Below the pieces are notes generated by a model, which was given only the letters and a program-made list of their open reading frames with translations, was not told where the DNA came from and made no database searches. Position numbers and translations under genes: made by a program. From assembly GCA_014879445.1 (NCBI GenBank), contig JACSSC010000024.1:1-64000 (forward strand): DNA of 64,000 nucleotides, in the 5' to 3' direction. Positions 1 to 64,000 of this stretch are shown piece after piece. Origin of the DNA: Candidatus Competibacteraceae bacterium. Lineage in GTDB: Bacteria; Bacteroidota; Bacteroidia; CAIKAF01. Positions within the stretch are counted from its first letter, which is position 1. Each line of letters opens with the position of its first letter.

Positions 1-27
1 TAAAAAAAATGCCTGAAAGGCGATTTT
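1..27 (-). terminator. possible terminator of the nucleoid-associated protein gene
   Basis: Read on the minus strand, a short GCCT/AGGC stem with a three-base loop (11-21) is flanked by an A-run before and a T-run after it (down to position 2). It lies about 90 bases past the stop of the minus-strand gene at 109. The GC part of the stem is only four pairs, so the call is weak. Confidence 0.35.
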
Positions 28-108
28 TACATTTTGACTTCGTGAACAGAGGGATCATCGAAGATAATCGTATATCAAAGTATTGAATGGATAAAGATTG
101 AATGATAA

Positions 109-1149
109 TTATCTTTCTTCGCGATAATACAGTTTATAATAGTTTAAGGATTTGTCGCGGTCGAAGCCACGTTCAATATAATCGGCATTTCCGTGCACAT
201 ACACATGAAAATTTTTGTCAAGTTTAAGCACACTTTTAAAAAACCGAGTTGCATTTTTTTCAACAGCAGGTGCTGATATTTGAAAATGATCACTTACAAC
301 AACATCTCTTTCTTCACTAAAACTTGCGACATATTCATCAAAAGCATCCGACACTTCGGGTTCAATAATTACTTCTTTCTTAAAATCATTTAGGTCGAAA
401 GCATCATTTTGCTGGAAAAATTCTCCTGATTTTTTCAAAAAGTGTAGTTGATCTTCTCTAGGTACTTGATTTTTAGGCGAAAGAACATCTTCGCTGAAAT
501 GCTTTACGATATCCATATATTGCATTGTGGTATAATAAGAAGAGTCAGACATTTTTACACCAAGAAAATCGCCTTTCCAATATAGGGCATCTTGAATTTT
601 ACTTGTATTATCAACGATACATACTTTGTATCCTTTTTCTTTTTCTGAGTTAAAAACCAAACATCCTTTGTCGAGTTTTTGAATGTTGATACCCGTATCT
701 GTATTAAGTTCAAATTGTTCTTCGTTCGCAATTACCTTGAGGAATGTGGATTTGTTTTCGGATTTAAAAATTCCGATTGCTTGAACCAGCTCATCTTCTA
801 TCATGCAATCTTCAAACATCACAATAAACACTTCACCGGCTTTTATGCGTTGATGTGTGGAAGAATCGTATAGGAGTGTGGCGATTTGGCGTGACTGTTT
901 GTGGAAGTCAGCGCCTTTGCTGTCCCAAATTTTATCAATACTCTGCTGAACGGCATTTTTTTCTCCGTCAAAGTGATGAAAAAACGGCTCTTTGAAAGGT
1001 TGTAAAAAATAATTTTTCATCAGAGATTCAAGCCATTCTTCATGTAGTGGATAAGGAGAAGTTGATAGGGTTAGTTTTCCACCGGTTGATTTATTACCTG
1101 TGTGATGAATGCTGAGTTTGGTTATTCGTGCTTGAGAAAAGTTCAACAT
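109..1149 (-). CDS. 37-kDa nucleoid-associated protein (NdpA/YejK-type)
   Basis: This 346-residue cytoplasmic protein resembles the NA37 family of nucleoid-associated proteins (E. coli YejK), which bind the chromosome; their exact role is poorly known. Family-like features are the N-terminal segment with HHTGNKSTGGKL, the central stretch following KIWDSKGADFHKQSRQIA, and a C-terminal part with FFKSVLKLDKNFHVYVHG. It has no signal peptide or membrane segment. The length matches the family. It is transcribed alone, divergently from metK, with a -7 box (TACCTTTG on its strand) 18 bases before the ATG. Family assignment is by recognition of overall pattern, not a search. Confidence 0.8.
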   Translation of the reverse strand: MLNFSQARITKLSIHHTGNKSTGGKLTLSTSPYPLHEEWLESLMKNYFLQPFKEPFFHHFDGEKNAVQQSIDKIWDSKGADFHKQSRQIATLLYDSSTHQRIKAGEVFIVMFEDCMIEDELVQAIGIFKSENKSTFLKVIANEEQFELNTDTGINIQKLDKGCLVFNSEKEKGYKVCIVDNTSKIQDALYWKGDFLGVKMSDSSYYTTMQYMDIVKHFSEDVLSPKNQVPREDQLHFLKKSGEFFQQNDAFDLNDFKKEVIIEPEVSDAFDEYVASFSEERDVVVSDHFQISAPAVEKNATRFFKSVLKLDKNFHVYVHGNADYIERGFDRDKSLNYYKLYYREER

Positions 1150-1167
1150 GATCTACTTTTTTGTAAT

Positions 1168-1175
1168 CAAAGGTA
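1168..1175 (-). promoter_or_regulatory. -7 box of the nucleoid-associated protein gene
   Basis: TACCTTTG on the minus strand matches the Bacteroidota -7 consensus TAnnTTTG and lies 18 bases before the ATG at 1149. I see no matching TTG at the -33 distance. Confidence 0.5.
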
Positions 1176-1263
1176 GCAGATAATAGCCCATAGGGCGGAG
1201 TTTTTTATTGACAATTGTTGAAAAGTTTTTTGTGATGGGTGTTTTTTATTGTGTTTCATGAAT

Positions 1264-1295
1264 TTGATGATATTTAAAAAAAATATGTAGGTTTG
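1264..1295 (+). promoter_or_regulatory. metK promoter (TTG-N21-TAGGTTTG)
   Basis: TTG at 1264-1266 (inside TTTG) and TAGGTTTG at 1288-1295 are 21 bases apart, the spacing expected for the Bacteroidota housekeeping sigma factor. The transcript should begin near 1300. A TTG codon at 1293, in frame with metK, therefore lies in the -7 box and cannot be the translation start. Confidence 0.75.
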
Positions 1296-1319
1296 TCACT
1301 TACTTTAAAAATCAAAAAG

Positions 1320-2600
1320 ATGCCATATTTATTTACGTCAGAGTCGGTATCAGAAGGACATCCTGACAAGGTAGCAGATCAAATATCTGATGCGTTAATT
1401 GATTATTTTTTGGCTTATGACCCACAGTCAAAAGTGGCTTGCGAAACATTAGTAACGACAGGGCAGGTCGTATTAGCAGGTGAGGTTAAATCTAAAGCAT
1501 ATTTAGATTTACAGGAAATTGCTCGTGGCGTGATTCGGGATATTGGATATACACGAAGTGAATACATGTTTGAGGCAGATTCATGTGGTGTTTTGTCGGC
1601 TATTCATGAGCAATCGCCAGATATCAATCAAGGAGTAGATCGCAAGGTTAAGAAGCAGAGTTTTGAAGATAAAGCTAATGCGCAGGGAGCCGGTGATCAG
1701 GGGATGATGTTTGGTTTTGCCACACGTGAAACAGATAATTATATGCCTTTGGCACTAGAGATTGCTCATTTATTACTTCGCGAATTGGCAGCCATTCGTC
1801 GTGAAGCTAAAATAATGACTTATCTGCGCCCCGATTCTAAATCTCAGGTTACAATTGAATATGACGATGATCATACTCCTAAGCGAATTGATACCATTGT
1901 AGTGTCAACACAGCATGATGAATTTGCATCCGATAAAGCAATGCAGGATAAAATACGTAAGGATGTGAAGGAAATTTTAATACCTCGTGTGATAAAGCAA
2001 CTGCCCAAACGACTTCATCATTTGTTCAACAATCGCATTACATATCATGTAAACCCAACCGGAAAGTTTGTTATAGGCGGTCCACATGGTGATACAGGTC
2101 TTACAGGACGAAAAATTATTGTGGATACTTATGGCGGAAAGGGCGCCCACGGGGGCGGTGCTTTTAGCGGAAAAGACCCTTCAAAGGTTGATAGAAGTGC
2201 AGCGTATGCTACACGACATATTGCCAAAAATTTAGTAGCAGCTGGTGTTTGTGATCAGGCCTTGGTACAAGTTGCTTATGCTATTGGTGTTGCTAAGCCA
2301 GTTGGTTTGTTTGTGGATACGTATGGCTCATCCAAATTAAAACTTACCGATGGCGAAATTGCTCGCAAGATTGAGAAAATCTTTGATATGCGACCATACG
2401 CTATTGAGAAACGATTTTCTTTACGTTCGCCTATTTATCTTGAAACAGCAGCTTATGGTCATATGGGGCGACAATCAAAAACCGTAGTCAAAGTTTTTAA
2501 TAAAGGAAGAGAAAACGAAAGGAAAATTAAAGTAGAACTTTTTCCTTGGGAGAAGCTTGATTATGTGCCGTTCATCAAAAAGGCATTTGGCTTGAAATAA
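1320..2600 (+). CDS. metK: S-adenosylmethionine synthase
   Basis: MetK condenses methionine and ATP into S-adenosylmethionine, the cell's main methyl donor, in the cytoplasm. The 426-residue protein starts [17 protein letters not shown], with the ATP-binding GHPDK motif. It continues with [13 protein letters not shown] and the phosphate-binding glycine loop around [20 protein letters not shown], all family signatures. It is longer than the E. coli enzyme (384 residues), as I recall for Bacteroidota. I chose the ATG at 1320 because the earlier in-frame TTG at 1293 falls within the promoter. The gene is monocistronic and ends 6 bases before the stop of a convergent acetyltransferase gene. Confidence 0.97.
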
Positions 2601-2606
2601 TATTCT

Positions 2607-3011
2607 CTACCGAATTCTCTCTTGTAAAAAGGCATTCTTGGCTTTCTGAAAACCCATTTTGGGATAATAATTCATGGCTGATGGCGCTGAGAGTAATAAT
2701 AGCATGCAGCTATCTCCTGCATATTCTTTTGTGAGTTCTATCAGTTTTTTCCCCACACCCATGCATTGGTATTTCTTACATACTGCCAAATCTGATAAAT
2801 AACAGCAAAAGCTGTAGTCGGTCAGCGATCGTGCAATGCCAATCAGTATATTGTTATGCCATGCCGATACAATCAGATTTGAATTCATATACATCTGTTC
2901 TATTCTATTTAGTTCATGTATCGGGCGGTTAAGTCCTGCATCTTGATAAACCCGAATGATGCTTTCTGTATCAGGCTTGATGTCGTTACGATATTGAATG
3001 ATTCGTTCCAT
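2607..3011 (-). CDS. GNAT-family N-acetyltransferase
   Basis: A 134-residue single-domain protein of the GNAT fold, which transfers an acetyl group from acetyl-CoA to an amine; the substrate is unknown. The acetyl-CoA binding motif A is visible as LSDLAVCKKYQCMGVGKKLI (Q/R-x-x-G-x-G/A type), followed by the C-terminal YPKMGFQKAKN strand. The reading frame is open further upstream, but the ATG at 3011 is preferred because it follows the stop of the upstream gene (3016-3018) by four bases and gives a normal GNAT length. It is probably cotranscribed with the SdiA-regulated-type gene. It converges on metK. Confidence 0.8.
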   Translation of the reverse strand: MERIIQYRNDIKPDTESIIRVYQDAGLNRPIHELNRIEQMYMNSNLIVSAWHNNILIGIARSLTDYSFCCYLSDLAVCKKYQCMGVGKKLIELTKEYAGDSCMLLLLSAPSAMNYYPKMGFQKAKNAFLQERIR

Positions 3012-3015
3012 TAAA

Positions 3016-3906
3016 TTAATTATATCGAAATGTAAGAATATTTCCTTCTTCTTTTTTCCCTTCATTGCTGATAAGCATAGTGCCGTCATCTAGAAATGTT
3101 ATTCCTTCGGCCTTAGGGAAAATGTCAGGATTTAACTTTTTTATAAATAACAATTCGCCATTTCGGCGAAAAACAGCCAATAGATAATCGGAAGCAGAAA
3201 TTATGTAGAGGTGTTTGCTGATTGGATGTATGGCGATGCCGGATGGTCTAAAATGAAATGAGTTATTTTTATGTGATTTTTCCTGTTGTTTTATCCCAAA
3301 AGATGAGGCGGATTTGCCAATAGAAGCATCTATGATTCGAAATATCACTTCTGATTTTAATGGACGATGATTGATATTAATAGCATAAATAATTCTTTCG
3401 TTTTTTTTTCCTGATGAATGTGGTTTGTTTTTGGATGCCATCAGTAGCCGGTTAGAAACGATATCAAAACAAAGTCCTTCGTTATCGCTTGTGAGTAGCG
3501 AAAATGTATGATGCAAGATATTGCCTTTAGGATGTTGAGGGTGAAAATTTTCCCATTCTGTCAGTCGGCCATCGCTTCGAAGAACAAACAACGACAATCC
3601 ATTATATGCAATTCCTTCAAAGTCGCCTATACTGTCAAAGCGATGCGTGTCGGTTACGGATTTCTTTTTCAAGTTGTAAATGAAAACCATTCCCCATTCA
3701 TCTTGAACGCAAGCAATTTGAACAGAATCAATAGATACAATGCCGGAAATTTCCCTTAATTCAATTGGTAGTAAATGTTTTTCGTATGGATTATCTAATT
3801 GATATGGAAAATGAAATTGTGCTGTACTACTGGCTAATGTTTGTATGTACAAAAAAAGAATTAGTGAATAGCAAAAAAATTTATTGAATGAGGTGTTTTT
3901 ATACAT
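3016..3906 (-). CDS. secreted SdiA-regulated-type beta-propeller protein
   Basis: A 296-residue protein with an N-terminal hydrophobic signal (about residues 9-29) followed by a segment resembling the SdiA-regulated family (PF06977), a predicted beta-propeller of unknown function common in Bacteroidota. Typical stretches are LREISGIVSIDSVQIACVQDE, GDFEGIAYNGLSLFVLRSDG, SDNEGLCFDIVSNRLLMASK, FRPSGIAIHPISKHLYIISA and KAEGITFLDDGTMLISNE, one repeated motif per blade with acidic EG/GI pairs. It should act outside the inner membrane, perhaps in the periplasm. First gene of a two-gene unit with the GNAT gene. Molecular role not known. Confidence 0.75.
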   Translation of the reverse strand: MYKNTSFNKFFCYSLILFLYIQTLASSTAQFHFPYQLDNPYEKHLLPIELREISGIVSIDSVQIACVQDEWGMVFIYNLKKKSVTDTHRFDSIGDFEGIAYNGLSLFVLRSDGRLTEWENFHPQHPKGNILHHTFSLLTSDNEGLCFDIVSNRLLMASKNKPHSSGKKNERIIYAININHRPLKSEVIFRIIDASIGKSASSFGIKQQEKSHKNNSFHFRPSGIAIHPISKHLYIISASDYLLAVFRRNGELLFIKKLNPDIFPKAEGITFLDDGTMLISNEGKKEEGNILTFRYN

Positions 3907-3926
3907 AGTAAGATATAATCATTGTT

Positions 3927-3934
3927 CAAATGTA
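3927..3934 (-). promoter_or_regulatory. -7 box of the SdiA-regulated-type gene
   Basis: TACATTTG on the minus strand, 20 bases before the ATG at 3906, is an exact TAnnTTTG match. A TTTG occurs only 13 bases further upstream, too close for a standard -33 element. Confidence 0.5.
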
Positions 3935-4055
3935 GGGATATTGAAATCAAACGTCTGTTCTGTTGGTTTATTTTTATTGGTATTAATCAGAGGGTTGTTT
4001 ATGAGGTGTTTTTAACAGAAAAATCGGATATTTGTCACATATCTATGAATTTATT

Positions 4056-5057
4056 ATGAAAAGAGTAATCACATTAGGCGAGTTTATCATCAGTCGTCAG
4101 GGCGATTTCCCATATGCTAAAGGCGAATTGAGTAGTTTGTTGAGTGCTATTCGTTTGGCTGCAAAGGTTGTAAATCGTGAAGTAAACAGAGCCGGGTTAA
4201 GCAATGATATACTTGGATCTGCATTAAAGCAGAATATTCAGGGCGAAGAGCAACAAAAATTAGATGTGTATGCAGATGAGCAGTTTATGGCTGCTCTGAA
4301 AGCACGTGGAGATGTTTGTGGTGTGGCTTCAGAAGAACAAGAAGATTTTATCAGTTTTGATACCCCACTTGCACGCGCTGGCAAATATGTTGTTTTGATT
4401 GACCCACTTGATGGCTCATCTAATATTGATGTTAATGTTAGCATAGGTACTATTTTTTCAGTATATCGCCGAACATCCTCTATCGGACAGTTAGCTACTG
4501 TTGAAGATTTTTTGCAATCAGGTGCTAAGCAAGTTGCTGCCGGGTATATTATTTATGGATCTTCTACTATGTTGGTTTATACTACAGGTAATGGGGTACA
4601 TGGTTTTACACTTGAACCATCTATCGGAACTTATTTCTTATCACATCCTAATATTTGTATGCCTGAATCGGGCAGCATCTATTCTGTAAATGAAGGTAAC
4701 TTTAATGATTTTAATCCAGGAGTTCAGCAGTATATTCAGTATTGTCGTAGCAAACAAAATGATAAAGAGAAACCCTATTCAGCCAGATACATAGGGTCGC
4801 TTGTTGCTGATTTTCATCGCAACTTGCTAAAAGGAGGTGTTTATATGTATCCATCTACACAAAAGGATCCAAATGGCAAACTACGTTTGCTTTATGAGTG
4901 CAATCCTCTAGCTTTTATTGCCGAGCAGGCGGGTGGATTGGCTTCTACAGGACGCCAAAGAGTATTAGATATAATGCCTGAAAAATTACATCAACGGGTG
5001 CCATTCTTTGTTGGATCAAAAAATATGGTTGAAAAAATTATCTCCTTGATGGAGTAA
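4056..5057 (+). CDS. fbp: fructose-1,6-bisphosphatase, class I
   Basis: Fbp hydrolyses fructose 1,6-bisphosphate to fructose 6-phosphate, the committed step of gluconeogenesis. The 333-residue protein starts [25 protein letters not shown]. It carries the metal-binding motif [19 protein letters not shown] and the substrate region [20 protein letters not shown]. The C-terminal part is [20 protein letters not shown]. Length and motifs fit class I enzymes. The frame is open to a TTG at 4032, but the ATG at 4056 begins the usual N-terminus. It is followed closely by mfd, so the two probably form an operon. Regulation is not visible. Confidence 0.96.
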
Positions 5058-5078
5058 TGATTGCAGAGGAATCACCAG

Positions 5079-8000
5079 ATGCTTGAAATTGTTAAAAGAT
5101 ATCAAGGACTTCCACAGATTAAAAAACTGTCAGGAGAGTCCGAAAATATGGGTTCATATGTTACCATATCAGGGATTACCGGTTCCGCTTTTCCCTCTAT
5201 AATATCTGCACTTTCCCCAACCTTTTCACGAATACATCTTTGCATTGCGCCTTCACGTGAAGAGGCGGCATACAGATACAATGATTTTCAATCTCTTTTA
5301 GGAGAGGAAGGTGTTTTCTTTTTCCCTGAATCATATAGAAGGCCTAATGAATTTGATGCTGCTGATAGCAATAATATTTTAATGCGATCGGAAACACTTG
5401 CTGCAGTTGTGAATAATCAAGCCCGACTCGTTGTTTCTTATCCAGCGGCATTAGCCGAAAAAGTTATGACAGCAGACCGAATTCAGAAACAAATTTTACG
5501 ATTAAACCTTGGCGAAGCCGTTGACCCTAATTTTGTATTTGATGTGTTGATTGAATATGGTTTTGAACGCGACGATTTTGTGTATGAACCAGGTCAATTT
5601 TCTATTAGGGGTGGTATCATTGACGTGTTTTCTTACTCGCATGAATATCCTATCCGACTTGAATTTGAGAATGACCGACTGAGTTCTGTTCGATTCTTCG
5701 ACCCCGAGAATCAACTTTCTGTTCAGTCACTCGAACACATAGAAATTATGCCTAATTTAGAACAAAAGAATGAAAGCGAATTTAGAATCTCGTTCTTTGA
5801 TTTTATTCCTAATAACTCACTATGTTGGATTGAAGATGAATCAACTTTGATTGCTGAAATTCGGAATACCTTTATTAAGGCAACAGCGCTATATAACCAA
5901 GAAAATCATCACATATCTCCATCATTTCTTTTTGTCCCACCCGACGAATTTTCACGCAGATTAAAGAACTTTTCAGTTGTATCTCTCGTGTCTCATAATG
6001 CAGATATTATATTTCATACTTCACCACAGCCCTTATTCAACAAAAATTTCAATTTGCTATACGCCCATTTTCTACAAAATGTAGTTGATGGAATTACAAC
6101 TTATTTGTTTTCGGATCAACCAAGACAGCAGGAGAGAATCAAGCAAATATTTTCAGACATACATTCTCAGCAGACACATGATGATGCTATATACACACCT
6201 GTGCCTGTTTCTCTGTATCAGGGATTTATCGATCATGATTTAGGTGTGGCTTGTTATACTGATCATCAATTATTTGACCGTTATAAGAGGTTTCAACTTA
6301 AGACCTCTTACAGTCGTGATCGTGCTATTACACTGCATGAACTCACAACTCTGCAACCCGGTGATTATATTACCCATATTGATCATGGTGTGGGGCAATT
6401 TGCAGGGCTTGAAATTATTGTTAACAATGGTAGAAAGCAAGAGGCCGTAAAGCTTATTTTTAAAGATGGAGATTCTATTTTTGTCAGTATTCATTCACTA
6501 CATAGGATTTCAAGATATAGCAGTAAAGACAGCACACGACCTGTATTGAATAAGATTGGCTCAAATACATGGGAAAAACTGAAAGCCAAAACTAAAAAGA
6601 GAGTAAAAGAATTGGCATTTGATCTCATTCAGCTTTATGCCAAACGACGTACACAAAAGGGATTTTCATTTAATACAGATAGTTATTTGCAACATGAGTT
6701 AGAAGCGTCTTTTATGTACGAAGATACACCTGACCAATTCAAAGCGACAACCGATGTGAAACAGGATATGGAGAAACCCTTTCCAATGGATCGTTTGGTT
6801 TGTGGAGATGTGGGTTTTGGTAAAACAGAAGTTGCCATTCGTGCAGCATTCAAAGCTGTAACTGATGGAAAACAAGTTGCAGTATTAGTGCCAACAACAA
6901 TCTTGGCCTTGCAGCATTTCAAAACATTTTCAAAAAGACTTGCTGATTTCCCATGTCAGGTAGATTATCTTAACCGATTTAAAACTACTTCGGAACAAAA
7001 AGATTCTATGGCCAATTTAGCATCTGGGAAAACGGATATTATTATAGGTACACACATGTTGGCTTCCGACAAAGTAAAATTTAAAGATTTGGGATTGTTG
7101 GTTATAGATGAAGAACAAAAATTTGGCGTATCTGTAAAGGATAAACTCAAAACCATAAAAGAAACGGTTGATACGCTAACGCTTACAGCTACGCCAATAC
7201 CCCGTACATTGCAATTTTCACTTTTGGGAGCACGCGATCTTAGCATTATCCGAACACCTCCACCTAACCGATATCCTGTACAAACCGAAATTCGTGGATT
7301 TAATGAAGCATTTATTCGCGATGCTATTCATTATGAGATTATGCGAAATGGTCAAGTGTTCTTTATTCACAATCGTGTGCAGCAAATTGCAGAGTTCACT
7401 GGGATGATTCAACGAATATGCCCTAATGTAAATGTACGTTTTGCTCATGGACAAATGGATGGTAAAGAGTTGGAAAGCATAATGCTTGATTTTATTGAAG
7501 GTGATTTTGATGTGTTAGTATCAACATCCATTGTAGAAAGTGGACTTGATATACCTAATGCCAATACGATTATTATTAACGATGCGCATCATTTCGGACT
7601 TAGCGACTTACATCAGATGCGTGGACGCGTTGGGAGAAGCAACAGGAGAGCATTCTGTTATCTGATTGCGCCCCCTCAATCGGCATTGACGTCCGAAGCA
7701 CGTAAGCGACTTACTGCATTAGTTGAATTTTCTGATTTGGGTTCGGGATTTAATATTGCTATGAAAGATTTGGATATACGTGGTGCAGGAGATTTGCTTG
7801 GAGCCGATCAAAGCGGATTTATCAACGAAATGGGTTATGAAACGTATCAGAAAATACTTACCGAAGCGGTTCAGGAACTTAAGGAAAACGAGTTTAAAGA
7901 TTTATTTGTTGAAGAGATTGAATCTGTAAATCATGCATGGGCTCACGACTGTATTGTTGAAACAGATTTAGAACTCTTAATCCCTTCCGACTACGTTGAA

Positions 8001-8420
8001 CCTATATCTGAACGATTGACTTTATATAAAGAATTGGACTCACTTAACGTGGAATCAGAAATTCTATCTTTTCAAAAAAGAATGACTGATAGGTTTGGCC
8101 CCATGCCATCACAAGTGTCGGCTTTAATGCATACCATCCGACTTAGGCGCATAGCTCGTGAATTAGGTTTTGAAAAAATAATTTTAAAAAACCAACAGTT
8201 GATTGCATATTTTATATCCAATCCGCAATCGACCTACTATCAGTCGGGTGTTTTTCATAAATTACTACATTATTTGCAATTGCCTGAAGCAGTTGGCATC
8301 GCATTCAAGCAGCAGAATAACCGACTAAGCATTCGCATGCAGCAAATAAAATCTATTGAAGTCGCCTTATCAGCTTTCAAAAAGATGGAAGCAGCCGGGT
8401 TGACAAATATTAATGCCTGA
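5079..8420 (+). CDS. mfd: transcription-repair coupling factor
   Basis: Mfd is a DNA translocase that pushes stalled RNA polymerase off damaged template and recruits UvrA for excision repair. The 1113-residue protein has the UvrB-like N-terminal part, then the polymerase-interacting domain around PGDYITHIDHGVGQFAGLE. The helicase core follows, with Walker A DVGFGKTE, the DEEQ box (VIDEEQKFGV), TATPIPRTL and motif VI QMRGRVGRSNRRAFCY. The C-terminal regulatory domain ends the chain. The ATG at 5079 is preferred over the in-frame TTG at 5061 because an AGAGGA ribosome-binding-like sequence (5065-5070) lies eight bases before it. It follows fbp by 21 bases and converges on a small gene 3 bases away. 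Confidence 0.96.
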   Translation: MLEIVKRYQGLPQIKKLSGESENMGSYVTISGITGSAFPSIISALSPTFSRIHLCIAPSREEAAYRYNDFQSLLGEEGVFFFPESYRRPNEFDAADSNNILMRSETLAAVVNNQARLVVSYPAALAEKVMTADRIQKQILRLNLGEAVDPNFVFDVLIEYGFERDDFVYEPGQFSIRGGIIDVFSYSHEYPIRLEFENDRLSSVRFFDPENQLSVQSLEHIEIMPNLEQKNESEFRISFFDFIPNNSLCWIEDESTLIAEIRNTFIKATALYNQENHHISPSFLFVPPDEFSRRLKNFSVVSLVSHNADIIFHTSPQPLFNKNFNLLYAHFLQNVVDGITTYLFSDQPRQQERIKQIFSDIHSQQTHDDAIYTPVPVSLYQGFIDHDLGVACYTDHQLFDRYKRFQLKTSYSRDRAITLHELTTLQPGDYITHIDHGVGQFAGLEIIVNNGRKQEAVKLIFKDGDSIFVSIHSLHRISRYSSKDSTRPVLNKIGSNTWEKLKAKTKKRVKELAFDLIQLYAKRRTQKGFSFNTDSYLQHELEASFMYEDTPDQFKATTDVKQDMEKPFPMDRLVCGDVGFGKTEVAIRAAFKAVTDGKQVAVLVPTTILALQHFKTFSKRLADFPCQVDYLNRFKTTSEQKDSMANLASGKTDIIIGTHMLASDKVKFKDLGLLVIDEEQKFGVSVKDKLKTIKETVDTLTLTATPIPRTLQFSLLGARDLSIIRTPPPNRYPVQTEIRGFNEAFIRDAIHYEIMRNGQVFFIHNRVQQIAEFTGMIQRICPNVNVRFAHGQMDGKELESIMLDFIEGDFDVLVSTSIVESGLDIPNANTIIINDAHHFGLSDLHQMRGRVGRSNRRAFCYLIAPPQSALTSEARKRLTALVEFSDLGSGFNIAMKDLDIRGAGDLLGADQSGFINEMGYETYQKILTEAVQELKENEFKDLFVEEIESVNHAWAHDCIVETDLELLIPSDYVEPISERLTLYKELDSLNVESEILSFQKRMTDRFGPMPSQVSALMHTIRLRRIARELGFEKIILKNQQLIAYFISNPQSTYYQSGVFHKLLHYLQLPEAVGIAFKQQNNRLSIRMQQIKSIEVALSAFKKMEAAGLTNINA

Positions 8421-8423
8421 TAC

Positions 8424-8735
8424 CTATAATGGGTTTTCGGGCAAATCTTTGCCGAATGCTTCCCATGCATAGCTTCGCTTGTCGTTACGATCAAACCAAT
8501 ACAACTTGCTTTTTCCTGTTTCAGAATCCCATACCAGTATGTAATGATAAATCATATTTTCGCCACTACTATACACAACGCTTTGATTCATCATGATACG
8601 GCCTGCCTGCTCGTTATGCTGTGAAGGTGCTATCACATCATTGTTGGCAAATGTGGGCTGAAAGCTTCGGATAACAAAACCCAAGGATGCTACAATTAGG
8701 GCTATGCCCAACGAAATTTGTAAGAATTTATGCAT
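8424..8735 (-). CDS. small membrane-anchored or secreted protein, unknown
   Basis: A 103-residue protein I do not recognise. Residues 1-30 form a hydrophobic segment (KFLQISLGIALIVASLGFVI) that could be an uncleaved anchor or a signal peptide. The rest is polar and rich in aromatic residues (YHYILVWDSETGKSKLYWFD), suggesting a small beta-rich periplasmic domain. It stands alone between the convergent mfd and the DUF2797/EamA pair. No catalytic motif is visible. Coding is supported by the hydrophobic N-terminus and a sensible composition. Confidence 0.65.
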   Translation of the reverse strand: MHKFLQISLGIALIVASLGFVIRSFQPTFANNDVIAPSQHNEQAGRIMMNQSVVYSSGENMIYHYILVWDSETGKSKLYWFDRNDKRSYAWEAFGKDLPENPL

Positions 8736-8798
8736 GACTTTATTTTTTTCAATTATACGGAATTTTAATCAAATGATCTTGCTGAATTTTTGTAAACC

Positions 8799-9602
8799 TT
8801 AGTATTCTAATCGGATATTGTACCCGCTATATGTTCGAAGATTGAGGACATGCCCTCCATTAAAAATCAGATACTGCGCTTTGATGCCCAATAATGTTGA
8901 TTCAATTATATCTTGTTTGTCTAACGATAATGCATGTATCTGATCGGGATACTGAGAAACTGGAAATTGAATGTTTGTTATCTCATCAGTAGGAAGAATA
9001 TATGGCTTTAGATAATGTGGCAAAAGGGCTGAAGCTCTTTTTTTTTCTTCTTTTAGATTAAGATTTGGTTCTACATGATTGCGCAACATGGATATACGAT
9101 TTGTTTTATCGCTGTAATGTTTTTTGAGTTCAATTTCTATGCAACCAGCCAACTTCCGATATGGTGTACGTGCAAGTAGTATGGCTTGGGTAGCTCCCTG
9201 ATCAATCCATCGTGTAGGGATTTGTGAAGTTCTTGTTACACCTACCTTCAAGCCCCCCGACCATGCTAAATACACATAATGAGGGGCAACATGATGCGAA
9301 AACTCCCATGTAGCATCTCTTCCCATACCCAAATGCCCTTGGCATTTTTCAGGATGAATAATACACTCTGCATTCTCGGGAGCATGTTGAAAGCATTTGA
9401 AACAAAACCCTTGCCCGTATGATTTTGGTGTTTTTCTGCCACATGCAATGCAATGGATTTGATGTAAATATGTAATGAGAATGGGTTTGCCGATACAGTC
9501 ATTCATGTATATTATATCCTGATTAAGAGATAATCGGTATTGAACAGGATTCATTAGCTCTGTTTGCATTTTTCTTATTATGCCTACCGCCTTGTGTTTC
9601 AC
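8799..9602 (-). CDS. DUF2797 family protein
   Basis: This 267-residue cytoplasmic protein resembles the DUF2797 family (PF10977), whose function is unknown. A probable zinc site is formed by CIACGRKT and GFCFKCF, two C-x2-C pairs about 20 residues apart, followed by C-x6-C (ECIIHPEKC). Next come the family-like HVAPHYVYLAWSGGLKVGVTR and RWIDQGATQAILLARTPYRKLAG, a segment reminiscent of GIY-YIG-type endonucleases. The first possible start is a GTG overlapping the stop of the upstream transporter gene by four bases (GTGA on the minus strand), which suggests translational coupling; an internal ATG at 9569 is the alternative. It is the second gene of a two-gene unit. Confidence 0.8.
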   Translation of the reverse strand: MKHKAVGIIRKMQTELMNPVQYRLSLNQDIIYMNDCIGKPILITYLHQIHCIACGRKTPKSYGQGFCFKCFQHAPENAECIIHPEKCQGHLGMGRDATWEFSHHVAPHYVYLAWSGGLKVGVTRTSQIPTRWIDQGATQAILLARTPYRKLAGCIEIELKKHYSDKTNRISMLRNHVEPNLNLKEEKKRASALLPHYLKPYILPTDEITNIQFPVSQYPDQIHALSLDKQDIIESTLLGIKAQYLIFNGGHVLNLRTYSGYNIRLEY

Positions 9603-10447
9603 TTAATATGTTTTGAATGTTCATAAAAGTAATTCATCATAACACCTGCTACAATCATGCCCATGCCTGCCAAGTTTATCAATGTGAATGTTTCATCAAA
9701 TATAAAATATCCAATGCTAAAAGAAAGTATAAGGCCAAGGTATTGTATTCCCGAGATAACAGAGGCAGGTTCTAATTGAAAAGCTCTTGTCATCATAACC
9801 TGTGCGGCTTGTGTAAACACACCGGTCAGTATCAGAAAAATCCAGTCGCTGCCAGTAGGTTGAACCCAATCTATAAAGCACCAAGCCGAGATAAATGGCA
9901 ATGCTACTAAAGGAAAATAAAAGACAACGACCAAAGGATGCTCACTATTTCTTGTTTTTCGAATCATCGTATAAGCCAATCCTGAAAAAATGGCCGAGCC
10001 AATTCCCAGCAGCAAATCAGGAGTTGTGATGCGATTATCAAACCCTCTAACGATTATAATACCGGCAAATGAAAAGGCAAAAAACAGGTATTGAATCCAT
10101 CGTGTTTTTTCATATAAAAACAGGGCTGCAAAACTGATAGTGAAAATAGGAGAGAGGTATTGAATCGTAACTGCCGTGGCTAAAGGCATTCTCTGCAATG
10201 TAACAAAGAAAGCCGTTAAGCTGATAAGTCCAAATAATCCACGTAAAATTAATATTCCTTTCTGGTTGCCCCAAAGGGGTATTTTTAATATGCTTAGATG
10301 AATATAGCTGAATAAAAGCGATACGATACATCGAAAAAAAATAATTTCATGAGCGGGAATATGAGGAACAAACTTTACGCACATATTCATGAACTGAAAA
10401 AACAAAGTGGCCAGCAACATGTACGATATTCCTTTACGTATCAGCAT
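9599..10447 (-). CDS. EamA-type (DMT superfamily) transporter
   Basis: An integral inner-membrane protein of about 282 residues with ten hydrophobic segments arranged as two EamA repeats of five helices. Motifs typical of the family are FFRCIVSLLFSYIHL in the first repeat and PASVISGIQYLGLILSFSIG in the second. Members export or import small metabolites; the substrate cannot be read from sequence. The frame is open to 10495, but the ATG at 10447 (MLIRKGISYML) directly precedes the first helix and is the likelier start. It is followed with a four-base overlap by the DUF2797 gene, and it is divergent from rfaE1. Confidence 0.85.
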   Translation of the reverse strand: MLIRKGISYMLLATLFFQFMNMCVKFVPHIPAHEIIFFRCIVSLLFSYIHLSILKIPLWGNQKGILILRGLFGLISLTAFFVTLQRMPLATAVTIQYLSPIFTISFAALFLYEKTRWIQYLFFAFSFAGIIIVRGFDNRITTPDLLLGIGSAIFSGLAYTMIRKTRNSEHPLVVVFYFPLVALPFISAWCFIDWVQPTGSDWIFLILTGVFTQAAQVMMTRAFQLEPASVISGIQYLGLILSFSIGYFIFDETFTLINLAGMGMIVAGVMMNYFYEHSKHIK

Positions 10448-10528
10448 GGATGCGAATTTCCGATAATGATTCAGATGTGATAGGTAACAGGTCAAAAAGA
10501 TTTCAACAAATATATGTACGGCTTTTAT

Positions 10529-10536
10529 TACCTTTG
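10529..10536 (+). promoter_or_regulatory. rfaE1 -7 box, almost touching the start codon
   Basis: TACCTTTG is an exact TAnnTTTG match ending 7 bases before the ATG at 10544 (4 before the GTG at 10541). The transcript would begin at or next to the start codon, implying a leaderless or nearly leaderless mRNA. No clear -33 TTG is present. Confidence 0.55.
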
Positions 10537-10543
10537 AATCGTG

Positions 10544-11515
10544 ATGAAGAAAAAACTGGTTAAAACAAAATGTCTTGATTTCAGTCGTTCAAGGATCTTG
10601 GTTGTGGGCGATGTGATGTTAGACGAATACATCATCGGTGCTGCTACTCGTATTTCTCCTGAAGCGCCAGTCCCTGTTATTAAGTTTTCTGAAAATAAGT
10701 TTAATTTGGGTGGTGCAGGTAATGTGGCAGCAAATCTTGCAGCACTTGGCGTTCAAGCTACACTTATAGGATTAGTGGGTGATGACCAACAAGCTGTTCA
10801 AGTAAAAAAAATGGCACGTAAACAAGGCATTGATGGAATATTGCTTACAACGGATCAGCCCACAATCACTAAAACTCGAATTGTAGCTCAACGTCAACAA
10901 ATCGTGCGACTTGATAGAGAGGTTCTTTTTGAACTAAAAAAAAATGCCCTTATAACACTAATAGATACGGTCTGTCGTATGGCGTCATCACATGATGTAG
11001 TAATCGTGTCGGATTATGCCAAAGGCACAGTACATCCAGAAATGTTAACAGCACTAGTTCATCATTGCAAACGATTGGGAATCCCTGTATTGGCAGATCC
11101 AAAAAGGGCTGATTGGCGTATGTACACAGGTGTAACTATGCTTACTCCCAATCTTCGTGAGCTATCCGAAAATGCTGGTGTCGAAATTGCCAATACTGAT
11201 AATGATATCTTGCGTGAAGCACGTAAAGCCATTAAAAATTCAGGTATTGAAAAATTACTTATTACACGTTCCGAAAAGGGGATGTCTTTTATTGATGCTG
11301 ATCAATATCAACATATTCCTGCTCATGCTCATGAGGTGTTTGATGTGAGTGGGGCAGGTGATACCGTTATTGCTGTAGTGGCAGCAGCTTTGTCTGCTAA
11401 TTGGTCGTTTGATCAGGCCGTTAAATTAGCTAATATGGCTGCCGGCACTGTTGTGCTGCATGCAGGCACGGTACCTGTTAATCTCGAAGAACTTATCAAA
11501 TCTTGGAATTCATGA
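10544..11515 (+). CDS. rfaE1: D-glycero-beta-D-manno-heptose-7-phosphate kinase
   Basis: The enzyme phosphorylates heptose 7-phosphate at C1 to the 1,7-bisphosphate on the way to ADP-L-glycero-beta-D-manno-heptose for the LPS core. The 323-residue PfkB-fold kinase shows RILVVGDVMLDEYIIGAATR, the glycine-rich NLGGAGNVAANLAALG and the catalytic motif VSGAGDTVIAVVAAAL. It corresponds to the kinase half of E. coli HldE. The cytidylyltransferase half is absent, so a separate rfaE2/hldC gene is expected elsewhere. The gene ends in an ATGA overlap with gmhA, which acts one step earlier. Either GTG 10541 or ATG 10544 may be the start. Confidence 0.93.
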   Translation: MKKKLVKTKCLDFSRSRILVVGDVMLDEYIIGAATRISPEAPVPVIKFSENKFNLGGAGNVAANLAALGVQATLIGLVGDDQQAVQVKKMARKQGIDGILLTTDQPTITKTRIVAQRQQIVRLDREVLFELKKNALITLIDTVCRMASSHDVVIVSDYAKGTVHPEMLTALVHHCKRLGIPVLADPKRADWRMYTGVTMLTPNLRELSENAGVEIANTDNDILREARKAIKNSGIEKLLITRSEKGMSFIDADQYQHIPAHAHEVFDVSGAGDTVIAVVAAALSANWSFDQAVKLANMAAGTVVLHAGTVPVNLEELIKSWNS

Positions 11516-12081
11516 ACCCATCCGAATATATCATCAACGAAATGAACGAACATATGCGTTTAACGCAAGCTTGTTTGGATACATTACATCTCGATATTTT
11601 AAAAGCTGCTGATATCTGTTTGGAAGCAGTTCGGTCGCGACATACTATCTTTTTGTTTGGTAATGGCGGAAGTGCTGCTGATGCAAGTCATATTGCTGCC
11701 GAGTTCACAGGACGATATCAGCTCGATCGCAAAGGATTACCTGCTATTTGTCTTAATGCCGACCCTGCTGTAATAACAAGTATTAGTAATGACTTTGGCT
11801 ATGATCAGGTCTATGCCAGACAGTTGGATGCTTTGGCTCGAAAAGGTGATGTATGTATTGGTATTACAACATCTGGGCGTAGTGCCAATGTTACCATAGC
11901 ATTGGAAAAAGCAGCTCTAATAGGTTGTCATACTATCGGCCTTACCGGTCGAGAAGGTGGCGAAATTGTATCACTTTGTAATTTGTCTTTAATTGTTCCC
12001 TCGCAGGTTACTTCACGCATTCAGGAAATGCACATTCTTATCGGACATATGATATGTCATTTAGTTGAATCAAGGTTATAG
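11512..12081 (+). CDS. gmhA: phosphoheptose isomerase
   Basis: GmhA converts sedoheptulose 7-phosphate to D-glycero-D-manno-heptose 7-phosphate, the first step of heptose synthesis for LPS. The 189-residue protein is a single SIS domain with FGNGGSAADASHIAAEFTGR, ADPAVITSISNDFGYDQVY and GITTSGRSANV, all characteristic of the GmhA/DiaA group. The ATG at 11512 overlaps the rfaE1 stop (ATGA), so the two proteins are probably translationally coupled. This neighbour favours GmhA over the related DnaA-binding protein DiaA. I see no terminator after it. Confidence 0.93.
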   Translation: MNPSEYIINEMNEHMRLTQACLDTLHLDILKAADICLEAVRSRHTIFLFGNGGSAADASHIAAEFTGRYQLDRKGLPAICLNADPAVITSISNDFGYDQVYARQLDALARKGDVCIGITTSGRSANVTIALEKAALIGCHTIGLTGREGGEIVSLCNLSLIVPSQVTSRIQEMHILIGHMICHLVESRL

Positions 12082-12118
12082 CTTTTTCTGAATTTTTCAT
12101 AACAATTAAACCCTTTTT

Positions 12119-12496
12119 ATGAAGAGCATCTCACCTAATATTTTTGTAAATGATATCAATGAAACCATCTCTTTCTATAAGCAATTAGGATTTGTAGTTT
12201 CTAATAAAGTTCCTGAACAGGGCGAAATCGTTTGGGTTATGATGACGTGTGGAGATGTACACTTTATGTTTCAATCATTCGATAGCTTAGGTGACGAGTT
12301 ACCGATTGTTCAAAGACAAAACGGCGGTGCAATTTTACTCTATATTCAGACCGAGAATATCAGAAACTTCTATCATAACATTAAAGATAATGTCAATGTT
12401 ATAAAAGAACTTGAGAAAACTTTTTACGGGGCAACTGAATTTTCTATTGAAGATAATAATGGGTTTTTGCTGACCTTTGCAGAGGACGAAGAATAG
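12119..12496 (+). CDS. VOC (glyoxalase/bleomycin-resistance) family protein
   Basis: A 125-residue cytoplasmic protein of the vicinal-oxygen-chelate fold. The beta-alpha-beta-beta-beta start is visible as ISPNIFVNDINETISFYKQLGFVVS, followed by HFMFQSFDS and a second half ending in FSIEDNNGFLLTFAED. VOC members are metal-dependent isomerases, dioxygenases or antibiotic-binding proteins; which applies cannot be said. It follows gmhA by 37 bases and may be cotranscribed or separate. A 6-bp inverted repeat (12495-12511) at its end lacks a T-run and is not called a terminator. Confidence 0.8.
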   Translation: MKSISPNIFVNDINETISFYKQLGFVVSNKVPEQGEIVWVMMTCGDVHFMFQSFDSLGDELPIVQRQNGGAILLYIQTENIRNFYHNIKDNVNVIKELEKTFYGATEFSIEDNNGFLLTFAEDEE

Positions 12497-12561
12497 GATT
12501 TCGATAATCCTGAGTGAAAAGTTACTACCCTCATTATAACTACAACCCTGCACAATAACAC

Positions 12562-12592
12562 TATGGATATGTCACCAATTTTTCTATATTTG
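12562..12592 (+). promoter_or_regulatory. probable promoter of the sorted glycosidase-like gene
   Basis: TATATTTG at 12585-12592 is an exact -7 match 29 bases before the first ATG. TATG at 12562-12565, 19 bases upstream of it, is only an approximate -33 element. Confidence 0.5.
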
Positions 12593-12621
12593 ATTCTTCT
12601 TTCCACCCAAAATCTAATTAA

Positions 12622-14328
12622 ATGAGTATGAAATTTCGAAAAAAAATAATTCTCTCAATCATTATCTCAATGCTATCAAGTACTGTTTTTTCGCAAATAA
12701 CTTCTAATCCGTTTTGCGCTAATAGTCCATTGATTCATAATGTTGAGTTGGGATTTGGGTCATTTCGATATCATGTGCCCTGGTTTAAATTTGATTCGGC
12801 AGGCGTGTACAACTTTACCAAAACTGATGGTTTGGCAAATCTGTATGGCGCATCAGGCATTGAGCCGGTTATCATATTTAAATGTACACCACGTATACCT
12901 GACAGCTCGGCATTTGCCGATACAAGTGGCTGGCTGCCTTGTGAACAGTTATTATGGGATCGACTGCATGATCCCAATGCACCATCTGCCGAAACATCTT
13001 GGTTCCCTACAGATACAACTGCATGGAAAAATTTTCTTACCGCTTTTGTGGAAAGATATAACGGAAATGGAATACAGGATTATCCCAACCTTGTTCACCC
13101 TTTCAGGGTTTATCAATTAGAAGTTGAAATGACGCGTATTTGGTGCACAAACAACAATTTTACGTATCCCAATGATTATGTAAGATACATCAACATGAGT
13201 TATCGAACTATCAAGCAAGCCGACCCCAATGCTATTGTTAAAATGGCAGGATGGGGTTCGATAGATTTACACATGTTTTATCTCAATTTTATTGATACAG
13301 ATTCTTTACCTATTAGCCAGAACTTATATGTCAGAAGACCACAACTCGACACTTCTCAGACCTACCAAAATGCTTTGAATAATTGGATGTATATTTTTAA
13401 TAATGCACAATACGATGTATTTGATGCACACTGTTATGGATTGGCCGAATATTTTCCAGGAAGAGCAGATGGTCTAAGAACACTCTTTGACCCCACCCAA
13501 ACCAAACCAATATGGGCACTCGAAGGCGGAGGACCTTATCGAAACAAAGCCGAAGTTTATAATATGGCGAATACAACAGGATATATGTCACCTCAACTCA
13601 TTATCGAAAATGCAGCATACGTGATTCGGTATTATGTAGGTGGAATGGGGAGTGGCTTTACTAGATTGGCTTGGAATGTTTTGCCCGAATATGACCCATG
13701 GGGGCAAGCATTTGGAGATTTGGACCTATTGTCAATTAATTACGAAAAAAAACCTTCTTATTGGGCATATAAAGGACTGGCCTCATTCATTTCGGATTAT
13801 ACACATGCCGAACCCATACCTAATGGTTGGTATTGGCACAATCCGGATATTGTTGGATATAGGGTTACTACCCCGACACGCAATATGGTTTTTATTTGGA
13901 ATTTGAATACACCAGCCGACATTCATCTCAAAGGATTAGAGAAACAACACATATATCCATTGGTGATGGGAGATTCAATTTGGACAGAAGTGACTTTGTC
14001 ATCAGACAGCATATATACTTTTACAACCCAACGAGTGCCTCTAATTTTTGAGGGCATGTTACAGTCAACGGGTTTGCAAAATCATCCTATTCAAACCATG
14101 CAGATATATCCCAATCCGGCCATTCATCAGGTAACAGTTGAATATGCAGGAACTGATGATTTGACAGTAGATATTTTTGATTTAAGAGGGAAGCTAACAG
14201 GGATATATTATTTGCAGGCAGGCATATCTACTATCAATATATCATCTTTGAGTGCAGGCGTATATATTCTTAAAGCATATAGTAATGGAGAGATAAAAAC
14301 TATGAAGTTAGTCAAAACAGAAGATTGA
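12622..14328 (+). CDS. secreted glycoside-hydrolase-like protein with T9SS sorting domain
   Basis: A 568-residue extracellular protein. Residues 1-25 are a signal peptide (ILSIIISMLSSTVFSQ). The central 30-430 region looks like a clan-A (beta/alpha)8 glycosidase: strand-end glutamates E167/E169 in YQLEVEMTRIW could be the acid/base and E301 in KPIWALEGGGPY the nucleophile; a trailing beta domain follows (about 430-475). The last 80 residues (MQIYPNPAIHQ through SAGVYILKAYSNGE) form a type A T9SS C-terminal sorting domain, directing export through the outer membrane and anchoring or release. No polysaccharide-utilisation genes are adjacent. Substrate and glycosidase family are not assignable by eye; activity is an inference. 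Confidence 0.75.
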   Translation: MSMKFRKKIILSIIISMLSSTVFSQITSNPFCANSPLIHNVELGFGSFRYHVPWFKFDSAGVYNFTKTDGLANLYGASGIEPVIIFKCTPRIPDSSAFADTSGWLPCEQLLWDRLHDPNAPSAETSWFPTDTTAWKNFLTAFVERYNGNGIQDYPNLVHPFRVYQLEVEMTRIWCTNNNFTYPNDYVRYINMSYRTIKQADPNAIVKMAGWGSIDLHMFYLNFIDTDSLPISQNLYVRRPQLDTSQTYQNALNNWMYIFNNAQYDVFDAHCYGLAEYFPGRADGLRTLFDPTQTKPIWALEGGGPYRNKAEVYNMANTTGYMSPQLIIENAAYVIRYYVGGMGSGFTRLAWNVLPEYDPWGQAFGDLDLLSINYEKKPSYWAYKGLASFISDYTHAEPIPNGWYWHNPDIVGYRVTTPTRNMVFIWNLNTPADIHLKGLEKQHIYPLVMGDSIWTEVTLSSDSIYTFTTQRVPLIFEGMLQSTGLQNHPIQTMQIYPNPAIHQVTVEYAGTDDLTVDIFDLRGKLTGIYYLQAGISTINISSLSAGVYILKAYSNGEIKTMKLVKTED

Positions 14329-14343
14329 ATTGGGATAGATAAA

Positions 14344-14375
14344 AAACCTTGCAAACTGAATGTAATGCAAGGTTT
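14344..14375. terminator. bidirectional terminator between the glycosidase-like gene and tRNA-Arg
   Basis: A perfect 10-bp inverted repeat (14344-14353 with 14366-14375, AAACCTTGCA arm, 12-base loop) lies between two converging transcripts. On the minus strand it is followed by a run of six T; on the plus strand by TAAAATTTT. It probably ends both the tRNA-Arg and the upstream gene. Confidence 0.75.
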
Positions 14376-14382
14376 AAAATTT

Positions 14383-14459
14383 TGGTGACCCCGAAGAGAT
14401 TCGAACTCCTAACCTTCTGATCCGTAGTCAGATGCTCTATCCAATTAAGCTACGGGGCC
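14383..14459 (-). tRNA. tRNA-Arg (ACG)
   Basis: The minus strand folds as a complete cloverleaf: acceptor GGCCCCG/CGGGGTC, anticodon stem TCTGA/TCAGA with loop CTACGGA (anticodon ACG), T arm AGGAG-TTCGAAT-CTCTT. The 3' CCA is encoded (14383-14385), unlike the other five tRNAs of the window. Confidence 0.95.
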
Positions 14460-14470
14460 TGAAAGGGGCA

Positions 14471-14478
14471 CAAAGATA
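14471..14478 (-). promoter_or_regulatory. -7 box of tRNA-Arg
   Basis: TATCTTTG on the minus strand is an exact TAnnTTTG match 11 bases before the mature 5' end of tRNA-Arg. No -33 TTG is seen. Confidence 0.5.
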
Positions 14479-14514
14479 CGCTTTGTGGTTGAAAAAAAAA
14501 ATATTTTTCAGGGA

Positions 14515-14546
14515 TTTGATAAAATAGAAACAAAGTATTACATTTG
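14515..14546 (+). promoter_or_regulatory. rpsU promoter (TTTG-N20-TACATTTG)
   Basis: TTTG at 14515-14518 and TACATTTG at 14539-14546 match both Bacteroidota promoter elements with a 20-base spacer. The start codon of S21 lies 29 bases past the -7 box. Confidence 0.8.
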
Positions 14547-14575
14547 CCACCCATTAAAATTAATAATAACAGAAA

Positions 14576-14770
14576 ATGCTGATTATTCCGATCAAAGAAG
14601 GCGAAAACATTGACAAGGCACTTAAGAAGTACAAAAAGAAATTTGAACGTACAGCTGTTGTTAAGCAGCTTCGTGCACGCCAACACTACACCAAAAAGTC
14701 GGTGAGTCGTCGCGATACTATTATCCGTGCAGCTTTTAAGGAAAAGTTGCGTACGCAGGAAGATAATTAA
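14576..14770 (+). CDS. rpsU: 30S ribosomal protein S21
   Basis: S21 (bS21) sits on the small-subunit platform near the anti-Shine-Dalgarno end of 16S rRNA and influences initiation. The 64-residue, strongly basic protein starts MLIIPIKEGENIDKALKKYK and contains the family core FERTAVVKQLRARQHYTKKS. It opens the conserved Bacteroidota order rpsU-xerC-hpf-tRNAs-tuf. A near-consensus promoter precedes it. xerC begins 20 bases after the stop, with its own -7 box in between. Confidence 0.95.
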   Translation: MLIIPIKEGENIDKALKKYKKKFERTAVVKQLRARQHYTKKSVSRRDTIIRAAFKEKLRTQEDN

Positions 14771-14774
14771 TTTG

Positions 14775-14782
14775 TACATTTG
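14775..14782 (+). promoter_or_regulatory. xerC -7 box close to the start codon
   Basis: TACATTTG in the rpsU-xerC gap is an exact -7 match and ends 8 bases before the xerC ATG at 14791. The nearest upstream TTG (14747-14749) is 25 bases away, longer than usual. A transcript from here would have almost no leader. Confidence 0.5.
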
Positions 14783-14790
14783 CGGGAAGA

Positions 14791-15690
14791 ATGACCCGCA
14801 TGTTCAAAGACGATTTTCTAAATTATATACGATACGAGAAGCGTTATTCAGAGCATACGCTTATATCATATTTAACAGACCTGGATCAGTTTCAGGCCTT
14901 TTTGCATTTACACTATCCAGATATTTTATTAAAAGATGTTGTTTTACAGCATATTCGTTCATGGGTTGTTTTCTTAATGGAGGAAGGACATACGGCACGT
15001 TCTGTGCATCGAAAGTTATCTACTCTGCGTTCATTTTATAAATATCTTTTTAAAAAGCAGCAAATATCTGTTAATCCCACTATAGGTATAAAAGGGCCCA
15101 AGTTGCCAAAACGTAATCCATCATTTGTGCCGGAAAGTGCTATGAATAAACTATTAGATCAGCTTGTTTTTCCTGAAGGATTTTTGGGTATTAGAGATAA
15201 GATGATACTTGAAACATTATATTTTACAGGGCTTAGGCGCTCAGAGTTAATTTTGTTAAAAGAGAATGATCTTGATTTTTCGTTGCATGTGATGAGAGTG
15301 CTCGGCAAGCGGAATAAAGAACGTATGGTGCCCTTAGTACCGGTTTTAGAATCGAGCATGAAGTCATATCTACTAGCCAAAAAAGAAGCCGGTTTCTTAT
15401 CACCTCATGTTTTTGAGGCGAATAAAGGGGGGAAAATGAATCCACGTTTTGTATATGCAACGGTTCATCATTATCTTTCTGCAGTAACAACATCAGATCA
15501 GAAAGGGCCACATGTATTAAGGCATTCATTTGCCACACATTTGCTTAATAATGGAGCTGACCTTAATGCAATCAAAGAGATCTTAGGCCATGCAGGATTG
15601 GCAGCTACCCAGGTCTATACTCATAATTCGATAGACAAGCTTAAGAAAGCGCATGGCAAAGCCCATCCTCGATCAAAAGACGTTAAGTGA
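14791..15690 (+). CDS. xerC: tyrosine recombinase XerC/XerD
   Basis: A 299-residue site-specific recombinase of the Xer type, which resolves chromosome dimers at dif. The N-terminal SAM-like core-binding domain covers about 5-90. The catalytic domain carries the full set: R149 (TGLRRSEL), K173 (LGKRNKER), H241 and R244 (HVLRHSFATHLL), H267 (LGHAGL) and nucleophile Y276 (QVYTH). Its location between rpsU and hpf is the usual one for the housekeeping enzyme in this phylum, not for a mobile integrase. Whether it is best called XerC or XerD cannot be settled without its partner. The alternative ATG at 14800 would remove three residues. Confidence 0.92.
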   Translation: MTRMFKDDFLNYIRYEKRYSEHTLISYLTDLDQFQAFLHLHYPDILLKDVVLQHIRSWVVFLMEEGHTARSVHRKLSTLRSFYKYLFKKQQISVNPTIGIKGPKLPKRNPSFVPESAMNKLLDQLVFPEGFLGIRDKMILETLYFTGLRRSELILLKENDLDFSLHVMRVLGKRNKERMVPLVPVLESSMKSYLLAKKEAGFLSPHVFEANKGGKMNPRFVYATVHHYLSAVTTSDQKGPHVLRHSFATHLLNNGADLNAIKEILGHAGLAATQVYTHNSIDKLKKAHGKAHPRSKDVK

Positions 15691-15782
15691 AAAAAATACA
15701 AAAATCATATGCGGTAAGTTAAGAATAAAGAATAATTTTAGTTATTTTGTTGCAATAAATATAACAGACAAAACAAAATCAT

Positions 15783-16070
15783 ATGAACATTCAGGTAAAG
15801 GATATCAATTTTAATGCAGACGCAGAATTAATGGAGTTTGCACGAAAGAAAGCAGAGAAGATATTTACGCTTTATGAAGGCGTACAGGGAGTTGAGGTAA
15901 ATCTCAAGCTCGAAAATAAAAAAGAAGACGCCAACAAAACTGCAGAGATACGTGTGGTTGTGGCGGGAAATGATTTGTTTGCTAGCAAAACAGAGAAGAC
16001 CTTTGAGGGGGCGACTGATTCAACCATTATGGCTTTGAAGAAGCAGGTTGAGCGTCTCAAATCCAAGTAG
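15783..16070 (+). CDS. hpf: short ribosome hibernation promoting factor (HPF/RaiA family)
   Basis: HPF/RaiA proteins bind the 30S decoding region in stationary phase and silence ribosomes. The 95-residue protein has the beta-alpha-beta-beta-beta-alpha pattern with MNIQVKDINFNADAELMEFA at the start and the second helix at the end (DSTIMALKKQVERLKSK). This is the short form, without the C-terminal dimerisation domain of long HPF. It lies 92 bases after xerC and is followed by a strong terminator, so it closes the rpsU-xerC-hpf segment. Confidence 0.9.
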   Translation: MNIQVKDINFNADAELMEFARKKAEKIFTLYEGVQGVEVNLKLENKKEDANKTAEIRVVVAGNDLFASKTEKTFEGATDSTIMALKKQVERLKSK

Positions 16071-16087
16071 TTATGTGGTTTATTGCC

Positions 16088-16126
16088 ATAGCCGTGCCAA
16101 AAATGTCGGCTATAATATTTTTTTTT
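16088..16126 (+). terminator. terminator after hpf
   Basis: ATAGCCG (16088-16094) pairs with CGGCTAT (16107-16113) across a 12-base loop, followed by a run of nine T (16118-16126). It separates the hpf transcript from the tRNA-tuf transcript. Confidence 0.8.
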
Positions 16127-16146
16127 CTATTTTTTTTCACAAGTTT

Positions 16147-16177
16147 TTTGTGAAGTTGCAAATCTTTCATACATTTG
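16147..16177 (+). promoter_or_regulatory. promoter of the tRNA-tuf operon (TTTG-N19-TACATTTG)
   Basis: TTTG at 16147-16150 and TACATTTG at 16170-16177 are exact matches to both promoter elements with a 19-base spacer. The first tRNA begins 87 bases after the -7 box. Confidence 0.8.
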
Positions 16178-16264
16178 CAGCCCTTTGAAGAGGAATTTTC
16201 AATGGGTAGATAGGTGAGAGGTTGCGTAAAATCAATGGTTTTAGCATCTTTTTACAGACAATAA

Positions 16265-16337
16265 GCCGGAGTAGCTCAGCTGGTAGAGCAGCTGATTTGT
16301 AATCAGCTGGTCGGGGGTTCGAGTCCCTTCTCCGGCT
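16265..16337 (+). tRNA. tRNA-Thr (TGT)
   Basis: Acceptor GCCGGAG/CTCCGGC, D arm GCTCAGCTGGTAGAGC, anticodon stem CTGAT/ATCAG with loop TTGT centred on TGT, T arm with GTTCGAG. CCA is not encoded. First of four tRNAs ahead of tuf. Confidence 0.96.
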
Positions 16338-16353
16338 CTGTTCTTTGAAAAAT

Positions 16354-16436
16354 GGGGAGATACCAAAGCGGCCAACTGGGGCAGACTGTAAATCTGCTGG
16401 CATTTGCCTTCGTAGGTTCGAATCCTGCTCTCCCCA
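16354..16436 (+). tRNA. tRNA-Tyr (GTA)
   Basis: Acceptor GGGGAGA/TCTCCCC, anticodon loop containing GTA (ACTGTAAATC), long class II variable arm and T loop GTTCGAATC. CCA is not encoded. Confidence 0.96.
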
Positions 16437-16451
16437 CGTTGGTACAAATCA

Positions 16452-16524
16452 GCGGGAGTAGCTCAGTTGGTAGAGCTTTAGCCTTCCAAGCTAAATGTCG
16501 CGGGTTCGAGTCCCGTCTCCCGCT
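16452..16524 (+). tRNA. tRNA-Gly (TCC)
   Basis: Acceptor GCGGGAG/CTCCCGC, anticodon stem TTAGC/GCTAA around loop CTTCCAA (anticodon TCC), T arm CGGGTTCGAGTCCCG. CCA is not encoded. Confidence 0.96.
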
Positions 16525-16571
16525 CAGGGAAGAGAATGCAGAATGCCGGTATTCGATTCCCCAAAACATTA

Positions 16572-16644
<73 letters not shown>

Positions 16645-16694
16645 CGACTTTAAACTGGATTTTAACTTAACTATTACACTTAAATTTTACAACA

Positions 16695-17882
16695 ATGGCA
16701 AAAGAAAGTTTTGTGCGCTCCAAACCGCACGTAAACATTGGAACTATCGGTCACGTTGACCATGGAAAAACTACACTTACTGCTGCAATCACTGCAGTAC
16801 TTGCAAAAGAAGGATTGGCGCAAGCCCGTGATTTTTCTTCAATTGACAATGCTCCTGAAGAGAAAGAAAGAGGTATTACCATCAATACGGCGCACGTTGA
16901 GTACGAAACAGCTAATCGTCATTACGCACACGTTGACTGTCCGGGTCACGCTGACTATGTTAAAAACATGGTTACAGGCGCAGCCCAGATGGATGGCGCT
17001 ATTCTTGTTGTAGCTTCAACCGACGGGCCAATGCCTCAAACACGTGAACACATTCTACTGGCTCGTCAGGTAGGTGTGCCCAAAATCGTTGTGTTCATGA
17101 ACAAGGTTGACATGGTGGATGATCCAGAGTTGTTAGACCTAGTTGAAATGGAAATACGCGATTTGTTGAGTTTCTATGAGTTTGATGGAGATAATACGCC
17201 CATCGTTCGTGGTTCAGCACTTGGCGCACTTAACGGTGAGGAAAATTGGGTTAATACTGTAAAAGAACTCATGGCTCAGGTGGATACCTTTATTCCACTA
17301 CCTCCACGTGAAGTAGATAAGCCATTTCTTATGCCTGTTGAAGACGTATTTTCAATAACAGGACGTGGTACTGTTGCCACAGGTCGTATTGAAACCGGCG
17401 TAATCAACGTAGGTGAAGAGGTTGAAATTATGGGTATGCAGGAAGAAAAAATGAAATCAGTTGTTACCGGAGTTGAAATGTTTCGCAAATTGCTTGATCG
17501 CGGAGAGGCCGGAGATAACGTAGGTTTATTACTTCGTGGTGTTGATAAAAAAGATATTCGCCGTGGTATGGTTATTGCTAAGCCCGGTTCTATTACTCCA
17601 CATACCGAATTTAAAGCTGAAATTTATGTATTGAAGAAAGAAGAAGGCGGCCGTCACACTCCTTTTCATAACAAATACCGTCCACAGTTCTATTTGCGCA
17701 CAACCGACGTTACAGGAGAAATTACTTTGCCTGAAGGTCGTGAGATGGTTATGCCCGGCGACAATGTAACGATTACCGTGACGTTGATTATGCCAGTAGC
17801 AATGGATAAAGGACTTCGTTTCGCTATCCGTGAGGGTGGAAGAACCGTAGGTGCCGGACAGGTAACTGAAATCATTAAGTAA
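16695..17882 (+). CDS. tuf: elongation factor Tu
   Basis: EF-Tu carries aminoacyl-tRNA to the ribosomal A site as a GTP complex. The 395-residue protein has all GTPase motifs: G1 [11 protein letters not shown], the switch region [16 protein letters not shown]3 [11 protein letters not shown] and G4 NKVDMVD. Domains 2 and 3 follow, with the C-terminus [11 protein letters not shown]. It is the protein-coding gene of the tRNA-Thr-Tyr-Gly-Thr-tuf unit, so tRNA and its carrier are made from one transcript. A strong terminator follows, before tRNA-Trp. Confidence 0.98.
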
Positions 17883-17890
17883 TGAAAACT

Positions 17891-17921
17891 GGGATTGCCG
17901 CTAACGGCAATCCCTTTCTTT
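17891..17921 (+). terminator. terminator after tuf
   Basis: A perfect 10-bp stem (GGGATTGCCG at 17891-17900 with its complement at 17905-17914) with a four-base loop is followed by TTTCTTT. It should end most tuf transcripts, or attenuate reading into tRNA-Trp-secE. Confidence 0.85.
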
Positions 17922-17964
17922 ACGAAATGAGAAGGAGGCCGAAGCGTTCTTTGGACAATAAAAA

Positions 17965-18035
17965 ACGGGTGTAGTTCAAGGGTAGAATAGCGGTCTCCAA
18001 AACCGTTGATGGGAGTTCGAATCTCTCCACCCGTG
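17965..18035 (+). tRNA. tRNA-Trp (CCA)
   Basis: Acceptor ACGGGTG/CACCCGT, anticodon stem CGGT/ACCG with loop TCTCCAAA (anticodon CCA), T arm GGGAGTTCGAATCTCTC, discriminator G as usual for tRNA-Trp. The 3' CCA is not encoded. It stands 15 bases before secE. Confidence 0.95.
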
Positions 18036-18049
18036 CAAAGTAAAATAGA

Positions 18050-18241
18050 ATGAAAATAGTATCATATATAAAAGAAAGCATGGATGAGTTGCTCAATAAG
18101 GTTTCCTGGCCTACGTGGCAGGAGCTTCAGAGTAGCTCGATAGTTGTGCTGGTGGCATCGCTGATTATAGCTATCGTGGTATTTGCCATGGATTCAGTAT
18201 TTAGCGAGACCATGAAACTGATTTATAAAACTTTGTTTTAA
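18050..18241 (+). CDS. secE: preprotein translocase subunit SecE
   Basis: SecE clamps SecY in the inner-membrane translocon. The 63-residue single-helix form is typical of most bacteria: an amphipathic start (KESMDELLNKVSWPTWQELQ) with the conserved WPTW segment, then one membrane helix (SSIVVLVASLIIAIVVFAM). It lies between tRNA-Trp and nusG, the canonical position, and is 2 bases from nusG. Confidence 0.95.
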   Translation: MKIVSYIKESMDELLNKVSWPTWQELQSSSIVVLVASLIIAIVVFAMDSVFSETMKLIYKTLF

Positions 18242-18243
18242 TC

Positions 18244-18798
18244 ATGGCCGGAGAGTTGGTAAAAAAGTGGTATGTAATTCGGGCAATTAGTGGCCAGGAG
18301 AAAAAAATCAAGGCATATATTGAGGCGGAAGTTCGTCGCAATAATATGCAGGATTATGTTTCTCAAATCCTGATTCCTACCGAGAAGATATACCAAATTC
18401 GTAAAGGCAAGAAAGTGAGTAAGGAGAAGAATCTTTTTCCGGGATACATTCTTATAGAGGCAGCTCTAATTGGCGAATTACCTCATATTATTGATAATGT
18501 TACCGGAGTAATTGGTTGGTTGGGTTCTGAGAAAAAGGGTAATCCTATACCGATAAGTCAGGCAGAAATAAACAGGATATTAGGGAAAGTAGATGAAATG
18601 GCCGATAGTGAAGAATCAATACATATTCCTTTTATTGTTGGCGAATCTGTAAAAGTAATAGATGGACCTTTCAATAATTTTTCTGGCGTGATTGAGGAAA
18701 TTAATGAGGAGAAGAAGAAGCTAAAAGTAATGGTGAAAATTTTTGGAAGAAAAACACCGCTTGAGTTAAGTTATATGCAAGTAGAAAAAGAAGTATAA
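18244..18798 (+). CDS. nusG: transcription termination/antitermination protein NusG
   Basis: NusG binds RNA polymerase, suppresses pausing and couples it to Rho or the ribosome. The 184-residue protein has the NGN domain (KKWYVIRAISGQEKKIKAYI, then LFPGYILIEA) and a C-terminal KOW domain (FIVGESVKVIDGPFNNFSG). It follows secE by two bases and precedes rplK, forming the conserved secE-nusG-rplK-rplA segment. Confidence 0.96.
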   Translation: MAGELVKKWYVIRAISGQEKKIKAYIEAEVRRNNMQDYVSQILIPTEKIYQIRKGKKVSKEKNLFPGYILIEAALIGELPHIIDNVTGVIGWLGSEKKGNPIPISQAEINRILGKVDEMADSEESIHIPFIVGESVKVIDGPFNNFSGVIEEINEEKKKLKVMVKIFGRKTPLELSYMQVEKEV

Positions 18799-18825
18799 AT
18801 TATATCACATTAAATACAACGAACA

Positions 18826-19272
18826 ATGGCTAAAGAAGTAACAGGGTTTATTAAGCTACAGGTTAAGGGAGGGCAGGCAAATCCATCACCTCCAATTGGT
18901 CCGGCCCTGGGTTCAAAAGGCGTAAACATCATGGAATTCTGCAAGCAGTTTAATGCCCGTACGCAGGATCAGATGGGAAAAGTTTTACCGGTAGTTATTA
19001 CCGTTTATGCTGACAAATCATTTGATTTTATTATCAAAACCCCTCCAGTTCCGGTAATGCTTAAAGAAGTAACTAAAATACAGAGTGGTTCAGCTGAACC
19101 TAATCGTAAAAAGGTAGGTGTAGTTAACTGGAAGCAAGTTGAAGAAATTGCCCGTGTAAAGATGCCTGACCTGAACTGTTTTGAAGTATCCAGCGCTATG
19201 CGTTTGGTAGCAGGAACGGCTCGCAGTATGGGAATCAATGTGGAAGGTGAATTTCCAGTAAACATTAACTAA
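18826..19272 (+). CDS. rplK: 50S ribosomal protein L11
   Basis: L11 (uL11) forms the stalk base of the large subunit and helps activate GTPase factors. The 148-residue protein shows the N-terminal [20 protein letters not shown] and the RNA-binding C-terminal domain with [10 protein letters not shown]. Normal length. The rplA frame opens immediately after the stop. Confidence 0.97.
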
Positions 19273-19287
19273 TTGATTTTAAAGAAT

Positions 19288-19983
19288 ATGGCACGTTTAT
19301 CAAAAAATATGAAAACAGCTACTTCCAAAGTTGATGCTGAAAAGCTTTATGAATTGGAAGACGCTACCAAGCTTCTGAAAGAAATAACTTTTACGAAGTT
19401 TGATTCTTCAGTAGATATTGCCGTTAGGTTAGGCGTTGACCCGAGAAAAGCCGACCAAATGGTAAGAGGTTCTGTGAAGCTTCCTCACGGAATCGGAAAA
19501 AGTGTTCGCGTTTTGGTTCTCTGCACACCCGATAAGCAAGAAGAAGCCAATGCAGCGGGCGCAGATTATGTTGGGTTAGATGATTACATCGAAAAGATTA
19601 AAGGTGGTTGGACAGATGTAGATGTAATCGTAACTACACCCTCCGTAATGGGTAAAGTAGGCGCATTGGGTCGTATATTAGGGCCACGCGGACTTATGCC
19701 CAATCCCAAAACAGGCACTGTGACCATGGAGGTTGGAAAAGCCGTTGAGGATGTTAAAGCCGGTAAGATAGATTTCAAGGTTGACAAGTACGGTATTGTG
19801 CATACAACCATTGGTCGTGTTTCTTTTGAGAAAGAGAAATTAGCAGAAAATGCCAAAGAATTTTTAAACACGATTGCTAAATTGAAACCTAGCTCTGCAA
19901 AAGGAACTTACATCAAGAGCATCGCGCTTTCATCTACAATGAGTCCAGGCATCAAAATAGAAACCAAGAGTATTCTTGGATAA
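19288..19983 (+). CDS. rplA: 50S ribosomal protein L1
   Basis: L1 (uL1) forms the mobile stalk near the E site and in many bacteria represses its own operon by binding the mRNA. The 231-residue protein has the signature [18 protein letters not shown] and the [15 protein letters not shown] loop. The frame is open to a TTG at 19273, directly after the rplK stop, but the ATG at 19288 (MARLSKNMK) gives the family N-terminus. An L1-binding leader is not obvious here. Confidence 0.96.
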
Positions 19984-20002
19984 TTATTAAAACAGCTCAG
20001 CA

Positions 20003-20527
20003 ATGACGAGAGAAGAGAAAAATCAGGTAATAGATGAACTGACAAACGTGTTGGGCGCAAATAATGTAGTGTATTTAGCTGATACATCGGGTATGACAGT
20101 TGAAAACACGAACAAGCTGCGTCGAATTTGTTTTAACAAGAACATCCAGTTACGTGTGGTAAAAAATACCCTGCTTAAAAAGGCAATGGAAAAAACCGAA
20201 AAAGATTTTTCGGGATTGTTTTCATCCTTGCATGGTACTACAGCTATCATGATTGCCGAAGCTAGTAATGCTCCCGCCAAACTTATTAAAGAGTTTCGCA
20301 AAGGTGGAGATAAGCCAGGTTTTAAAGCCGCATTCGTTGATTCAGATATTTATCTAGGCGAATCAAACTTCGAAACTTTGGTGAATATCAAATCACGCGA
20401 AGAACTTATTGGCGATATCATTGCATTGCTTCAATCACCAGCCAAAAATGTTATCTCTGCATTGCAAAGCAATGCCGGGCAAAAAGTGGCTGGCTTAGTA
20501 AAAGCTCTTGAAGAAAGAGCACAATAA
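20003..20527 (+). CDS. rplJ: 50S ribosomal protein L10
   Basis: L10 (uL10) anchors L7/L12 dimers to the stalk base. The 174-residue protein begins MTREEKNQVIDELTNVLGAN and carries the conserved LRVVKNTLLKKAM segment; the C-terminal helix (GLVKALEERAQ) is the L7/L12 binding spine. It is 19 bases after rplA and 42 before rplL. Confidence 0.96.
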   Translation: MTREEKNQVIDELTNVLGANNVVYLADTSGMTVENTNKLRRICFNKNIQLRVVKNTLLKKAMEKTEKDFSGLFSSLHGTTAIMIAEASNAPAKLIKEFRKGGDKPGFKAAFVDSDIYLGESNFETLVNIKSREELIGDIIALLQSPAKNVISALQSNAGQKVAGLVKALEERAQ

Positions 20528-20569
20528 TTTAAATTTTCATTCAATTAAACACGCTTTAAACTCACAACA

Positions 20570-20950
20570 ATGGCAGAAGTTAAAGAACTAGCAGAACAAT
20601 TAGTTAATCTTACAGTTAAAGAGGTTAACGAACTAGCCAAAATCCTAAAGGATGAATATGGCATCGAACCTGCAGCCGCAGCAGTAGCTGTAGCCGCAGT
20701 AGGTGGCGCCGGCGGCGGTGGCGCAGCAGCTGAAGAAAAGACATCGTTTGATGTAATCCTGAAATCAGGAGGCGCAAACAAATTGGCTGTTGTCAAAATC
20801 GTTAAAGATCTTACTGGATTAGGTCTGAAAGAGGCGAAAGATTTGGTTGATGGCGCTCCAAAACCAGTAAAGGAAGGAGTTTCTAAAGAAGAAGCCGAAT
20901 CTGTAAAAACACAGTTGACCGAAGCTGGAGCCGAAGTTGAAGTTAAGTAA
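20570..20950 (+). CDS. rplL: 50S ribosomal protein L7/L12
   Basis: L7/L12 (bL12) forms the flexible stalk that recruits translation factors. The 126-residue protein has the N-terminal dimerisation helices, an alanine/glycine-rich hinge (residues about 39-58) and the globular factor-binding domain with [20 protein letters not shown]. Two hairpins follow before rpoB. Confidence 0.97.
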
Positions 20951-20963
20951 TTTCAATCAGGCA

Positions 20964-21019
20964 CCTTTCGGTTTTGAAAGGATATGCGGACTCTGATTCC
21001 CTTATAGGGAGTCAGGGTC
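20964..21019 (+). promoter_or_regulatory. tandem hairpins between rplL and rpoB (attenuator or processing site)
   Basis: The rplL-rpoB gap holds a 6-bp stem (CCTTTC 20964-20969 with GAAAGG 20976-20981) and then a 13-bp stem (20989-21001 with 21007-21019, five-base loop, G-T pairs at two positions). T-rich sequence follows from 21020, but there is no uninterrupted T-run right at the stem. In E. coli the same gap holds an attenuator and an RNase III site; an analogous role is inferred here. Confidence 0.6.
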
Positions 21020-21081
21020 TTATCCCTTTTTACAGGGTTTGTGTTAATTAGCTTTTTTGCAAAAATTTATTCTTTATTCGT

Positions 21082-24000
21082 ATGTCCGCAGGCACAGTTG
21101 CAAACACCAAAAACAAAAGGCATTCATTTGCCAAAGTATCCAACCAGATTGATTATCCTGACTTTCTGGAAATTCAGTTAAAATCTTTTCAGGATTTCTT
21201 CCAACTGGAAACTACGCCGGAAAATCGCGTTCGTGAAGGGCTTTATGCTGTTTTTAGCGAAAACTTCCCAATCTCGGATGCCCGCAACCAGTTCGTACTC
21301 GAATTCCTGGATTATTTTATTGACCCACCCAGGTACACAATTGATGAATGTATCGAACGTGGATTAACTCATAGTTTGCCTCTTAAGGCCAAGCTAAAAC
21401 TTTATTGTACCGATCCCGAACACGAGGATTTTGAAACCATCGTGCAGGACGTGTATCTCGGCACAATCCCTTATATGACACCCAAAGGCACCTTTGTAAT
21501 TAATGGAGCTGAACGAGTTATCGTGTCTCAATTGCACCGATCTCCTGGCGTGTTCTTTGGTCAAAGCCGACATGCAAATGGTACAAAACTCTATTCTGCA
21601 CGTATTATCCCTTTTAAAGGTTCATGGATTGAGTTTGCTACCGACATTAATAACGTGATGTATGCATACATCGATCGTAAGAAAAAATTACCTGTTACTA
21701 CTTTGTTCCGTGCTATCGGTTTTGAAACCGATAAAGATATTCTCGAAATATTTGATTTGGCGGATGAAATTAAAGTTAGCAAACCAACGTTAAAGAAAGC
21801 TGTTGGACGCAAACTTGCAGCTCGTGTACTGAAATCTTGGATAGAAGATTTTGTGGATGAAGATACAGGTGAAGTGGTTTCTATTGAACGTAACGAAATC
21901 ATCGTCGATCGTGAAACAGTCATCGAGGAACAACATCTTGATTTAATTCTTGAGTCGGGCACTAAAACTATTATCCTGCATAAGGAAGATGTAAGTTCAG
22001 CCGACTTTGCAATCATATATAATACGCTTCAAAAGGATACTACCAATTCAGAAATTGAAGCCGTTGAATACATTTATCGAGTGCTTCGAAATGCTGATCC
22101 ACCAGATGAAGAAACAGCTCGTGGAGTGCTTGAAAAACTATTCTTCTCGGATAAACGCTATGATCTTGGCGAGGTGGGAAGATATCGCATCAACAAAAAA
22201 TTAGGGTTAACGATTGACAATAATATTCGTGTTCTTACCAAGACAGATATCATTGCTATCATCAAACATTTAATTCAGCTGATAAACTCAAAAGCCAATG
22301 TGGACGATATTGACCATTTGAGCAATCGCAGAGTGCGTACTGTTGGTGAGCAACTTTATAATCAATTTGGTGTTGGATTAGCTCGTATGGCACGTACCAT
22401 TCGTGAACGAATGAATGTTCGTGATAATGAGGTTTTCACACCCATTGACCTTATTAATGCCAAAACGCTTTCTTCAGTCATCAACTCATTCTTTGGCACA
22501 AATCAGTTATCCCAGTTTATGGATCAAACCAATCCTTTGGCTGAGATTACACACAAGCGACGTTTATCTGCTCTCGGCCCCGGTGGTTTGTCAAGAGAGA
22601 GGGCTGGATTTGAGGTTCGAGACGTACATTATACACATTATGGCCGCCTGTGTACTATTGAAACTCCTGAAGGACCAAACATTGGTTTGATTTCTTCTCT
22701 TTGTGTTTTTGCTAAAATCAATAAGCTTGGCTTTATTGAAACACCCTATCATGTTGTAAAGGGTGGAAAAGCCGATTTGAGCCAGGTTACATACTTAAGC
22801 GCAGAGGAGGAAGAGGAATCTATGATAGCTCAGGCCACTACCACAATGGATAAAAGTGGAAAATTTCAGGATTCGCGTATTAAAGCCCGTAAAGAAGCAG
22901 ATTATCCCGTAACAGAACCAGGCGAAATTGCGCTGATGGATGTTGCACCAAATCAGATTGCTTCTATTGCTGCTTCTCTGATTCCATTCTTAGAGCATGA
23001 TGATGCCAACCGTGCTCTTATGGGTTCAAATATGATGCGTCAGGCCGTTCCACTTTTACAACCTCAGTCGCCTATTGTAGGTACAGGTTTGGAAGAGCGT
23101 GTGGCAAGCGATTCTCGAATTTTAATTAATGCCGAATTTGATGGAGTAGTTGAATATGTGGACGCTGAAAAAATTACGGTTCAATACAATCGCGATGATA
23201 AGCAAAAACTAGTATCTTTTGACGATGATGTGGTTACATATAAACTCATCAAATTCAGAAAAACAAACCAAAACACTTCGCAAAATCTTAAACCCATTGT
23301 TCGCAAAGGACAAAAAATAAAAAAAGGTCAGGTATTGTGCGAAGGGTTTGCTACCCAAGATGGCGAACTGGCATTGGGTCGCAACTTGCTTGTTGCTTTC
23401 ATGCCATGGAAAGGATATAACTTTGAAGATGCTATCGTTATCAATGAAAAGATTGTTCGAGATGATATCTTTACTTCCGTTCATATTGATGAGTTCATTA
23501 TGGAAGTTCGCGACACCAAAATGGGATTAGAAGAGCTTACTGCCGATATTCCTAATGTGAGTGAAGACGCAACCAAAGATTTGGATGAAAATGGACTGAT
23601 TAGAGTGGGGGCAGAAGTTGTGCCAGGTGATATTTTGATTGGCAAAATTACACCCAAAGGAGAATCTGATCCTTCCCCTGAAGAAAAACTGCTTCGTGCT
23701 ATATTCGGTGATAAGGCCGGTGATGTGAAAGATGCATCTATGAAAGCACCTCCATCATTATATGGTGTGGTGATTGATAAAAAACTCTTCTCAAAATCAG
23801 TTAAGGATAAACGTGCTAAAGCTGAAGAGAAGAAAGAAGTAGAAGTGTTGGATAAAGAATACGAAAAAGAATTTGCCACTTTGAAAGGAAAACTCATCAA
23901 TAAATTGATGGAAATTTTAGAAGGTCAAACTTCTAATGGCGTATTCAATACTTTAAGAGAAGAAGTGATTAAGAAGGGAACCAAGTTTAATCGCAAACAG

Positions 24001-24900
24001 TTTGAAAAAACGGATTTTACTATTATTAATCCTGAATCTTGGACAAAAGATGAATCTATCAATAAATTCATCAAGCAGTTATTACACAACTATTCTATCA
24101 AGCATAACGACTTGCTGGGTGTTTACAAGCGCAAGAAATATAATATCACGGTGGGTGATGAATTGCCTTCCGGTATTGTACAGTTGGCGAAAGTATATAT
24201 TGCTAAGAAACGTAAACTTAAAGTTGGTGATAAATTGGCTGGCCGTCATGGAAACAAGGGTATTGTTGCTAAGATAGTTCGCCCCGAAGACATGCCATTC
24301 CTTGAGGATGGAACACCCATGGATATTGTTCTTAATCCACTCGGAGTTCCATCGCGAATGAATCTTGGTCAGATTTATGAAACAATCTTGGCTTGGGCCG
24401 GATTGAAGTTAGGCAAGAAGTATGCGACGCCAATCTTTAACGGCGCAACACTAGATGAGATACAACAAGAAGTTGAATCTGCCGGTTTGCCACGATTAGG
24501 TAAAACATATTTACGCGATGGAGGAACGGGCGAACCTTTCCATACACCAGCTACCGTTGGTGTAATCTATATGCTTAAGTTATCTCATATGGTTGACGAT
24601 AAAATGCACGCTCGTTCTATCGGCCCGTATTCGTTGATAACACAGCAGCCATTAGGAGGGAAAGCGCAATTTGGAGGTCAGCGTTTTGGAGAAATGGAAG
24701 TGTGGGCTATCGAAGCTTTTGGAGCTGCCAATATATTACAGGAAATGCTTACAGTTAAGAGCGATGATGTGATGGGCAGAGCCAAGGCATATGAAGCAAT
24801 TGTAAAAGGAGATAACCTGCCAACTCCCGGATTGCCTGAGTCGTTCAATGTGTTGTTGCATGAACTCAGAGGTCTCGGTCTTAAAGTTACATTAGATTAA
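21082..24900 (+). CDS. rpoB: DNA-directed RNA polymerase subunit beta
   Basis: The 1272-residue beta subunit forms one pincer of RNA polymerase and most of the active-site wall. The rifampicin pocket lies at about residues 470-505 and is of the sensitive type ([20 protein letters not shown], then SALGPGGL), with D, H and S at the usual resistance positions. The C-terminal part has [12 protein letters not shown] and [15 protein letters not shown], and ends GLGLKVTLD. Length matches the phylum. It follows rplL after a hairpin-bearing gap and precedes rpoC by 27 bases. Confidence 0.98.
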
Positions 24901-24927
24901 TTTGTTTCAATTACAAACATTTCATAT

Positions 24928-27900
24928 ATGCATATGAATAAAGATCAAAATAAATCAGTAAGCGATTTTTCAAAGATTACAATCAGTTTGGCATCGCCTG
25001 AAGATATTCTCGATCGCTCAAGCGGAGAGGTTATCAAACCTGAAACCATCAACTACCGTACTTTTAAGCCCGAACGAGATGGCTTGTTTTGTGAACGTAT
25101 CTTCGGTCCTGTAAAGGATTGGCAGTGCGGATGCGGTAAATATAAAGGCATTCGCTATAAAGGGATAGTTTGCGACCGCTGCGGAGTGGAAGTTACTGAG
25201 AAGAAAGTGCGTCGAGAACGTACTGGTCATATCATGCTTACAGTACCTGTAGCACATATTTGGTATTTTCGTTCACTTCCCAATAAAATTGGATTGTTGT
25301 TGGGATTGCCAACAAAAAAGCTGGAAGCCATTATTTATTATGAAAAATATGTAGTGGTACAGCCAGGAGTAAAGCAAGCGGACGGTGTGAATTATTTAGA
25401 TTTTCTCTCAGAAGAAGAATATCTTGAAATTTTAGATAATCTTCCTAAGGATAATGCATATTTGGATGATACTGACCCTAACAAATTTATTGCTAAAATG
25501 GGGGGTGAAGCGTTGTATGATTTGTTAGGGCGTTTGAAATTAGATGAACTTTCATACAATTTGCGCCATCAGGCCAATACCGAAACATCACAACAACGCA
25601 AACAGGAGGCATTAAAGAGATTGCAAGTTGTGGAATCATTCCGTGAAGCCAATACACGTATTATCAATCGTCCTGAATGGATGATTATTAAGGTTATTCC
25701 AGTTATTCCACCCGACTTACGTCCTCTAGTTCCGTTAGATGGCGGTCGTTTTGCCACATCCGATCTTAATGATTTATATCGTCGTGTCATCATTCGCAAT
25801 AATCGTTTGAAACGATTGATTGAAATTAAGGCACCAGAAGTGATTTTGCGTAATGAAAAACGAATGCTTCAGGAAGCGGTTGATGCATTATTTGATAATT
25901 CGAGAAAATCGAGTGCAGTAAAAACAGATGCTAATCGTCCGTTGAAATCACTTTCTGATTCTCTGAAAGGAAAACAGGGACGATTCCGTCAGAATCTTCT
26001 TGGGAAACGTGTTGATTACTCTGCCCGTTCAGTTATTGTGGTAGGCCCTGAGTTGAAAATGCATGAATGTGGTTTGCCCAAAGATATGGCTGCAGAGCTT
26101 TTCAAGCCGTTTATTATTCGCAAATTGATTCAGCGTGGTTTGGTTAAAACCGTTAAATCTGCTAAAAAAATTGTTGACCGACGTGACGCTGTAATATGGG
26201 AAATATTGGAAAATGTACTGAAAGGTCATCCAGTATTGCTCAATCGTGCTCCAACATTGCACCGACTTGGGATACAGGCATTTCAGCCCAAGCTTATCGA
26301 GGGGAAAGCAATACAATTACACCCACTTTCATGTACTGCTTTCAATGCCGACTTTGATGGCGACCAAATGGCCGTTCACGTGCCACTTGGAAATGCAGCT
26401 ATTTTGGAAGCGCAATTGCTGATGCTCGGAGCCCATAATATTCTAAATCCAGCTAACGGTGCACCTATCTCTGTACCATCTCAAGACATGGTACTGGGAT
26501 TGTATTATATCACCAAAGGGCGAAAATCTGTTTCAGATCACGTTGTAAAAGGTGAAGGAATGCATTTTTATGGGCCTCAGGAAGTGATTATTGCTTATAA
26601 TGAAGGTAAGGTAGATTTACATGCCTGGATTAAAACCAAAGTAAATGTACGTCAGCTTGATGGCTCATTGGCTGCAGAGGTTATTGAAACTACTGTAGGT
26701 CGTATTATCTTTAACGAAGTTGTGCCTAAGCAATATGGATATATAAACCAATTGCTGACCAAGAAATCACTTCGTGATATTATTGGCGATATCTTCAAAA
26801 ATACAGATATGCCAACCACAGCCAAGTTCCTTGATGATATCAAAAATCTAGGATATTACATGGCATTTAAAGGTGGTTTGTCGTTTGTAATAGATGATAT
26901 CATTATTCCTAAGGAAAAAGAAGAGCTTATTGCTGATGCAATGGAGCAAGTTGAGGAAGTGATGAATAATTATAACATGGGATTCATTACGAACAATGAG
27001 CGTTATAATCAAATTATTGATATTTGGACTCATACCAATAGCCGTTTGACACAAATCCTGATGAAGCAAATTAGTGAAGATAAGCAGGGTTTCAATCCTG
27101 TTTATATGATGCTTGATTCAGGTGCAAGGGGTTCAAAAGAGCAGATTCGTCAGCTTTGCGGAATGCGTGGTTTGATGGCTAAACCTCAAAAGAGTGGAGA
27201 TACAGGTAATGAGATTATTGAAAACCCTATCTTGGCAAACTTTAAAGAAGGTTTATCAATCTTAGAATATTTTATTTCAACGCACGGGGCACGTAAGGGA
27301 TTGGCTGATACAGCTCTTAAAACTGCTGATGCTGGATACTTGACACGTCGTTTGGTTGATGTAGCTCAGGATGTAATTATAACAGATAAAGATTGTGGAA
27401 CACTCCGTGGCTTGCAAATGACAGCATTAAAGAATAACGATGAAGTGGTAGAATCACTTTACGACCGGATCTTGGGTAGGGTGTCATTGCATGATATCTA
27501 TCATCCTAGCACAGGAGAGCTAATCGTAAAAGCCACTGAAGAAATTTCTGAGGTTGTTGCCAAACGTATTGATGAATCACCTATAGAGATGGTTGAGATT
27601 CGTTCAGTACTTACCTGCGAAACGCCTAAAGGTGTTTGTGCCAAATGTTATGGACGTAATTTGGCCTCTGGGCGTATGGTTCAGAAAGGTGAAGCCACTG
27701 GTGTTATTGCTGCTCAATCAATTGGTGAGCCGGGTACACAGCTTACGCTTCGTACATTCCACGTAGGTGGTGTGGCAGGTGGTTCAGCTGCTCAATCTAA
27801 ATTAGAAGCCAAGTTTGATGGTATCATCGAAATTGATGAACTCAGAACCGTTTCACGTAAATTGAATGACCGCGATGTGGAATTAGTGATTGGACGTTCA

Positions 27901-29244
27901 GCTGAAATGCGACTCGTTGATCCTAATACTAATATTGTGCTTACTGCAAGTAATATTCCTTATGGTTCTTATTTGTATATTAAACCCGGCCAGAAAGTTA
28001 AGAAGGGTGATTTGATTTGTGACTGGGATCCGTACAATGCTGTTATTCTTTCAGAATTTGATGGGAAAGTAGATTTCGAAAATATCGAGGAAGGAATTAC
28101 ATTCCGTGAAGAGCTTGACGAAACAACCGGATTCCGTGAAAAAGTAGTTATTGATCGTCGCGATAAAACCAAAAACCCAACGATTCGTATCGTTGATAAG
28201 AAAGGGGAAGTAATCCGTGCTTATAACATTCCTTCCGGATCTCATATCATTATTGAAGATAATGCCAAGGTAAATGCCGGCGACATTCTTGTTAAGATTC
28301 CTCGTTCATCTGGAAAAACAGGTGATATCACGGGCGGTTTGCCGAGAGTTACCGAATTGTTTGAAGCTCGAAATCCTTCCAATCCTGCTGTAGTAGCAGA
28401 GATTGATGGACTCGCATCTTTCGGAAAGATTAAACGTGGTAATCGCGAAATACAAATCGAATCACGTACAGGTGAAGTAAGAAAATATCTGGTTTCACTT
28501 GCGAAACATATCTTGGTTCAGGAAAACGATTATGTGAAAGCCGGACAACCATTAACCGATGGTGCAATAACGCCTTCTGATATTTTAGCTATCAAAGGAC
28601 CTACTGCTGTTCAGGAATATTTGGTGAATGAAATTCAGGAAGTTTATCGCCTTCAGGGTGTAAAAATCAATGATAAGCACTTTGAAGTAATTGTTAGACA
28701 GATGATGAAAAAAGTGGAGATTGTTGATCCTGGAGATACTAGTTTTCTCGAAGGTGAGATGGCAAATAAATTTGATTTCATCACACAAAACGATGAGATG
28801 TATGGTAAGAAAGTTATCATGGATCCAGGCGATTCTAATGAATTGAAAGCCGGTCAGATTATTAGTGCTCGAAAATTACGTGATATTAATTCTCAACTCA
28901 AACGTAAAGATTTAAAACCTGCTGAAGCACGTGATGCTGTTGCAGCAACTTCTATACCTGTTTTGCAGGGGATTACCCGCGCTTCATTGCAAACTGACAG
29001 TTGGATATCCGCTGCTTCGTTCCAGGAAACTACAAAGGTTTTGAACGAAGCTGCCGTTAATGGTAAGATTGATTATCTTGAGGGATTGAAAGAGAATGTT
29101 ATCGTTGGTCATCTAATTCCAGCCGGAACAGGGCTCAAAGAATACCGCAATATTATTGTTGCATCAAAAGATGAGATGGAAGCAGCAGCCAATCAGCCGG
29201 TAAAAGGCAGAAGGGAGAAGTCGGGCGTTAGCATTGAGGAGTAA
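24928..29244 (+). CDS. rpoC: DNA-directed RNA polymerase subunit beta'
   Basis: The 1438-residue beta' subunit carries the catalytic magnesium site [12 protein letters not shown]. The N-terminal zinc site is CGCGKYKG with CDRCGVEV; a second zinc site is formed by the cysteine of DKDCGTLRG and [13 protein letters not shown]. The bridge-helix/trigger-loop region includes [18 protein letters not shown]. The C-terminus ends in a short basic tail. A start at the second ATG (24934) would shorten it by two residues. It is the last recognisable member of the cluster; a GNAT gene follows instead of ribosomal protein genes. Confidence 0.98.
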
Positions 29245-29255
29245 TTGTTTTATAG

Positions 29256-29292
29256 TATCTCGTATCTTTCAATATGCGAAATACATGAGATA
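29256..29292 (+). promoter_or_regulatory. imperfect hairpin between rpoC and the GNAT gene
   Basis: TATCTC (29256-29261) pairs with GAGATA (29287-29292), and TTTC (29267-29270) with GAAA (29278-29281), forming an interrupted stem that ends on the first base of the downstream ATG. No T-run follows. It may be an mRNA 3'-end or a structure hiding the start codon. Confidence 0.3.
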
Positions 29293-29852
29293 TGATTATG
29301 CCGCCAAATGATTCGGTTTTTTTTCCCGATTCTATTTCCACTTCAAGGTTGTTTTTAAGAACGATTGTTTCTGATGATTTACCGTATGTTTTTGAGGGAT
29401 TATCTCATCCACAGGTGATACGTTATTATGGCGTTTCCTATCAAACCATTGAGGATGTGCAGGCGCAAATGGATTTCTATCATCGTATCGAACAGCAACG
29501 AATCGGTAAATACTGGGCTATTTGTTCACTCAATCAACAACAGTTTTTCGGAGTAGCGGGAGTTAATAATTATCAAAAAGAGCAACAAAAAGCAGAACTA
29601 GGTTGCTGGTTTTTGCCTCAATTTCAGGGACGTGGTTTTATGAAAGAAGTTGTTCGTGCAATTTGTGATGTGGCTTTCAATACGATATGCTTACATCGTT
29701 TAGAAGGATTGGTTGAAACTGAAAACATCGCATGTATTAAGGCCCTTGAATCGCTGAACTTTACACATGAAGGTACGCTACGTGACTGTGAGTTTAAATA
29801 TGGGCGATATGTTTCTTTACATATTTATTCCTTGCTTAACGAGAATAAATGA
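29292..29852 (+). CDS. RimJ/RimL-type GNAT acetyltransferase
   Basis: A 186-residue acetyltransferase of the Acetyltransf_3 type, which acetylates N-termini or small amines. Recognisable parts are the start STSRLFLRTIVSDDLPYVFE, the acetyl-CoA loop GCWFLPQFQGRGFMKEVVRA and ETENIACIKALESLNFTHEG. It follows rpoC by 47 bases on the same strand and might be read through from it. Substrate unknown. Either ATG 29292 or 29298 can be the start. Confidence 0.85.
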   Translation: MIMPPNDSVFFPDSISTSRLFLRTIVSDDLPYVFEGLSHPQVIRYYGVSYQTIEDVQAQMDFYHRIEQQRIGKYWAICSLNQQQFFGVAGVNNYQKEQQKAELGCWFLPQFQGRGFMKEVVRAICDVAFNTICLHRLEGLVETENIACIKALESLNFTHEGTLRDCEFKYGRYVSLHIYSLLNENK

Positions 29853-29898
29853 TATGGAAAATAAGGTTAAAAAACTGACAATCCACAATTATATCTCA

Positions 29899-29926
29899 TT
29901 TGTGGCAGGATATATTTCTAACTTTG
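29899..29926 (+). promoter_or_regulatory. probable promoter of the DsbD-like gene
   Basis: TAACTTTG at 29919-29926 is an exact -7 match. TTTG at 29899-29902 lies 16 bases upstream, shorter than the usual spacer. The ATG is 29 bases past the -7 box. Confidence 0.5.
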
Positions 29927-29955
29927 TGAATTCATACCCGTAATTCGTACTAATT

Positions 29956-32028
29956 ATGATGAAACGCATTACACTTCTTTCCCTCTTTTATATGCTTCTG
30001 TTTTCAGCAGCAATTTCTCAAATCATGAATCCCATCAAATGGACGTATGATTATAAAGAATTATCGCAAACTGAAGGCGAATTGATTTTTACAGCACGTA
30101 TTGATGCCGGTTGGCATTTGTATTCGCAAGAAAATCCACCTTATCCACTAGCTTTCGAATTTGACAAGAGCAGTTATTATGAACGAATAGGAAAAGTAAT
30201 TGAACCCAAACCTAAAAAATTGAATGATGAATATTTAGGTCCTGTTGCCTATTTTGAATCTGCAAAGGTTGTTTTTCAACAAAAATTCAAACGGATAAGT
30301 AATTCTGCATTTAAGGTTACTGGAATATTATATGGACAAGCATGCATGGATGATGGGGTTTGCATTCCGGTTGAGGAAAAATTCAGCTTTTCCATAGCAT
30401 CTACACAAGGTGAAGTATTACCACCTGATACAGGGTCAACGGCTGATCTTTTTATTGATTCTGACGGAGATTCAATTCCTGACCACTTGGATAAATGCCC
30501 TGATGTGCCTGGATTGTCTGAGTACGATGGCTGTAATGAAAATGTTGCTATTATCACTTCTGAAGGTCCTGAAATGTTGAGTGACGATGCTATTGCTTCA
30601 CTTGAGCCAGCTTGTGGTACAGGTAAAACCAACACAACAGCCCTATCATTTTGGGGTATTTTTATTGCCGGATTTTTAGGTGGCCTGTTTGCCTTGCTTA
30701 CACCTTGCGTCTTTCCCATGATACCGCTAACTGTTAGTTTTTTCACAAAACAAAGTAAGAATAAGGCAAAAGGTATTTCAAATGCAATTACTTATGCATT
30801 GTCTATCATCATTATTTATACAGCACTTGGATTTTTAGTAACAAAAATTGCAGGACCCGCTGCGTTAAATAGTATGGCGAGCAGCGCATTTTGGAATATG
30901 CTGTTCTTCGTCATCTTTGTTGTATTTGCTGCATCATTTTTAGGTGCTTTTGAAATTACATTGCCAAGCCGTTTTGTTAATGCGGTAGATAAAGGATCGA
31001 ACAAAGGAGGTTTGATTGGAATTTTCTTCATGGCTTTTACCCTTTCGTTGGTTTCATTTAGTTGTACAGGCCCCATTATAGGAACATTGCTTGTTGAGGC
31101 CGCTGTGAGTGGTAGTAATGCAGGTCCATTAGTGGGTATGTTCGGATTCTCGCTTGCATTGGCTTTACCTTTTGCTTTGTTTGCCATGTTTCCTGGGTGG
31201 CTAAATTCTTTACCCAAATCAGGAGGATGGTTGAATACCGTAAAAGTTACTTTGGGCTTTTTGGAGTTGGCTTTGGCGCTCAAGTTTTTCTCTGTTGTAG
31301 ATATGGCATATCACTGGGGCATCCTAAAGCGTGAAATTTTTATTGCGCTATGGATTATCATTTTTGGATTGCTTGGATTGTATTTATTAGGCACTTTTCG
31401 ATTGTCGCATGACGATGAAGGAAAACCTAAGCTTTCTGTTATGCGACTTAGCTTCGCTCTAATTTCGTTAGGGTTCTCGATGTATATGGTGCCAGGGCTT
31501 TTTGGCGCGCCGGTAAAATTGCTTAGCGGATTAGCCCCTCCATCAAATTATCGCGAATGGAACCCAACCGAATGTCCGCATGGGCTTGATTGTACACATG
31601 ATTATGATGAGGGTATGCGCTGGGCACGTCGGGATAATAAACCTGTATTAATTGATTTTACGGGATACGCTTGTGTGAATTGTCGAAAAATGGAAGATAA
31701 TGTATGGTCAGATAGCCGTATTCTGAAAAAATTACAGAATGATTATATTGTTATTTCATTGTATGTTGACGACAAATCACCATTGCCTCAAGGCGCACAA
31801 GTTAAATCATTCCGCACCGGAGAAATGCTAAAAACTTACGGAGCTAAATGGAGCGATTTTCAGGCATACTTCTTTAAAGCCAATACTCAGCCACAGTATG
31901 TATTGCTTGACCCATCCGGCAAACTTCTCGCTGCCCCTAGAAGCTATACGCCTGATATTGTAGAATATGATGCGTTCTTACAGGAGGGGCTTTGCCGATT
32001 TAATACTCGATATGGTAAGGTTAGATAA
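29956..32028 (+). CDS. dsbD: thiol:disulfide interchange protein, DsbD family, with TSP3-like linker
   Basis: DsbD passes electrons from cytoplasmic thioredoxin across the inner membrane to periplasmic thiol proteins. Order in the 690-residue protein: signal peptide (1-21), periplasmic DsbDalpha-like domain with the redox pair C130/C136 (YGQACMDDGVCIP), a calcium-binding-like thrombospondin type 3 repeat at about 167-187 (DSDGDSIPDHLDKCPDVPG), eight-helix transmembrane domain with the conserved C251 (LTPCVFPMIPL) and C370 (SFSCTGPIIG), and a C-terminal thioredoxin domain with C573-V-N-C576. All six catalytic cysteines are present. The linker repeat is unusual for DsbD; such repeats are normal in OmpA-like proteins. 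Confidence 0.92.
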   Translation: MMKRITLLSLFYMLLFSAAISQIMNPIKWTYDYKELSQTEGELIFTARIDAGWHLYSQENPPYPLAFEFDKSSYYERIGKVIEPKPKKLNDEYLGPVAYFESAKVVFQQKFKRISNSAFKVTGILYGQACMDDGVCIPVEEKFSFSIASTQGEVLPPDTGSTADLFIDSDGDSIPDHLDKCPDVPGLSEYDGCNENVAIITSEGPEMLSDDAIASLEPACGTGKTNTTALSFWGIFIAGFLGGLFALLTPCVFPMIPLTVSFFTKQSKNKAKGISNAITYALSIIIIYTALGFLVTKIAGPAALNSMASSAFWNMLFFVIFVVFAASFLGAFEITLPSRFVNAVDKGSNKGGLIGIFFMAFTLSLVSFSCTGPIIGTLLVEAAVSGSNAGPLVGMFGFSLALALPFALFAMFPGWLNSLPKSGGWLNTVKVTLGFLELALALKFFSVVDMAYHWGILKREIFIALWIIIFGLLGLYLLGTFRLSHDDEGKPKLSVMRLSFALISLGFSMYMVPGLFGAPVKLLSGLAPPSNYREWNPTECPHGLDCTHDYDEGMRWARRDNKPVLIDFTGYACVNCRKMEDNVWSDSRILKKLQNDYIVISLYVDDKSPLPQGAQVKSFRTGEMLKTYGAKWSDFQAYFFKANTQPQYVLLDPSGKLLAAPRSYTPDIVEYDAFLQEGLCRFNTRYGKVR

Positions 32029-32066
32029 GTATTGTTCTGATACTTTATCTTAATCTTTTATCTTGC

Positions 32067-32486
32067 TTAGCGTGGGTCGTATAACGTAAGAATTTTAGAA
32101 GTTAATTTATACCCTAATGCATTATAGGCATCTATACGATAATAGCCAGATGATTGAAAAGTAACCTTCTTTCCTGCCCATGTCCACCCTTTTTCAAAAT
32201 TAAGATATTCACTATTCTGAAAAGTATAATTGCCGTTACGTCCTCCATTGCTTTTGAATATGCGTAGTTCAATATTCCCTTTTGATTGCTCATAACCAAA
32301 ATCTAAGAAGATATACAAGTAATCAGGATTTGTTCCCATATAAAATGCTTCATCAAGACCTACTGGCTGAAAATCTTCATCTACGCCCGATGAAAAATAA
32401 ATGGATTGTGAAGTACTATCGGTAGGCATTATAAAAGTCAAACATAGCATAAGCTGCAAGGACAATATAAATTTAAAATTTTTCAT
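32067..32486 (-). CDS. secreted protein of unknown function
   Basis: A 139-residue protein that I do not recognise. A signal peptide is clear (LQLMLCLTFIMPTDSTSQS, residues 9-27). The remaining 110 residues are beta-rich and aromatic, with alternating hydrophobic stretches (YLYIFLDFGYEQ, GYYRIDAYNALGYKL), compatible with one small beta-sandwich domain. It has no lipobox and no sorting domain, so it is probably periplasmic or secreted by another route. It converges on the DsbD-like gene, 38 bases away. Confidence 0.65.
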   Translation of the reverse strand: MKNFKFILSLQLMLCLTFIMPTDSTSQSIYFSSGVDEDFQPVGLDEAFYMGTNPDYLYIFLDFGYEQSKGNIELRIFKSNGGRNGNYTFQNSEYLNFEKGWTWAGKKVTFQSSGYYRIDAYNALGYKLTSKILTLYDPR

Positions 32487-32664
32487 ATGTTCTGAGTTTT
32501 AGATTAATACAATTGAAGTGAACTAATTTTATAGAATCAAATTATGAACCAAATTCAATAAGGCATTTTCCGTATTATTATTTGAAGGATTGACAATGAA
32601 TCAGGTTAAATCTATTCTAAAAAATGTATATTTTGCTCAATATTTGGGTTAAATAGTATTAAAC

Positions 32665-32697
32665 TTGTAATGAATTAAGACATCGGTTATACATTTG
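32665..32697 (+). promoter_or_regulatory. promoter of the ABC permease gene, leaderless geometry
   Basis: TTG at 32665-32667 and TACATTTG at 32690-32697 are 22 bases apart. The -7 box ends only four bases before the ATG at 32702, so transcription should start at or within a base or two of the start codon. Confidence 0.6.
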
Positions 32698-32701
32698 AAG
32701 C

Positions 32702-33940
32702 ATGAACAAGGTACTGAGAGAAAATCTTACCATCGCATGGCGTTCGATACAGGGTCAGCTTTTGCGAACTATACTTACCATTTTGATTATTGCATTTGGT
32801 ATTATGTCGCTCGTTGGAATGCTTACAGCCATAGATGTATTAAAACAAAGTATAAATGAGAATTTTTCATTTTTGGGTGCCAATACTTTTGCGATCAAGA
32901 ATCGCGGTATGAAAATTCAGTTTGGAAGAGGCGGACAGCGACCAAAGAAACATCAAGAAATTTCATATGACCAAGCCCTTCGATTTAAAGAGGCGTATGA
33001 GTTTCCTGCAGTTATTAGCATCTCTGCCAATGCCACTTCAACCGGTGTACTGAAATATGGTTCCAAAAAAACACATCCCAATATACCTGTTGTAGGCGCT
33101 GATGAAGATTATCTGATTGCTGGAGGGTTTGAGATAGCAGATGGTCGTAACTTTACAACTGACGAAGTACATAGCGGTGCACCTGTAGTTATAATTGGGT
33201 CTGAAATCAAAAGCAATTTTTTTGGAAATAATCCAGCAGAGGGTGAAAGTATTTGGATAGGATCCAAACGATATACCATTATTGGTACACTTCAGGAAAA
33301 AGGCGCAGGGTTAGGTATGGGCAACGATAGAATAGCAATTATTTCGATCAATAATCTTCGAACAAATTATAAAAAAGCGAATACGTCTTTCTCAATTACA
33401 GTGAAATGTGAAAGCGCTCATATGATGGACAATGCGGTTGGAGAGGCAACAGGTTTGTTTCGTATTATTCGCAAAGATCCTTTAGGCAAAGAAGAATCGT
33501 TTGATATTGAAAAAAGCGATAGTTTAATCAACGAATTATTGGGTATGACACAATATATATCTATGGGATCTATTGTCATTGCCCTTATTACACTTCTTGG
33601 TGCCTTGATTGGTCTTTTAAATATTATGCTGGTTTCGGTAACCGAACGTACTCGTGAAATCGGTGTCAGAAAAGCCATTGGAGCAACACGTTCTTCAATC
33701 GCCTACCAATTCCTTATTGAAGCTGTTCTCATTTGCCAATTGGGAGGTTTTTTGGGTGTGCTGCTAGGAATTTTGATTGGGAATAGTATGACCGCCATTA
33801 TCGGCGGTTCGTTTGTTGTCCCATGGAACTGGATGATTGTTTCCGTAATCGTATGTTTTGTTGTGGGGGTAGCTTCTGGGCTTTATCCTGCACTTAAGGC
33901 ATCTCGCCTTGATCCGGTAGAGTCGCTTAGATACGAGTAA
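32702..33940 (+). CDS. ABC transporter permease, MacB/FtsX family
   Basis: A 412-residue inner-membrane protein with one N-terminal helix (about 22-44), a large periplasmic MacB-type core domain, and three C-terminal helices beginning about residue 280. The FtsX-domain signature VSVTERTREIGVRKAIGATR and the ending YPALKASRLDPVESLRYE identify the MacB-like mechanotransmission family. Such permeases drive lipoprotein, peptide or drug export together with a LolD/MacB-type ATPase. No ATPase or membrane-fusion gene is adjacent, so its partner must be elsewhere. The TonB receptor gene follows 103 bases later. Confidence 0.9.
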   Translation: MNKVLRENLTIAWRSIQGQLLRTILTILIIAFGIMSLVGMLTAIDVLKQSINENFSFLGANTFAIKNRGMKIQFGRGGQRPKKHQEISYDQALRFKEAYEFPAVISISANATSTGVLKYGSKKTHPNIPVVGADEDYLIAGGFEIADGRNFTTDEVHSGAPVVIIGSEIKSNFFGNNPAEGESIWIGSKRYTIIGTLQEKGAGLGMGNDRIAIISINNLRTNYKKANTSFSITVKCESAHMMDNAVGEATGLFRIIRKDPLGKEESFDIEKSDSLINELLGMTQYISMGSIVIALITLLGALIGLLNIMLVSVTERTREIGVRKAIGATRSSIAYQFLIEAVLICQLGGFLGVLLGILIGNSMTAIIGGSFVVPWNWMIVSVIVCFVVGVASGLYPALKASRLDPVESLRYE

Positions 33941-34043
33941 TTCAAATTAAGTTTTTTTATTTTTCACCTTTTTAGGGTATTGTTTGTGCCTTATGCTATT
34001 TCTAACATTGTGGCGTAATTAGAACTATTCTAAATAACATTAT

Positions 34044-36227
34044 ATGAAAGTCAGCAAATATGTAGCTATTCTATACGTAATTATTAATGGTACGATACTT
34101 ACATTCTCGCAGAATACTGAAATCAAGGATGATAGTTTGAAGTCGGGTGGAGAAATACCTGTATTTAGTTTAATAGGTGAAAATCGAGACGGGCTTATTT
34201 CGCATTTGCCTGGAGCCGCCACTCATATAGATGCAGAAGAACTTAGAAGGTTAAGTCCGTTAACAGGCAATGAAGCATTACGCAGAGTAGCCGGCATAAA
34301 TGTTATTGATGAAGAGGGAGCAGGCATGAGAATGAATGTAGGCATTCGAGGAACAGACCCCGATAGAAGCAGAAGTATATTGATACTAGAAGATGGAATT
34401 CCAGTATCTATTAATCCATATGGTGAGAATGAGCTATATTATACGCCAATTATTGATCGGATGGAAGGGATTGAAGTGTTGAAGGGAAGTGGACAAATCC
34501 TTTATGGACCACAAACCATCGGAGGCATTATCAATTATATCACAGCGCCTCCCCCTGATAAATTATCAGTAAAAGTAAAGTTTATGGGAGGAAGAGGAAC
34601 ATTTATGAATGGATTGGTAAGTGTTGGAACTACTTACAAAAAATCAGGTTTTTCGTTAACATATCTTAGAAAGCAGGCCGAAAATTTGGGCGCAACATGG
34701 TTTCGTATCAATGATATATCAGGCAAGTGGACCCTGCAATTGAGCCCCAAGTCGAGTATTTCAACCAAGGTTGGATACTACGATGAAAATTCAAATGCCA
34801 CATATGTGGGTTTAACTCAGCGTATGTATGAATCAGGCGATTTAGATTTTGTTCAAATTGCACCTTACGATCTTCTTTATGTACAGCGCATATCAGGTAG
34901 CATACATCATGAGCATAAGTTTAATAAGCAATATGCATTTGCTCAAACAATATTTGGCTACACCACTACACGCTTATGGCAAAGACAAGATTTTACCTAT
35001 TCGCCCTCACCGGCGGCAATACAAGTATGGGGTGATACAACGATTAGCGGTGGTGCATTATATATGCTCAACAGCAATGCACATCAAGATCGTCGCTTTT
35101 TGGTTGCAGGTTATGAAGCGCGATTTTCAGCCAAACATCAGATAGCATCGAAGATGTCGAATCAGCTTGATGCAGGCGCTCGTTTTATGTATGAAAAGGC
35201 GGATGAAGAATTGATAAAAGGCAGTAAGGCAGACGCACCTTCAGGTTCACTTCAGAATAAAGAACTCAGACGGGGATATGCAGTTTCGTTATTTCTTCAA
35301 GATAAGTTTTATTTTCACCCTAATTTGCATATCACAGCTGGTGTCAGAGGTGAGTTTTATTGGTTTGAGAGGGAAATATTACGACGTAATAATATAGATA
35401 CTCATTATACCAATTCCAATTTTATCGCACAAATAATACCTGGTATAGGTTTGGGTTATAATCTTATTAATAAAGCACAATTTTTTGCCGGTGTTCACCG
35501 AGGTTTTGCACCTCCCCGTGTCAAAGATGCGATATCAGGTTCTGGAGAGGTATATAATCTGGAAGCAGAACAAAGTTGGAATACTGAATTGGGTATGCGG
35601 ATTAATCATAATAACTGGTTTCATGCAGAAGTTACAGGGTTCTTTACGGATTTTAGCAATCAAATTATTCCGGTTAGTCAGTCATCAGGAGGCGTTGGCT
35701 CGGGTTACGTTAATGGTGGTGCTACGCGACACTTAGGCGTCGAAATTGCGGTTAGATTTGATATTGCGCCCATCATTAAGCTAAAGAATTATATGTTGGC
35801 TTTCGATGCTTCATTTACCTATTGTGATGCAAGATTTCGAACCGATCGATTTTTGGTGCAAGGAGCTGATACTGTAAATGTGTATGGCAATCGGTTGCCT
35901 TATGCCCCCCCCATCACACTGTCAGCGGCATTTACTTTTGAAACCCCTTTTGGCTTAGGTGCTCGATTCAATGGATATTATTCGGCCTTCCAATATACAG
36001 ATCCGATAAACAGCGAAACAGCATCAGTTAATGGACGCTCAGGCAAAATGAATGACTATTTTTTATTGGATGGTTCCGTATATTATAAAGTACCAAAAAT
36101 CTTTACTACGTTCCGCCTCTCAGTCAAAAACATGAGTAATGAACGATACATTGCATCTCGACGACCACAGGGCATTCGGGTGGGGTTACCTTGGTTTATA
36201 GCAGGCGGTTTCGAGTTTTCATTCTAA
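34044..36227 (+). CDS. TonB-dependent outer-membrane receptor, FecA-like
   Basis: A 727-residue outer-membrane importer. It has a signal peptide (1-23), a plug domain (about 50-165) with SPLTGNEALRRVAGINVIDE, GIRGTDPDRSRSILILEDGI and IEVLKGSGQILYGPQTIGG, and a 22-strand beta barrel ending in aromatic F (WFIAGGFEFSF). The plug with PYGENELYYTPIIDRMEGIE resembles ferric dicitrate (FecA) receptors, so an iron chelate is the most likely cargo. It lacks the N-terminal CarboxypepD-like extension of SusC proteins and has no SusD partner; there is no adjacent anti-sigma pair. A weak promoter-like TAACATTG lies upstream. Confidence 0.9.
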   Translation: MKVSKYVAILYVIINGTILTFSQNTEIKDDSLKSGGEIPVFSLIGENRDGLISHLPGAATHIDAEELRRLSPLTGNEALRRVAGINVIDEEGAGMRMNVGIRGTDPDRSRSILILEDGIPVSINPYGENELYYTPIIDRMEGIEVLKGSGQILYGPQTIGGIINYITAPPPDKLSVKVKFMGGRGTFMNGLVSVGTTYKKSGFSLTYLRKQAENLGATWFRINDISGKWTLQLSPKSSISTKVGYYDENSNATYVGLTQRMYESGDLDFVQIAPYDLLYVQRISGSIHHEHKFNKQYAFAQTIFGYTTTRLWQRQDFTYSPSPAAIQVWGDTTISGGALYMLNSNAHQDRRFLVAGYEARFSAKHQIASKMSNQLDAGARFMYEKADEELIKGSKADAPSGSLQNKELRRGYAVSLFLQDKFYFHPNLHITAGVRGEFYWFEREILRRNNIDTHYTNSNFIAQIIPGIGLGYNLINKAQFFAGVHRGFAPPRVKDAISGSGEVYNLEAEQSWNTELGMRINHNNWFHAEVTGFFTDFSNQIIPVSQSSGGVGSGYVNGGATRHLGVEIAVRFDIAPIIKLKNYMLAFDASFTYCDARFRTDRFLVQGADTVNVYGNRLPYAPPITLSAAFTFETPFGLGARFNGYYSAFQYTDPINSETASVNGRSGKMNDYFLLDGSVYYKVPKIFTTFRLSVKNMSNERYIASRRPQGIRVGLPWFIAGGFEFSF

Positions 36228-36386
36228 ATTACTGGGGATATTGATTTCTTAAAAGTATTTGTGTGGGATTATGGGTTGACGTATAATTAGAACTTGTGAA
36301 AATATTTTTTTATCAATGCATGTATTTGATTGATAAATTTAGTTATTTTCGGCACGTAATAATTACTTTCAGAAAAAGAACGAAAT

Positions 36387-37673
36387 ATGTCAGAACAAGC
36401 AGAAATCATACTTGGGGGCGAATCATATAAGATGCCCGTTGTGGTTGGTACAGAAAATGAAAAAGCCATTGATATCAATAACCTACGCGCTGAAACGGGT
36501 TATATTACTCTTGATTCGGGTTATAAGAATACAGGTGCTACAGTTAGCTCCATTACTTTCCTCGATGGAGAAGAAGGCATACTGCGATATCGCGGATATC
36601 CGATTGAGCAATTAGCAGAACGCTCTGATTTCATTGAAGTGGCATATTTGCTCATCAATGGTGAATTGCCTACTAAAAAGCAATTAGATGATTTTTCTGA
36701 GGCCATCAAAATGCACACGCTGATACATGAAGATATGCGTCGTTTTTACAGCGCTTTCCCAACATTTGCTCACCCAATGGGTGTTGTTTCATCTGTTACC
36801 TGTGCTTTATCAACTTTTTACCCCGAATCACTAAACCCACATCGTGGAGAGGACAAGGTGAATTTGACCATGACGCGATTATTAGCCAAGTTCCCTACCA
36901 TTGCGGCCTGGGCTTATAAAAATTCTATTGGGCATCCTGTTGTCTATCCTAAAAACAAATTGGGTTATGTAGATAATTTCCTCAATATGATGTTCTCAAT
37001 GCCAACTGACGAATACGAGATTGATCCGGTAGTTGTGAATGCTTTGGATAAGTTACTTATACTTCATGCCGATCATGAGCAAAATTGTTCAACCTCTACT
37101 GTACGATTGGCAGGATCTTCGCAAGCCAATCTCTATTCTTCGATAGCAGCAGGCGTTACTGCCCTTTGGGGGCCACTACATGGAGGCGCAAATCAGGAAG
37201 TGATTGAAATGCTTGACCGTATTCGTGAAGATGGTGGCTCACTTGATAAATGGGTGGCTAAAGCTAAAGACAAAAATGACCCATTTCGTTTGATGGGATT
37301 CGGTCACAGGGTATATAAGAATTTTGACCCACGAGCTAAAATTATTAAAAAAGCATGTGATGATGTACTGAACCGATTAGGCATCAAAGACCCTGTATTG
37401 GAGATTGCCAAAAAACTTGAAGAAGTTGCGCTAAATGATGAATATTTTGTTGAGCGTAAGTTATATCCCAATGTAGATTTCTATTCAGGAATTATTTATA
37501 GAGCGATGGGCATTCCTAAAGATATGTTCACCGTTCTCTTTGCGGTGGGTCGTTTGCCCGGATGGATTGCACAATGGAAGGAAATGACGGCTAACAAAGA
37601 GCCAATTGGTCGTCCGCGACAGATTTATGTTGGACCTAAGGTTCGCGATTATGTGAACATTGCTGACAGATAA
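36387..37673 (+). CDS. gltA: citrate synthase
   Basis: Citrate synthase condenses oxaloacetate and acetyl-CoA to begin the TCA cycle. The 428-residue protein is of the Gram-negative type II length. Active-site stretches are LHADHEQNCSTSTVRLAGSS (first histidine), GPLHGGANQEVIEML (second histidine) and GFGHRVYKNFDPRA with the downstream catalytic aspartate in NVDFYSGIIYRAMGIP. A strong terminator follows. The gene is monocistronic. Confidence 0.97.
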   Translation: MSEQAEIILGGESYKMPVVVGTENEKAIDINNLRAETGYITLDSGYKNTGATVSSITFLDGEEGILRYRGYPIEQLAERSDFIEVAYLLINGELPTKKQLDDFSEAIKMHTLIHEDMRRFYSAFPTFAHPMGVVSSVTCALSTFYPESLNPHRGEDKVNLTMTRLLAKFPTIAAWAYKNSIGHPVVYPKNKLGYVDNFLNMMFSMPTDEYEIDPVVVNALDKLLILHADHEQNCSTSTVRLAGSSQANLYSSIAAGVTALWGPLHGGANQEVIEMLDRIREDGGSLDKWVAKAKDKNDPFRLMGFGHRVYKNFDPRAKIIKKACDDVLNRLGIKDPVLEIAKKLEEVALNDEYFVERKLYPNVDFYSGIIYRAMGIPKDMFTVLFAVGRLPGWIAQWKEMTANKEPIGRPRQIYVGPKVRDYVNIADR

Positions 37674-37699
37674 TCTAAGTATAATATTACATATCATTA

Positions 37700-37728
37700 A
37701 AGCAGGCGGTAAATCCGCCTGCTTTTTT
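37700..37728 (+). terminator. terminator after gltA
   Basis: AAGCAGGCGG (37700-37709) and its complement (37715-37724) form a perfect 10-bp stem with a five-base loop, followed by a T-run to 37728. A textbook intrinsic terminator. Confidence 0.9.
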
Positions 37729-37744
37729 CTTAAATACATAATGA

Positions 37745-39232
37745 ATGAATAAATTACTAATAGCCAACCGTGGAGAGATAGCATTGCGAATCATGCGTTC
37801 GGCGCATGAAATGGGGATAAAAACAGTTGCCATTTATTCGGAAGCCGACCGACAATCTCCTCATGTTTTTTTTGCTGATGAGGCAGTATGTGTGGGGCCT
37901 GCTCCTTCCTCGCAGTCGTATTTGAATGCTGCTAAAATTATTGAAGTGGCTTGTTCTCTGAGTGTAGATGCCATACATCCAGGTTATGGCTTCCTCTCTG
38001 AAAATGCTGAGTTCGCTCGAATGGTAGCTGCTTCGGGTATTACGTTAGTGGGGCCATCGCCCGAATCAATGGAGATCATGGGAAGCAAACTAGGCGCAAA
38101 AGCTGCCGTTAAGAAATATAATATTCCCTTGGTGCCTGGAACAGATCATGCCATTTCATCGGTAGATGAAGCGTTGAAGGTAGGAAAAGAAATTGGCTTT
38201 CCCATCTTAATTAAGGCCTCAGCTGGAGGCGGCGGAAAAGGTATGCGTATTGTCGAAGATGAAAGTGAGTTTGAAGAAAATTTACATCGTGCAATTTCTG
38301 AGGCCGAATCAGCATTTGGAGATGGGTCTGTTTTTCTGGAAAAATATTTACGCACATCCAAGCATATCGAAATTCAGGTTTTATGTGATAATCATGGCAA
38401 CTATCTGCACCTTTTTGAAAGGGAGTGTTCTATTCAACGCCGTCATCAAAAAGTGATTGAAGAAGCACCTTCAGCAATCCTCACACCCGAACAACGTGCC
38501 GAAATGGGAGCACATGCTGTTAATGTGGCGCGTGCATGTAATTATTCGGGAGCAGGCACGGTTGAGTTTATTTATAGTGATGGCGAATATTATTTCTTGG
38601 AAATGAATACCCGCTTACAGGTAGAGCATCCCGTAACCGAATTGATAACAGGTGTTGACTTGGTTAAAGAGCAAATTCGTATTGCACGTGGAGAGAAACT
38701 ATCCTTTTCTCAATCTGATTTATCAATTCATGGACATGCTATTGAAGTACGTGTTTATGCCGAAGATCCTGCTAATCATTTTTTGCCTGATATCGGTACG
38801 TTGCATACATACATTAAACCACAAGGGCCGGGTATTCGAATTGATGACGGGTTCAGGGAAGGTATGCAAGTACCCATCTATTACGACCCCATGATAGCAA
38901 AAATGATTATTCATGCTCCAACTCGTGAAGAAGCTATTGATCGAACTCTCAGGGCTATTGATGAATACAGAATACATGGAATTAAAACAACGCTCGATTT
39001 TTGTCGTTTTGTATTGATGCATCCCGTATTTAAAGATGGCTCTTTTAATACACATTTCGTAAATCAGCATTTTAAGCCCGAATTTTTAGAGGAGCAAGCA
39101 TCTGACGATGAACTTAAGATTGCAGCATTAATGGCTGCATATCTCTTGCCTTCTTCAAAACAGACAACTCACGAATCACTGTTACAATCTTCTGTAGGGG
39201 TGTCTGCATGGCGAGTTAATCGAGGATTCTAA
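37745..39232 (+). CDS. accC: biotin carboxylase subunit of acetyl- or propionyl-CoA carboxylase
   Basis: Biotin carboxylase charges the biotin carrier with bicarbonate using ATP. The 495-residue protein has the N-terminal fold (NKLLIANRGEIALRIMRSAHEMGI), the ATP-grasp glycine loop KASAGGGGKGMRIV, the metal site EMNTRLQVEHPVTELITGVD, and a C-terminal domain ending about 50 residues beyond E. coli AccC. The longer end and the lack of an adjacent accB leave open that it serves a propionyl-CoA or other acyl-CoA carboxylase. No biotin carrier or carboxyltransferase gene lies nearby. The stop is only three bases from the stop of the convergent yidC. Confidence 0.9.
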   Translation: MNKLLIANRGEIALRIMRSAHEMGIKTVAIYSEADRQSPHVFFADEAVCVGPAPSSQSYLNAAKIIEVACSLSVDAIHPGYGFLSENAEFARMVAASGITLVGPSPESMEIMGSKLGAKAAVKKYNIPLVPGTDHAISSVDEALKVGKEIGFPILIKASAGGGGKGMRIVEDESEFEENLHRAISEAESAFGDGSVFLEKYLRTSKHIEIQVLCDNHGNYLHLFERECSIQRRHQKVIEEAPSAILTPEQRAEMGAHAVNVARACNYSGAGTVEFIYSDGEYYFLEMNTRLQVEHPVTELITGVDLVKEQIRIARGEKLSFSQSDLSIHGHAIEVRVYAEDPANHFLPDIGTLHTYIKPQGPGIRIDDGFREGMQVPIYYDPMIAKMIIHAPTREEAIDRTLRAIDEYRIHGIKTTLDFCRFVLMHPVFKDGSFNTHFVNQHFKPEFLEEQASDDELKIAALMAAYLLPSSKQTTHESLLQSSVGVSAWRVNRGF

Positions 39233-39235
39233 TAT

Positions 39236-41221
39236 TTATTTCTTCTTACTGCCTCCTGAACGCATGCGAGCTTGTTCCTGACGAACTTTTTGCATGTCTT
39301 CAATTCGTTGCTGCCATTTTGATTTCTTAACCGGACGTTTTTTGTTTTCTTCAATCACCGCTCGTAGCTTGTCTTCGTTAATAAAGAATTTGCGGATGGC
39401 TAATGTGAGTAAGATGCTCACTACATTTGAAAGAAAGTAATAGTAACTTAAAGCAGAGCTATAATTATTCAAAATACCTAAAAATAAAACAGGCATAAGA
39501 TACATCATGATTTTCATTTGCTTGGCTTGCATACCCCCCATGTTCATCTGCGAATTGCTCATGGAAGTATAGATCATCGTGGTGATGGTCATCAGAATGG
39601 TAAACAAACTTACGTGGCTGCCATAAAAAGGGATATGAAATGGGAGTAATAGAATTACATCATAAGTTGAGAGGTCATTGGCCCACAAAAAACCTTGTTG
39701 ACGAAGTTCAATAGCTGCCGGAAAGAAACTAAACATGGCCAAAAGAATAGGCATTTGTAACAGAGCGGGGATACATCCGGCAAGCGGACTTACACCGGCT
39801 CTCCTGTACAACTGCATTACGGCCTGTTGTTTTTCCATGGCCTGTTCGGGCTTAAACTTCTCCGAAAGTGCGTCCACATCGGGTTTAAGAATGCGCATTT
39901 TGGCACTAGACACAAAGGTTTTGTATGTGATTGGAGAAAGAATCAACTTGATGATAAGTGTAAGAAGAAAGATAATTAATCCATATCCCAAATGCATTTT
40001 GTCGAAGAAATTAAATACAGGAATAATTAGATATTTATTTACTATGCTAAATAGAAAGAACATCCCTAAATCAATCTGATCTTCAAGATCCATCTTGTAT
40101 TTTTTTAGGGTATTGTAATGGTTGGGCCCCAAGTACATCTGCATGGCAAAAGTTTCGTCGGCAGAGTAAGAGAATGGAATAGCCAATTCTACTGAATAGG
40201 CCATATTGATAAAAGAATTTCCTTCTGGGGGCGCTACTGATTCGGCAGGGAAGGGATAGTTTACAAACCCACTTTTGGCAATTAATGCCGTGCTGAAGAA
40301 TTGTTGTTTGAATGAAATCCATTTGATTTCTTTTTCAATTTTTTTCTTTCCTGGTCCGCCACCACGCTTTACACGATAAATATCATCATCGGATGCTTTG
40401 TAAAATATATTGCTACGGTCTCGTTCATTGGATACTTCACGCTCTTGCGATGGTGTAACCTGATACCATGTAAATGGTAATCCTGCCTGATTTGCATCTA
40501 ATACAGATTCCATGCCCACAAATCGAATGTCGAAGTCAATCATATAATCATTGCCCTTCAACGTGTATATGTATTCTATATAATGATCTTTAGATTCGTT
40601 GGCATACAGTCGAAAACTTATGCCGGTAGTTTCTTCTCCGCTGATTTTTGTATGCTTGCCATCGGTGGCAAAAAATAATTCTGAGGTGTTGATTTGTTTG
40701 TTTTGACTGAATAATGTAAGGTTGTAACCTGATAAACTATCAATATAAAGATTAAGGGTGTCATCAATTTTTTCGTTATACCGTTTTTTGTAGGTCTGAT
40801 AATTTTTCACCTGTACGTTAGCAATGCGTCCGCCTTTAGGATGAAAATGCAGAATGAATTTATCAGTTTCAATACGTACAAATTCATTGATCGGATTGGC
40901 ATGTGCCGCAAAAGCCCCGTATAGATTGCCTGCTTGCTGTTGTTTGATAGAATCAAGCGCTAGCAATTTCAAACTGTCAGGTAGTGATGATAAAAGGGTA
41001 TCAAGTACAATTTCTGTGCTTTGTGTTTCTTCAGAAACCACCTGATTGTTGATTTGTTGAATAGAATCAGCAATTCTTTTTACTTCTGCAATCGAGTCCT
41101 TGATTAGAGCAGTTCGTTGTCTTTCTTTCTCAATTTCTTCTGCTGATGGTTTCATTACAAGCCACCAGCCAAGTAATATACCACCTATTAGTAATAATCC
41201 TAATACCGTTTTTTTATCCAT
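39236..41221 (-). CDS. yidC: membrane protein insertase YidC
   Basis: YidC inserts and folds inner-membrane proteins, alone or with SecYEG. The 661-residue protein has an N-terminal anchor (KTVLGLLLIGGILLGWWLVM), a large periplasmic beta-sandwich domain (about 60-370) and the conserved insertase core from about residue 400 (GYGLIIFLLTLIIKLILSPI through the SNVVSILLTLAIRKFF helix). A positively charged cytoplasmic tail follows, as in Gram-negative YidC. A -7 box (TAGGTTTG) lies upstream. Neither pyrG nor rnpA/trmE genes are adjacent. Confidence 0.96.
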   Translation of the reverse strand: MDKKTVLGLLLIGGILLGWWLVMKPSAEEIEKERQRTALIKDSIAEVKRIADSIQQINNQVVSEETQSTEIVLDTLLSSLPDSLKLLALDSIKQQQAGNLYGAFAAHANPINEFVRIETDKFILHFHPKGGRIANVQVKNYQTYKKRYNEKIDDTLNLYIDSLSGYNLTLFSQNKQINTSELFFATDGKHTKISGEETTGISFRLYANESKDHYIEYIYTLKGNDYMIDFDIRFVGMESVLDANQAGLPFTWYQVTPSQEREVSNERDRSNIFYKASDDDIYRVKRGGGPGKKKIEKEIKWISFKQQFFSTALIAKSGFVNYPFPAESVAPPEGNSFINMAYSVELAIPFSYSADETFAMQMYLGPNHYNTLKKYKMDLEDQIDLGMFFLFSIVNKYLIIPVFNFFDKMHLGYGLIIFLLTLIIKLILSPITYKTFVSSAKMRILKPDVDALSEKFKPEQAMEKQQAVMQLYRRAGVSPLAGCIPALLQMPILLAMFSFFPAAIELRQQGFLWANDLSTYDVILLLPFHIPFYGSHVSLFTILMTITTMIYTSMSNSQMNMGGMQAKQMKIMMYLMPVLFLGILNNYSSALSYYYFLSNVVSILLTLAIRKFFINEDKLRAVIEENKKRPVKKSKWQQRIEDMQKVRQEQARMRSGGSKKK

Positions 41222-41252
41222 GAATACGTATTGTAATCTTTTATCAAGCCGG

Positions 41253-41260
41253 CAAACCTA
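41253..41260 (-). promoter_or_regulatory. -7 box of yidC
   Basis: TAGGTTTG on the minus strand is an exact TAnnTTTG match 31 bases before the yidC ATG. No TTG is found at the -33 distance. Confidence 0.5.
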
Positions 41261-41375
41261 CACATTTTTTGCTAATTTGAGGGCTATCTGACCTAAACAT
41301 TTTTGGAATAATACTAATAAATAACCGCTATTTTATTCTGATGAGGATAAACATTTTGGTTTTTGGTCGTGCCAT

Positions 41376-41406
41376 TTTGTCATATGTTCGGAAATGCCTA
41401 ACTTTG
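41376..41406 (+). promoter_or_regulatory. miaB promoter (TTTG-N19-TAACTTTG)
   Basis: TTTG at 41376-41379 and TAACTTTG at 41399-41406 match both promoter elements with a 19-base spacer. They lie inside the 5' part of the longest miaB frame (opening at 41341), which means translation most likely begins downstream, at 41434. Confidence 0.75.
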
Positions 41407-41433
41407 CTGCTTGTTTCAGTACTTGTATTTAAT

Positions 41434-42888
41434 ATGCAAATATCTTCACAATTTAATGAGTCCATACAGGGCAAGCCCACTGTGCTATCTTCAGTAGGAG
41501 CTGGTGTTGGCAAAAAAGTATATATAGAAAGCTATGGTTGTCAGATGAATTTTTCAGATAGCGAAATTGTGGCCTCCATCCTGCATAAAAACGGCTATCA
41601 AACAACAGCCGACTTGCAGGCCGCTGATGTGATATTTGTAAACACTTGTTCCATACGCGAAAATGCTGAACAAAGAGTGAGGCAAAGATTTACCGAATTT
41701 AAAGCTTTGAAGAAGCAGTCACCTCATTTGATTGTCGGAGTACTGGGATGTATGGCAGAGCGACTGAAAGAAAAATTTTTGGAGGAGGAAAAATTAGTGG
41801 ATTTGGTTGTTGGCCCTGATTCATATCGTGCACTACCTGATTTGCTAACGCACGTTGAAGATGGTCAAAAAGGAATTGAAGTTTTGCTTTCGCTGGAAGA
41901 AACGTATGCCGACATCAATCCGGTTCGATTAGGAGGAAATGGCATTACGGCTTTTATTTCCATAATGCGTGGATGTGACAATATGTGCTCGTTTTGTGTT
42001 GTGCCTTTTACAAGAGGACGTGAGCGAAGCCGTAATCCGCAAACCATTATCCGTGAAGCTACAGCGCTTTTTGAACAGGGATATAAAGAGATTACGCTGC
42101 TCGGCCAAAACATCAATTCATATCTCTGGTATGGTGGAGGTCCTAAGAAAGAATTTAAAAACCTAAGCGAAGCTGAGAAAAATGAAAGTGTAAATTTTTC
42201 TTCATTGCTAAGTCAAATTGCTCTGATACATCCAAAGCTACGCATTCGATATACAACCAGTAATCCACAAGATATGACGGATGATGTATTGGAAGTAATG
42301 GCTGCTCATCCCAATATCTGTCGCTATATTCATCTTCCGGTACAGTCGGGCAATACACAAGTGCTGGAGCGAATGAATAGAGGTTATTCACGCAAACAGT
42401 ACCTAAATCGTATTGCAGCTATTCGTCATTTCTTACCAGATTGTGCTATCAGTACTGATATTATTTCAGGTTTTTGTGGCGAAACAGATGAAGAACATGC
42501 CGATACCCTGTCGTTGATGCAAGAAGTCGAATTCGATTATGCGTATATGTTTAAATATTCGGAAAGACCTAATACCATGGCGCAGCGAAAGTATAAAGAT
42601 GATGTACCTGATGAAGTTAAGGGAAAGCGTTTGCAACAGATAATTGATCTACAGACGTCTTTATCGCTTCAAAGCAATCAACGTGATTTGGGTAAAACTT
42701 TTGAGATTTTGGTGGAAGGTATTTCAAAGAAGAATGATGATGAGCTATATGGGCGAAACAGTCAGAATAAAGTATTTGTATTTCCGGCTTTGCAAGCCCA
42801 ACCCGGCGATTACGTGGTGGTACAGGCCATCGAATGCACTTCTGCTACTATCATAGGAAAAATTGTTAATATGAACCAATACGTTTGA
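41434..42888 (+). CDS. miaB: tRNA-2-methylthio-N6-dimethylallyladenosine synthase
   Basis: MiaB is a radical-SAM enzyme that adds the methylthio group to i6A37 of tRNAs reading UNN codons. From the ATG at 41434 the protein has 484 residues, the family's usual size. It shows the N-terminal UPF0004 domain (KKVYIESYGCQMNFSDSEIV) with its three cluster cysteines (YGCQMN, NTCSIRENA, GCMAERLKE), the radical-SAM motif RGCDNMCSFCVVPFTRGRER (CxxxCxxC), and a C-terminal TRAM domain. The frame extends to 41341 and would add a hydrophobic signal-like stretch, but a near-consensus promoter lies inside it. It is divergent from yidC. Confidence 0.95.
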   Translation: MQISSQFNESIQGKPTVLSSVGAGVGKKVYIESYGCQMNFSDSEIVASILHKNGYQTTADLQAADVIFVNTCSIRENAEQRVRQRFTEFKALKKQSPHLIVGVLGCMAERLKEKFLEEEKLVDLVVGPDSYRALPDLLTHVEDGQKGIEVLLSLEETYADINPVRLGGNGITAFISIMRGCDNMCSFCVVPFTRGRERSRNPQTIIREATALFEQGYKEITLLGQNINSYLWYGGGPKKEFKNLSEAEKNESVNFSSLLSQIALIHPKLRIRYTTSNPQDMTDDVLEVMAAHPNICRYIHLPVQSGNTQVLERMNRGYSRKQYLNRIAAIRHFLPDCAISTDIISGFCGETDEEHADTLSLMQEVEFDYAYMFKYSERPNTMAQRKYKDDVPDEVKGKRLQQIIDLQTSLSLQSNQRDLGKTFEILVEGISKKNDDELYGRNSQNKVFVFPALQAQPGDYVVVQAIECTSATIIGKIVNMNQYV

Positions 42889-43025
42889 TATTAAGCTATG
42901 AGTCAATCGAGCAATTCTATTTTGTATTGTAATAAAAGGACATGTAAATCGTTTCATCATCCGAACCTAATTTTCTCAATCATTAGTTTAATTATTCTCA
43001 ACCTTCAATCAATACTATAATATCT

Positions 43026-44261
43026 ATGACAATTCAGGAAATTAAAAACCGTTTTGGCATCATCGGAACATCCCCACTTCTCGACAGGGCTATTGATATT
43101 GCTCGCCAAGTGGCAGGTACCAATCTTACAGTATTGATAACCGGTGAAAGTGGAGTTGGAAAGGAGATATTTTCGAAAATCATTCATCAGCTCAGTAGCC
43201 GCAAACACGGGTCATTTATTGCTGTTAATTGTGGTGCTATTCCAGAAGGTACAATTGATTCGGAATTGTTTGGTCATGAGAAAGGTGCATTTACAGGTGC
43301 TCATGATGCACGCAAAGGGTATTTTGAAGTTGTGAATGGTGGAACTATTTTTTTGGACGAAGTAGCTGATTTGCCTTTGCAAACTCAAGTGCGGTTACTT
43401 CGTGTTTTGGAAACTGGCGAATTTATGAGAGTAGGTTCATCCAAAGTACAAAAAACGGATGTGCGGGTTGTTGCTGCTACCAATCTAAATATGCTTGATC
43501 TGATTAGTCGCGGCAAATTTCGTGAAGACCTATACTATCGACTCAATACAGTACCTATTCATATCCCCTCATTGCGTGATCGTAAAGATGATGTAGAAAA
43601 AATATTTCGCAAATTTGCGCAGGACTTTGCCGAAAAATATCGTATTCCGCCCATTCGCCTGACAGAATCAGCACGCGAACTGTTGCAAAATTACAGATGG
43701 CCAGGTAATATCCGCCAACTTAAGAACATTACAGAGCAAATCTCCATTCTCGAAAAAGACAGAGATATAAGCGCTGAAATTCTCGTCACTTATTTGCCTG
43801 CTGAGTTAGAAGGAACTCAAGTACCAGCATTGCTTGGCGCAACGGCATCATCAGATTCTATTTCTGACCGAGAATTGATTTATAAATTTCTTTACGACAT
43901 GAAACGAGACATGGTTGATTTGAAAAAATTAGTCATGGCCATCATGCAATCAGGCGACACGTTACATGTTAACGAACAAAATGCACCACTCATTCAGCGA
44001 TTGTATGAAGATTATTCACCGCCTTCCCAGCCATCACATTCCTTATCGGATAATCTTATTTTGCATGCTACTTCAGGTCATGATCAACCTGTGAGCCATG
44101 CTGAAATTGAAGAATCTCTTTCACTTGAAGACAGAGAAAAAGAACTTATTGAAAAAGCGTTGGCTAAGCATCGTGGTAAACGTAAAAGTGCAGCGGGAGA
44201 ACTTGGTATTTCTGAACGTACTTTATATAGAAAAATTAAAGAATATAACATTAAAAATTAA
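43026..44261 (+). CDS. sigma-54-dependent transcriptional activator without sensor domain
   Basis: A 411-residue bacterial enhancer-binding protein that remodels sigma-54 RNA polymerase with ATP. The AAA+ domain starts almost at the N-terminus: Walker A GESGVGKE (40-47), the sigma-54-contacting GAFTGA loop (87-92), Walker B GGTIFLDE (105-112) and the arginine-finger region REDLYYRLNTVPIHIPSLRDR. A 110-residue linker precedes the C-terminal Fis-type helix-turn-helix (KRKSAAGELGISERTLYRKI). There is no receiver, PAS or GAF domain, so activity is probably controlled by expression or by a partner. The next gene starts two bases after its stop. Confidence 0.93.
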   Translation: MTIQEIKNRFGIIGTSPLLDRAIDIARQVAGTNLTVLITGESGVGKEIFSKIIHQLSSRKHGSFIAVNCGAIPEGTIDSELFGHEKGAFTGAHDARKGYFEVVNGGTIFLDEVADLPLQTQVRLLRVLETGEFMRVGSSKVQKTDVRVVAATNLNMLDLISRGKFREDLYYRLNTVPIHIPSLRDRKDDVEKIFRKFAQDFAEKYRIPPIRLTESARELLQNYRWPGNIRQLKNITEQISILEKDRDISAEILVTYLPAELEGTQVPALLGATASSDSISDRELIYKFLYDMKRDMVDLKKLVMAIMQSGDTLHVNEQNAPLIQRLYEDYSPPSQPSHSLSDNLILHATSGHDQPVSHAEIEESLSLEDREKELIEKALAKHRGKRKSAAGELGISERTLYRKIKEYNIKN

Positions 44262-44263
44262 AC

Positions 44264-45781
44264 ATGAATCAATCGTCTAGTGATTTCAATATTGGAGATT
44301 CTCCTCTACCTCTATCACGTTTTTTTATGATTGGCTTTTTGTTGATGGTGTTTTCTTTTATGTTTTCATCTTGTGCTGATGAATCTAATGGCCCATTGTC
44401 GCAGCTTAGTTTTTCACGCGATACAGTTTTGTTTGATACTGTATTTACTCAAATGGGTTCTCATACTGAAGTTTTTTTGATTAGAAATTCTGGCAATCAA
44501 CCTGTGAAATTGTCACGGGTTTATTTGGGTGGTGGCTCAACATCTACTTACAGGTTTAATATTAATGGATATCCAGGCGGAACAGCCAATCTGGTGGAGG
44601 ATGTGGAAATTGATGCCAATGATAGCATTTACGTTTTTGTTGAGGTTACTCTTGATCCCAATCTCGCTTATGCACCTTTGATACATGAAGATAGTTTGGT
44701 TGTTGAGTTGGGTAGTGTATACAAGAAAGCAACATTGGTTGCTTTTGGTCAGGATGCTCATTATTTTTATCCGACAGATACACTTTCAGGTGCCGGAATT
44801 CCTTATTCCATTATTCCTTGCGATATGGTGTGGACTAACGAAAAACCATATGTTATTGTGGGTTGGGCTGTGGTTGACTCAGATTGCAAACTTACAATAC
44901 AGCCAGGTGCCAGGGTGCATTTTTTCAATAATGGTGCATTGTGGATTTATCAAGATGGAACACTACGTGTATTAGGCGAACGTGAAAATCCGGTTGTGTT
45001 TCAAGGTACCCGATTGGAACATAAGTACAGAAATGAACCGGGACAGTGGGATAGAATTTTGATTAATGAGGGAAGCACACAAAACATCATTCGAAATGCT
45101 ATTATCAAAAATGGATTTATCGGATTGCAATGTGATAATTACAAATCTATCATCAACAATCCGGGAACGCCTAATCAACTCACGTTGGAAAATGTTGTGA
45201 TTCAGAATATGAGTGGACTGGGTATTTATACCAATCATTATAACCTGAGGGCGTATAATATTTTAGTGAATAATTGCGGACAGTATGCTGCGGCATTTGC
45301 TTACGGGGGCAATATTGAAATATATCACTCTACCATTGTTAATTACTGGAGCCGAAGTATTCGAAATTTCCCAGCATTATTTATGAATAATTTTTACATC
45401 ACGCAATCTGCTGTTTTGTCACAACCATTGAATGCTAATTTTTATAACTGTATTTTTTATGGAAATGCTGAAACTGAAATTGGCTGGGACAGCGTAACGA
45501 CTACAACTCTTCAATTTCGTTTTGATCATTGTTTGCTTAAAATGCATCCTGATATTTCTACAACCAATACGAATAGGTTTTATGAGATTGTAAAAAATGC
45601 TGATCCCAAGTTTTGGGATTCATATAATCAAGATTTTCGCATCAAATCAGGTTCGTCAGCTATGAACAAAGGGCAGGCATCATTTGTAACCAATCATAAT
45701 AACGAGTTGCTTTTTGATTTGAAAGGATCAAACCGTTTGTGGACAGGTAAGCCCGATTTGGGGGCATATGAGCATCCGTAA
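44264..45781 (+). CDS. lipoprotein with right-handed beta-helix region
   Basis: A 505-residue predicted outer-membrane lipoprotein. A hydrophobic signal ends at a lipobox-like FSSC with cysteine 37 (or 16 if the ATG at 44327 is used). The N-terminal half (about 45-165) looks like an immunoglobulin-like beta sandwich (DTVFTQMGSHTEVFLIRNSG). The C-terminal half is a parallel beta-helix with a polymorphic-outer-membrane-protein-like character (GALWIYQDGTLRVLGERENP, NPGTPNQLTLENVVIQNMSG, NNCGQYAAAFAYGGNIEIYH). Some helices of this type bind or cut polysaccharides, others are structural; no catalytic residues are assignable. It starts two bases after the sigma-54 activator and is presumably cotranscribed with it. 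Confidence 0.8.
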   Translation: MNQSSSDFNIGDSPLPLSRFFMIGFLLMVFSFMFSSCADESNGPLSQLSFSRDTVLFDTVFTQMGSHTEVFLIRNSGNQPVKLSRVYLGGGSTSTYRFNINGYPGGTANLVEDVEIDANDSIYVFVEVTLDPNLAYAPLIHEDSLVVELGSVYKKATLVAFGQDAHYFYPTDTLSGAGIPYSIIPCDMVWTNEKPYVIVGWAVVDSDCKLTIQPGARVHFFNNGALWIYQDGTLRVLGERENPVVFQGTRLEHKYRNEPGQWDRILINEGSTQNIIRNAIIKNGFIGLQCDNYKSIINNPGTPNQLTLENVVIQNMSGLGIYTNHYNLRAYNILVNNCGQYAAAFAYGGNIEIYHSTIVNYWSRSIRNFPALFMNNFYITQSAVLSQPLNANFYNCIFYGNAETEIGWDSVTTTTLQFRFDHCLLKMHPDISTTNTNRFYEIVKNADPKFWDSYNQDFRIKSGSSAMNKGQASFVTNHNNELLFDLKGSNRLWTGKPDLGAYEHP

Positions 45782-45808
45782 TATATGATAAAGGGTATAG
45801 TGAAAATA

Positions 45809-46348
45809 TCAATGATCGGCTTCTTCTCCAAACCATACTACGGCAAATCCTTTATACAAACCAATACCGATCGCGTTCCACTTGGTTTTTTTCCAAATAC
45901 CTTCATTGATGATTACTGAATTGTGCCCGGCGCTTGATTGCCATGATTCTAAAGCATAATCAGCAGTCATTACAAAGTTACTGCAACATACATTGGATCC
46001 ACAAGCTATTTCATAGCCGTTGCCGGTGTATGATGTCAGTTCTCTCGGTTTCGACCACATACAAGCTGATTGTGCATGATCCGGAGTATAGCAGCATGAT
46101 TTCCATTTCCCGTTTGAAGACCAGCTGTGGGCATCACAATTTCCCAAATCGGGCTTATTATTCACTAAATCCTTAACATGAGTTTGAGCCACAATGGTTA
46201 ATGATGGTGATAACGGAATTTCGGTCAACCCTTTTTCTTTGCGATACTGCATCATGATATCATATAGCTTTTTTTCCTCCTCACTCAAGTTTTGAGAGTA
46301 GGTGTTTAAAGATATCAAGAAGAATAAAAGGATATATATATATTTCAT
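45809..46348 (-). CDS. secreted CAP-domain protein rich in cysteine
   Basis: A 179-residue protein with a signal peptide (1-18, ILLFFLISLNTYSQ) and a CAP/SCP-PR1-like domain. Family landmarks are SPSLTIVAQTHVKDLVN (first helix and histidine), SWQSSAGHNSVIINE (second histidine) and WNAIGIGLYKGFAVVWFGEE. Seven cysteines occur, including two CC pairs (SCCYTP, VCCSNF), suggesting several disulfides. CAP proteins have varied extracellular roles and no agreed activity in bacteria. It stands alone, convergent with the beta-helix lipoprotein gene and upstream on the same strand only from the large propeller protein. Confidence 0.8.
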   Translation of the reverse strand: MKYIYILLFFLISLNTYSQNLSEEEKKLYDIMMQYRKEKGLTEIPLSPSLTIVAQTHVKDLVNNKPDLGNCDAHSWSSNGKWKSCCYTPDHAQSACMWSKPRELTSYTGNGYEIACGSNVCCSNFVMTADYALESWQSSAGHNSVIINEGIWKKTKWNAIGIGLYKGFAVVWFGEEADH

Positions 46349-46400
46349 CTCTCGAATTTGTCAGGTTTAGTTAGTTATTAAAATGCAACGAGGTTAATTT

Positions 46401-49400
46401 TTAGTTTTTATAAATCATTTTATTCCATATATGTTTTTCTGTAGCAATATTGAGCATGTAATATCCGACCGACATATTGCTCCACGGAAGTGTAATTGCT
46501 TGCCCCGACATAGATGAAAATGTATAAATAATTTTTCCATGCATATCAAGCACTTTTACAAGTGCTATTTCCTCAGCATGAGTGCCAAAGAAATTAATAT
46601 AAATAGCATTGTGCTGATTCGTTGGATTGGGATAAACTGAACAATATGGAGTGGATGAAGGTATATTGGGTGTGTTTGTATATTCTCCGCTTAAATTTAC
46701 ATTATCAATATACAGGTTGTTGCCCCAATAACCCCAGTTTCTGAAAGCAATTAAAAGTTGTGGTTCATGCAGATAATCGTTTAGTACCAAGGTTTCTGTG
46801 CGCCATTGATTGTTTTGTGGCACAAAGAAATTTTGATCAAAAGGTGCTGTGGCGAGATCTGCACCTCCTTTTTTATACAAGCTGTTGAATGTTTGTCCGC
46901 AATCTGTTGAGATAAGTACTTCCAATGTGTCAGAATAGTTGGATGCATATGCGGTGTATGCCACATCAAAAGAAAGTATAGATGCAAGCGCATTGGTAGT
47001 CGTAAAAATGAATCTCAAGTCATCATAGCTGCCTTGTGAATCAATGTCGTAATTAGCAAAGATGGTGCTATTGGCAGATTGTCCAAATCCCCCTGTACTG
47101 CTTGAACTACTCCATTGCCCACTCTGGTTTGAGTCAAAAATTAACCAGCCGATGGGAGGGAATATGCCTTCAAATCCCTCTGAGGTATAGCCGTTAGGTA
47201 TAATTTGATTAACATGAACCCAAATAGAATCGGAGCTTTGGTTACCGTTTGCGTCTGTAATGGTTAATGTTGCTTTATGTGCTCCATCGCTATTAAAAAA
47301 TACTACTGGATTGCGGAGATTTGATGTGGCCGGAATTCCGTTTTCAAATGACCAGTTCCAAGAAGCATTGTAATGATTTAGGAAAGAATAATCTTCAAAA
47401 TAAAAAGAATCAATATCGCAAATAACATGTTGAATCAATTTGTCAACAGTTATTCGAGCTATTGGAAGAATAGAAGTTTCATCTAGATCTTTTTCCCATA
47501 AACCTTTTCCATACGTGGCAATTCGTATTTTATGATCGCGATAAAAAGGACGAGCAATATTTACATTACAATAAGTTGGTAATCCGTTATTGTCTATCAC
47601 CCAGTCCGACATTAAATTATTTTTGTAGTAGGCGGCAAACTCTGTAAAATAATATATTGCTCCATCCGTACCAGCTATATATACCAAAGATTGAGGCGAC
47701 TCATTATTTAAAATGTTGCTTGATAAATTTGTCCAAACTGCGCCTCCGTCAGTTGTTTTAAATACTTTGTTTCCGTTTGATCCATTTGGATAAGCTATCC
47801 ACAATTCATTTTCATTTGTCGGATTTATCGTAATAAGCATTCTTCTGCTATTTCCTGCAGGAATTGTGAGCTGTGTCCAACTTACACCTCCATCGGTTGT
47901 TTTCCACAGTCGGCCTAATGTGCCGGAGTTGGGTTGCTGATTGAGGTACATAATATCCGGGTTGTTGGAAGAAATTTCGATATATTTAATTTGATGATTG
48001 GTATTTGTACCAAATTCATGAACCAAAAAATAGGACGATCCACCATCTGAAGTTTTCCATAGTTTGTTGTCTTTACCAAGGTAGGCAATGTTATAGCAAT
48101 GAGGATGAAATTCCATTTCGCTGGATTCGGCGGCATAATATGATTGATTGGGCGACATTCCAATAGAAAAGTAAGTCAAAGGATCACCATATGTCGATGG
48201 TATGATTACACCACCTATATCCGAATGATAGGTTTTTTTGTTTTTGCCAGGATTAACGTATCCGGTAGGGGCTTCTGCCCCACCAAGTGACAAGAAGTTG
48301 CCAAATCCATAGTTTTCATGATGAGCTAGGTTGCCATTGTGATAAAGACCGCCAACTAAAACATCTTCATTCCATCCCGAACCAAATCCCCAATAATCGC
48401 TTCCTCTCAAACCTATCATTTTAAATTCAGGTTGAGAGTTGAAAAAATCATTGGAAAGATAAATACCTCCATCAGTGGTAATCCAATAATTTCCATTTAC
48501 GGCTCTGAAATCCTGCATATCTACATGCAAATCCAAAGGCCCACCCACGTATCCAGCCACAGCAGAAAATGTAACCCCTCCATCATTCGATCGCCAAAGA
48601 TTTAAACCTCCAACAAGTATTTGGTCGGGATTGCTTTGAGAGGCCATAATTGCACAATTATAAAAACCTTGATGGTAAGTCCAGCTTGTATTCCCGTATG
48701 CTAAATTGGGATGATTGGTTGTGTAAGGTCCTCCTGCCGGGCCATTGGGTAAAGTCCAGTTGATGCCGCCATCATCGCTTCTATAAACGCCAATAAATCC
48801 ATAATCATTACTCTTGGCTTCACCAATCAGATATGCATATATCCGGTTTGGGTTTGCCACTGAAACAGCAATGCGGGCACCTCCATCATTTCTTGCCGGA
48901 TCGGATGAACTATACCACCCGTTTGATTGCAATGACCAGGTTACGCCATAGTCGGTTGATCGGAAAAATTCACAGATAACAAGCGAAGGATTATTCTTGA
49001 CTAAGTAAAGTATGGACGGGTCTGCAGTATTGTACTTGATATCATAGCATTTCTGACTGAACATTTGTGTCCAATTTAACCCACCGTCTTCCGACTTGAA
49101 TAATCCTTTATCGGTTGCAGCAAAAACAATAAGTGCATTTGTTGGATGAATTAGAATTTCATTTACACCCAAACTGCTTTGTACTAAAACATTTGACCAG
49201 GAACTACCACCATTAGAGGTTTTAAAGACGCCACCGTCGCCGCCTGCAAATGCAATATCCGGATTAGTAGGATGAATGGCGATAGCTGATACACCAATAC
49301 CCCATATTTGTGAACCGCCACTTCCGAAATAATTATCCAACGAAACACAATTCCATGTATGCCCACCATTGATGCTTTTGTATATTTCGCCGGGTTCTGT

Positions 49401-49859
49401 TCCGCAATATAATACCTGATTGTTGGAAGGAGATTGTGCTATGCAATATACATTCGATTGTGTTTTACCTTGTGCTAGCTGAGGAGAGGAAACAAAAAAA
49501 GGACCAACAGATGACCAGGAAGCTGAGCGGGAAATTGACTTTTTTTGAACATAGGATGATATTTTATCTTCAAATTGTTGCTGTGTCAGATAATTCACAA
49601 ACCCTTGTTCATCTATTAAGTTCGCTACGTGCCTTTTCCACCTTTTATAATATTGTGTGTGATAGCTTTTTTTGAAAGTATTGTTTTTATAATAGGACTG
49701 ATATAAGGAATCTATCTCAAAAACATTGGGGTTATCTGCATACATCTTTTGTGCCCAAAGCGGCAAATTCATTATTTCGTATGATGATGGTTTCTGTTGG
49801 CCATAAACAAGAGTAGAAAAAAGAAAGTAAAATAATAAAGCAGATATTTTTTTGTTCAT
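46401..49859 (-). CDS. T9SS-sorted beta-propeller/PKD cell-surface protein
   Basis: A 1152-residue secreted protein. Signal peptide 1-21. About residues 100-800 form a sortilin/BNR-type propeller with at least nine copies of an S/T-x-D/N-G-G-x-x-W motif (SINGGHTWN, TSNGGSSWS, SEDGGLNWT, SDDGGINWT, TTDGGVSWT, TTDGGAVWT). A PKD-like domain follows (YNASWNWSFENGIPATSNLR), then a jelly-roll with FEGIFPPIGWLIFDSNQSG and IDNVNLSGEY. The C-terminal 85 residues (CSVYPNPTNQHNAIYINFFG to the end) are a type A sorting domain. No protease or glycosidase catalytic motif is seen, so a binding or structural surface role is likely. A promoter with both elements precedes it. Confidence 0.85.
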   Translation of the reverse strand: MNKKISALLFYFLFSTLVYGQQKPSSYEIMNLPLWAQKMYADNPNVFEIDSLYQSYYKNNTFKKSYHTQYYKRWKRHVANLIDEQGFVNYLTQQQFEDKISSYVQKKSISRSASWSSVGPFFVSSPQLAQGKTQSNVYCIAQSPSNNQVLYCGTEPGEIYKSINGGHTWNCVSLDNYFGSGGSQIWGIGVSAIAIHPTNPDIAFAGGDGGVFKTSNGGSSWSNVLVQSSLGVNEILIHPTNALIVFAATDKGLFKSEDGGLNWTQMFSQKCYDIKYNTADPSILYLVKNNPSLVICEFFRSTDYGVTWSLQSNGWYSSSDPARNDGGARIAVSVANPNRIYAYLIGEAKSNDYGFIGVYRSDDGGINWTLPNGPAGGPYTTNHPNLAYGNTSWTYHQGFYNCAIMASQSNPDQILVGGLNLWRSNDGGVTFSAVAGYVGGPLDLHVDMQDFRAVNGNYWITTDGGIYLSNDFFNSQPEFKMIGLRGSDYWGFGSGWNEDVLVGGLYHNGNLAHHENYGFGNFLSLGGAEAPTGYVNPGKNKKTYHSDIGGVIIPSTYGDPLTYFSIGMSPNQSYYAAESSEMEFHPHCYNIAYLGKDNKLWKTSDGGSSYFLVHEFGTNTNHQIKYIEISSNNPDIMYLNQQPNSGTLGRLWKTTDGGVSWTQLTIPAGNSRRMLITINPTNENELWIAYPNGSNGNKVFKTTDGGAVWTNLSSNILNNESPQSLVYIAGTDGAIYYFTEFAAYYKNNLMSDWVIDNNGLPTYCNVNIARPFYRDHKIRIATYGKGLWEKDLDETSILPIARITVDKLIQHVICDIDSFYFEDYSFLNHYNASWNWSFENGIPATSNLRNPVVFFNSDGAHKATLTITDANGNQSSDSIWVHVNQIIPNGYTSEGFEGIFPPIGWLIFDSNQSGQWSSSSSTGGFGQSANSTIFANYDIDSQGSYDDLRFIFTTTNALASILSFDVAYTAYASNYSDTLEVLISTDCGQTFNSLYKKGGADLATAPFDQNFFVPQNNQWRTETLVLNDYLHEPQLLIAFRNWGYWGNNLYIDNVNLSGEYTNTPNIPSSTPYCSVYPNPTNQHNAIYINFFGTHAEEIALVKVLDMHGKIIYTFSSMSGQAITLPWSNMSVGYYMLNIATEKHIWNKMIYKN

Positions 49860-50257
49860 ATGTAAAAAAAATTAATCAGACCGTGTCATGCCAAGGAGAG
49901 TTTTGATTTGATGTTATTCAATGTTAATTTCAAAGTTAAAAAAATATTCTACACATCAATATATGTATGAGGTTATCGAAATTGTGCTTACATCTTCGAG
50001 TTTAATGATGCTTTCTTTTATTTTATATCAAGAGAATTACTTCAAAGTTTTACAAGATTATGAGTGGGAATGCTCACTTTCTTAAAAACGAGATTGTTAA
50101 GTATAACTAGCATACTTTTTCTGAAGTTATCATAAAACTTTCGTTCAATCAAATTCCAAATTTATTTGACTCATTTCGCCTATGAAAACAATTTTTGTGG
50201 CGTTTAATATATATAACTGTTAAATTTATGGTTTGCAGCTATTGATAAATTACGGAT
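49860..50257. other. 398-base gap with no gene recognised
   Basis: This AT-rich stretch between the large propeller protein and the Ca2+-ATPase holds the promoter of the former (49931-49959) and otherwise nothing I can assign. No open frame of useful length, tRNA, or stable structured RNA stands out; a small GAG..CTC hairpin near 50060-50076 is too short to call. Confidence 0.6.
49931..49959 (-). promoter_or_regulatory. promoter of the beta-propeller sorted protein (TTG-N18-TAACTTTG)
   Basis: On the minus strand TTG (49957-49959) is followed after 18 bases by TAACTTTG (49931-49938). Transcription would start near 49926, giving a leader of about 65 bases before the ATG at 49859. Confidence 0.6.
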
Positions 50258-52834
50258 TTATTTGAAATTCTTACGTTTTCTAAGCACCCATTTTTCGGCT
50301 TCTACTGCATGAAAAACGATTGCGGAAAATCCGATGCAGGTGAGTAGGTCTGTAGCGCTGAGTGGCATGGTACGAAATACTTGATTGGCAAAAGGGAGAT
50401 AGATAACGCCAAGTTGGAGTATGAATGTAAGTAGGACAGCGCCAATGAGTGGCAGATTGGAGAAGAGCCCTTTGTTAAAAATAAATTCGCGGTCGCTGCG
50501 GATGGCTAATACGTGGCCGAGTTGAGATAAGGATAGTACAGTAAAAACCATGGTTTGCCAATGAGCAGTGGGATGGTGTAGATATAAATATTGTATGCTT
50601 AGCGTAACCAAAGCCATTAGTATGCTGACCCATACAATATGAATAATGATGCCTCCAGCAAAGATACTTTCGTTGGAAGGGCGAGGAGGTTTCGTCATGC
50701 TGTCTTTATCTTCATGTTCGTTGGCGAGGGCGAGACCGGGTAATCCGTCGGTAACCAGATTAATCCACAAAATGTGTACGGGAAGGAGCGGAATTGGCAA
50801 GCCGAAAATGGGAGCAAGAAAGAGCGTTAATATTTCGGCGGCATTGCAAGTCAGAATATATTTAACGAATTTACGTATGTTGCCATAGATACGTCGTCCT
50901 TCGCGAACAGCTCGAACGATAGTGGCGAAATGGTCGTCGAGTAGTATCATGTGTGCAGCTTCTTTGCTAACATCGGTGCCATTGATACCCATTGCTATGC
51001 CAATATTGGCAGCTTTTAAGGAAGGGGCGTCGTTTACTCCATCACCTGTCATGGCAACGAAATAATTTTTTTGTTGAAGGGCTCGAATAATGCGCAATTT
51101 TTGTTCGGGTGAAACACGTGCATAGACGCGAATTTTTTCGATTTCGTTGCTGAATGCTTCATCACTCATGTTTTGAAGTGCCTTACCTGTAATGACAGAT
51201 TCGTTGTTATGTAATATGCCAATTTGTTCGGCAATGGCTTTGGCTGTGGCTGGGTGGTCGCCGGTAATCATAAGAACCTGTATGCCGGCACTGAGGCAGG
51301 AAGCCACGGCTTCTTTAACTTCGGGTCGAGGAGGGTCAATCATTGCCGTGAGACCGGCGAGGGATAAATCGGTTTCGAGATGTTCGTATTCGAAAGGTTC
51401 GGGAAGCGCATCCATCCATTTGAATGCGTAGGCCATGACACGTTTTCCTTGCTGCCCCCATTGTTGAGTTTGTTCTTCGATAATGTGGGGCAAAGAAGCA
51501 TCTTTGATGAGATGTGCAATGACTTCGGTGGCACCTTTAACCAAAATGAGGAATTGATTTTGATAGCGATGAACGGTTGTCATACATTTTCGGTCGGCAT
51601 CAAAAGGTATTTCGGCAACGCGTGGTAAAAGTGATTCGATGGTCAGCCGAAAGTCGTCATTGTGTCGGCTCAATACATCTTCGAGCATGGCTATCTCGGT
51701 AGGATCACCGGTTCGTTGTTGTTGATTGTCTGTTTTTACTTCATGATTGAGAACCATGATGATATCGAGCATGTTGTAGTTGAGCCATGATTGTGGAGTA
51801 GCAAACCGTTCAACTACCTGCATTTTGTTAATGGTAAGCGTACCTGTTTTGTCGGTGCAGATAAACGAAACAGAGCCGAGGGTTTCGACTGCCGGAAGTT
51901 TTTTTATCAGCACTTTTTGGGTTACCAAGCGCCGAGCGCCAAAGGCCAAAGCGATAGTGATAAGAGCAGGGAGGGCTTCGGGAATGGCCGCTACAGCCAA
52001 GCTAATGGATAGCAGCAGCATTGTAACGAGTTCTTCGCCACGAAGAAGGCCCATACCTAGCAAAATAACACAAAGCCCCAATATAACGAATGTGAGCTTT
52101 TTGCTAAATTCATTCATTCTTTTTTTGAGAGGCGTTTCCATTTCACGGTCTTGAAGTAGTGCGGCAATTTTCCCAATTTCTGTTTGCATACCGGTAGCTA
52201 CAACAATACCGTTGGCTCTTCCATTTACAACTAGCGTGCTTTTGAAAGTCATGTTTTTTTGGTCACCGGGGGGCAGATTATCATCATTCAGGGTGTCGGT
52301 ATTTTTGTTAGAAGCAACGGATTCGCCGGTAAGGGCGGATTCGTCAACCATCAAGCCAAATGCTTCGGTAAGGCGAATATCGGCAGGAACAACATCTCCA
52401 GCTTCAATCAAGGCCAAATCGCCAGGAACTAGTTCGGTAGATTGGATAATTACTGTATGTCCATTTCGAGTAACTTTTGCCTGAGTAGATGCCATCTTTT
52501 TTAATGCGTACATGGCTTTTTCTGCTCTATATTCTTGAACAAACCCGATGATGGCATTTAGAATAACAATCACCAAAATGATGATGCTGTCAGTTATTTC
52601 GCCCATTGCAGCAGATATAATGGCAGCAATAAGCAAAATTAGAATCATGATATCTTTAAACTGCAAAAGCAGCATCATCCACCATGATTTTTTTTTCTTT
52701 TCAACGAGTTCGTTGTAGCCAAATAAATGTCGCTGGGCTAGTACTTGAGCATCAGAAAGGCCTTCTAATCCGGTTTGAAAATCCTCATGAATGTCGCTGA
52801 TATTTTTGGTGTAGTATTTTTCATTAGTTTGCAT
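50258..52834 (-). CDS. calcium-transporting P-type ATPase (P2A/P2B type)
   Basis: An 858-residue P-type ATPase that pumps cations out of the cytoplasm. Motifs in order: cation ATPase N-domain, actuator TGES (about 168), phosphorylation site DKTGTLT (about 328), TGDHPATA, and hinge TGDGVNDAP (about 596). Calcium specificity is suggested by helix 4 IPEALPAL, helix 5 CNAAEILTLF and helix 6 NLVTDGLPGLAL, which place E, N, E, N and D where SERCA and PMR1 bind Ca2+. Ten hydrophobic segments fit the fold. The start overlaps the end of the CaCA antiporter gene by 11 bases, so both are probably translated together. A Na+/K+ or Mn2+ role is possible but less likely. Confidence 0.9.
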   Translation of the reverse strand: MQTNEKYYTKNISDIHEDFQTGLEGLSDAQVLAQRHLFGYNELVEKKKKSWWMMLLLQFKDIMILILLIAAIISAAMGEITDSIIILVIVILNAIIGFVQEYRAEKAMYALKKMASTQAKVTRNGHTVIIQSTELVPGDLALIEAGDVVPADIRLTEAFGLMVDESALTGESVASNKNTDTLNDDNLPPGDQKNMTFKSTLVVNGRANGIVVATGMQTEIGKIAALLQDREMETPLKKRMNEFSKKLTFVILGLCVILLGMGLLRGEELVTMLLLSISLAVAAIPEALPALITIALAFGARRLVTQKVLIKKLPAVETLGSVSFICTDKTGTLTINKMQVVERFATPQSWLNYNMLDIIMVLNHEVKTDNQQQRTGDPTEIAMLEDVLSRHNDDFRLTIESLLPRVAEIPFDADRKCMTTVHRYQNQFLILVKGATEVIAHLIKDASLPHIIEEQTQQWGQQGKRVMAYAFKWMDALPEPFEYEHLETDLSLAGLTAMIDPPRPEVKEAVASCLSAGIQVLMITGDHPATAKAIAEQIGILHNNESVITGKALQNMSDEAFSNEIEKIRVYARVSPEQKLRIIRALQQKNYFVAMTGDGVNDAPSLKAANIGIAMGINGTDVSKEAAHMILLDDHFATIVRAVREGRRIYGNIRKFVKYILTCNAAEILTLFLAPIFGLPIPLLPVHILWINLVTDGLPGLALANEHEDKDSMTKPPRPSNESIFAGGIIIHIVWVSILMALVTLSIQYLYLHHPTAHWQTMVFTVLSLSQLGHVLAIRSDREFIFNKGLFSNLPLIGAVLLTFILQLGVIYLPFANQVFRTMPLSATDLLTCIGFSAIVFHAVEAEKWVLRKRKNFK

Positions 52835-53840
52835 AGAAGAACAATAAAATCAGGTTAAGGATATAAATCAGAAAGATGATCATGGTATCCCATGCTATCA
52901 CAAATCGTTTAGTTCCGGCTTTGTATATGAGGCCAATGATGGCGGTTGCTGACATGGCAATGACAGAAAAAATGGAAATCATTTGTATTTCCGAAACATC
53001 TTTGAGCAGATGACCTTTGATATAAAAAAGGTCATCAATAAAAAGGATAACAATATTAAAAATATTACTTCCAAGAATGTTTCCTATAGAAAGATCGGTA
53101 GCACCCATACGAACGGCTGAGATAGAAATAGCAATTTCGGGCAAAGAGGTGGATAGGGCTAAAAACAATGTGCCGACAAATGATTTTCCCAAACCTGTTT
53201 CTTCAGCAATGCGGTTGGCAAATTGGGGTAAAAATAGGGCAGCTGCTATAATCAGTATGGCATATACGGCGTAACCTGTGAATGCCTTTTTTTTACTGAT
53301 GAGGATTGTTTCTTCTTGCTTGTCATTTTGTGCTGCTGAGCTTTGTTGGTGTCGGTTATACAAAAAGATGATGCGCATAGCAAGCAAATACATCAATAGA
53401 AAAGAAATGCTAGTGAGTCCAATCCAGTGAGTGATTTCAATTTCACCCGGAAAATAAATACCAATTCCTACAGATGTAATCATTACAATGCCTATTGCTG
53501 CAGCGAGAATGTGACTTTGAGATGCGTGGCCGAGCAGAGGTTTGTTTTTTGGAACAATCCAATCCATCAAAACGAGGATAGAGAGGTTAAAAGCACAGCT
53601 TCCAATGACGTTTCCCACTGCTAAATCGGCTGATTGAACAATGGCAGATGCGCTGATGCCGGAGACCAATTCGGGCAGCGTGGTTACCAGTGATAGTAAG
53701 ATAAGGCCTGTCCATGCTCGTCCCATACCGGTAATTTCTGCAATTTGACTTCCATAATATGACAACTTTCGTCCTGCAAAAAAAATAACAAGAGCACAGA
53801 ACAAGAAAGCAACAATGGCAAATGCAAAAGAATCGAACAT
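52824..53840 (-). CDS. calcium/sodium antiporter, CaCA family (YrbG-like)
   Basis: A 338-residue inner-membrane exchanger with about ten helices. It contains the two inverted alpha repeats that define the family: alpha-1 TLPELVSGISASAI ... GNVIGSCAFNLSILV and alpha-2 SLPEIAISISAVRMG ... GNILGSNIFNIVILF, each with the ion-binding glutamate. Such proteins extrude Ca2+ in exchange for Na+ or H+. A central loop (about 170-185, QQSSAAQNDKQEE) is hydrophilic. It is the first gene of an operon with the Ca2+-ATPase, which supports calcium efflux as the joint function. Confidence 0.93.
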   Translation of the reverse strand: MFDSFAFAIVAFLFCALVIFFAGRKLSYYGSQIAEITGMGRAWTGLILLSLVTTLPELVSGISASAIVQSADLAVGNVIGSCAFNLSILVLMDWIVPKNKPLLGHASQSHILAAAIGIVMITSVGIGIYFPGEIEITHWIGLTSISFLLMYLLAMRIIFLYNRHQQSSAAQNDKQEETILISKKKAFTGYAVYAILIIAAALFLPQFANRIAEETGLGKSFVGTLFLALSTSLPEIAISISAVRMGATDLSIGNILGSNIFNIVILFIDDLFYIKGHLLKDVSEIQMISIFSVIAMSATAIIGLIYKAGTKRFVIAWDTMIIFLIYILNLILLFFYAN

Positions 53841-54092
53841 GCGTTGTTTTGAGCATAAAAATAGTGTTTTTGACTAACCTATGCTGTAAATGTGTTTATG
53901 CTGCCAATTAAATACATGAAATTGATTTACTCAAATATCTGGTGAGAAATCAAAAATGAAAGAAAGAAAATTGAAGCTGAATAAAAAGAGGGTGACATGT
54001 GTAGCGAGATAAAGAAATTTGCGTATGGGATCAAAAAAGATGCTGTTATTCAGTTCGTTATAATGATAGACATAAATATCGTGAGAAAATAC

Positions 54093-54100
54093 TAACTTTG
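54093..54100 (+). promoter_or_regulatory. -7 box of the E2 gene
   Basis: TAACTTTG is an exact -7 match 20 bases before the ATG at 54121. No TTG occurs at the -33 distance. The preceding 250 bases (53841-54092) hold nothing else I recognise. Confidence 0.5.
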
Positions 54101-54120
54101 GCATCCTAAAAAACTATGGT

Positions 54121-55440
54121 ATGGCACAAGTAGAAATCGTAATGCCCAAGATGGGAGAAAGCGTGATGGAAGCCACTCTTACCAAATGGCTAATTGAAGA
54201 AGGTGCGAAGGTAGAATTGGATCAGCCGTTGGTTGAAATAGCGACAGATAAGGTAGATTCGGAAGTGCCTTCATCCCATGCCGGTCTTTTAGTGAAGCGA
54301 TTGTTTCAGGAAGGAGATGTTGTGAAGATTGGCGAAGCATTTGCGTTGATTGAAACAACATCAAATGCATTGGTTGTTGAACCTACTGCGACCCCTTCAG
54401 TTTCTGTACCTGAAATTAAAGAAGCAATATCGGTATCATTGCCTGTATCTCAATCTGAACATACAACCCCGCTCGTTTCCACATCATCTCGATTCTATTC
54501 GCCTTTGGTTCGTAATATTGCACAACAAGAGAAAATATCACAGTCCGAGTTGGATGGTATTCCCGGAACCGGCTTAGAAGGAAGGGTAACCAAGAATGAT
54601 ATGCTGGCCTATTTAGGGAATCGTCAGAACCCTGTTGCTCAGCAATCCCTAAACACCATATCAGAGAATACCCTACCTGAAACAAAACCAGCGCCAGTTG
54701 TTATATCAAAGCCCGCTATATCTGTTTCGGGGCATGATCAGATTATTGAGATGGATCGGATGCGCAAACTCATAGCTCAGAATATGGTAATGAGTAAACA
54801 AACCTCAGCTCATGTAACATCATTTGTAGAGGCCGACGTAACCCATTTGGTAAGATGGCGCGACAAAGTGAAATCTGAATTTGAAAAAAAATATGCGGAG
54901 AAGCTGACTTATACACCTATTATTTTAGAAGCCGTTGTGCAAGCCATCAAGGAATTTCCATCTATCAATGCATCGGTTGACGGGGATCGTATTATCATCA
55001 AAGGGCGTATTAATTTAGGAATGGCCACAGCACTCCCTTCCGGCAATTTGATTGTGCCTGTTATCAAAAATGCTGAAACCATGAATTTGTATGGGTTAAC
55101 AAGAGCCGTGAACGACTTAGCTGCTCGTGCCCGACAAAACAAGCTAAAGCCCGATGAAATTCAGGATGGCACGTACACTGTTTCTAACGTAGGTACTTTT
55201 GGCAATGTAATGGGCACGCCGATTATCAATCAGCCGCAAGTAGCAGTTTTAGCAACCGGCGCCATACGTAAACGCCCTGCTGTGATAGAAACGCCTGAAG
55301 GTGATATGATTGGTATTAGGCATATGATGTTTCTTTCACATTCCTACGATCATCGAGTGGTGGATGGAGCGCTGGGTGGAATGTTCGTAAAAAGGGTTGC
55401 TGATCTACTCGAAGCATTTGATGTGAACAGACCTATCTAA
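54121..55440 (+). CDS. 2-oxoacid dehydrogenase E2 (dihydrolipoamide acyltransferase)
   Basis: The E2 core of a 2-oxoacid dehydrogenase complex transfers the acyl group from lipoamide to CoA. The 439-residue protein has one lipoyl domain with the modified lysine K44 (EIATDKVDSEVPS), a linker, the peripheral subunit-binding domain (about 128-170, SPLVRNIAQQEKISQSELDGI ... GRVTKNDMLAYL), and a catalytic domain with the H411/D415 pair (HSYDHRVVDGALGG). One lipoyl domain and the sequence around the core fit the branched-chain or succinyl type in this phylum. No E1 or E3 gene is adjacent, so the substrate stays open. Confidence 0.92.
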   Translation: MAQVEIVMPKMGESVMEATLTKWLIEEGAKVELDQPLVEIATDKVDSEVPSSHAGLLVKRLFQEGDVVKIGEAFALIETTSNALVVEPTATPSVSVPEIKEAISVSLPVSQSEHTTPLVSTSSRFYSPLVRNIAQQEKISQSELDGIPGTGLEGRVTKNDMLAYLGNRQNPVAQQSLNTISENTLPETKPAPVVISKPAISVSGHDQIIEMDRMRKLIAQNMVMSKQTSAHVTSFVEADVTHLVRWRDKVKSEFEKKYAEKLTYTPIILEAVVQAIKEFPSINASVDGDRIIIKGRINLGMATALPSGNLIVPVIKNAETMNLYGLTRAVNDLAARARQNKLKPDEIQDGTYTVSNVGTFGNVMGTPIINQPQVAVLATGAIRKRPAVIETPEGDMIGIRHMMFLSHSYDHRVVDGALGGMFVKRVADLLEAFDVNRPI

Positions 55441-55475
55441 CACCTAGATTAAAAACCAATCAATAAAAATTGAAT

Positions 55476-56264
55476 ATGTCAGGTATTATTTCACTTGAAC
55501 GTCCGATTGTGTTTTTTGATATTGAGTCAACGGGTCTTAGCACACAGCATGATCGTATTGTTGAAATTGCTTTTATTAAGTTGTTCCCAGATTATACAGA
55601 GCATCGCTGCTCATATCGTATCAATCCTGTAATTCCGATATCGGAAGAAGCCACATCTGTGCATGGCATTACCAACAAGGATGTTGAGAATGAGCCGCAA
55701 TTTTCAGATTTGGTTCAAGAATTTATTTCAATTTTACAAGATGCAGATTTGGCTGGTTTTAATGCGTTGAAATTTGATATACCCATGCTTACAGAGGAGT
55801 TTGCTCGTTGTGGTGTGGATTTCGACTTGTCGAAAAAGCATTTGGTGGACGTGCAGTTGATTTTTCATAAGATGGAAGAGCGCACACTTTCTGCCGCTTA
55901 TCGTTTTTATTGCAATAAGGAATTAGAAAATGCACATTCTGCCGCTGCCGATACTGAAGCAACCTATGAAGTTTTTTTACATCAAGTAAAGCGCTACGAT
56001 GAACTCAAAACAGATGTTAGAGGCATTAGCGAATTTACAGGGCTTACCAAGCGTGCCGATTTAGAAGGCCGGATTGTATTTGATACACATGGTCATGAGA
56101 TTTTTAATTTCGGAAAGCATAAGGGAAAGAGAGTTGAAGACGTTTTTGCCGCTGAACCCTCATATTACAATTGGATGATGAATGGTGATTTTGCTTCTTA
56201 TACCAAGAAAGTAATTACAGATATCAAAATGCGGATGTTGAAGAATAAATTTCAATCTTCCTGA
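55476..56264 (+). CDS. 3'-5' exonuclease, DnaQ-type with ExoX-like C-terminus
   Basis: A 262-residue DEDDh exonuclease. The exonuclease domain has FFDIESTGLSTQHDRIVEIA (D and E), the second aspartate in FNALKFDIPML, and the H/D pair in NAHSAAADTEATYEV. The last 65 residues (FNFGKHKGKRVEDVFAAEPS and YYNWMMNGDF) match the C-terminal region of ExoX-like proteins. It is likely a DNA repair or proofreading nuclease, distinct from the polymerase III epsilon subunit. The ATG at 55476 is chosen over the in-frame TTG at 55470. It lies 35 bases after the E2 gene on the same strand. Confidence 0.88.
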   Translation: MSGIISLERPIVFFDIESTGLSTQHDRIVEIAFIKLFPDYTEHRCSYRINPVIPISEEATSVHGITNKDVENEPQFSDLVQEFISILQDADLAGFNALKFDIPMLTEEFARCGVDFDLSKKHLVDVQLIFHKMEERTLSAAYRFYCNKELENAHSAAADTEATYEVFLHQVKRYDELKTDVRGISEFTGLTKRADLEGRIVFDTHGHEIFNFGKHKGKRVEDVFAAEPSYYNWMMNGDFASYTKKVITDIKMRMLKNKFQSS

Positions 56265-56275
56265 ATGAGTATGAT

Positions 56276-56830
56276 TTAAAAGTTGTTTGTAAAAACCAAC
56301 TTGTATTTACTCAGATAATCCGACCAGTTCCACAAAAAGAAATCCACCATTTCGTTAAGTTCTTTCATCACGATTGGGCTAGGTGTATTGAGTTTTTGAA
56401 AATGTTCCTTTTGGAATTTATTCAGATCATATTTGTGGAATATAGCCATTGATATAGCTTTGTTCAGATTTTTGTTTTGGTCGAATAAGCTCTTTAGGAA
56501 TGCTTCATAATCGTATAGCATTTGGTCGGTAGTGTCTGAATCTTTACCCAAGAATGAGATAATCTCTTTTGATATTAATCTGCGCAACTGAGCGGATTCT
56601 ACTTTATTGAAGTAGTTGTCGAGATTAATTAAATTTCCGGCGTATACAATAAAGAGAAACCATTCATGTTCTTTATCGGAGAGATTGGGTGATTTTTCAA
56701 ACTCTTTTTCTTCATTAATATAACCTGCAATTTCGCCGAACCCTTTGTTGATTACATCATAAATGGTTTGCACGTAAACAGGTATCAACTCTTCCGTTTT
56801 TATTTTTTTCTTTCCAAATAGTCCAATCAT
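56276..56830 (-). CDS. hypothetical cytoplasmic protein
   Basis: A 184-residue protein that I do not recognise. It starts MIGLFGKKKIKTEELIPVYV and is mostly helical and acidic to neutral with many aromatic residues; it has no signal peptide, membrane helix or evident catalytic motif. The frame is open back to 56893 inside lhgO, but the ATG at 56830 leaves an 11-base gap after the lhgO stop and a sensible N-terminus. It is probably cotranscribed with lhgO and converges on the exonuclease gene. Confidence 0.7.
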   Translation of the reverse strand: MIGLFGKKKIKTEELIPVYVQTIYDVINKGFGEIAGYINEEKEFEKSPNLSDKEHEWFLFIVYAGNLINLDNYFNKVESAQLRRLISKEIISFLGKDSDTTDQMLYDYEAFLKSLFDQNKNLNKAISMAIFHKYDLNKFQKEHFQKLNTPSPIVMKELNEMVDFFLWNWSDYLSKYKLVFTNNF

Positions 56831-56841
56831 AATTGTATGTA

Positions 56842-58083
56842 TTAAGGTTTGTGAATTTCGTGAAGCAAAAATTGTTTTTCGGCCATTTGACATATTTCAT
56901 TACCGATGGCCAATGATGCAGTAGCTGCAGGCGATGGCGCATTGAGAACGTGAATAGAATGAGGTGTGTAGGCAATTTTAAAATCATCTATTATTTCGCC
57001 ATTTGTATCTAAAGCCATGGCACGCACGCCTGATCTGCCGGGCTCGATATCATCCATTGTCAAATCTGGAACCAGTCGTTGCAGTGTTTGAAGAAATAAA
57101 GCTTTTGAGAATGCTCTTTTATATTCATTCATGCCGAATTTCCAATTTTTTTTGAATAGTTTCCAGGTTCCAGCATAGCCCAACGAATCCCAGGTGTCTG
57201 CAAAGCTGAAACTGGTTTTGTTATAACCTTCCCTTTTGAAAGTAAATACGGCATTAGGTCCACATTCTATGCTGCCATCAGTCATCCTCGTAAAATGTAC
57301 ACCAAGAAAAGGGAAAGCAGGATTGGGTACCGGATAAATCAGGTTTTTAACTTTGTGCTTTCCTGCATCAGTTAGTTCATAATAATCGCCTCTGAATCCA
57401 ACAATTTTCATGTAGGGTTTCACCCCGTCACGTAAAGCCATTTGGTCGCTTTGTAATCCTGAGCAGAATATCAGATATCGGGCAGTGAAGATGCCTTTAG
57501 GTGTGTCAACTACCGAAACCGGTCCGTTGCGATAAGTTTGTTTTACCCTTGTATTTAAAAATATTTTGCTTTCGGGTTGAATGGCTTGCATGAGCTCAGC
57601 CATTTTTTCGGTTGCTTGTTTGAAATCAATAATGCCGGTGCAACCAACACGAATGGCTTTGATACCATCACAATGGGGCTCATACAACTTTATTTGAGCG
57701 GCATCCAGCCATTCCATTTCTTCAATATGATTTTCTTGCCCGCGTGCATATATTTGATTCAGTATGGGCAATTCCCATGGCTCTGTAGCTACAATGAGTT
57801 TGCCACAAATATCGTGTTTTATCCCATTTTCGCGTGCAAACTGAACCAATTCGCGGCGGCCATCAACGCAATTTTTAGCTTTGGATGAACCCGGCTTGTA
57901 ATAAATTCCAGAATGAATGACGCCTGAATTTCGACCGGTTTGATGATAGGCCAATGATGCTTCTTTTTCAAGAATAGCAATACGCATAGTGGGAAATTTT
58001 TGCTGAATCTTATAAGCCGTAGCACAGCCCACAATACCGCCACCAATTACAATGATATCAAAAGATTGTTCCAAGTTCTCCAT
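56842..58083 (-). CDS. lhgO: L-2-hydroxyglutarate oxidase
   Basis: LhgO oxidises L-2-hydroxyglutarate, a side product of 2-oxoglutarate reduction, back to 2-oxoglutarate, feeding electrons to quinones or oxygen. The 413-residue DAO-fold flavoprotein has the FAD-binding DIIVIGGGIVGCATAYKI, the family segment HQTGRNSGVIHSGIYYKPGS, and the C-terminal VPDLTMDDIEPGRSGVRAMAL. Length matches. It is the first gene of a likely two-gene unit and divergent from prs. Confidence 0.93.
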   Translation of the reverse strand: MENLEQSFDIIVIGGGIVGCATAYKIQQKFPTMRIAILEKEASLAYHQTGRNSGVIHSGIYYKPGSSKAKNCVDGRRELVQFARENGIKHDICGKLIVATEPWELPILNQIYARGQENHIEEMEWLDAAQIKLYEPHCDGIKAIRVGCTGIIDFKQATEKMAELMQAIQPESKIFLNTRVKQTYRNGPVSVVDTPKGIFTARYLIFCSGLQSDQMALRDGVKPYMKIVGFRGDYYELTDAGKHKVKNLIYPVPNPAFPFLGVHFTRMTDGSIECGPNAVFTFKREGYNKTSFSFADTWDSLGYAGTWKLFKKNWKFGMNEYKRAFSKALFLQTLQRLVPDLTMDDIEPGRSGVRAMALDTNGEIIDDFKIAYTPHSIHVLNAPSPAATASLAIGNEICQMAEKQFLLHEIHKP

Positions 58084-58232
58084 GAGAATCGTTAAACGAA
58101 GGTATAAATTAATGATTCTTTAATATGATGCTACAACATTGGTTTTATTATCATAGTTATTAACAATGATTTTTTTTTCTTTTGTCATTCCACCTATATG
58201 CTGTAACTTGCTCATTAATCGTTCAACATATT

Positions 58233-59171
58233 ATGCAACCATATTCTGTTTTTGCCCTGTCTCATTCTAAACAAATTGCCGAATCGGTTTGTCATTTGCT
58301 TCGCAAACGACAGGGGCAACTTTTTTCTACCCGATTTTCAGATGGTGAGGTTTATGCCCGTTTTGATGAATCTATTCGTGGCGAAACCATTGTGCTGATG
58401 GCACAAGTGGATTTGCCTTATACCAATCTTTTTGAATTGTTTATTACCATTGATGCAGCTCGTAGGGCTTCAGCCAAAGAAATCATTTGCGTCATCCCTT
58501 ATTTGCCTCATAGTCGTCAGGAGCGAAAAGACGATGCACGCTCTTCAGTTTCGGCTCGATTAATTGCCGATTTTATTGAGCATTCAGGTGCCGATCGAAT
58601 TATAACTATAGATATGCACAGCACCAGCATTGAAGGGTTCTATAAAATTCCGATTGACCATATCTCTATGAACAATGAATTTATCAGACACATTCGGACT
58701 TCGCTTCAACCTGATAATCTTTGTTTGTGCAGCCCTGATTTTGGTGGATTGAAACGCATCAAACAATATAAATCTGTACTGAATTGCGAAATGTCGGTTA
58801 TACATAAAGAACGCTTGCACCCTAATCAAGTGAGCAATATGGAAATAATCGGAGATGTTAAAGGGAAAGATGTGGTGATTATTGACGATATGATTGATAC
58901 AGGTGGCACACTATGCAAAGCAGCTGATATGCTGCTTCAACAAGGCGCTCAGTCGGTTCATGCATATTGCACGCATGGTGTTCTTTCTGATGACGCCATA
59001 AGCCGAATTGAAAACTCGGGTATTCACAAGTTGATTATAAGTGATAGTATTCCCCGTCAGTATTTAGGTCAAAACATGGAGCAAATTTCTTGTGCACCTA
59101 TGCTGGCGTCTGCCATTGATCATTTGATGAGAAACAAAAGTGTGAAACAATTTAATCAAACGCATTCATGA
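58233..59171 (+). CDS. prs: ribose-phosphate pyrophosphokinase
   Basis: Prs makes PRPP from ribose 5-phosphate and ATP for nucleotide, histidine, tryptophan and NAD synthesis. The 312-residue protein (from ATG 58233; the frame opens at 58182) has the usual length. Motifs: FSDGEVYARFDESIRGE, the loop HSRQERKDDARSSVSARL (family normally RQDRK...EPISA), metal site TIDMHSTSIEGFYKIP, and the PRPP loop VVIIDDMIDTGGTLCKAA. The catalytic K-x-R pair is retained (VIHKERLHP). The loop variants make it a somewhat divergent copy; a second prs may exist. A membrane protein gene overlaps the stop by four bases. Confidence 0.9.
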   Translation: MQPYSVFALSHSKQIAESVCHLLRKRQGQLFSTRFSDGEVYARFDESIRGETIVLMAQVDLPYTNLFELFITIDAARRASAKEIICVIPYLPHSRQERKDDARSSVSARLIADFIEHSGADRIITIDMHSTSIEGFYKIPIDHISMNNEFIRHIRTSLQPDNLCLCSPDFGGLKRIKQYKSVLNCEMSVIHKERLHPNQVSNMEIIGDVKGKDVVIIDDMIDTGGTLCKAADMLLQQGAQSVHAYCTHGVLSDDAISRIENSGIHKLIISDSIPRQYLGQNMEQISCAPMLASAIDHLMRNKSVKQFNQTHS

Positions 59172-60013
59172 CAAATCATACAACGTCTCAGCAAAAATTT
59201 CATTCCATTCGAAGTTATGTGTTTCTGATTGCGTTATTTGTATTACTACTGAATGATTTTTTTCTTAAGTATTTTTTCCCGGGTTGGATTACTGGAAAAC
59301 TTTCCGACTTCTCTGGTCTCATTGTATTTTCCTTGTTTTGGGCAACCCTTTTTCCCTCCTTGTCTAAAACGGTTTTTGTATTAACGGGTATTGGATTTAT
59401 TCTTTGGAAATCATCTTTAAGTCAACCCTTCATTGATATCTGGAATCAGTATTCATGGCTTTCGCTGAGCCGTGTTGTTGATTATACTGATTTGCTTGCC
59501 CTATTTGTCTTGCCTTTTGCTTATTACTTTCACTTATCTGCCGGCAAGCGTGTGTTGTCTTTGCATCCTGTGCCTCTGATGTTAGTGGCTGCTTTTGCTT
59601 TTGGTGCTACGTCTTATTACAATGAGCATAAGGTTTCTGCTCAATATGATTTTCCATATTCTTTGGATACATTGCATCAGCGCATCTATGATTTACCCAT
59701 TGTTTTTAATAATTATCGCGACTCTTACTTGCCTGATTCAAGCGGACAATATTTTATCAATATCTATACACATGACAGCCTTTCTGACGACCCAATCAAC
59801 TATTTCATTCGCGATACGCTTACGTTGTTTGTGAGAGATACTTCCTTTTTTCAGAGCGGATATGAAGCAAAAATTGTAATGATTGGCAACGATTCTTTGG
59901 CAACCATTTTTTTACAAGGATTCAGCGATCGCTTTCATAAAAGCACTTTTAAATCAGCCGATTATCTTTCTTCATTTGAAAGAGAAATCATTGATAAACT
60001 CAAACGTAAATAG
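59168..60013 (+). CDS. membrane protein of unknown function
   Basis: A 281-residue protein with four or five hydrophobic segments in the N-terminal 155 residues (VFLIALFVLLLNDFFLKYFF, LIVFSLFWATLFP, LLALFVLPFAYYF, LMLVAAFAFGATSYY) and a C-terminal soluble domain of about 125 residues. The segment LNDFFLKYFFPGWITGKLSDF recalls a membrane protein family of unknown function with a GKLSDFAG-type motif. The ATG overlaps the prs stop (ATGA), suggesting coupled translation, though no functional link is known. The soluble part is presumably periplasmic or cytoplasmic; topology is not settled. Confidence 0.65.
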   Translation: MTNHTTSQQKFHSIRSYVFLIALFVLLLNDFFLKYFFPGWITGKLSDFSGLIVFSLFWATLFPSLSKTVFVLTGIGFILWKSSLSQPFIDIWNQYSWLSLSRVVDYTDLLALFVLPFAYYFHLSAGKRVLSLHPVPLMLVAAFAFGATSYYNEHKVSAQYDFPYSLDTLHQRIYDLPIVFNNYRDSYLPDSSGQYFINIYTHDSLSDDPINYFIRDTLTLFVRDTSFFQSGYEAKIVMIGNDSLATIFLQGFSDRFHKSTFKSADYLSSFEREIIDKLKRK

Positions 60014-60021
60014 CTGATAGA

Positions 60022-63000
60022 TTAAGGAACAATCAGCTTATATGATTTGCCTGATTCAAGTTGCAGTACATATACGCCACTTCGCCATCCTATTGTGTTG
60101 ATATGCCCTGTCATTGATGTTTTAAGCACAGTTCGCCCCGTCGCATCATATACAGTTACACTAACGGGTGATGAGAAATATACAAGCCCATCAACGGAAG
60201 GATTGGGATAAAATGTCCATTGAGCATTTGTATTCCAATTTTCAACATTGCTATCATCAACAGTTGTAAAGCTGCCGGTAAGAGGAGAGAGTAAATACAA
60301 TTCAGGGCTACAGTTGAAATCGAAAACGGCAACATGATAGGTAGTGTTAGGTTGCAGGTTGGTGATGTTGACAAAAGCATCAGTGCCTTTATACACGACA
60401 TATCCGCTACCCAATTCAGTACCAGCAGTTCCAAAAGCAGAAGCAAATGAATAAGAAATACCATTTGTTGGATAATCAATAACGGCACTACCTTGCCTAA
60501 CAATCACAATGCGTTCTGATCCATTGCCAGAATTCCATGACACGGTGGCTGACTGTGTTGTGATAAAGTTGAATCCGAAGACGGAAGATGGAACTGTTGG
60601 AGTGCTGCATGCAGGTATGCAGTTTATCAATGTGTCGTTTTGAAGTAAGTTGCCATCATCTGCTACTAATTGAAATGTTTCGACAACATCATATTGCAAG
60701 TCATTCCATGAAACAATACCGTTTGTCATGGGTTTAGGGCCTAATCCGCTAATAGATGATAATGTGCCGCTTGAAGGAATGCCTGTTGAAACTGTGATGG
60801 ATCGTGGCGATTTGTCAGTATTATTATTATCGTCTTTAGCTAACAGAATGATAGAAAAATTTTGATTTTCAGTAACTGTAAGAGGGACATAGCTAAAAAC
60901 AAGTCGAGTTGCTTGTACATCAATCATGTTTAAAGTGCCATCGGATGTAATGCTGAAAGGAGCTAATTGGCTGCCGTTACATCCTGCGCCGGATATAATA
61001 TTTGTGTTAAGAATTTGAAACTGAAAGTTTGTACCATCTGTTAAATTGCCAGTAGTTGCAAGCGAAAGACGTAAATCATATGTGATTGAGCCATCATCAG
61101 GAATTACCAAGTTAAGCGAAGAGAATGAGATCGAATTTGCATTAATAGTACCATCAGCAATCTTGATGTTCCCATCAAATAAAGCAGCAAATCCTACAGC
61201 GGTTACGAAATTAGGAATGGTATTGGACGCACCTTGTGTTATGGTAATAGATTGTATATGCGTGTCAAAAGCATCAGCATCACCCAATGCGCCTCCGTCG
61301 TTGATAGTAAACGACCAAACCTGAATACCATCGGTGTTAGTGTTGATGACTCCTGTGGTTGATGAGGGAATTATGGCAGCTTCAGACATAAGAACGGGTT
61401 GCATATCTGATAAAGCCGGATTGGTTGATGTAGAAGATATAGTTATATCGTCTAATCGAATGGAAGGGCGCGTTCCCGAACCTGTTCCATCTCTGAAATA
61501 AAACCAACGCAGATAAAGATTAGGTTGATTGTCGCATGAGGCCGGTAGAACAATGCCGGTAAATGTAGAGTCATGTCCTGGTGATTTACCTAAAGAACTG
61601 TATTCAACTGGACCTGGTACATCAGTCCATGCACCATTGGCAATGCGGTATTGAAGTCGAAGATTATATACGCGGTTGTTATCGGTTTGTGTAATTAATC
61701 CGGCAGTGAAATTAACTGTAATGTTTTGTCTTCCCGATGCATCAAGTCCAACAACTGCTGCACCAAGATTTCCGGGCGTACTGGTATTAAGAAAAGAAAT
61801 ACCATTGGCTCCTAAACCTGTAATACGAGTTCCTGAAGTGAGATTATAGGCAAGTGAATAATTGGCAGTATCCTGTGAGCCAAGTGTTGGATCTTGTGCA
61901 TTAAACTTATGAAATATCATATTTGTAGGATAAGTCCCGGCTATGGAAGTAGAAGCCCAATTTGTGAATTGATAGTTTCCCGAACATAAACTGAATGTTG
62001 CAGGTAACGATCCGGCAATAGTGGCATTACCAGAAATAGCTACATCAAGAGGCGTTGCTCCTGTGCTGATTATATTAATATTACCTGAATGCATACCTGC
62101 GCTGATAGGATTGTATCTTACAAAGATCCAGACAGGAGATAAGGTGCCTGAGCTCGGTGTTAATTGCAGAGATGTGGCAAATCCTGAGCCGTAAGAAAGT
62201 GAAATTTCGAAAGGGGTAGGTGCTGAAAGAAATACGTCGTTTGTGAGATATAATCCTGAAACTTGAAAACTATCGGGTAGAGTTGCTAATCCTACCTGAG
62301 AGTTGAATATAGGAAGTGTTGTAACACTAGCAAACAAAGAAGGGATTGTTGGAGTTGAAATCATGGCTGTTGGTGGAGTAGTAATTAAGTATTCGCCTGG
62401 GTTACAATTATATTCCATAACAGAAAAATAATAGTCCTGACCGGGCTGAAGTCCTGTAACTGAAACACTATTTCCTGTTCCATTATATAGAACATAACCT
62501 GAACCCAGCTCGGTTCCAGTTGTGCCGAAATTGTTGTTGGCTGTGTAATTGGTTCCGTTCACGGGATTGTCTGAAACAGCTGATCCCAATCGGCCAATGA
62601 CAAGTCGATTAGTACCGCTACCGTTGGTCCAGTTCAGGTCAACTGATGTGCCTGTGATGTTGGATGTTTGTAAAACAGTAGCTTGTACAAGGGGCGCTGC
62701 ACATGCAATGAATTTAGGTGTGATGATTAAATCGTCAATTGCCATACCATCATCACTACCGGTAACATCTATATCTTTCCATCTTATCCATACAGAAGCG
62801 CCTGTATTAATGTTGCCGAAACCTGTAATTTCATCACTAATTAATAATCGATTTGCAGGGAGATTTCCATCCAACGCGCCAGAAGTACCATCTTCGTGTA
62901 TGGCAGCAAAGTTGAGCGTTGAGAATGGAGTCCAAGTGCCTGTATTTAATGATGTAGCATCTGTACTGAGTTCAAACATGAGTTTATCTCCGGCTGTTGT

Positions 63001-64000
63001 ACCTCCTTTTCTCCATTGTTCTCCTGTGAAAGTGATTTCTAGTGCGTTTACCAGTGTGCCGGTATTGTTGAGCAGACGAGCACCAATATGACAAGGCCCT
63101 AGCGTACCTGTTGACAATGAACCTAAAGCTCTTTCTGATGAAGATGTGCTGCCATAACTATAGGTGTCTCCCGTTGTTGAAGAGCCATTGTCGGATCGAT
63201 AATAGATATTGGCATTTGTGTTTTGCTCAAAAAAGTATATGCCACGTGGCACAGTTGTGTTGGTTGTTCCTGTTATTTCCAACTCATCAAAAGTGGTAGT
63301 AGTTGAAGGTGTATTTAAAGCAATAAGATGTATGGATTCGTCATCATCAATGATACTTATACTTACAGAAAAAGGATTAGACATTACTAGTCCGGGGCTA
63401 ACACTCGATATGGCTATTAGCGCATTTTCTATTCCTTCATTCAAGTTGTCATTCTGAATGGTGAAAGTTGCAGTTCCTGTAGTTTGCCCATTTAGAATGG
63501 TAATTTGACTGCTGCTTAAAATATAATCAGAAGCCGTAATTTGTGATCCAGATACAAATAAGTCAACGGTTTCATTGGATGTAACCGGTGAAGCCGCTGT
63601 TGCGGTAATGGTAATTGAAGTAGATGACGATTCGTTTCCGGTTGTAAGGTCGGCGCTTAATGAAACAGGGATGAGCGGAGGACCTGAATATACCGAACTG
63701 CTTATGGTAATGTCATCAATCCGTATTTCAGGTCTTGAACCACCATTATTGGCGGCTTGCTGATAATATATCCAACGCACTTGAACCAGTGGCTGATGGT
63801 TACAGGCGGATGGAAGTACAATACCTGAGTAAGATTGAGAATGCCCGCTGATTTGACCGGCTGATGCATATTCTGTTACAGGACTTACATCGGTCCATGC
63901 GCCGGCCAATCCAATTTTATATTGCAACCGAATGCGATAATCGCGAGGTGTTGGGCTTCCATCACCTTGAGTAACTAATCCCGCCGTAAAATCAATGGTA
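60022..64000 (-). CDS. large modular T9SS-sorted surface protein, 5' end outside the window
   Basis: The frame stays open past position 64000, so this is a fragment of at least 1325 residues lacking its N-terminus (a TTG at 63925-63927 is not the start). Modules from the visible start: a repeat unit with LQYKIGLAGAWTDVSPV and RPEIRIDDITISS, a Calx-beta-like domain (SGSQITASDYILSSSQITIL), a jelly-roll, an Fn3-like unit (NRLVIGRLGSAVSDNPVNG), a large beta region, a second copy of the first repeat (LQYRIANGAWTDVPGPVEYS), another beta region, a second Fn3-like unit (SERIVIVRQGSAVIDYPTNG) and a type A sorting domain at the end (FYPNPSVDGLVYFS). It looks like an adhesin or matrix protein; no enzyme motif is seen. 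Confidence 0.85.
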   Translation of the reverse strand, partial: TIDFTAGLVTQGDGSPTPRDYRIRLQYKIGLAGAWTDVSPVTEYASAGQISGHSQSYSGIVLPSACNHQPLVQVRWIYYQQAANNGGSRPEIRIDDITISSSVYSGPPLIPVSLSADLTTGNESSSTSITITATAASPVTSNETVDLFVSGSQITASDYILSSSQITILNGQTTGTATFTIQNDNLNEGIENALIAISSVSPGLVMSNPFSVSISIIDDDESIHLIALNTPSTTTTFDELEITGTTNTTVPRGIYFFEQNTNANIYYRSDNGSSTTGDTYSYGSTSSSERALGSLSTGTLGPCHIGARLLNNTGTLVNALEITFTGEQWRKGGTTAGDKLMFELSTDATSLNTGTWTPFSTLNFAAIHEDGTSGALDGNLPANRLLISDEITGFGNINTGASVWIRWKDIDVTGSDDGMAIDDLIITPKFIACAAPLVQATVLQTSNITGTSVDLNWTNGSGTNRLVIGRLGSAVSDNPVNGTNYTANNNFGTTGTELGSGYVLYNGTGNSVSVTGLQPGQDYYFSVMEYNCNPGEYLITTPPTAMISTPTIPSLFASVTTLPIFNSQVGLATLPDSFQVSGLYLTNDVFLSAPTPFEISLSYGSGFATSLQLTPSSGTLSPVWIFVRYNPISAGMHSGNINIISTGATPLDVAISGNATIAGSLPATFSLCSGNYQFTNWASTSIAGTYPTNMIFHKFNAQDPTLGSQDTANYSLAYNLTSGTRITGLGANGISFLNTSTPGNLGAAVVGLDASGRQNITVNFTAGLITQTDNNRVYNLRLQYRIANGAWTDVPGPVEYSSLGKSPGHDSTFTGIVLPASCDNQPNLYLRWFYFRDGTGSGTRPSIRLDDITISSTSTNPALSDMQPVLMSEAAIIPSSTTGVINTNTDGIQVWSFTINDGGALGDADAFDTHIQSITITQGASNTIPNFVTAVGFAALFDGNIKIADGTINANSISFSSLNLVIPDDGSITYDLRLSLATTGNLTDGTNFQFQILNTNIISGAGCNGSQLAPFSITSDGTLNMIDVQATRLVFSYVPLTVTENQNFSIILLAKDDNNNTDKSPRSITVSTGIPSSGTLSSISGLGPKPMTNGIVSWNDLQYDVVETFQLVADDGNLLQNDTLINCIPACSTPTVPSSVFGFNFITTQSATVSWNSGNGSERIVIVRQGSAVIDYPTNGISYSFASAFGTAGTELGSGYVVYKGTDAFVNITNLQPNTTYHVAVFDFNCSPELYLLSPLTGSFTTVDDSNVENWNTNAQWTFYPNPSVDGLVYFSSPVSVTVYDATGRTVLKTSMTGHINTIGWRSGVYVLQLESGKSYKLIVP

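Follow-up and report, generated by a model that had tools for sequence, protein, structure and literature searches.

A thrombospondin type 3 (TSP3) unit, DSDGDSIPDHLDKCPDVPGLSEYDGC (aa 168-193, nt 30457-30534), lies between the periplasmic N-terminal domain (nDsbD) and the membrane domain of a DsbD-type protein-disulfide reductase encoded in the window, i.e. the whole 64,000-nucleotide stretch of DNA that was analysed. This is a modest but genuine lineage-specific change to the DsbD tether, and the most probable explanation, with a probability of roughly 60%, is that such units act as a spacer lengthening the tether, stapled by calcium and closed by a disulfide, both of which are predicted. 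The relevant features of the window, all on the forward strand, are:

29956..32028, +, DsbD-type protein-disulfide reductase with a TSP3 unit, 690 aa (open reading frame, translation, Pfam domains over cut-off)
30019..30396, +, nDsbD-like periplasmic N-terminal domain, about aa 22-147, redox pair C130/C136 (Pfam DsbD_N, fold)
30397..30642, +, linker from nDsbD to the membrane domain, about aa 148-229 (low pLDDT; variable sequence and length in relatives)
30457..30534, +, thrombospondin type 3 unit, aa 168-193 (D168, D170, D172, D176, D179; C181, C193) (OmpA-derived model, 5wtl)
30496..30498, +, C181, first of the TSP3 cysteine pair (column invariant in eight aligned family members)
30532..30534, +, C193, second of the TSP3 cysteine pair (column invariant in eight aligned family members)
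30649..31503, +, membrane domain, about aa 232-516, redox C251 and C370 (Pfam DsbD_TM, model helices)
31573..32013, +, cDsbD-like C-terminal thioredoxin-like domain, about aa 540-686, C573-x-x-C576 (Pfam Thioredoxin_7, 3f9u)

Three Pfam domains score over their cut-offs in the host protein: DsbD_N at aa 35-144 (E = 6.3e-10), DsbD_TM at aa 236-445 (E = 1.9e-25) and the thioredoxin-like domain Thioredoxin_7 at aa 547-609 (E = 1.6e-10). In a fold search applied to the redox domains only, the nDsbD model resembles the solved nDsbD structures 6dps (E = 3.9e-5), 1jzd and 1vrs, while the cDsbD domain matches 3f9u both by fold (E = 8.7e-11) and by sequence (E = 3.2e-41). All three redox pairs, C130/C136, C251/C370 and C573/C576, are invariant in a 43-row alignment. 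Judged by its sequence, the protein is a three-domain DsbD-type reductase, predicted to transfer electrons from the cytoplasm to periplasmic clients; its reading frame at 29956-32028 is matched over its full length nowhere else in the genome, the one other match spanning aa 549-614 only. As its score against the NCBIfam model for protein-disulfide reductase DsbD (NF001419; PRK00293) is 152.1 bits, below the cut-off of 330, it is termed DsbD-type rather than assigned to that subfamily. Domain order and the three redox cysteine pairs are shared with known DsbD proteins (the solved nDsbD and cDsbD domains from E. coli and Neisseria, and the C-terminal domain 3f9u from Bacteroides), from which the window protein differs by the TSP3 unit in its first linker. 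An additional CPxGLxC-like cysteine pair, C540 to C546 (window 31573-31593), is present right before the C-terminal thioredoxin domain; it is invariant in 11 family rows, though not in the 43-row alignment, and is also found in members that have no TSP3 unit.

TSP3 repeats carry an aspartate code, DxDxD...D..DxC, which is present in the window unit as D168, D170, D172, D176, D179 and C181, and is also seen in 5wtl, an OmpA family protein. The TSP3 array of 5wtl was matched in a phmmer search of PDB sequences, with an E value of 2.3e-10 for the whole sequence and 0.00099 for the best single repeat. When a TSP3 model is derived solely from the seven units that the OmpA-like protein of this genome contains, the window linker scores 37.8 bits; when a 120-aa stretch was shuffled, the real sequence scored 39.2 bits against 9.0 for the best of 5000 shuffles, 3900 of which were listed with a score. 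The Pfam TSP_3 model gives the window unit 15.9 bits, under its cut-off of 25, and exceeds that cut-off in two of four unit-bearing relatives (31.7 in G007 and 25.8 in G004) while falling under it in the other two (21.0 in G001 and 15.7 in G013). Taking together the 5wtl match, the OmpA-derived model and the tandem copies in relatives, the identity of the unit as TSP3 is firm. An earlier note on this DNA had recognised a TSP3 repeat in a DsbD-type reductase, and its placing of the repeat, after the periplasmic redox domain and before the membrane domain, agrees with the flanking DsbD_N and DsbD_TM matches. The range it gave, 30430-30530, falls in the right region, but begins before the unit and ends 4 bases short of 30534. 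It had also counted one added periplasmic cysteine, where there are two, C181 and C193. As this pair is placed as in OmpA-type repeats, a closed structural disulfide seems likelier than a free thiol entering exchange.

The window unit and the 5wtl array share the 27-aa unit, with the aspartates and the cysteine pair in equal places. They differ in copy number, 5wtl having five matched stretches and the genome's OmpA-like protein seven units by eye, against one in the window reductase and two in most of its unit-bearing relatives; they also differ in context, the window unit lying within an inner-membrane-type enzyme. That OmpA-like protein, L181 (G000:C51, about 83873-84337, - strand), is the sole other TSP3 protein found in the window's genome, and the part of it that follows the TSP3 units is what we take to be OmpA-like. 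The window unit is identical to its seven units at 12 to 16 of 26 residues, a stretch too short for descent to be traced. Within the family, position 6 of the unit is G in 19 of 21 units, the window's own, which has S, being included in the total.

In DsbD, nDsbD is reduced by cDsbD and then reduces periplasmic partners (PMC7347389). Electrons would pass from the membrane domain to the C-terminal thioredoxin domain and on to the periplasmic N-terminal domain, and the tether would have to allow nDsbD to reach both cDsbD and its periplasmic partners. Under the preferred explanation, the low-complexity tether of one Bacteroidia clade would have acquired two tandem TSP3 units of the OmpA kind, in each of which the aspartates would bind calcium and one disulfide would close the unit on itself. 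The predicted result is a compact, semi-rigid segment that makes the tether both longer and stiffer, with a benefit that would be mechanical rather than regulatory; the window copy would have retained the membrane-proximal unit alone. This would be a linking role of the kind described for TSP3 in TraB of Myxococcus xanthus, where, in the excerpt of PMC12045341 drawn on here, short TSP3 repeats predicted to bind calcium link the barrel and the OmpA domain. The likeness lies in short TSP3 repeats that join two domains; TraB is an outer-membrane exchange protein whose description in that excerpt mentions no redox domains, which the window protein has. The NCBIfam TraB model makes a weak match to aa 156-195 of the window protein (E = 0.0028).

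AlphaFold models were made of the window protein in the 43-row alignment and of the periplasmic part of a two-unit relative, L032, in a 28-row alignment, with mean pLDDT values of 83.6 and 69.4 respectively. In the former, aa 159-202 have pLDDT below 50 except at residue 184, with higher values in the flanks, and in the latter the units average 44-52 by block, so that both models are uninformative on the unit; as each alignment contained only two TSP3 rows and no metal was modelled, these low values are no evidence against folding.

The distribution of the unit was studied in 16 genomes of the order, which all belong to one family and represent six genera. TSP3 is present in the linker in 11 of these genomes, ten having two units, 27 aa apart, and the window one, giving 21 units in total; the remaining five (G002, G010, G011, G014 and G015) have no unit. 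Zero, one and two units all occur inside one genus, and the unit-bearing genomes span three genera. The closest relative of the window protein, that of G002, is 81% identical to it and has no unit in a linker of 100 aa, which suggests that the unit is dispensable for the reductase.

Beyond the family, no TSP3 unit was present in any of 177 distinct DsbD linkers (185 in total, distinctness being judged on the last 100 residues), the best of which scored 3.8 bits with the OmpA-derived model. The 185 linkers comprise 79 from named loci and 106 from the class and phylum searches and fetches. They derive from a sample of 80 named loci, 55 class loci (15 given by the class search and 40 chosen among its listed matches, in most cases one or two from each family), 48 from the phylum search and fetches, and three more; as the sampled loci are all high-scoring, distant DsbD forms are under-sampled. 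L213, which has an unreadable linker, was left out, as were ten further linker-less loci, which are thioredoxin-only or TSP3-only matches. L032, which has two units, and whose length of 752 aa and linker are as in the family member G007, was set apart from this count. By eye, the outside linkers are low-complexity and rich in Ala, Thr, Ser, Glu, Lys and Pro.

A profile (A5) of the TSP3-plus-membrane stretch, built from an alignment of eight unit-bearing members, was also applied to 395 genomes of the class at an E value of 1e-46, a threshold under which a distant single-unit DsbD might score. Of the 77 genomes matched, the 11 unit-bearing family members, and no others, occupy the top 11 places at 287-352 bits, followed by the unit-less G002 at 235 bits. 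Among 395 genomes of the phylum, the window's, which is the family's only genome listed, came first at 287 bits, the next match scoring 172. Matches to A5 starting early in the profile (positions 7 to 47) raised the possibility of TSP3 in other families at 20 places and at a further three from the class search, none of which scores as TSP3. The idea that TSP3 is universal in Bacteroidota DsbD, which the earlier note had regarded as fatal to the observation, is thus rejected for this sample, L032 being set apart; the homologue search which it proposed for this position favours the finding and supports the rarity of the repeat. No report of TSP3 in DsbD was found among literature titles and the opening parts of abstracts, a coverage outside which most subscription journals fall.

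The history of the unit was reconstructed on a tree of 39 rows and 460 columns that runs from the first membrane helix onward, the linker and nDsbD being excluded; it includes one fragment (G003, covering 24% of columns) and a long-branched outgroup row, L074, that falls among the family. Genera g1, g2 and g5 contribute twelve rows that group as one clade (support 99/99), to which the unit is confined in this sample and within which G000, the window's genome, and G002 are sisters (99/96). Genera g3, g4 and g6 supply four rows without units, which form another clade (99/98) placed weakly beside it (65/97). On this tree, presence requires at least two changes and unit number at least three, and the simplest history fitting them would be a single gain of two units, followed by loss on the branch leading to G002 and the window. 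In the alignment, the window unit corresponds to the membrane-proximal one of its two-unit relatives, and hence it is the other unit that was probably lost. In G002, a short stretch, DTNSND, might be a remnant of a unit.

Measured between the second cysteine of nDsbD and the first of the membrane domain, the linker is 100-106 aa without units, 114 aa with one and 133-152 aa with two. The median for the named outside loci is 77 aa, from the 75 of 79 loci where a crude pattern located the nDsbD cysteines. A length-neutral replacement of linker sequence can therefore mostly be rejected, as the units mostly add length; however, once units are subtracted, the linkers of unit-bearing proteins measure 79-98 aa (87 aa in the window), somewhat shorter than the 100-106 aa of unit-less linkers, so the change is partly a replacement. 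Further along the linker, an LE..CG motif (C220-G221, window 30613-30618), roughly 12 residues ahead of the first membrane helix, contains a lone cysteine without an obvious partner. In its strict form the motif occurs in 14 of the 177 distinct outside linkers and, when variants are included, also in family members.

An alternative to a selected spacer is near-neutral turnover of the linker, whereby any hydrophilic stretch would work and TSP3, after a single entry whose source may have been an OmpA-like gene, drifts in and out. The coexistence of zero, one and two units inside one genus, and the retention by G002 of just a short possible remnant, are what such turnover would produce. Pooled pN/pS was calculated, on uncorrected distances, from six pairs of relatives, none including the window; the pairs overlap in the rows they use, and several approach saturation. 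The value for the linker outside the units, 0.29, is the highest in the mature protein (nDsbD 0.18, membrane core 0.05), but that for the TSP3 units, 0.15, is half as great, and the direction of this difference is the same in four of the six pairs. In the other two the ratio is higher for the unit than for the remaining linker (0.82 against 0.16 in G004/G009, with very few changes, and 0.22 against 0.13 in G001/G003). The spread of the unit over three genera also argues against drift, as does the invariance, in the membrane-proximal unit of eight aligned members, of D1, D3, D5, D9, D12 and both cysteines, together with the proline after the first cysteine and the glycine before the second; from the unit to the first membrane residue, a single proline is invariant in the same members. 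Part of this invariance stems from the pattern used to find units, which made D1, D12, C14 and G25-C26 obligatory and limited position 3 to D or N and position 5 to D, N or E, so that the independent evidence consists of position 9 (D in 16, N in 4 and T in 1 of the 21 units), the distance between units, and drift at the remaining positions. The unit is probably under constraint in the relatives, and near-neutral turnover is unlikely.

Calcium binding by the TSP3 repeats of bacterial OmpA reportedly depends on an intra-repeat disulfide, to go by the title of a 2017 paper by Dai et al., and the predicted disulfide of the unit here adjoins nDsbD, itself part of a disulfide reductase. The tether could consequently be gated by redox state and calcium, an over-reduced periplasm opening the disulfide, freeing calcium and loosening the tether, which would then alter the reach of nDsbD to cDsbD or to clients and provide a built-in feedback. 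Both cysteines are present in 21 of 21 units, as they must be given the pattern, and agree with such a mechanism; yet the closest relative lacks the unit and the window has one instead of two, while all redox cysteines are retained, and 177 outside linkers manage without it. A gate of this kind is rather improbable, nothing in the computed results favouring it over a plain spacer. The stronger form of the idea, in which the TSP3 disulfide, on which calcium binding would depend, is opened by the enzyme's own electrons, and the reach of the N-terminal domain is set, and electron flow throttled, by calcium together with the redox state of the periplasm, is more doubtful still. Calcium might nonetheless affect electron transfer or domain docking, as the earlier note had suggested.

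That the unit is a docking module, binding a partner such as an OmpA-like protein or a client and so bringing the reductase to it, is very unlikely: the genome's sole other TSP3 protein found is OmpA-like, which speaks for it, but apart from aspartates, cysteines, glycines and some prolines, most positions vary among members. A chance acidic stretch or frame artefact, for which only the sub-threshold Pfam TSP_3 score in the window would speak, can be practically dismissed given the shuffling result and the tandem copies in relatives.

To our knowledge, DsbD tethers have been treated as passive. The natural relatives with zero, one and two units offer a ready series in which tether length and stiffness can be set against interdomain electron transfer. 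The unit might make the shape of the reductase depend on calcium or on the enzyme's own redox state; were it sensitive to its own disulfide, periplasmic calcium would be linked to reducing power.

In one family member, G013, a second nDsbD-like match adjoins the DsbD gene (G013:C24:29747-30190, - strand), with 43% identity over aa 5-149 in an open frame of 163 aa.
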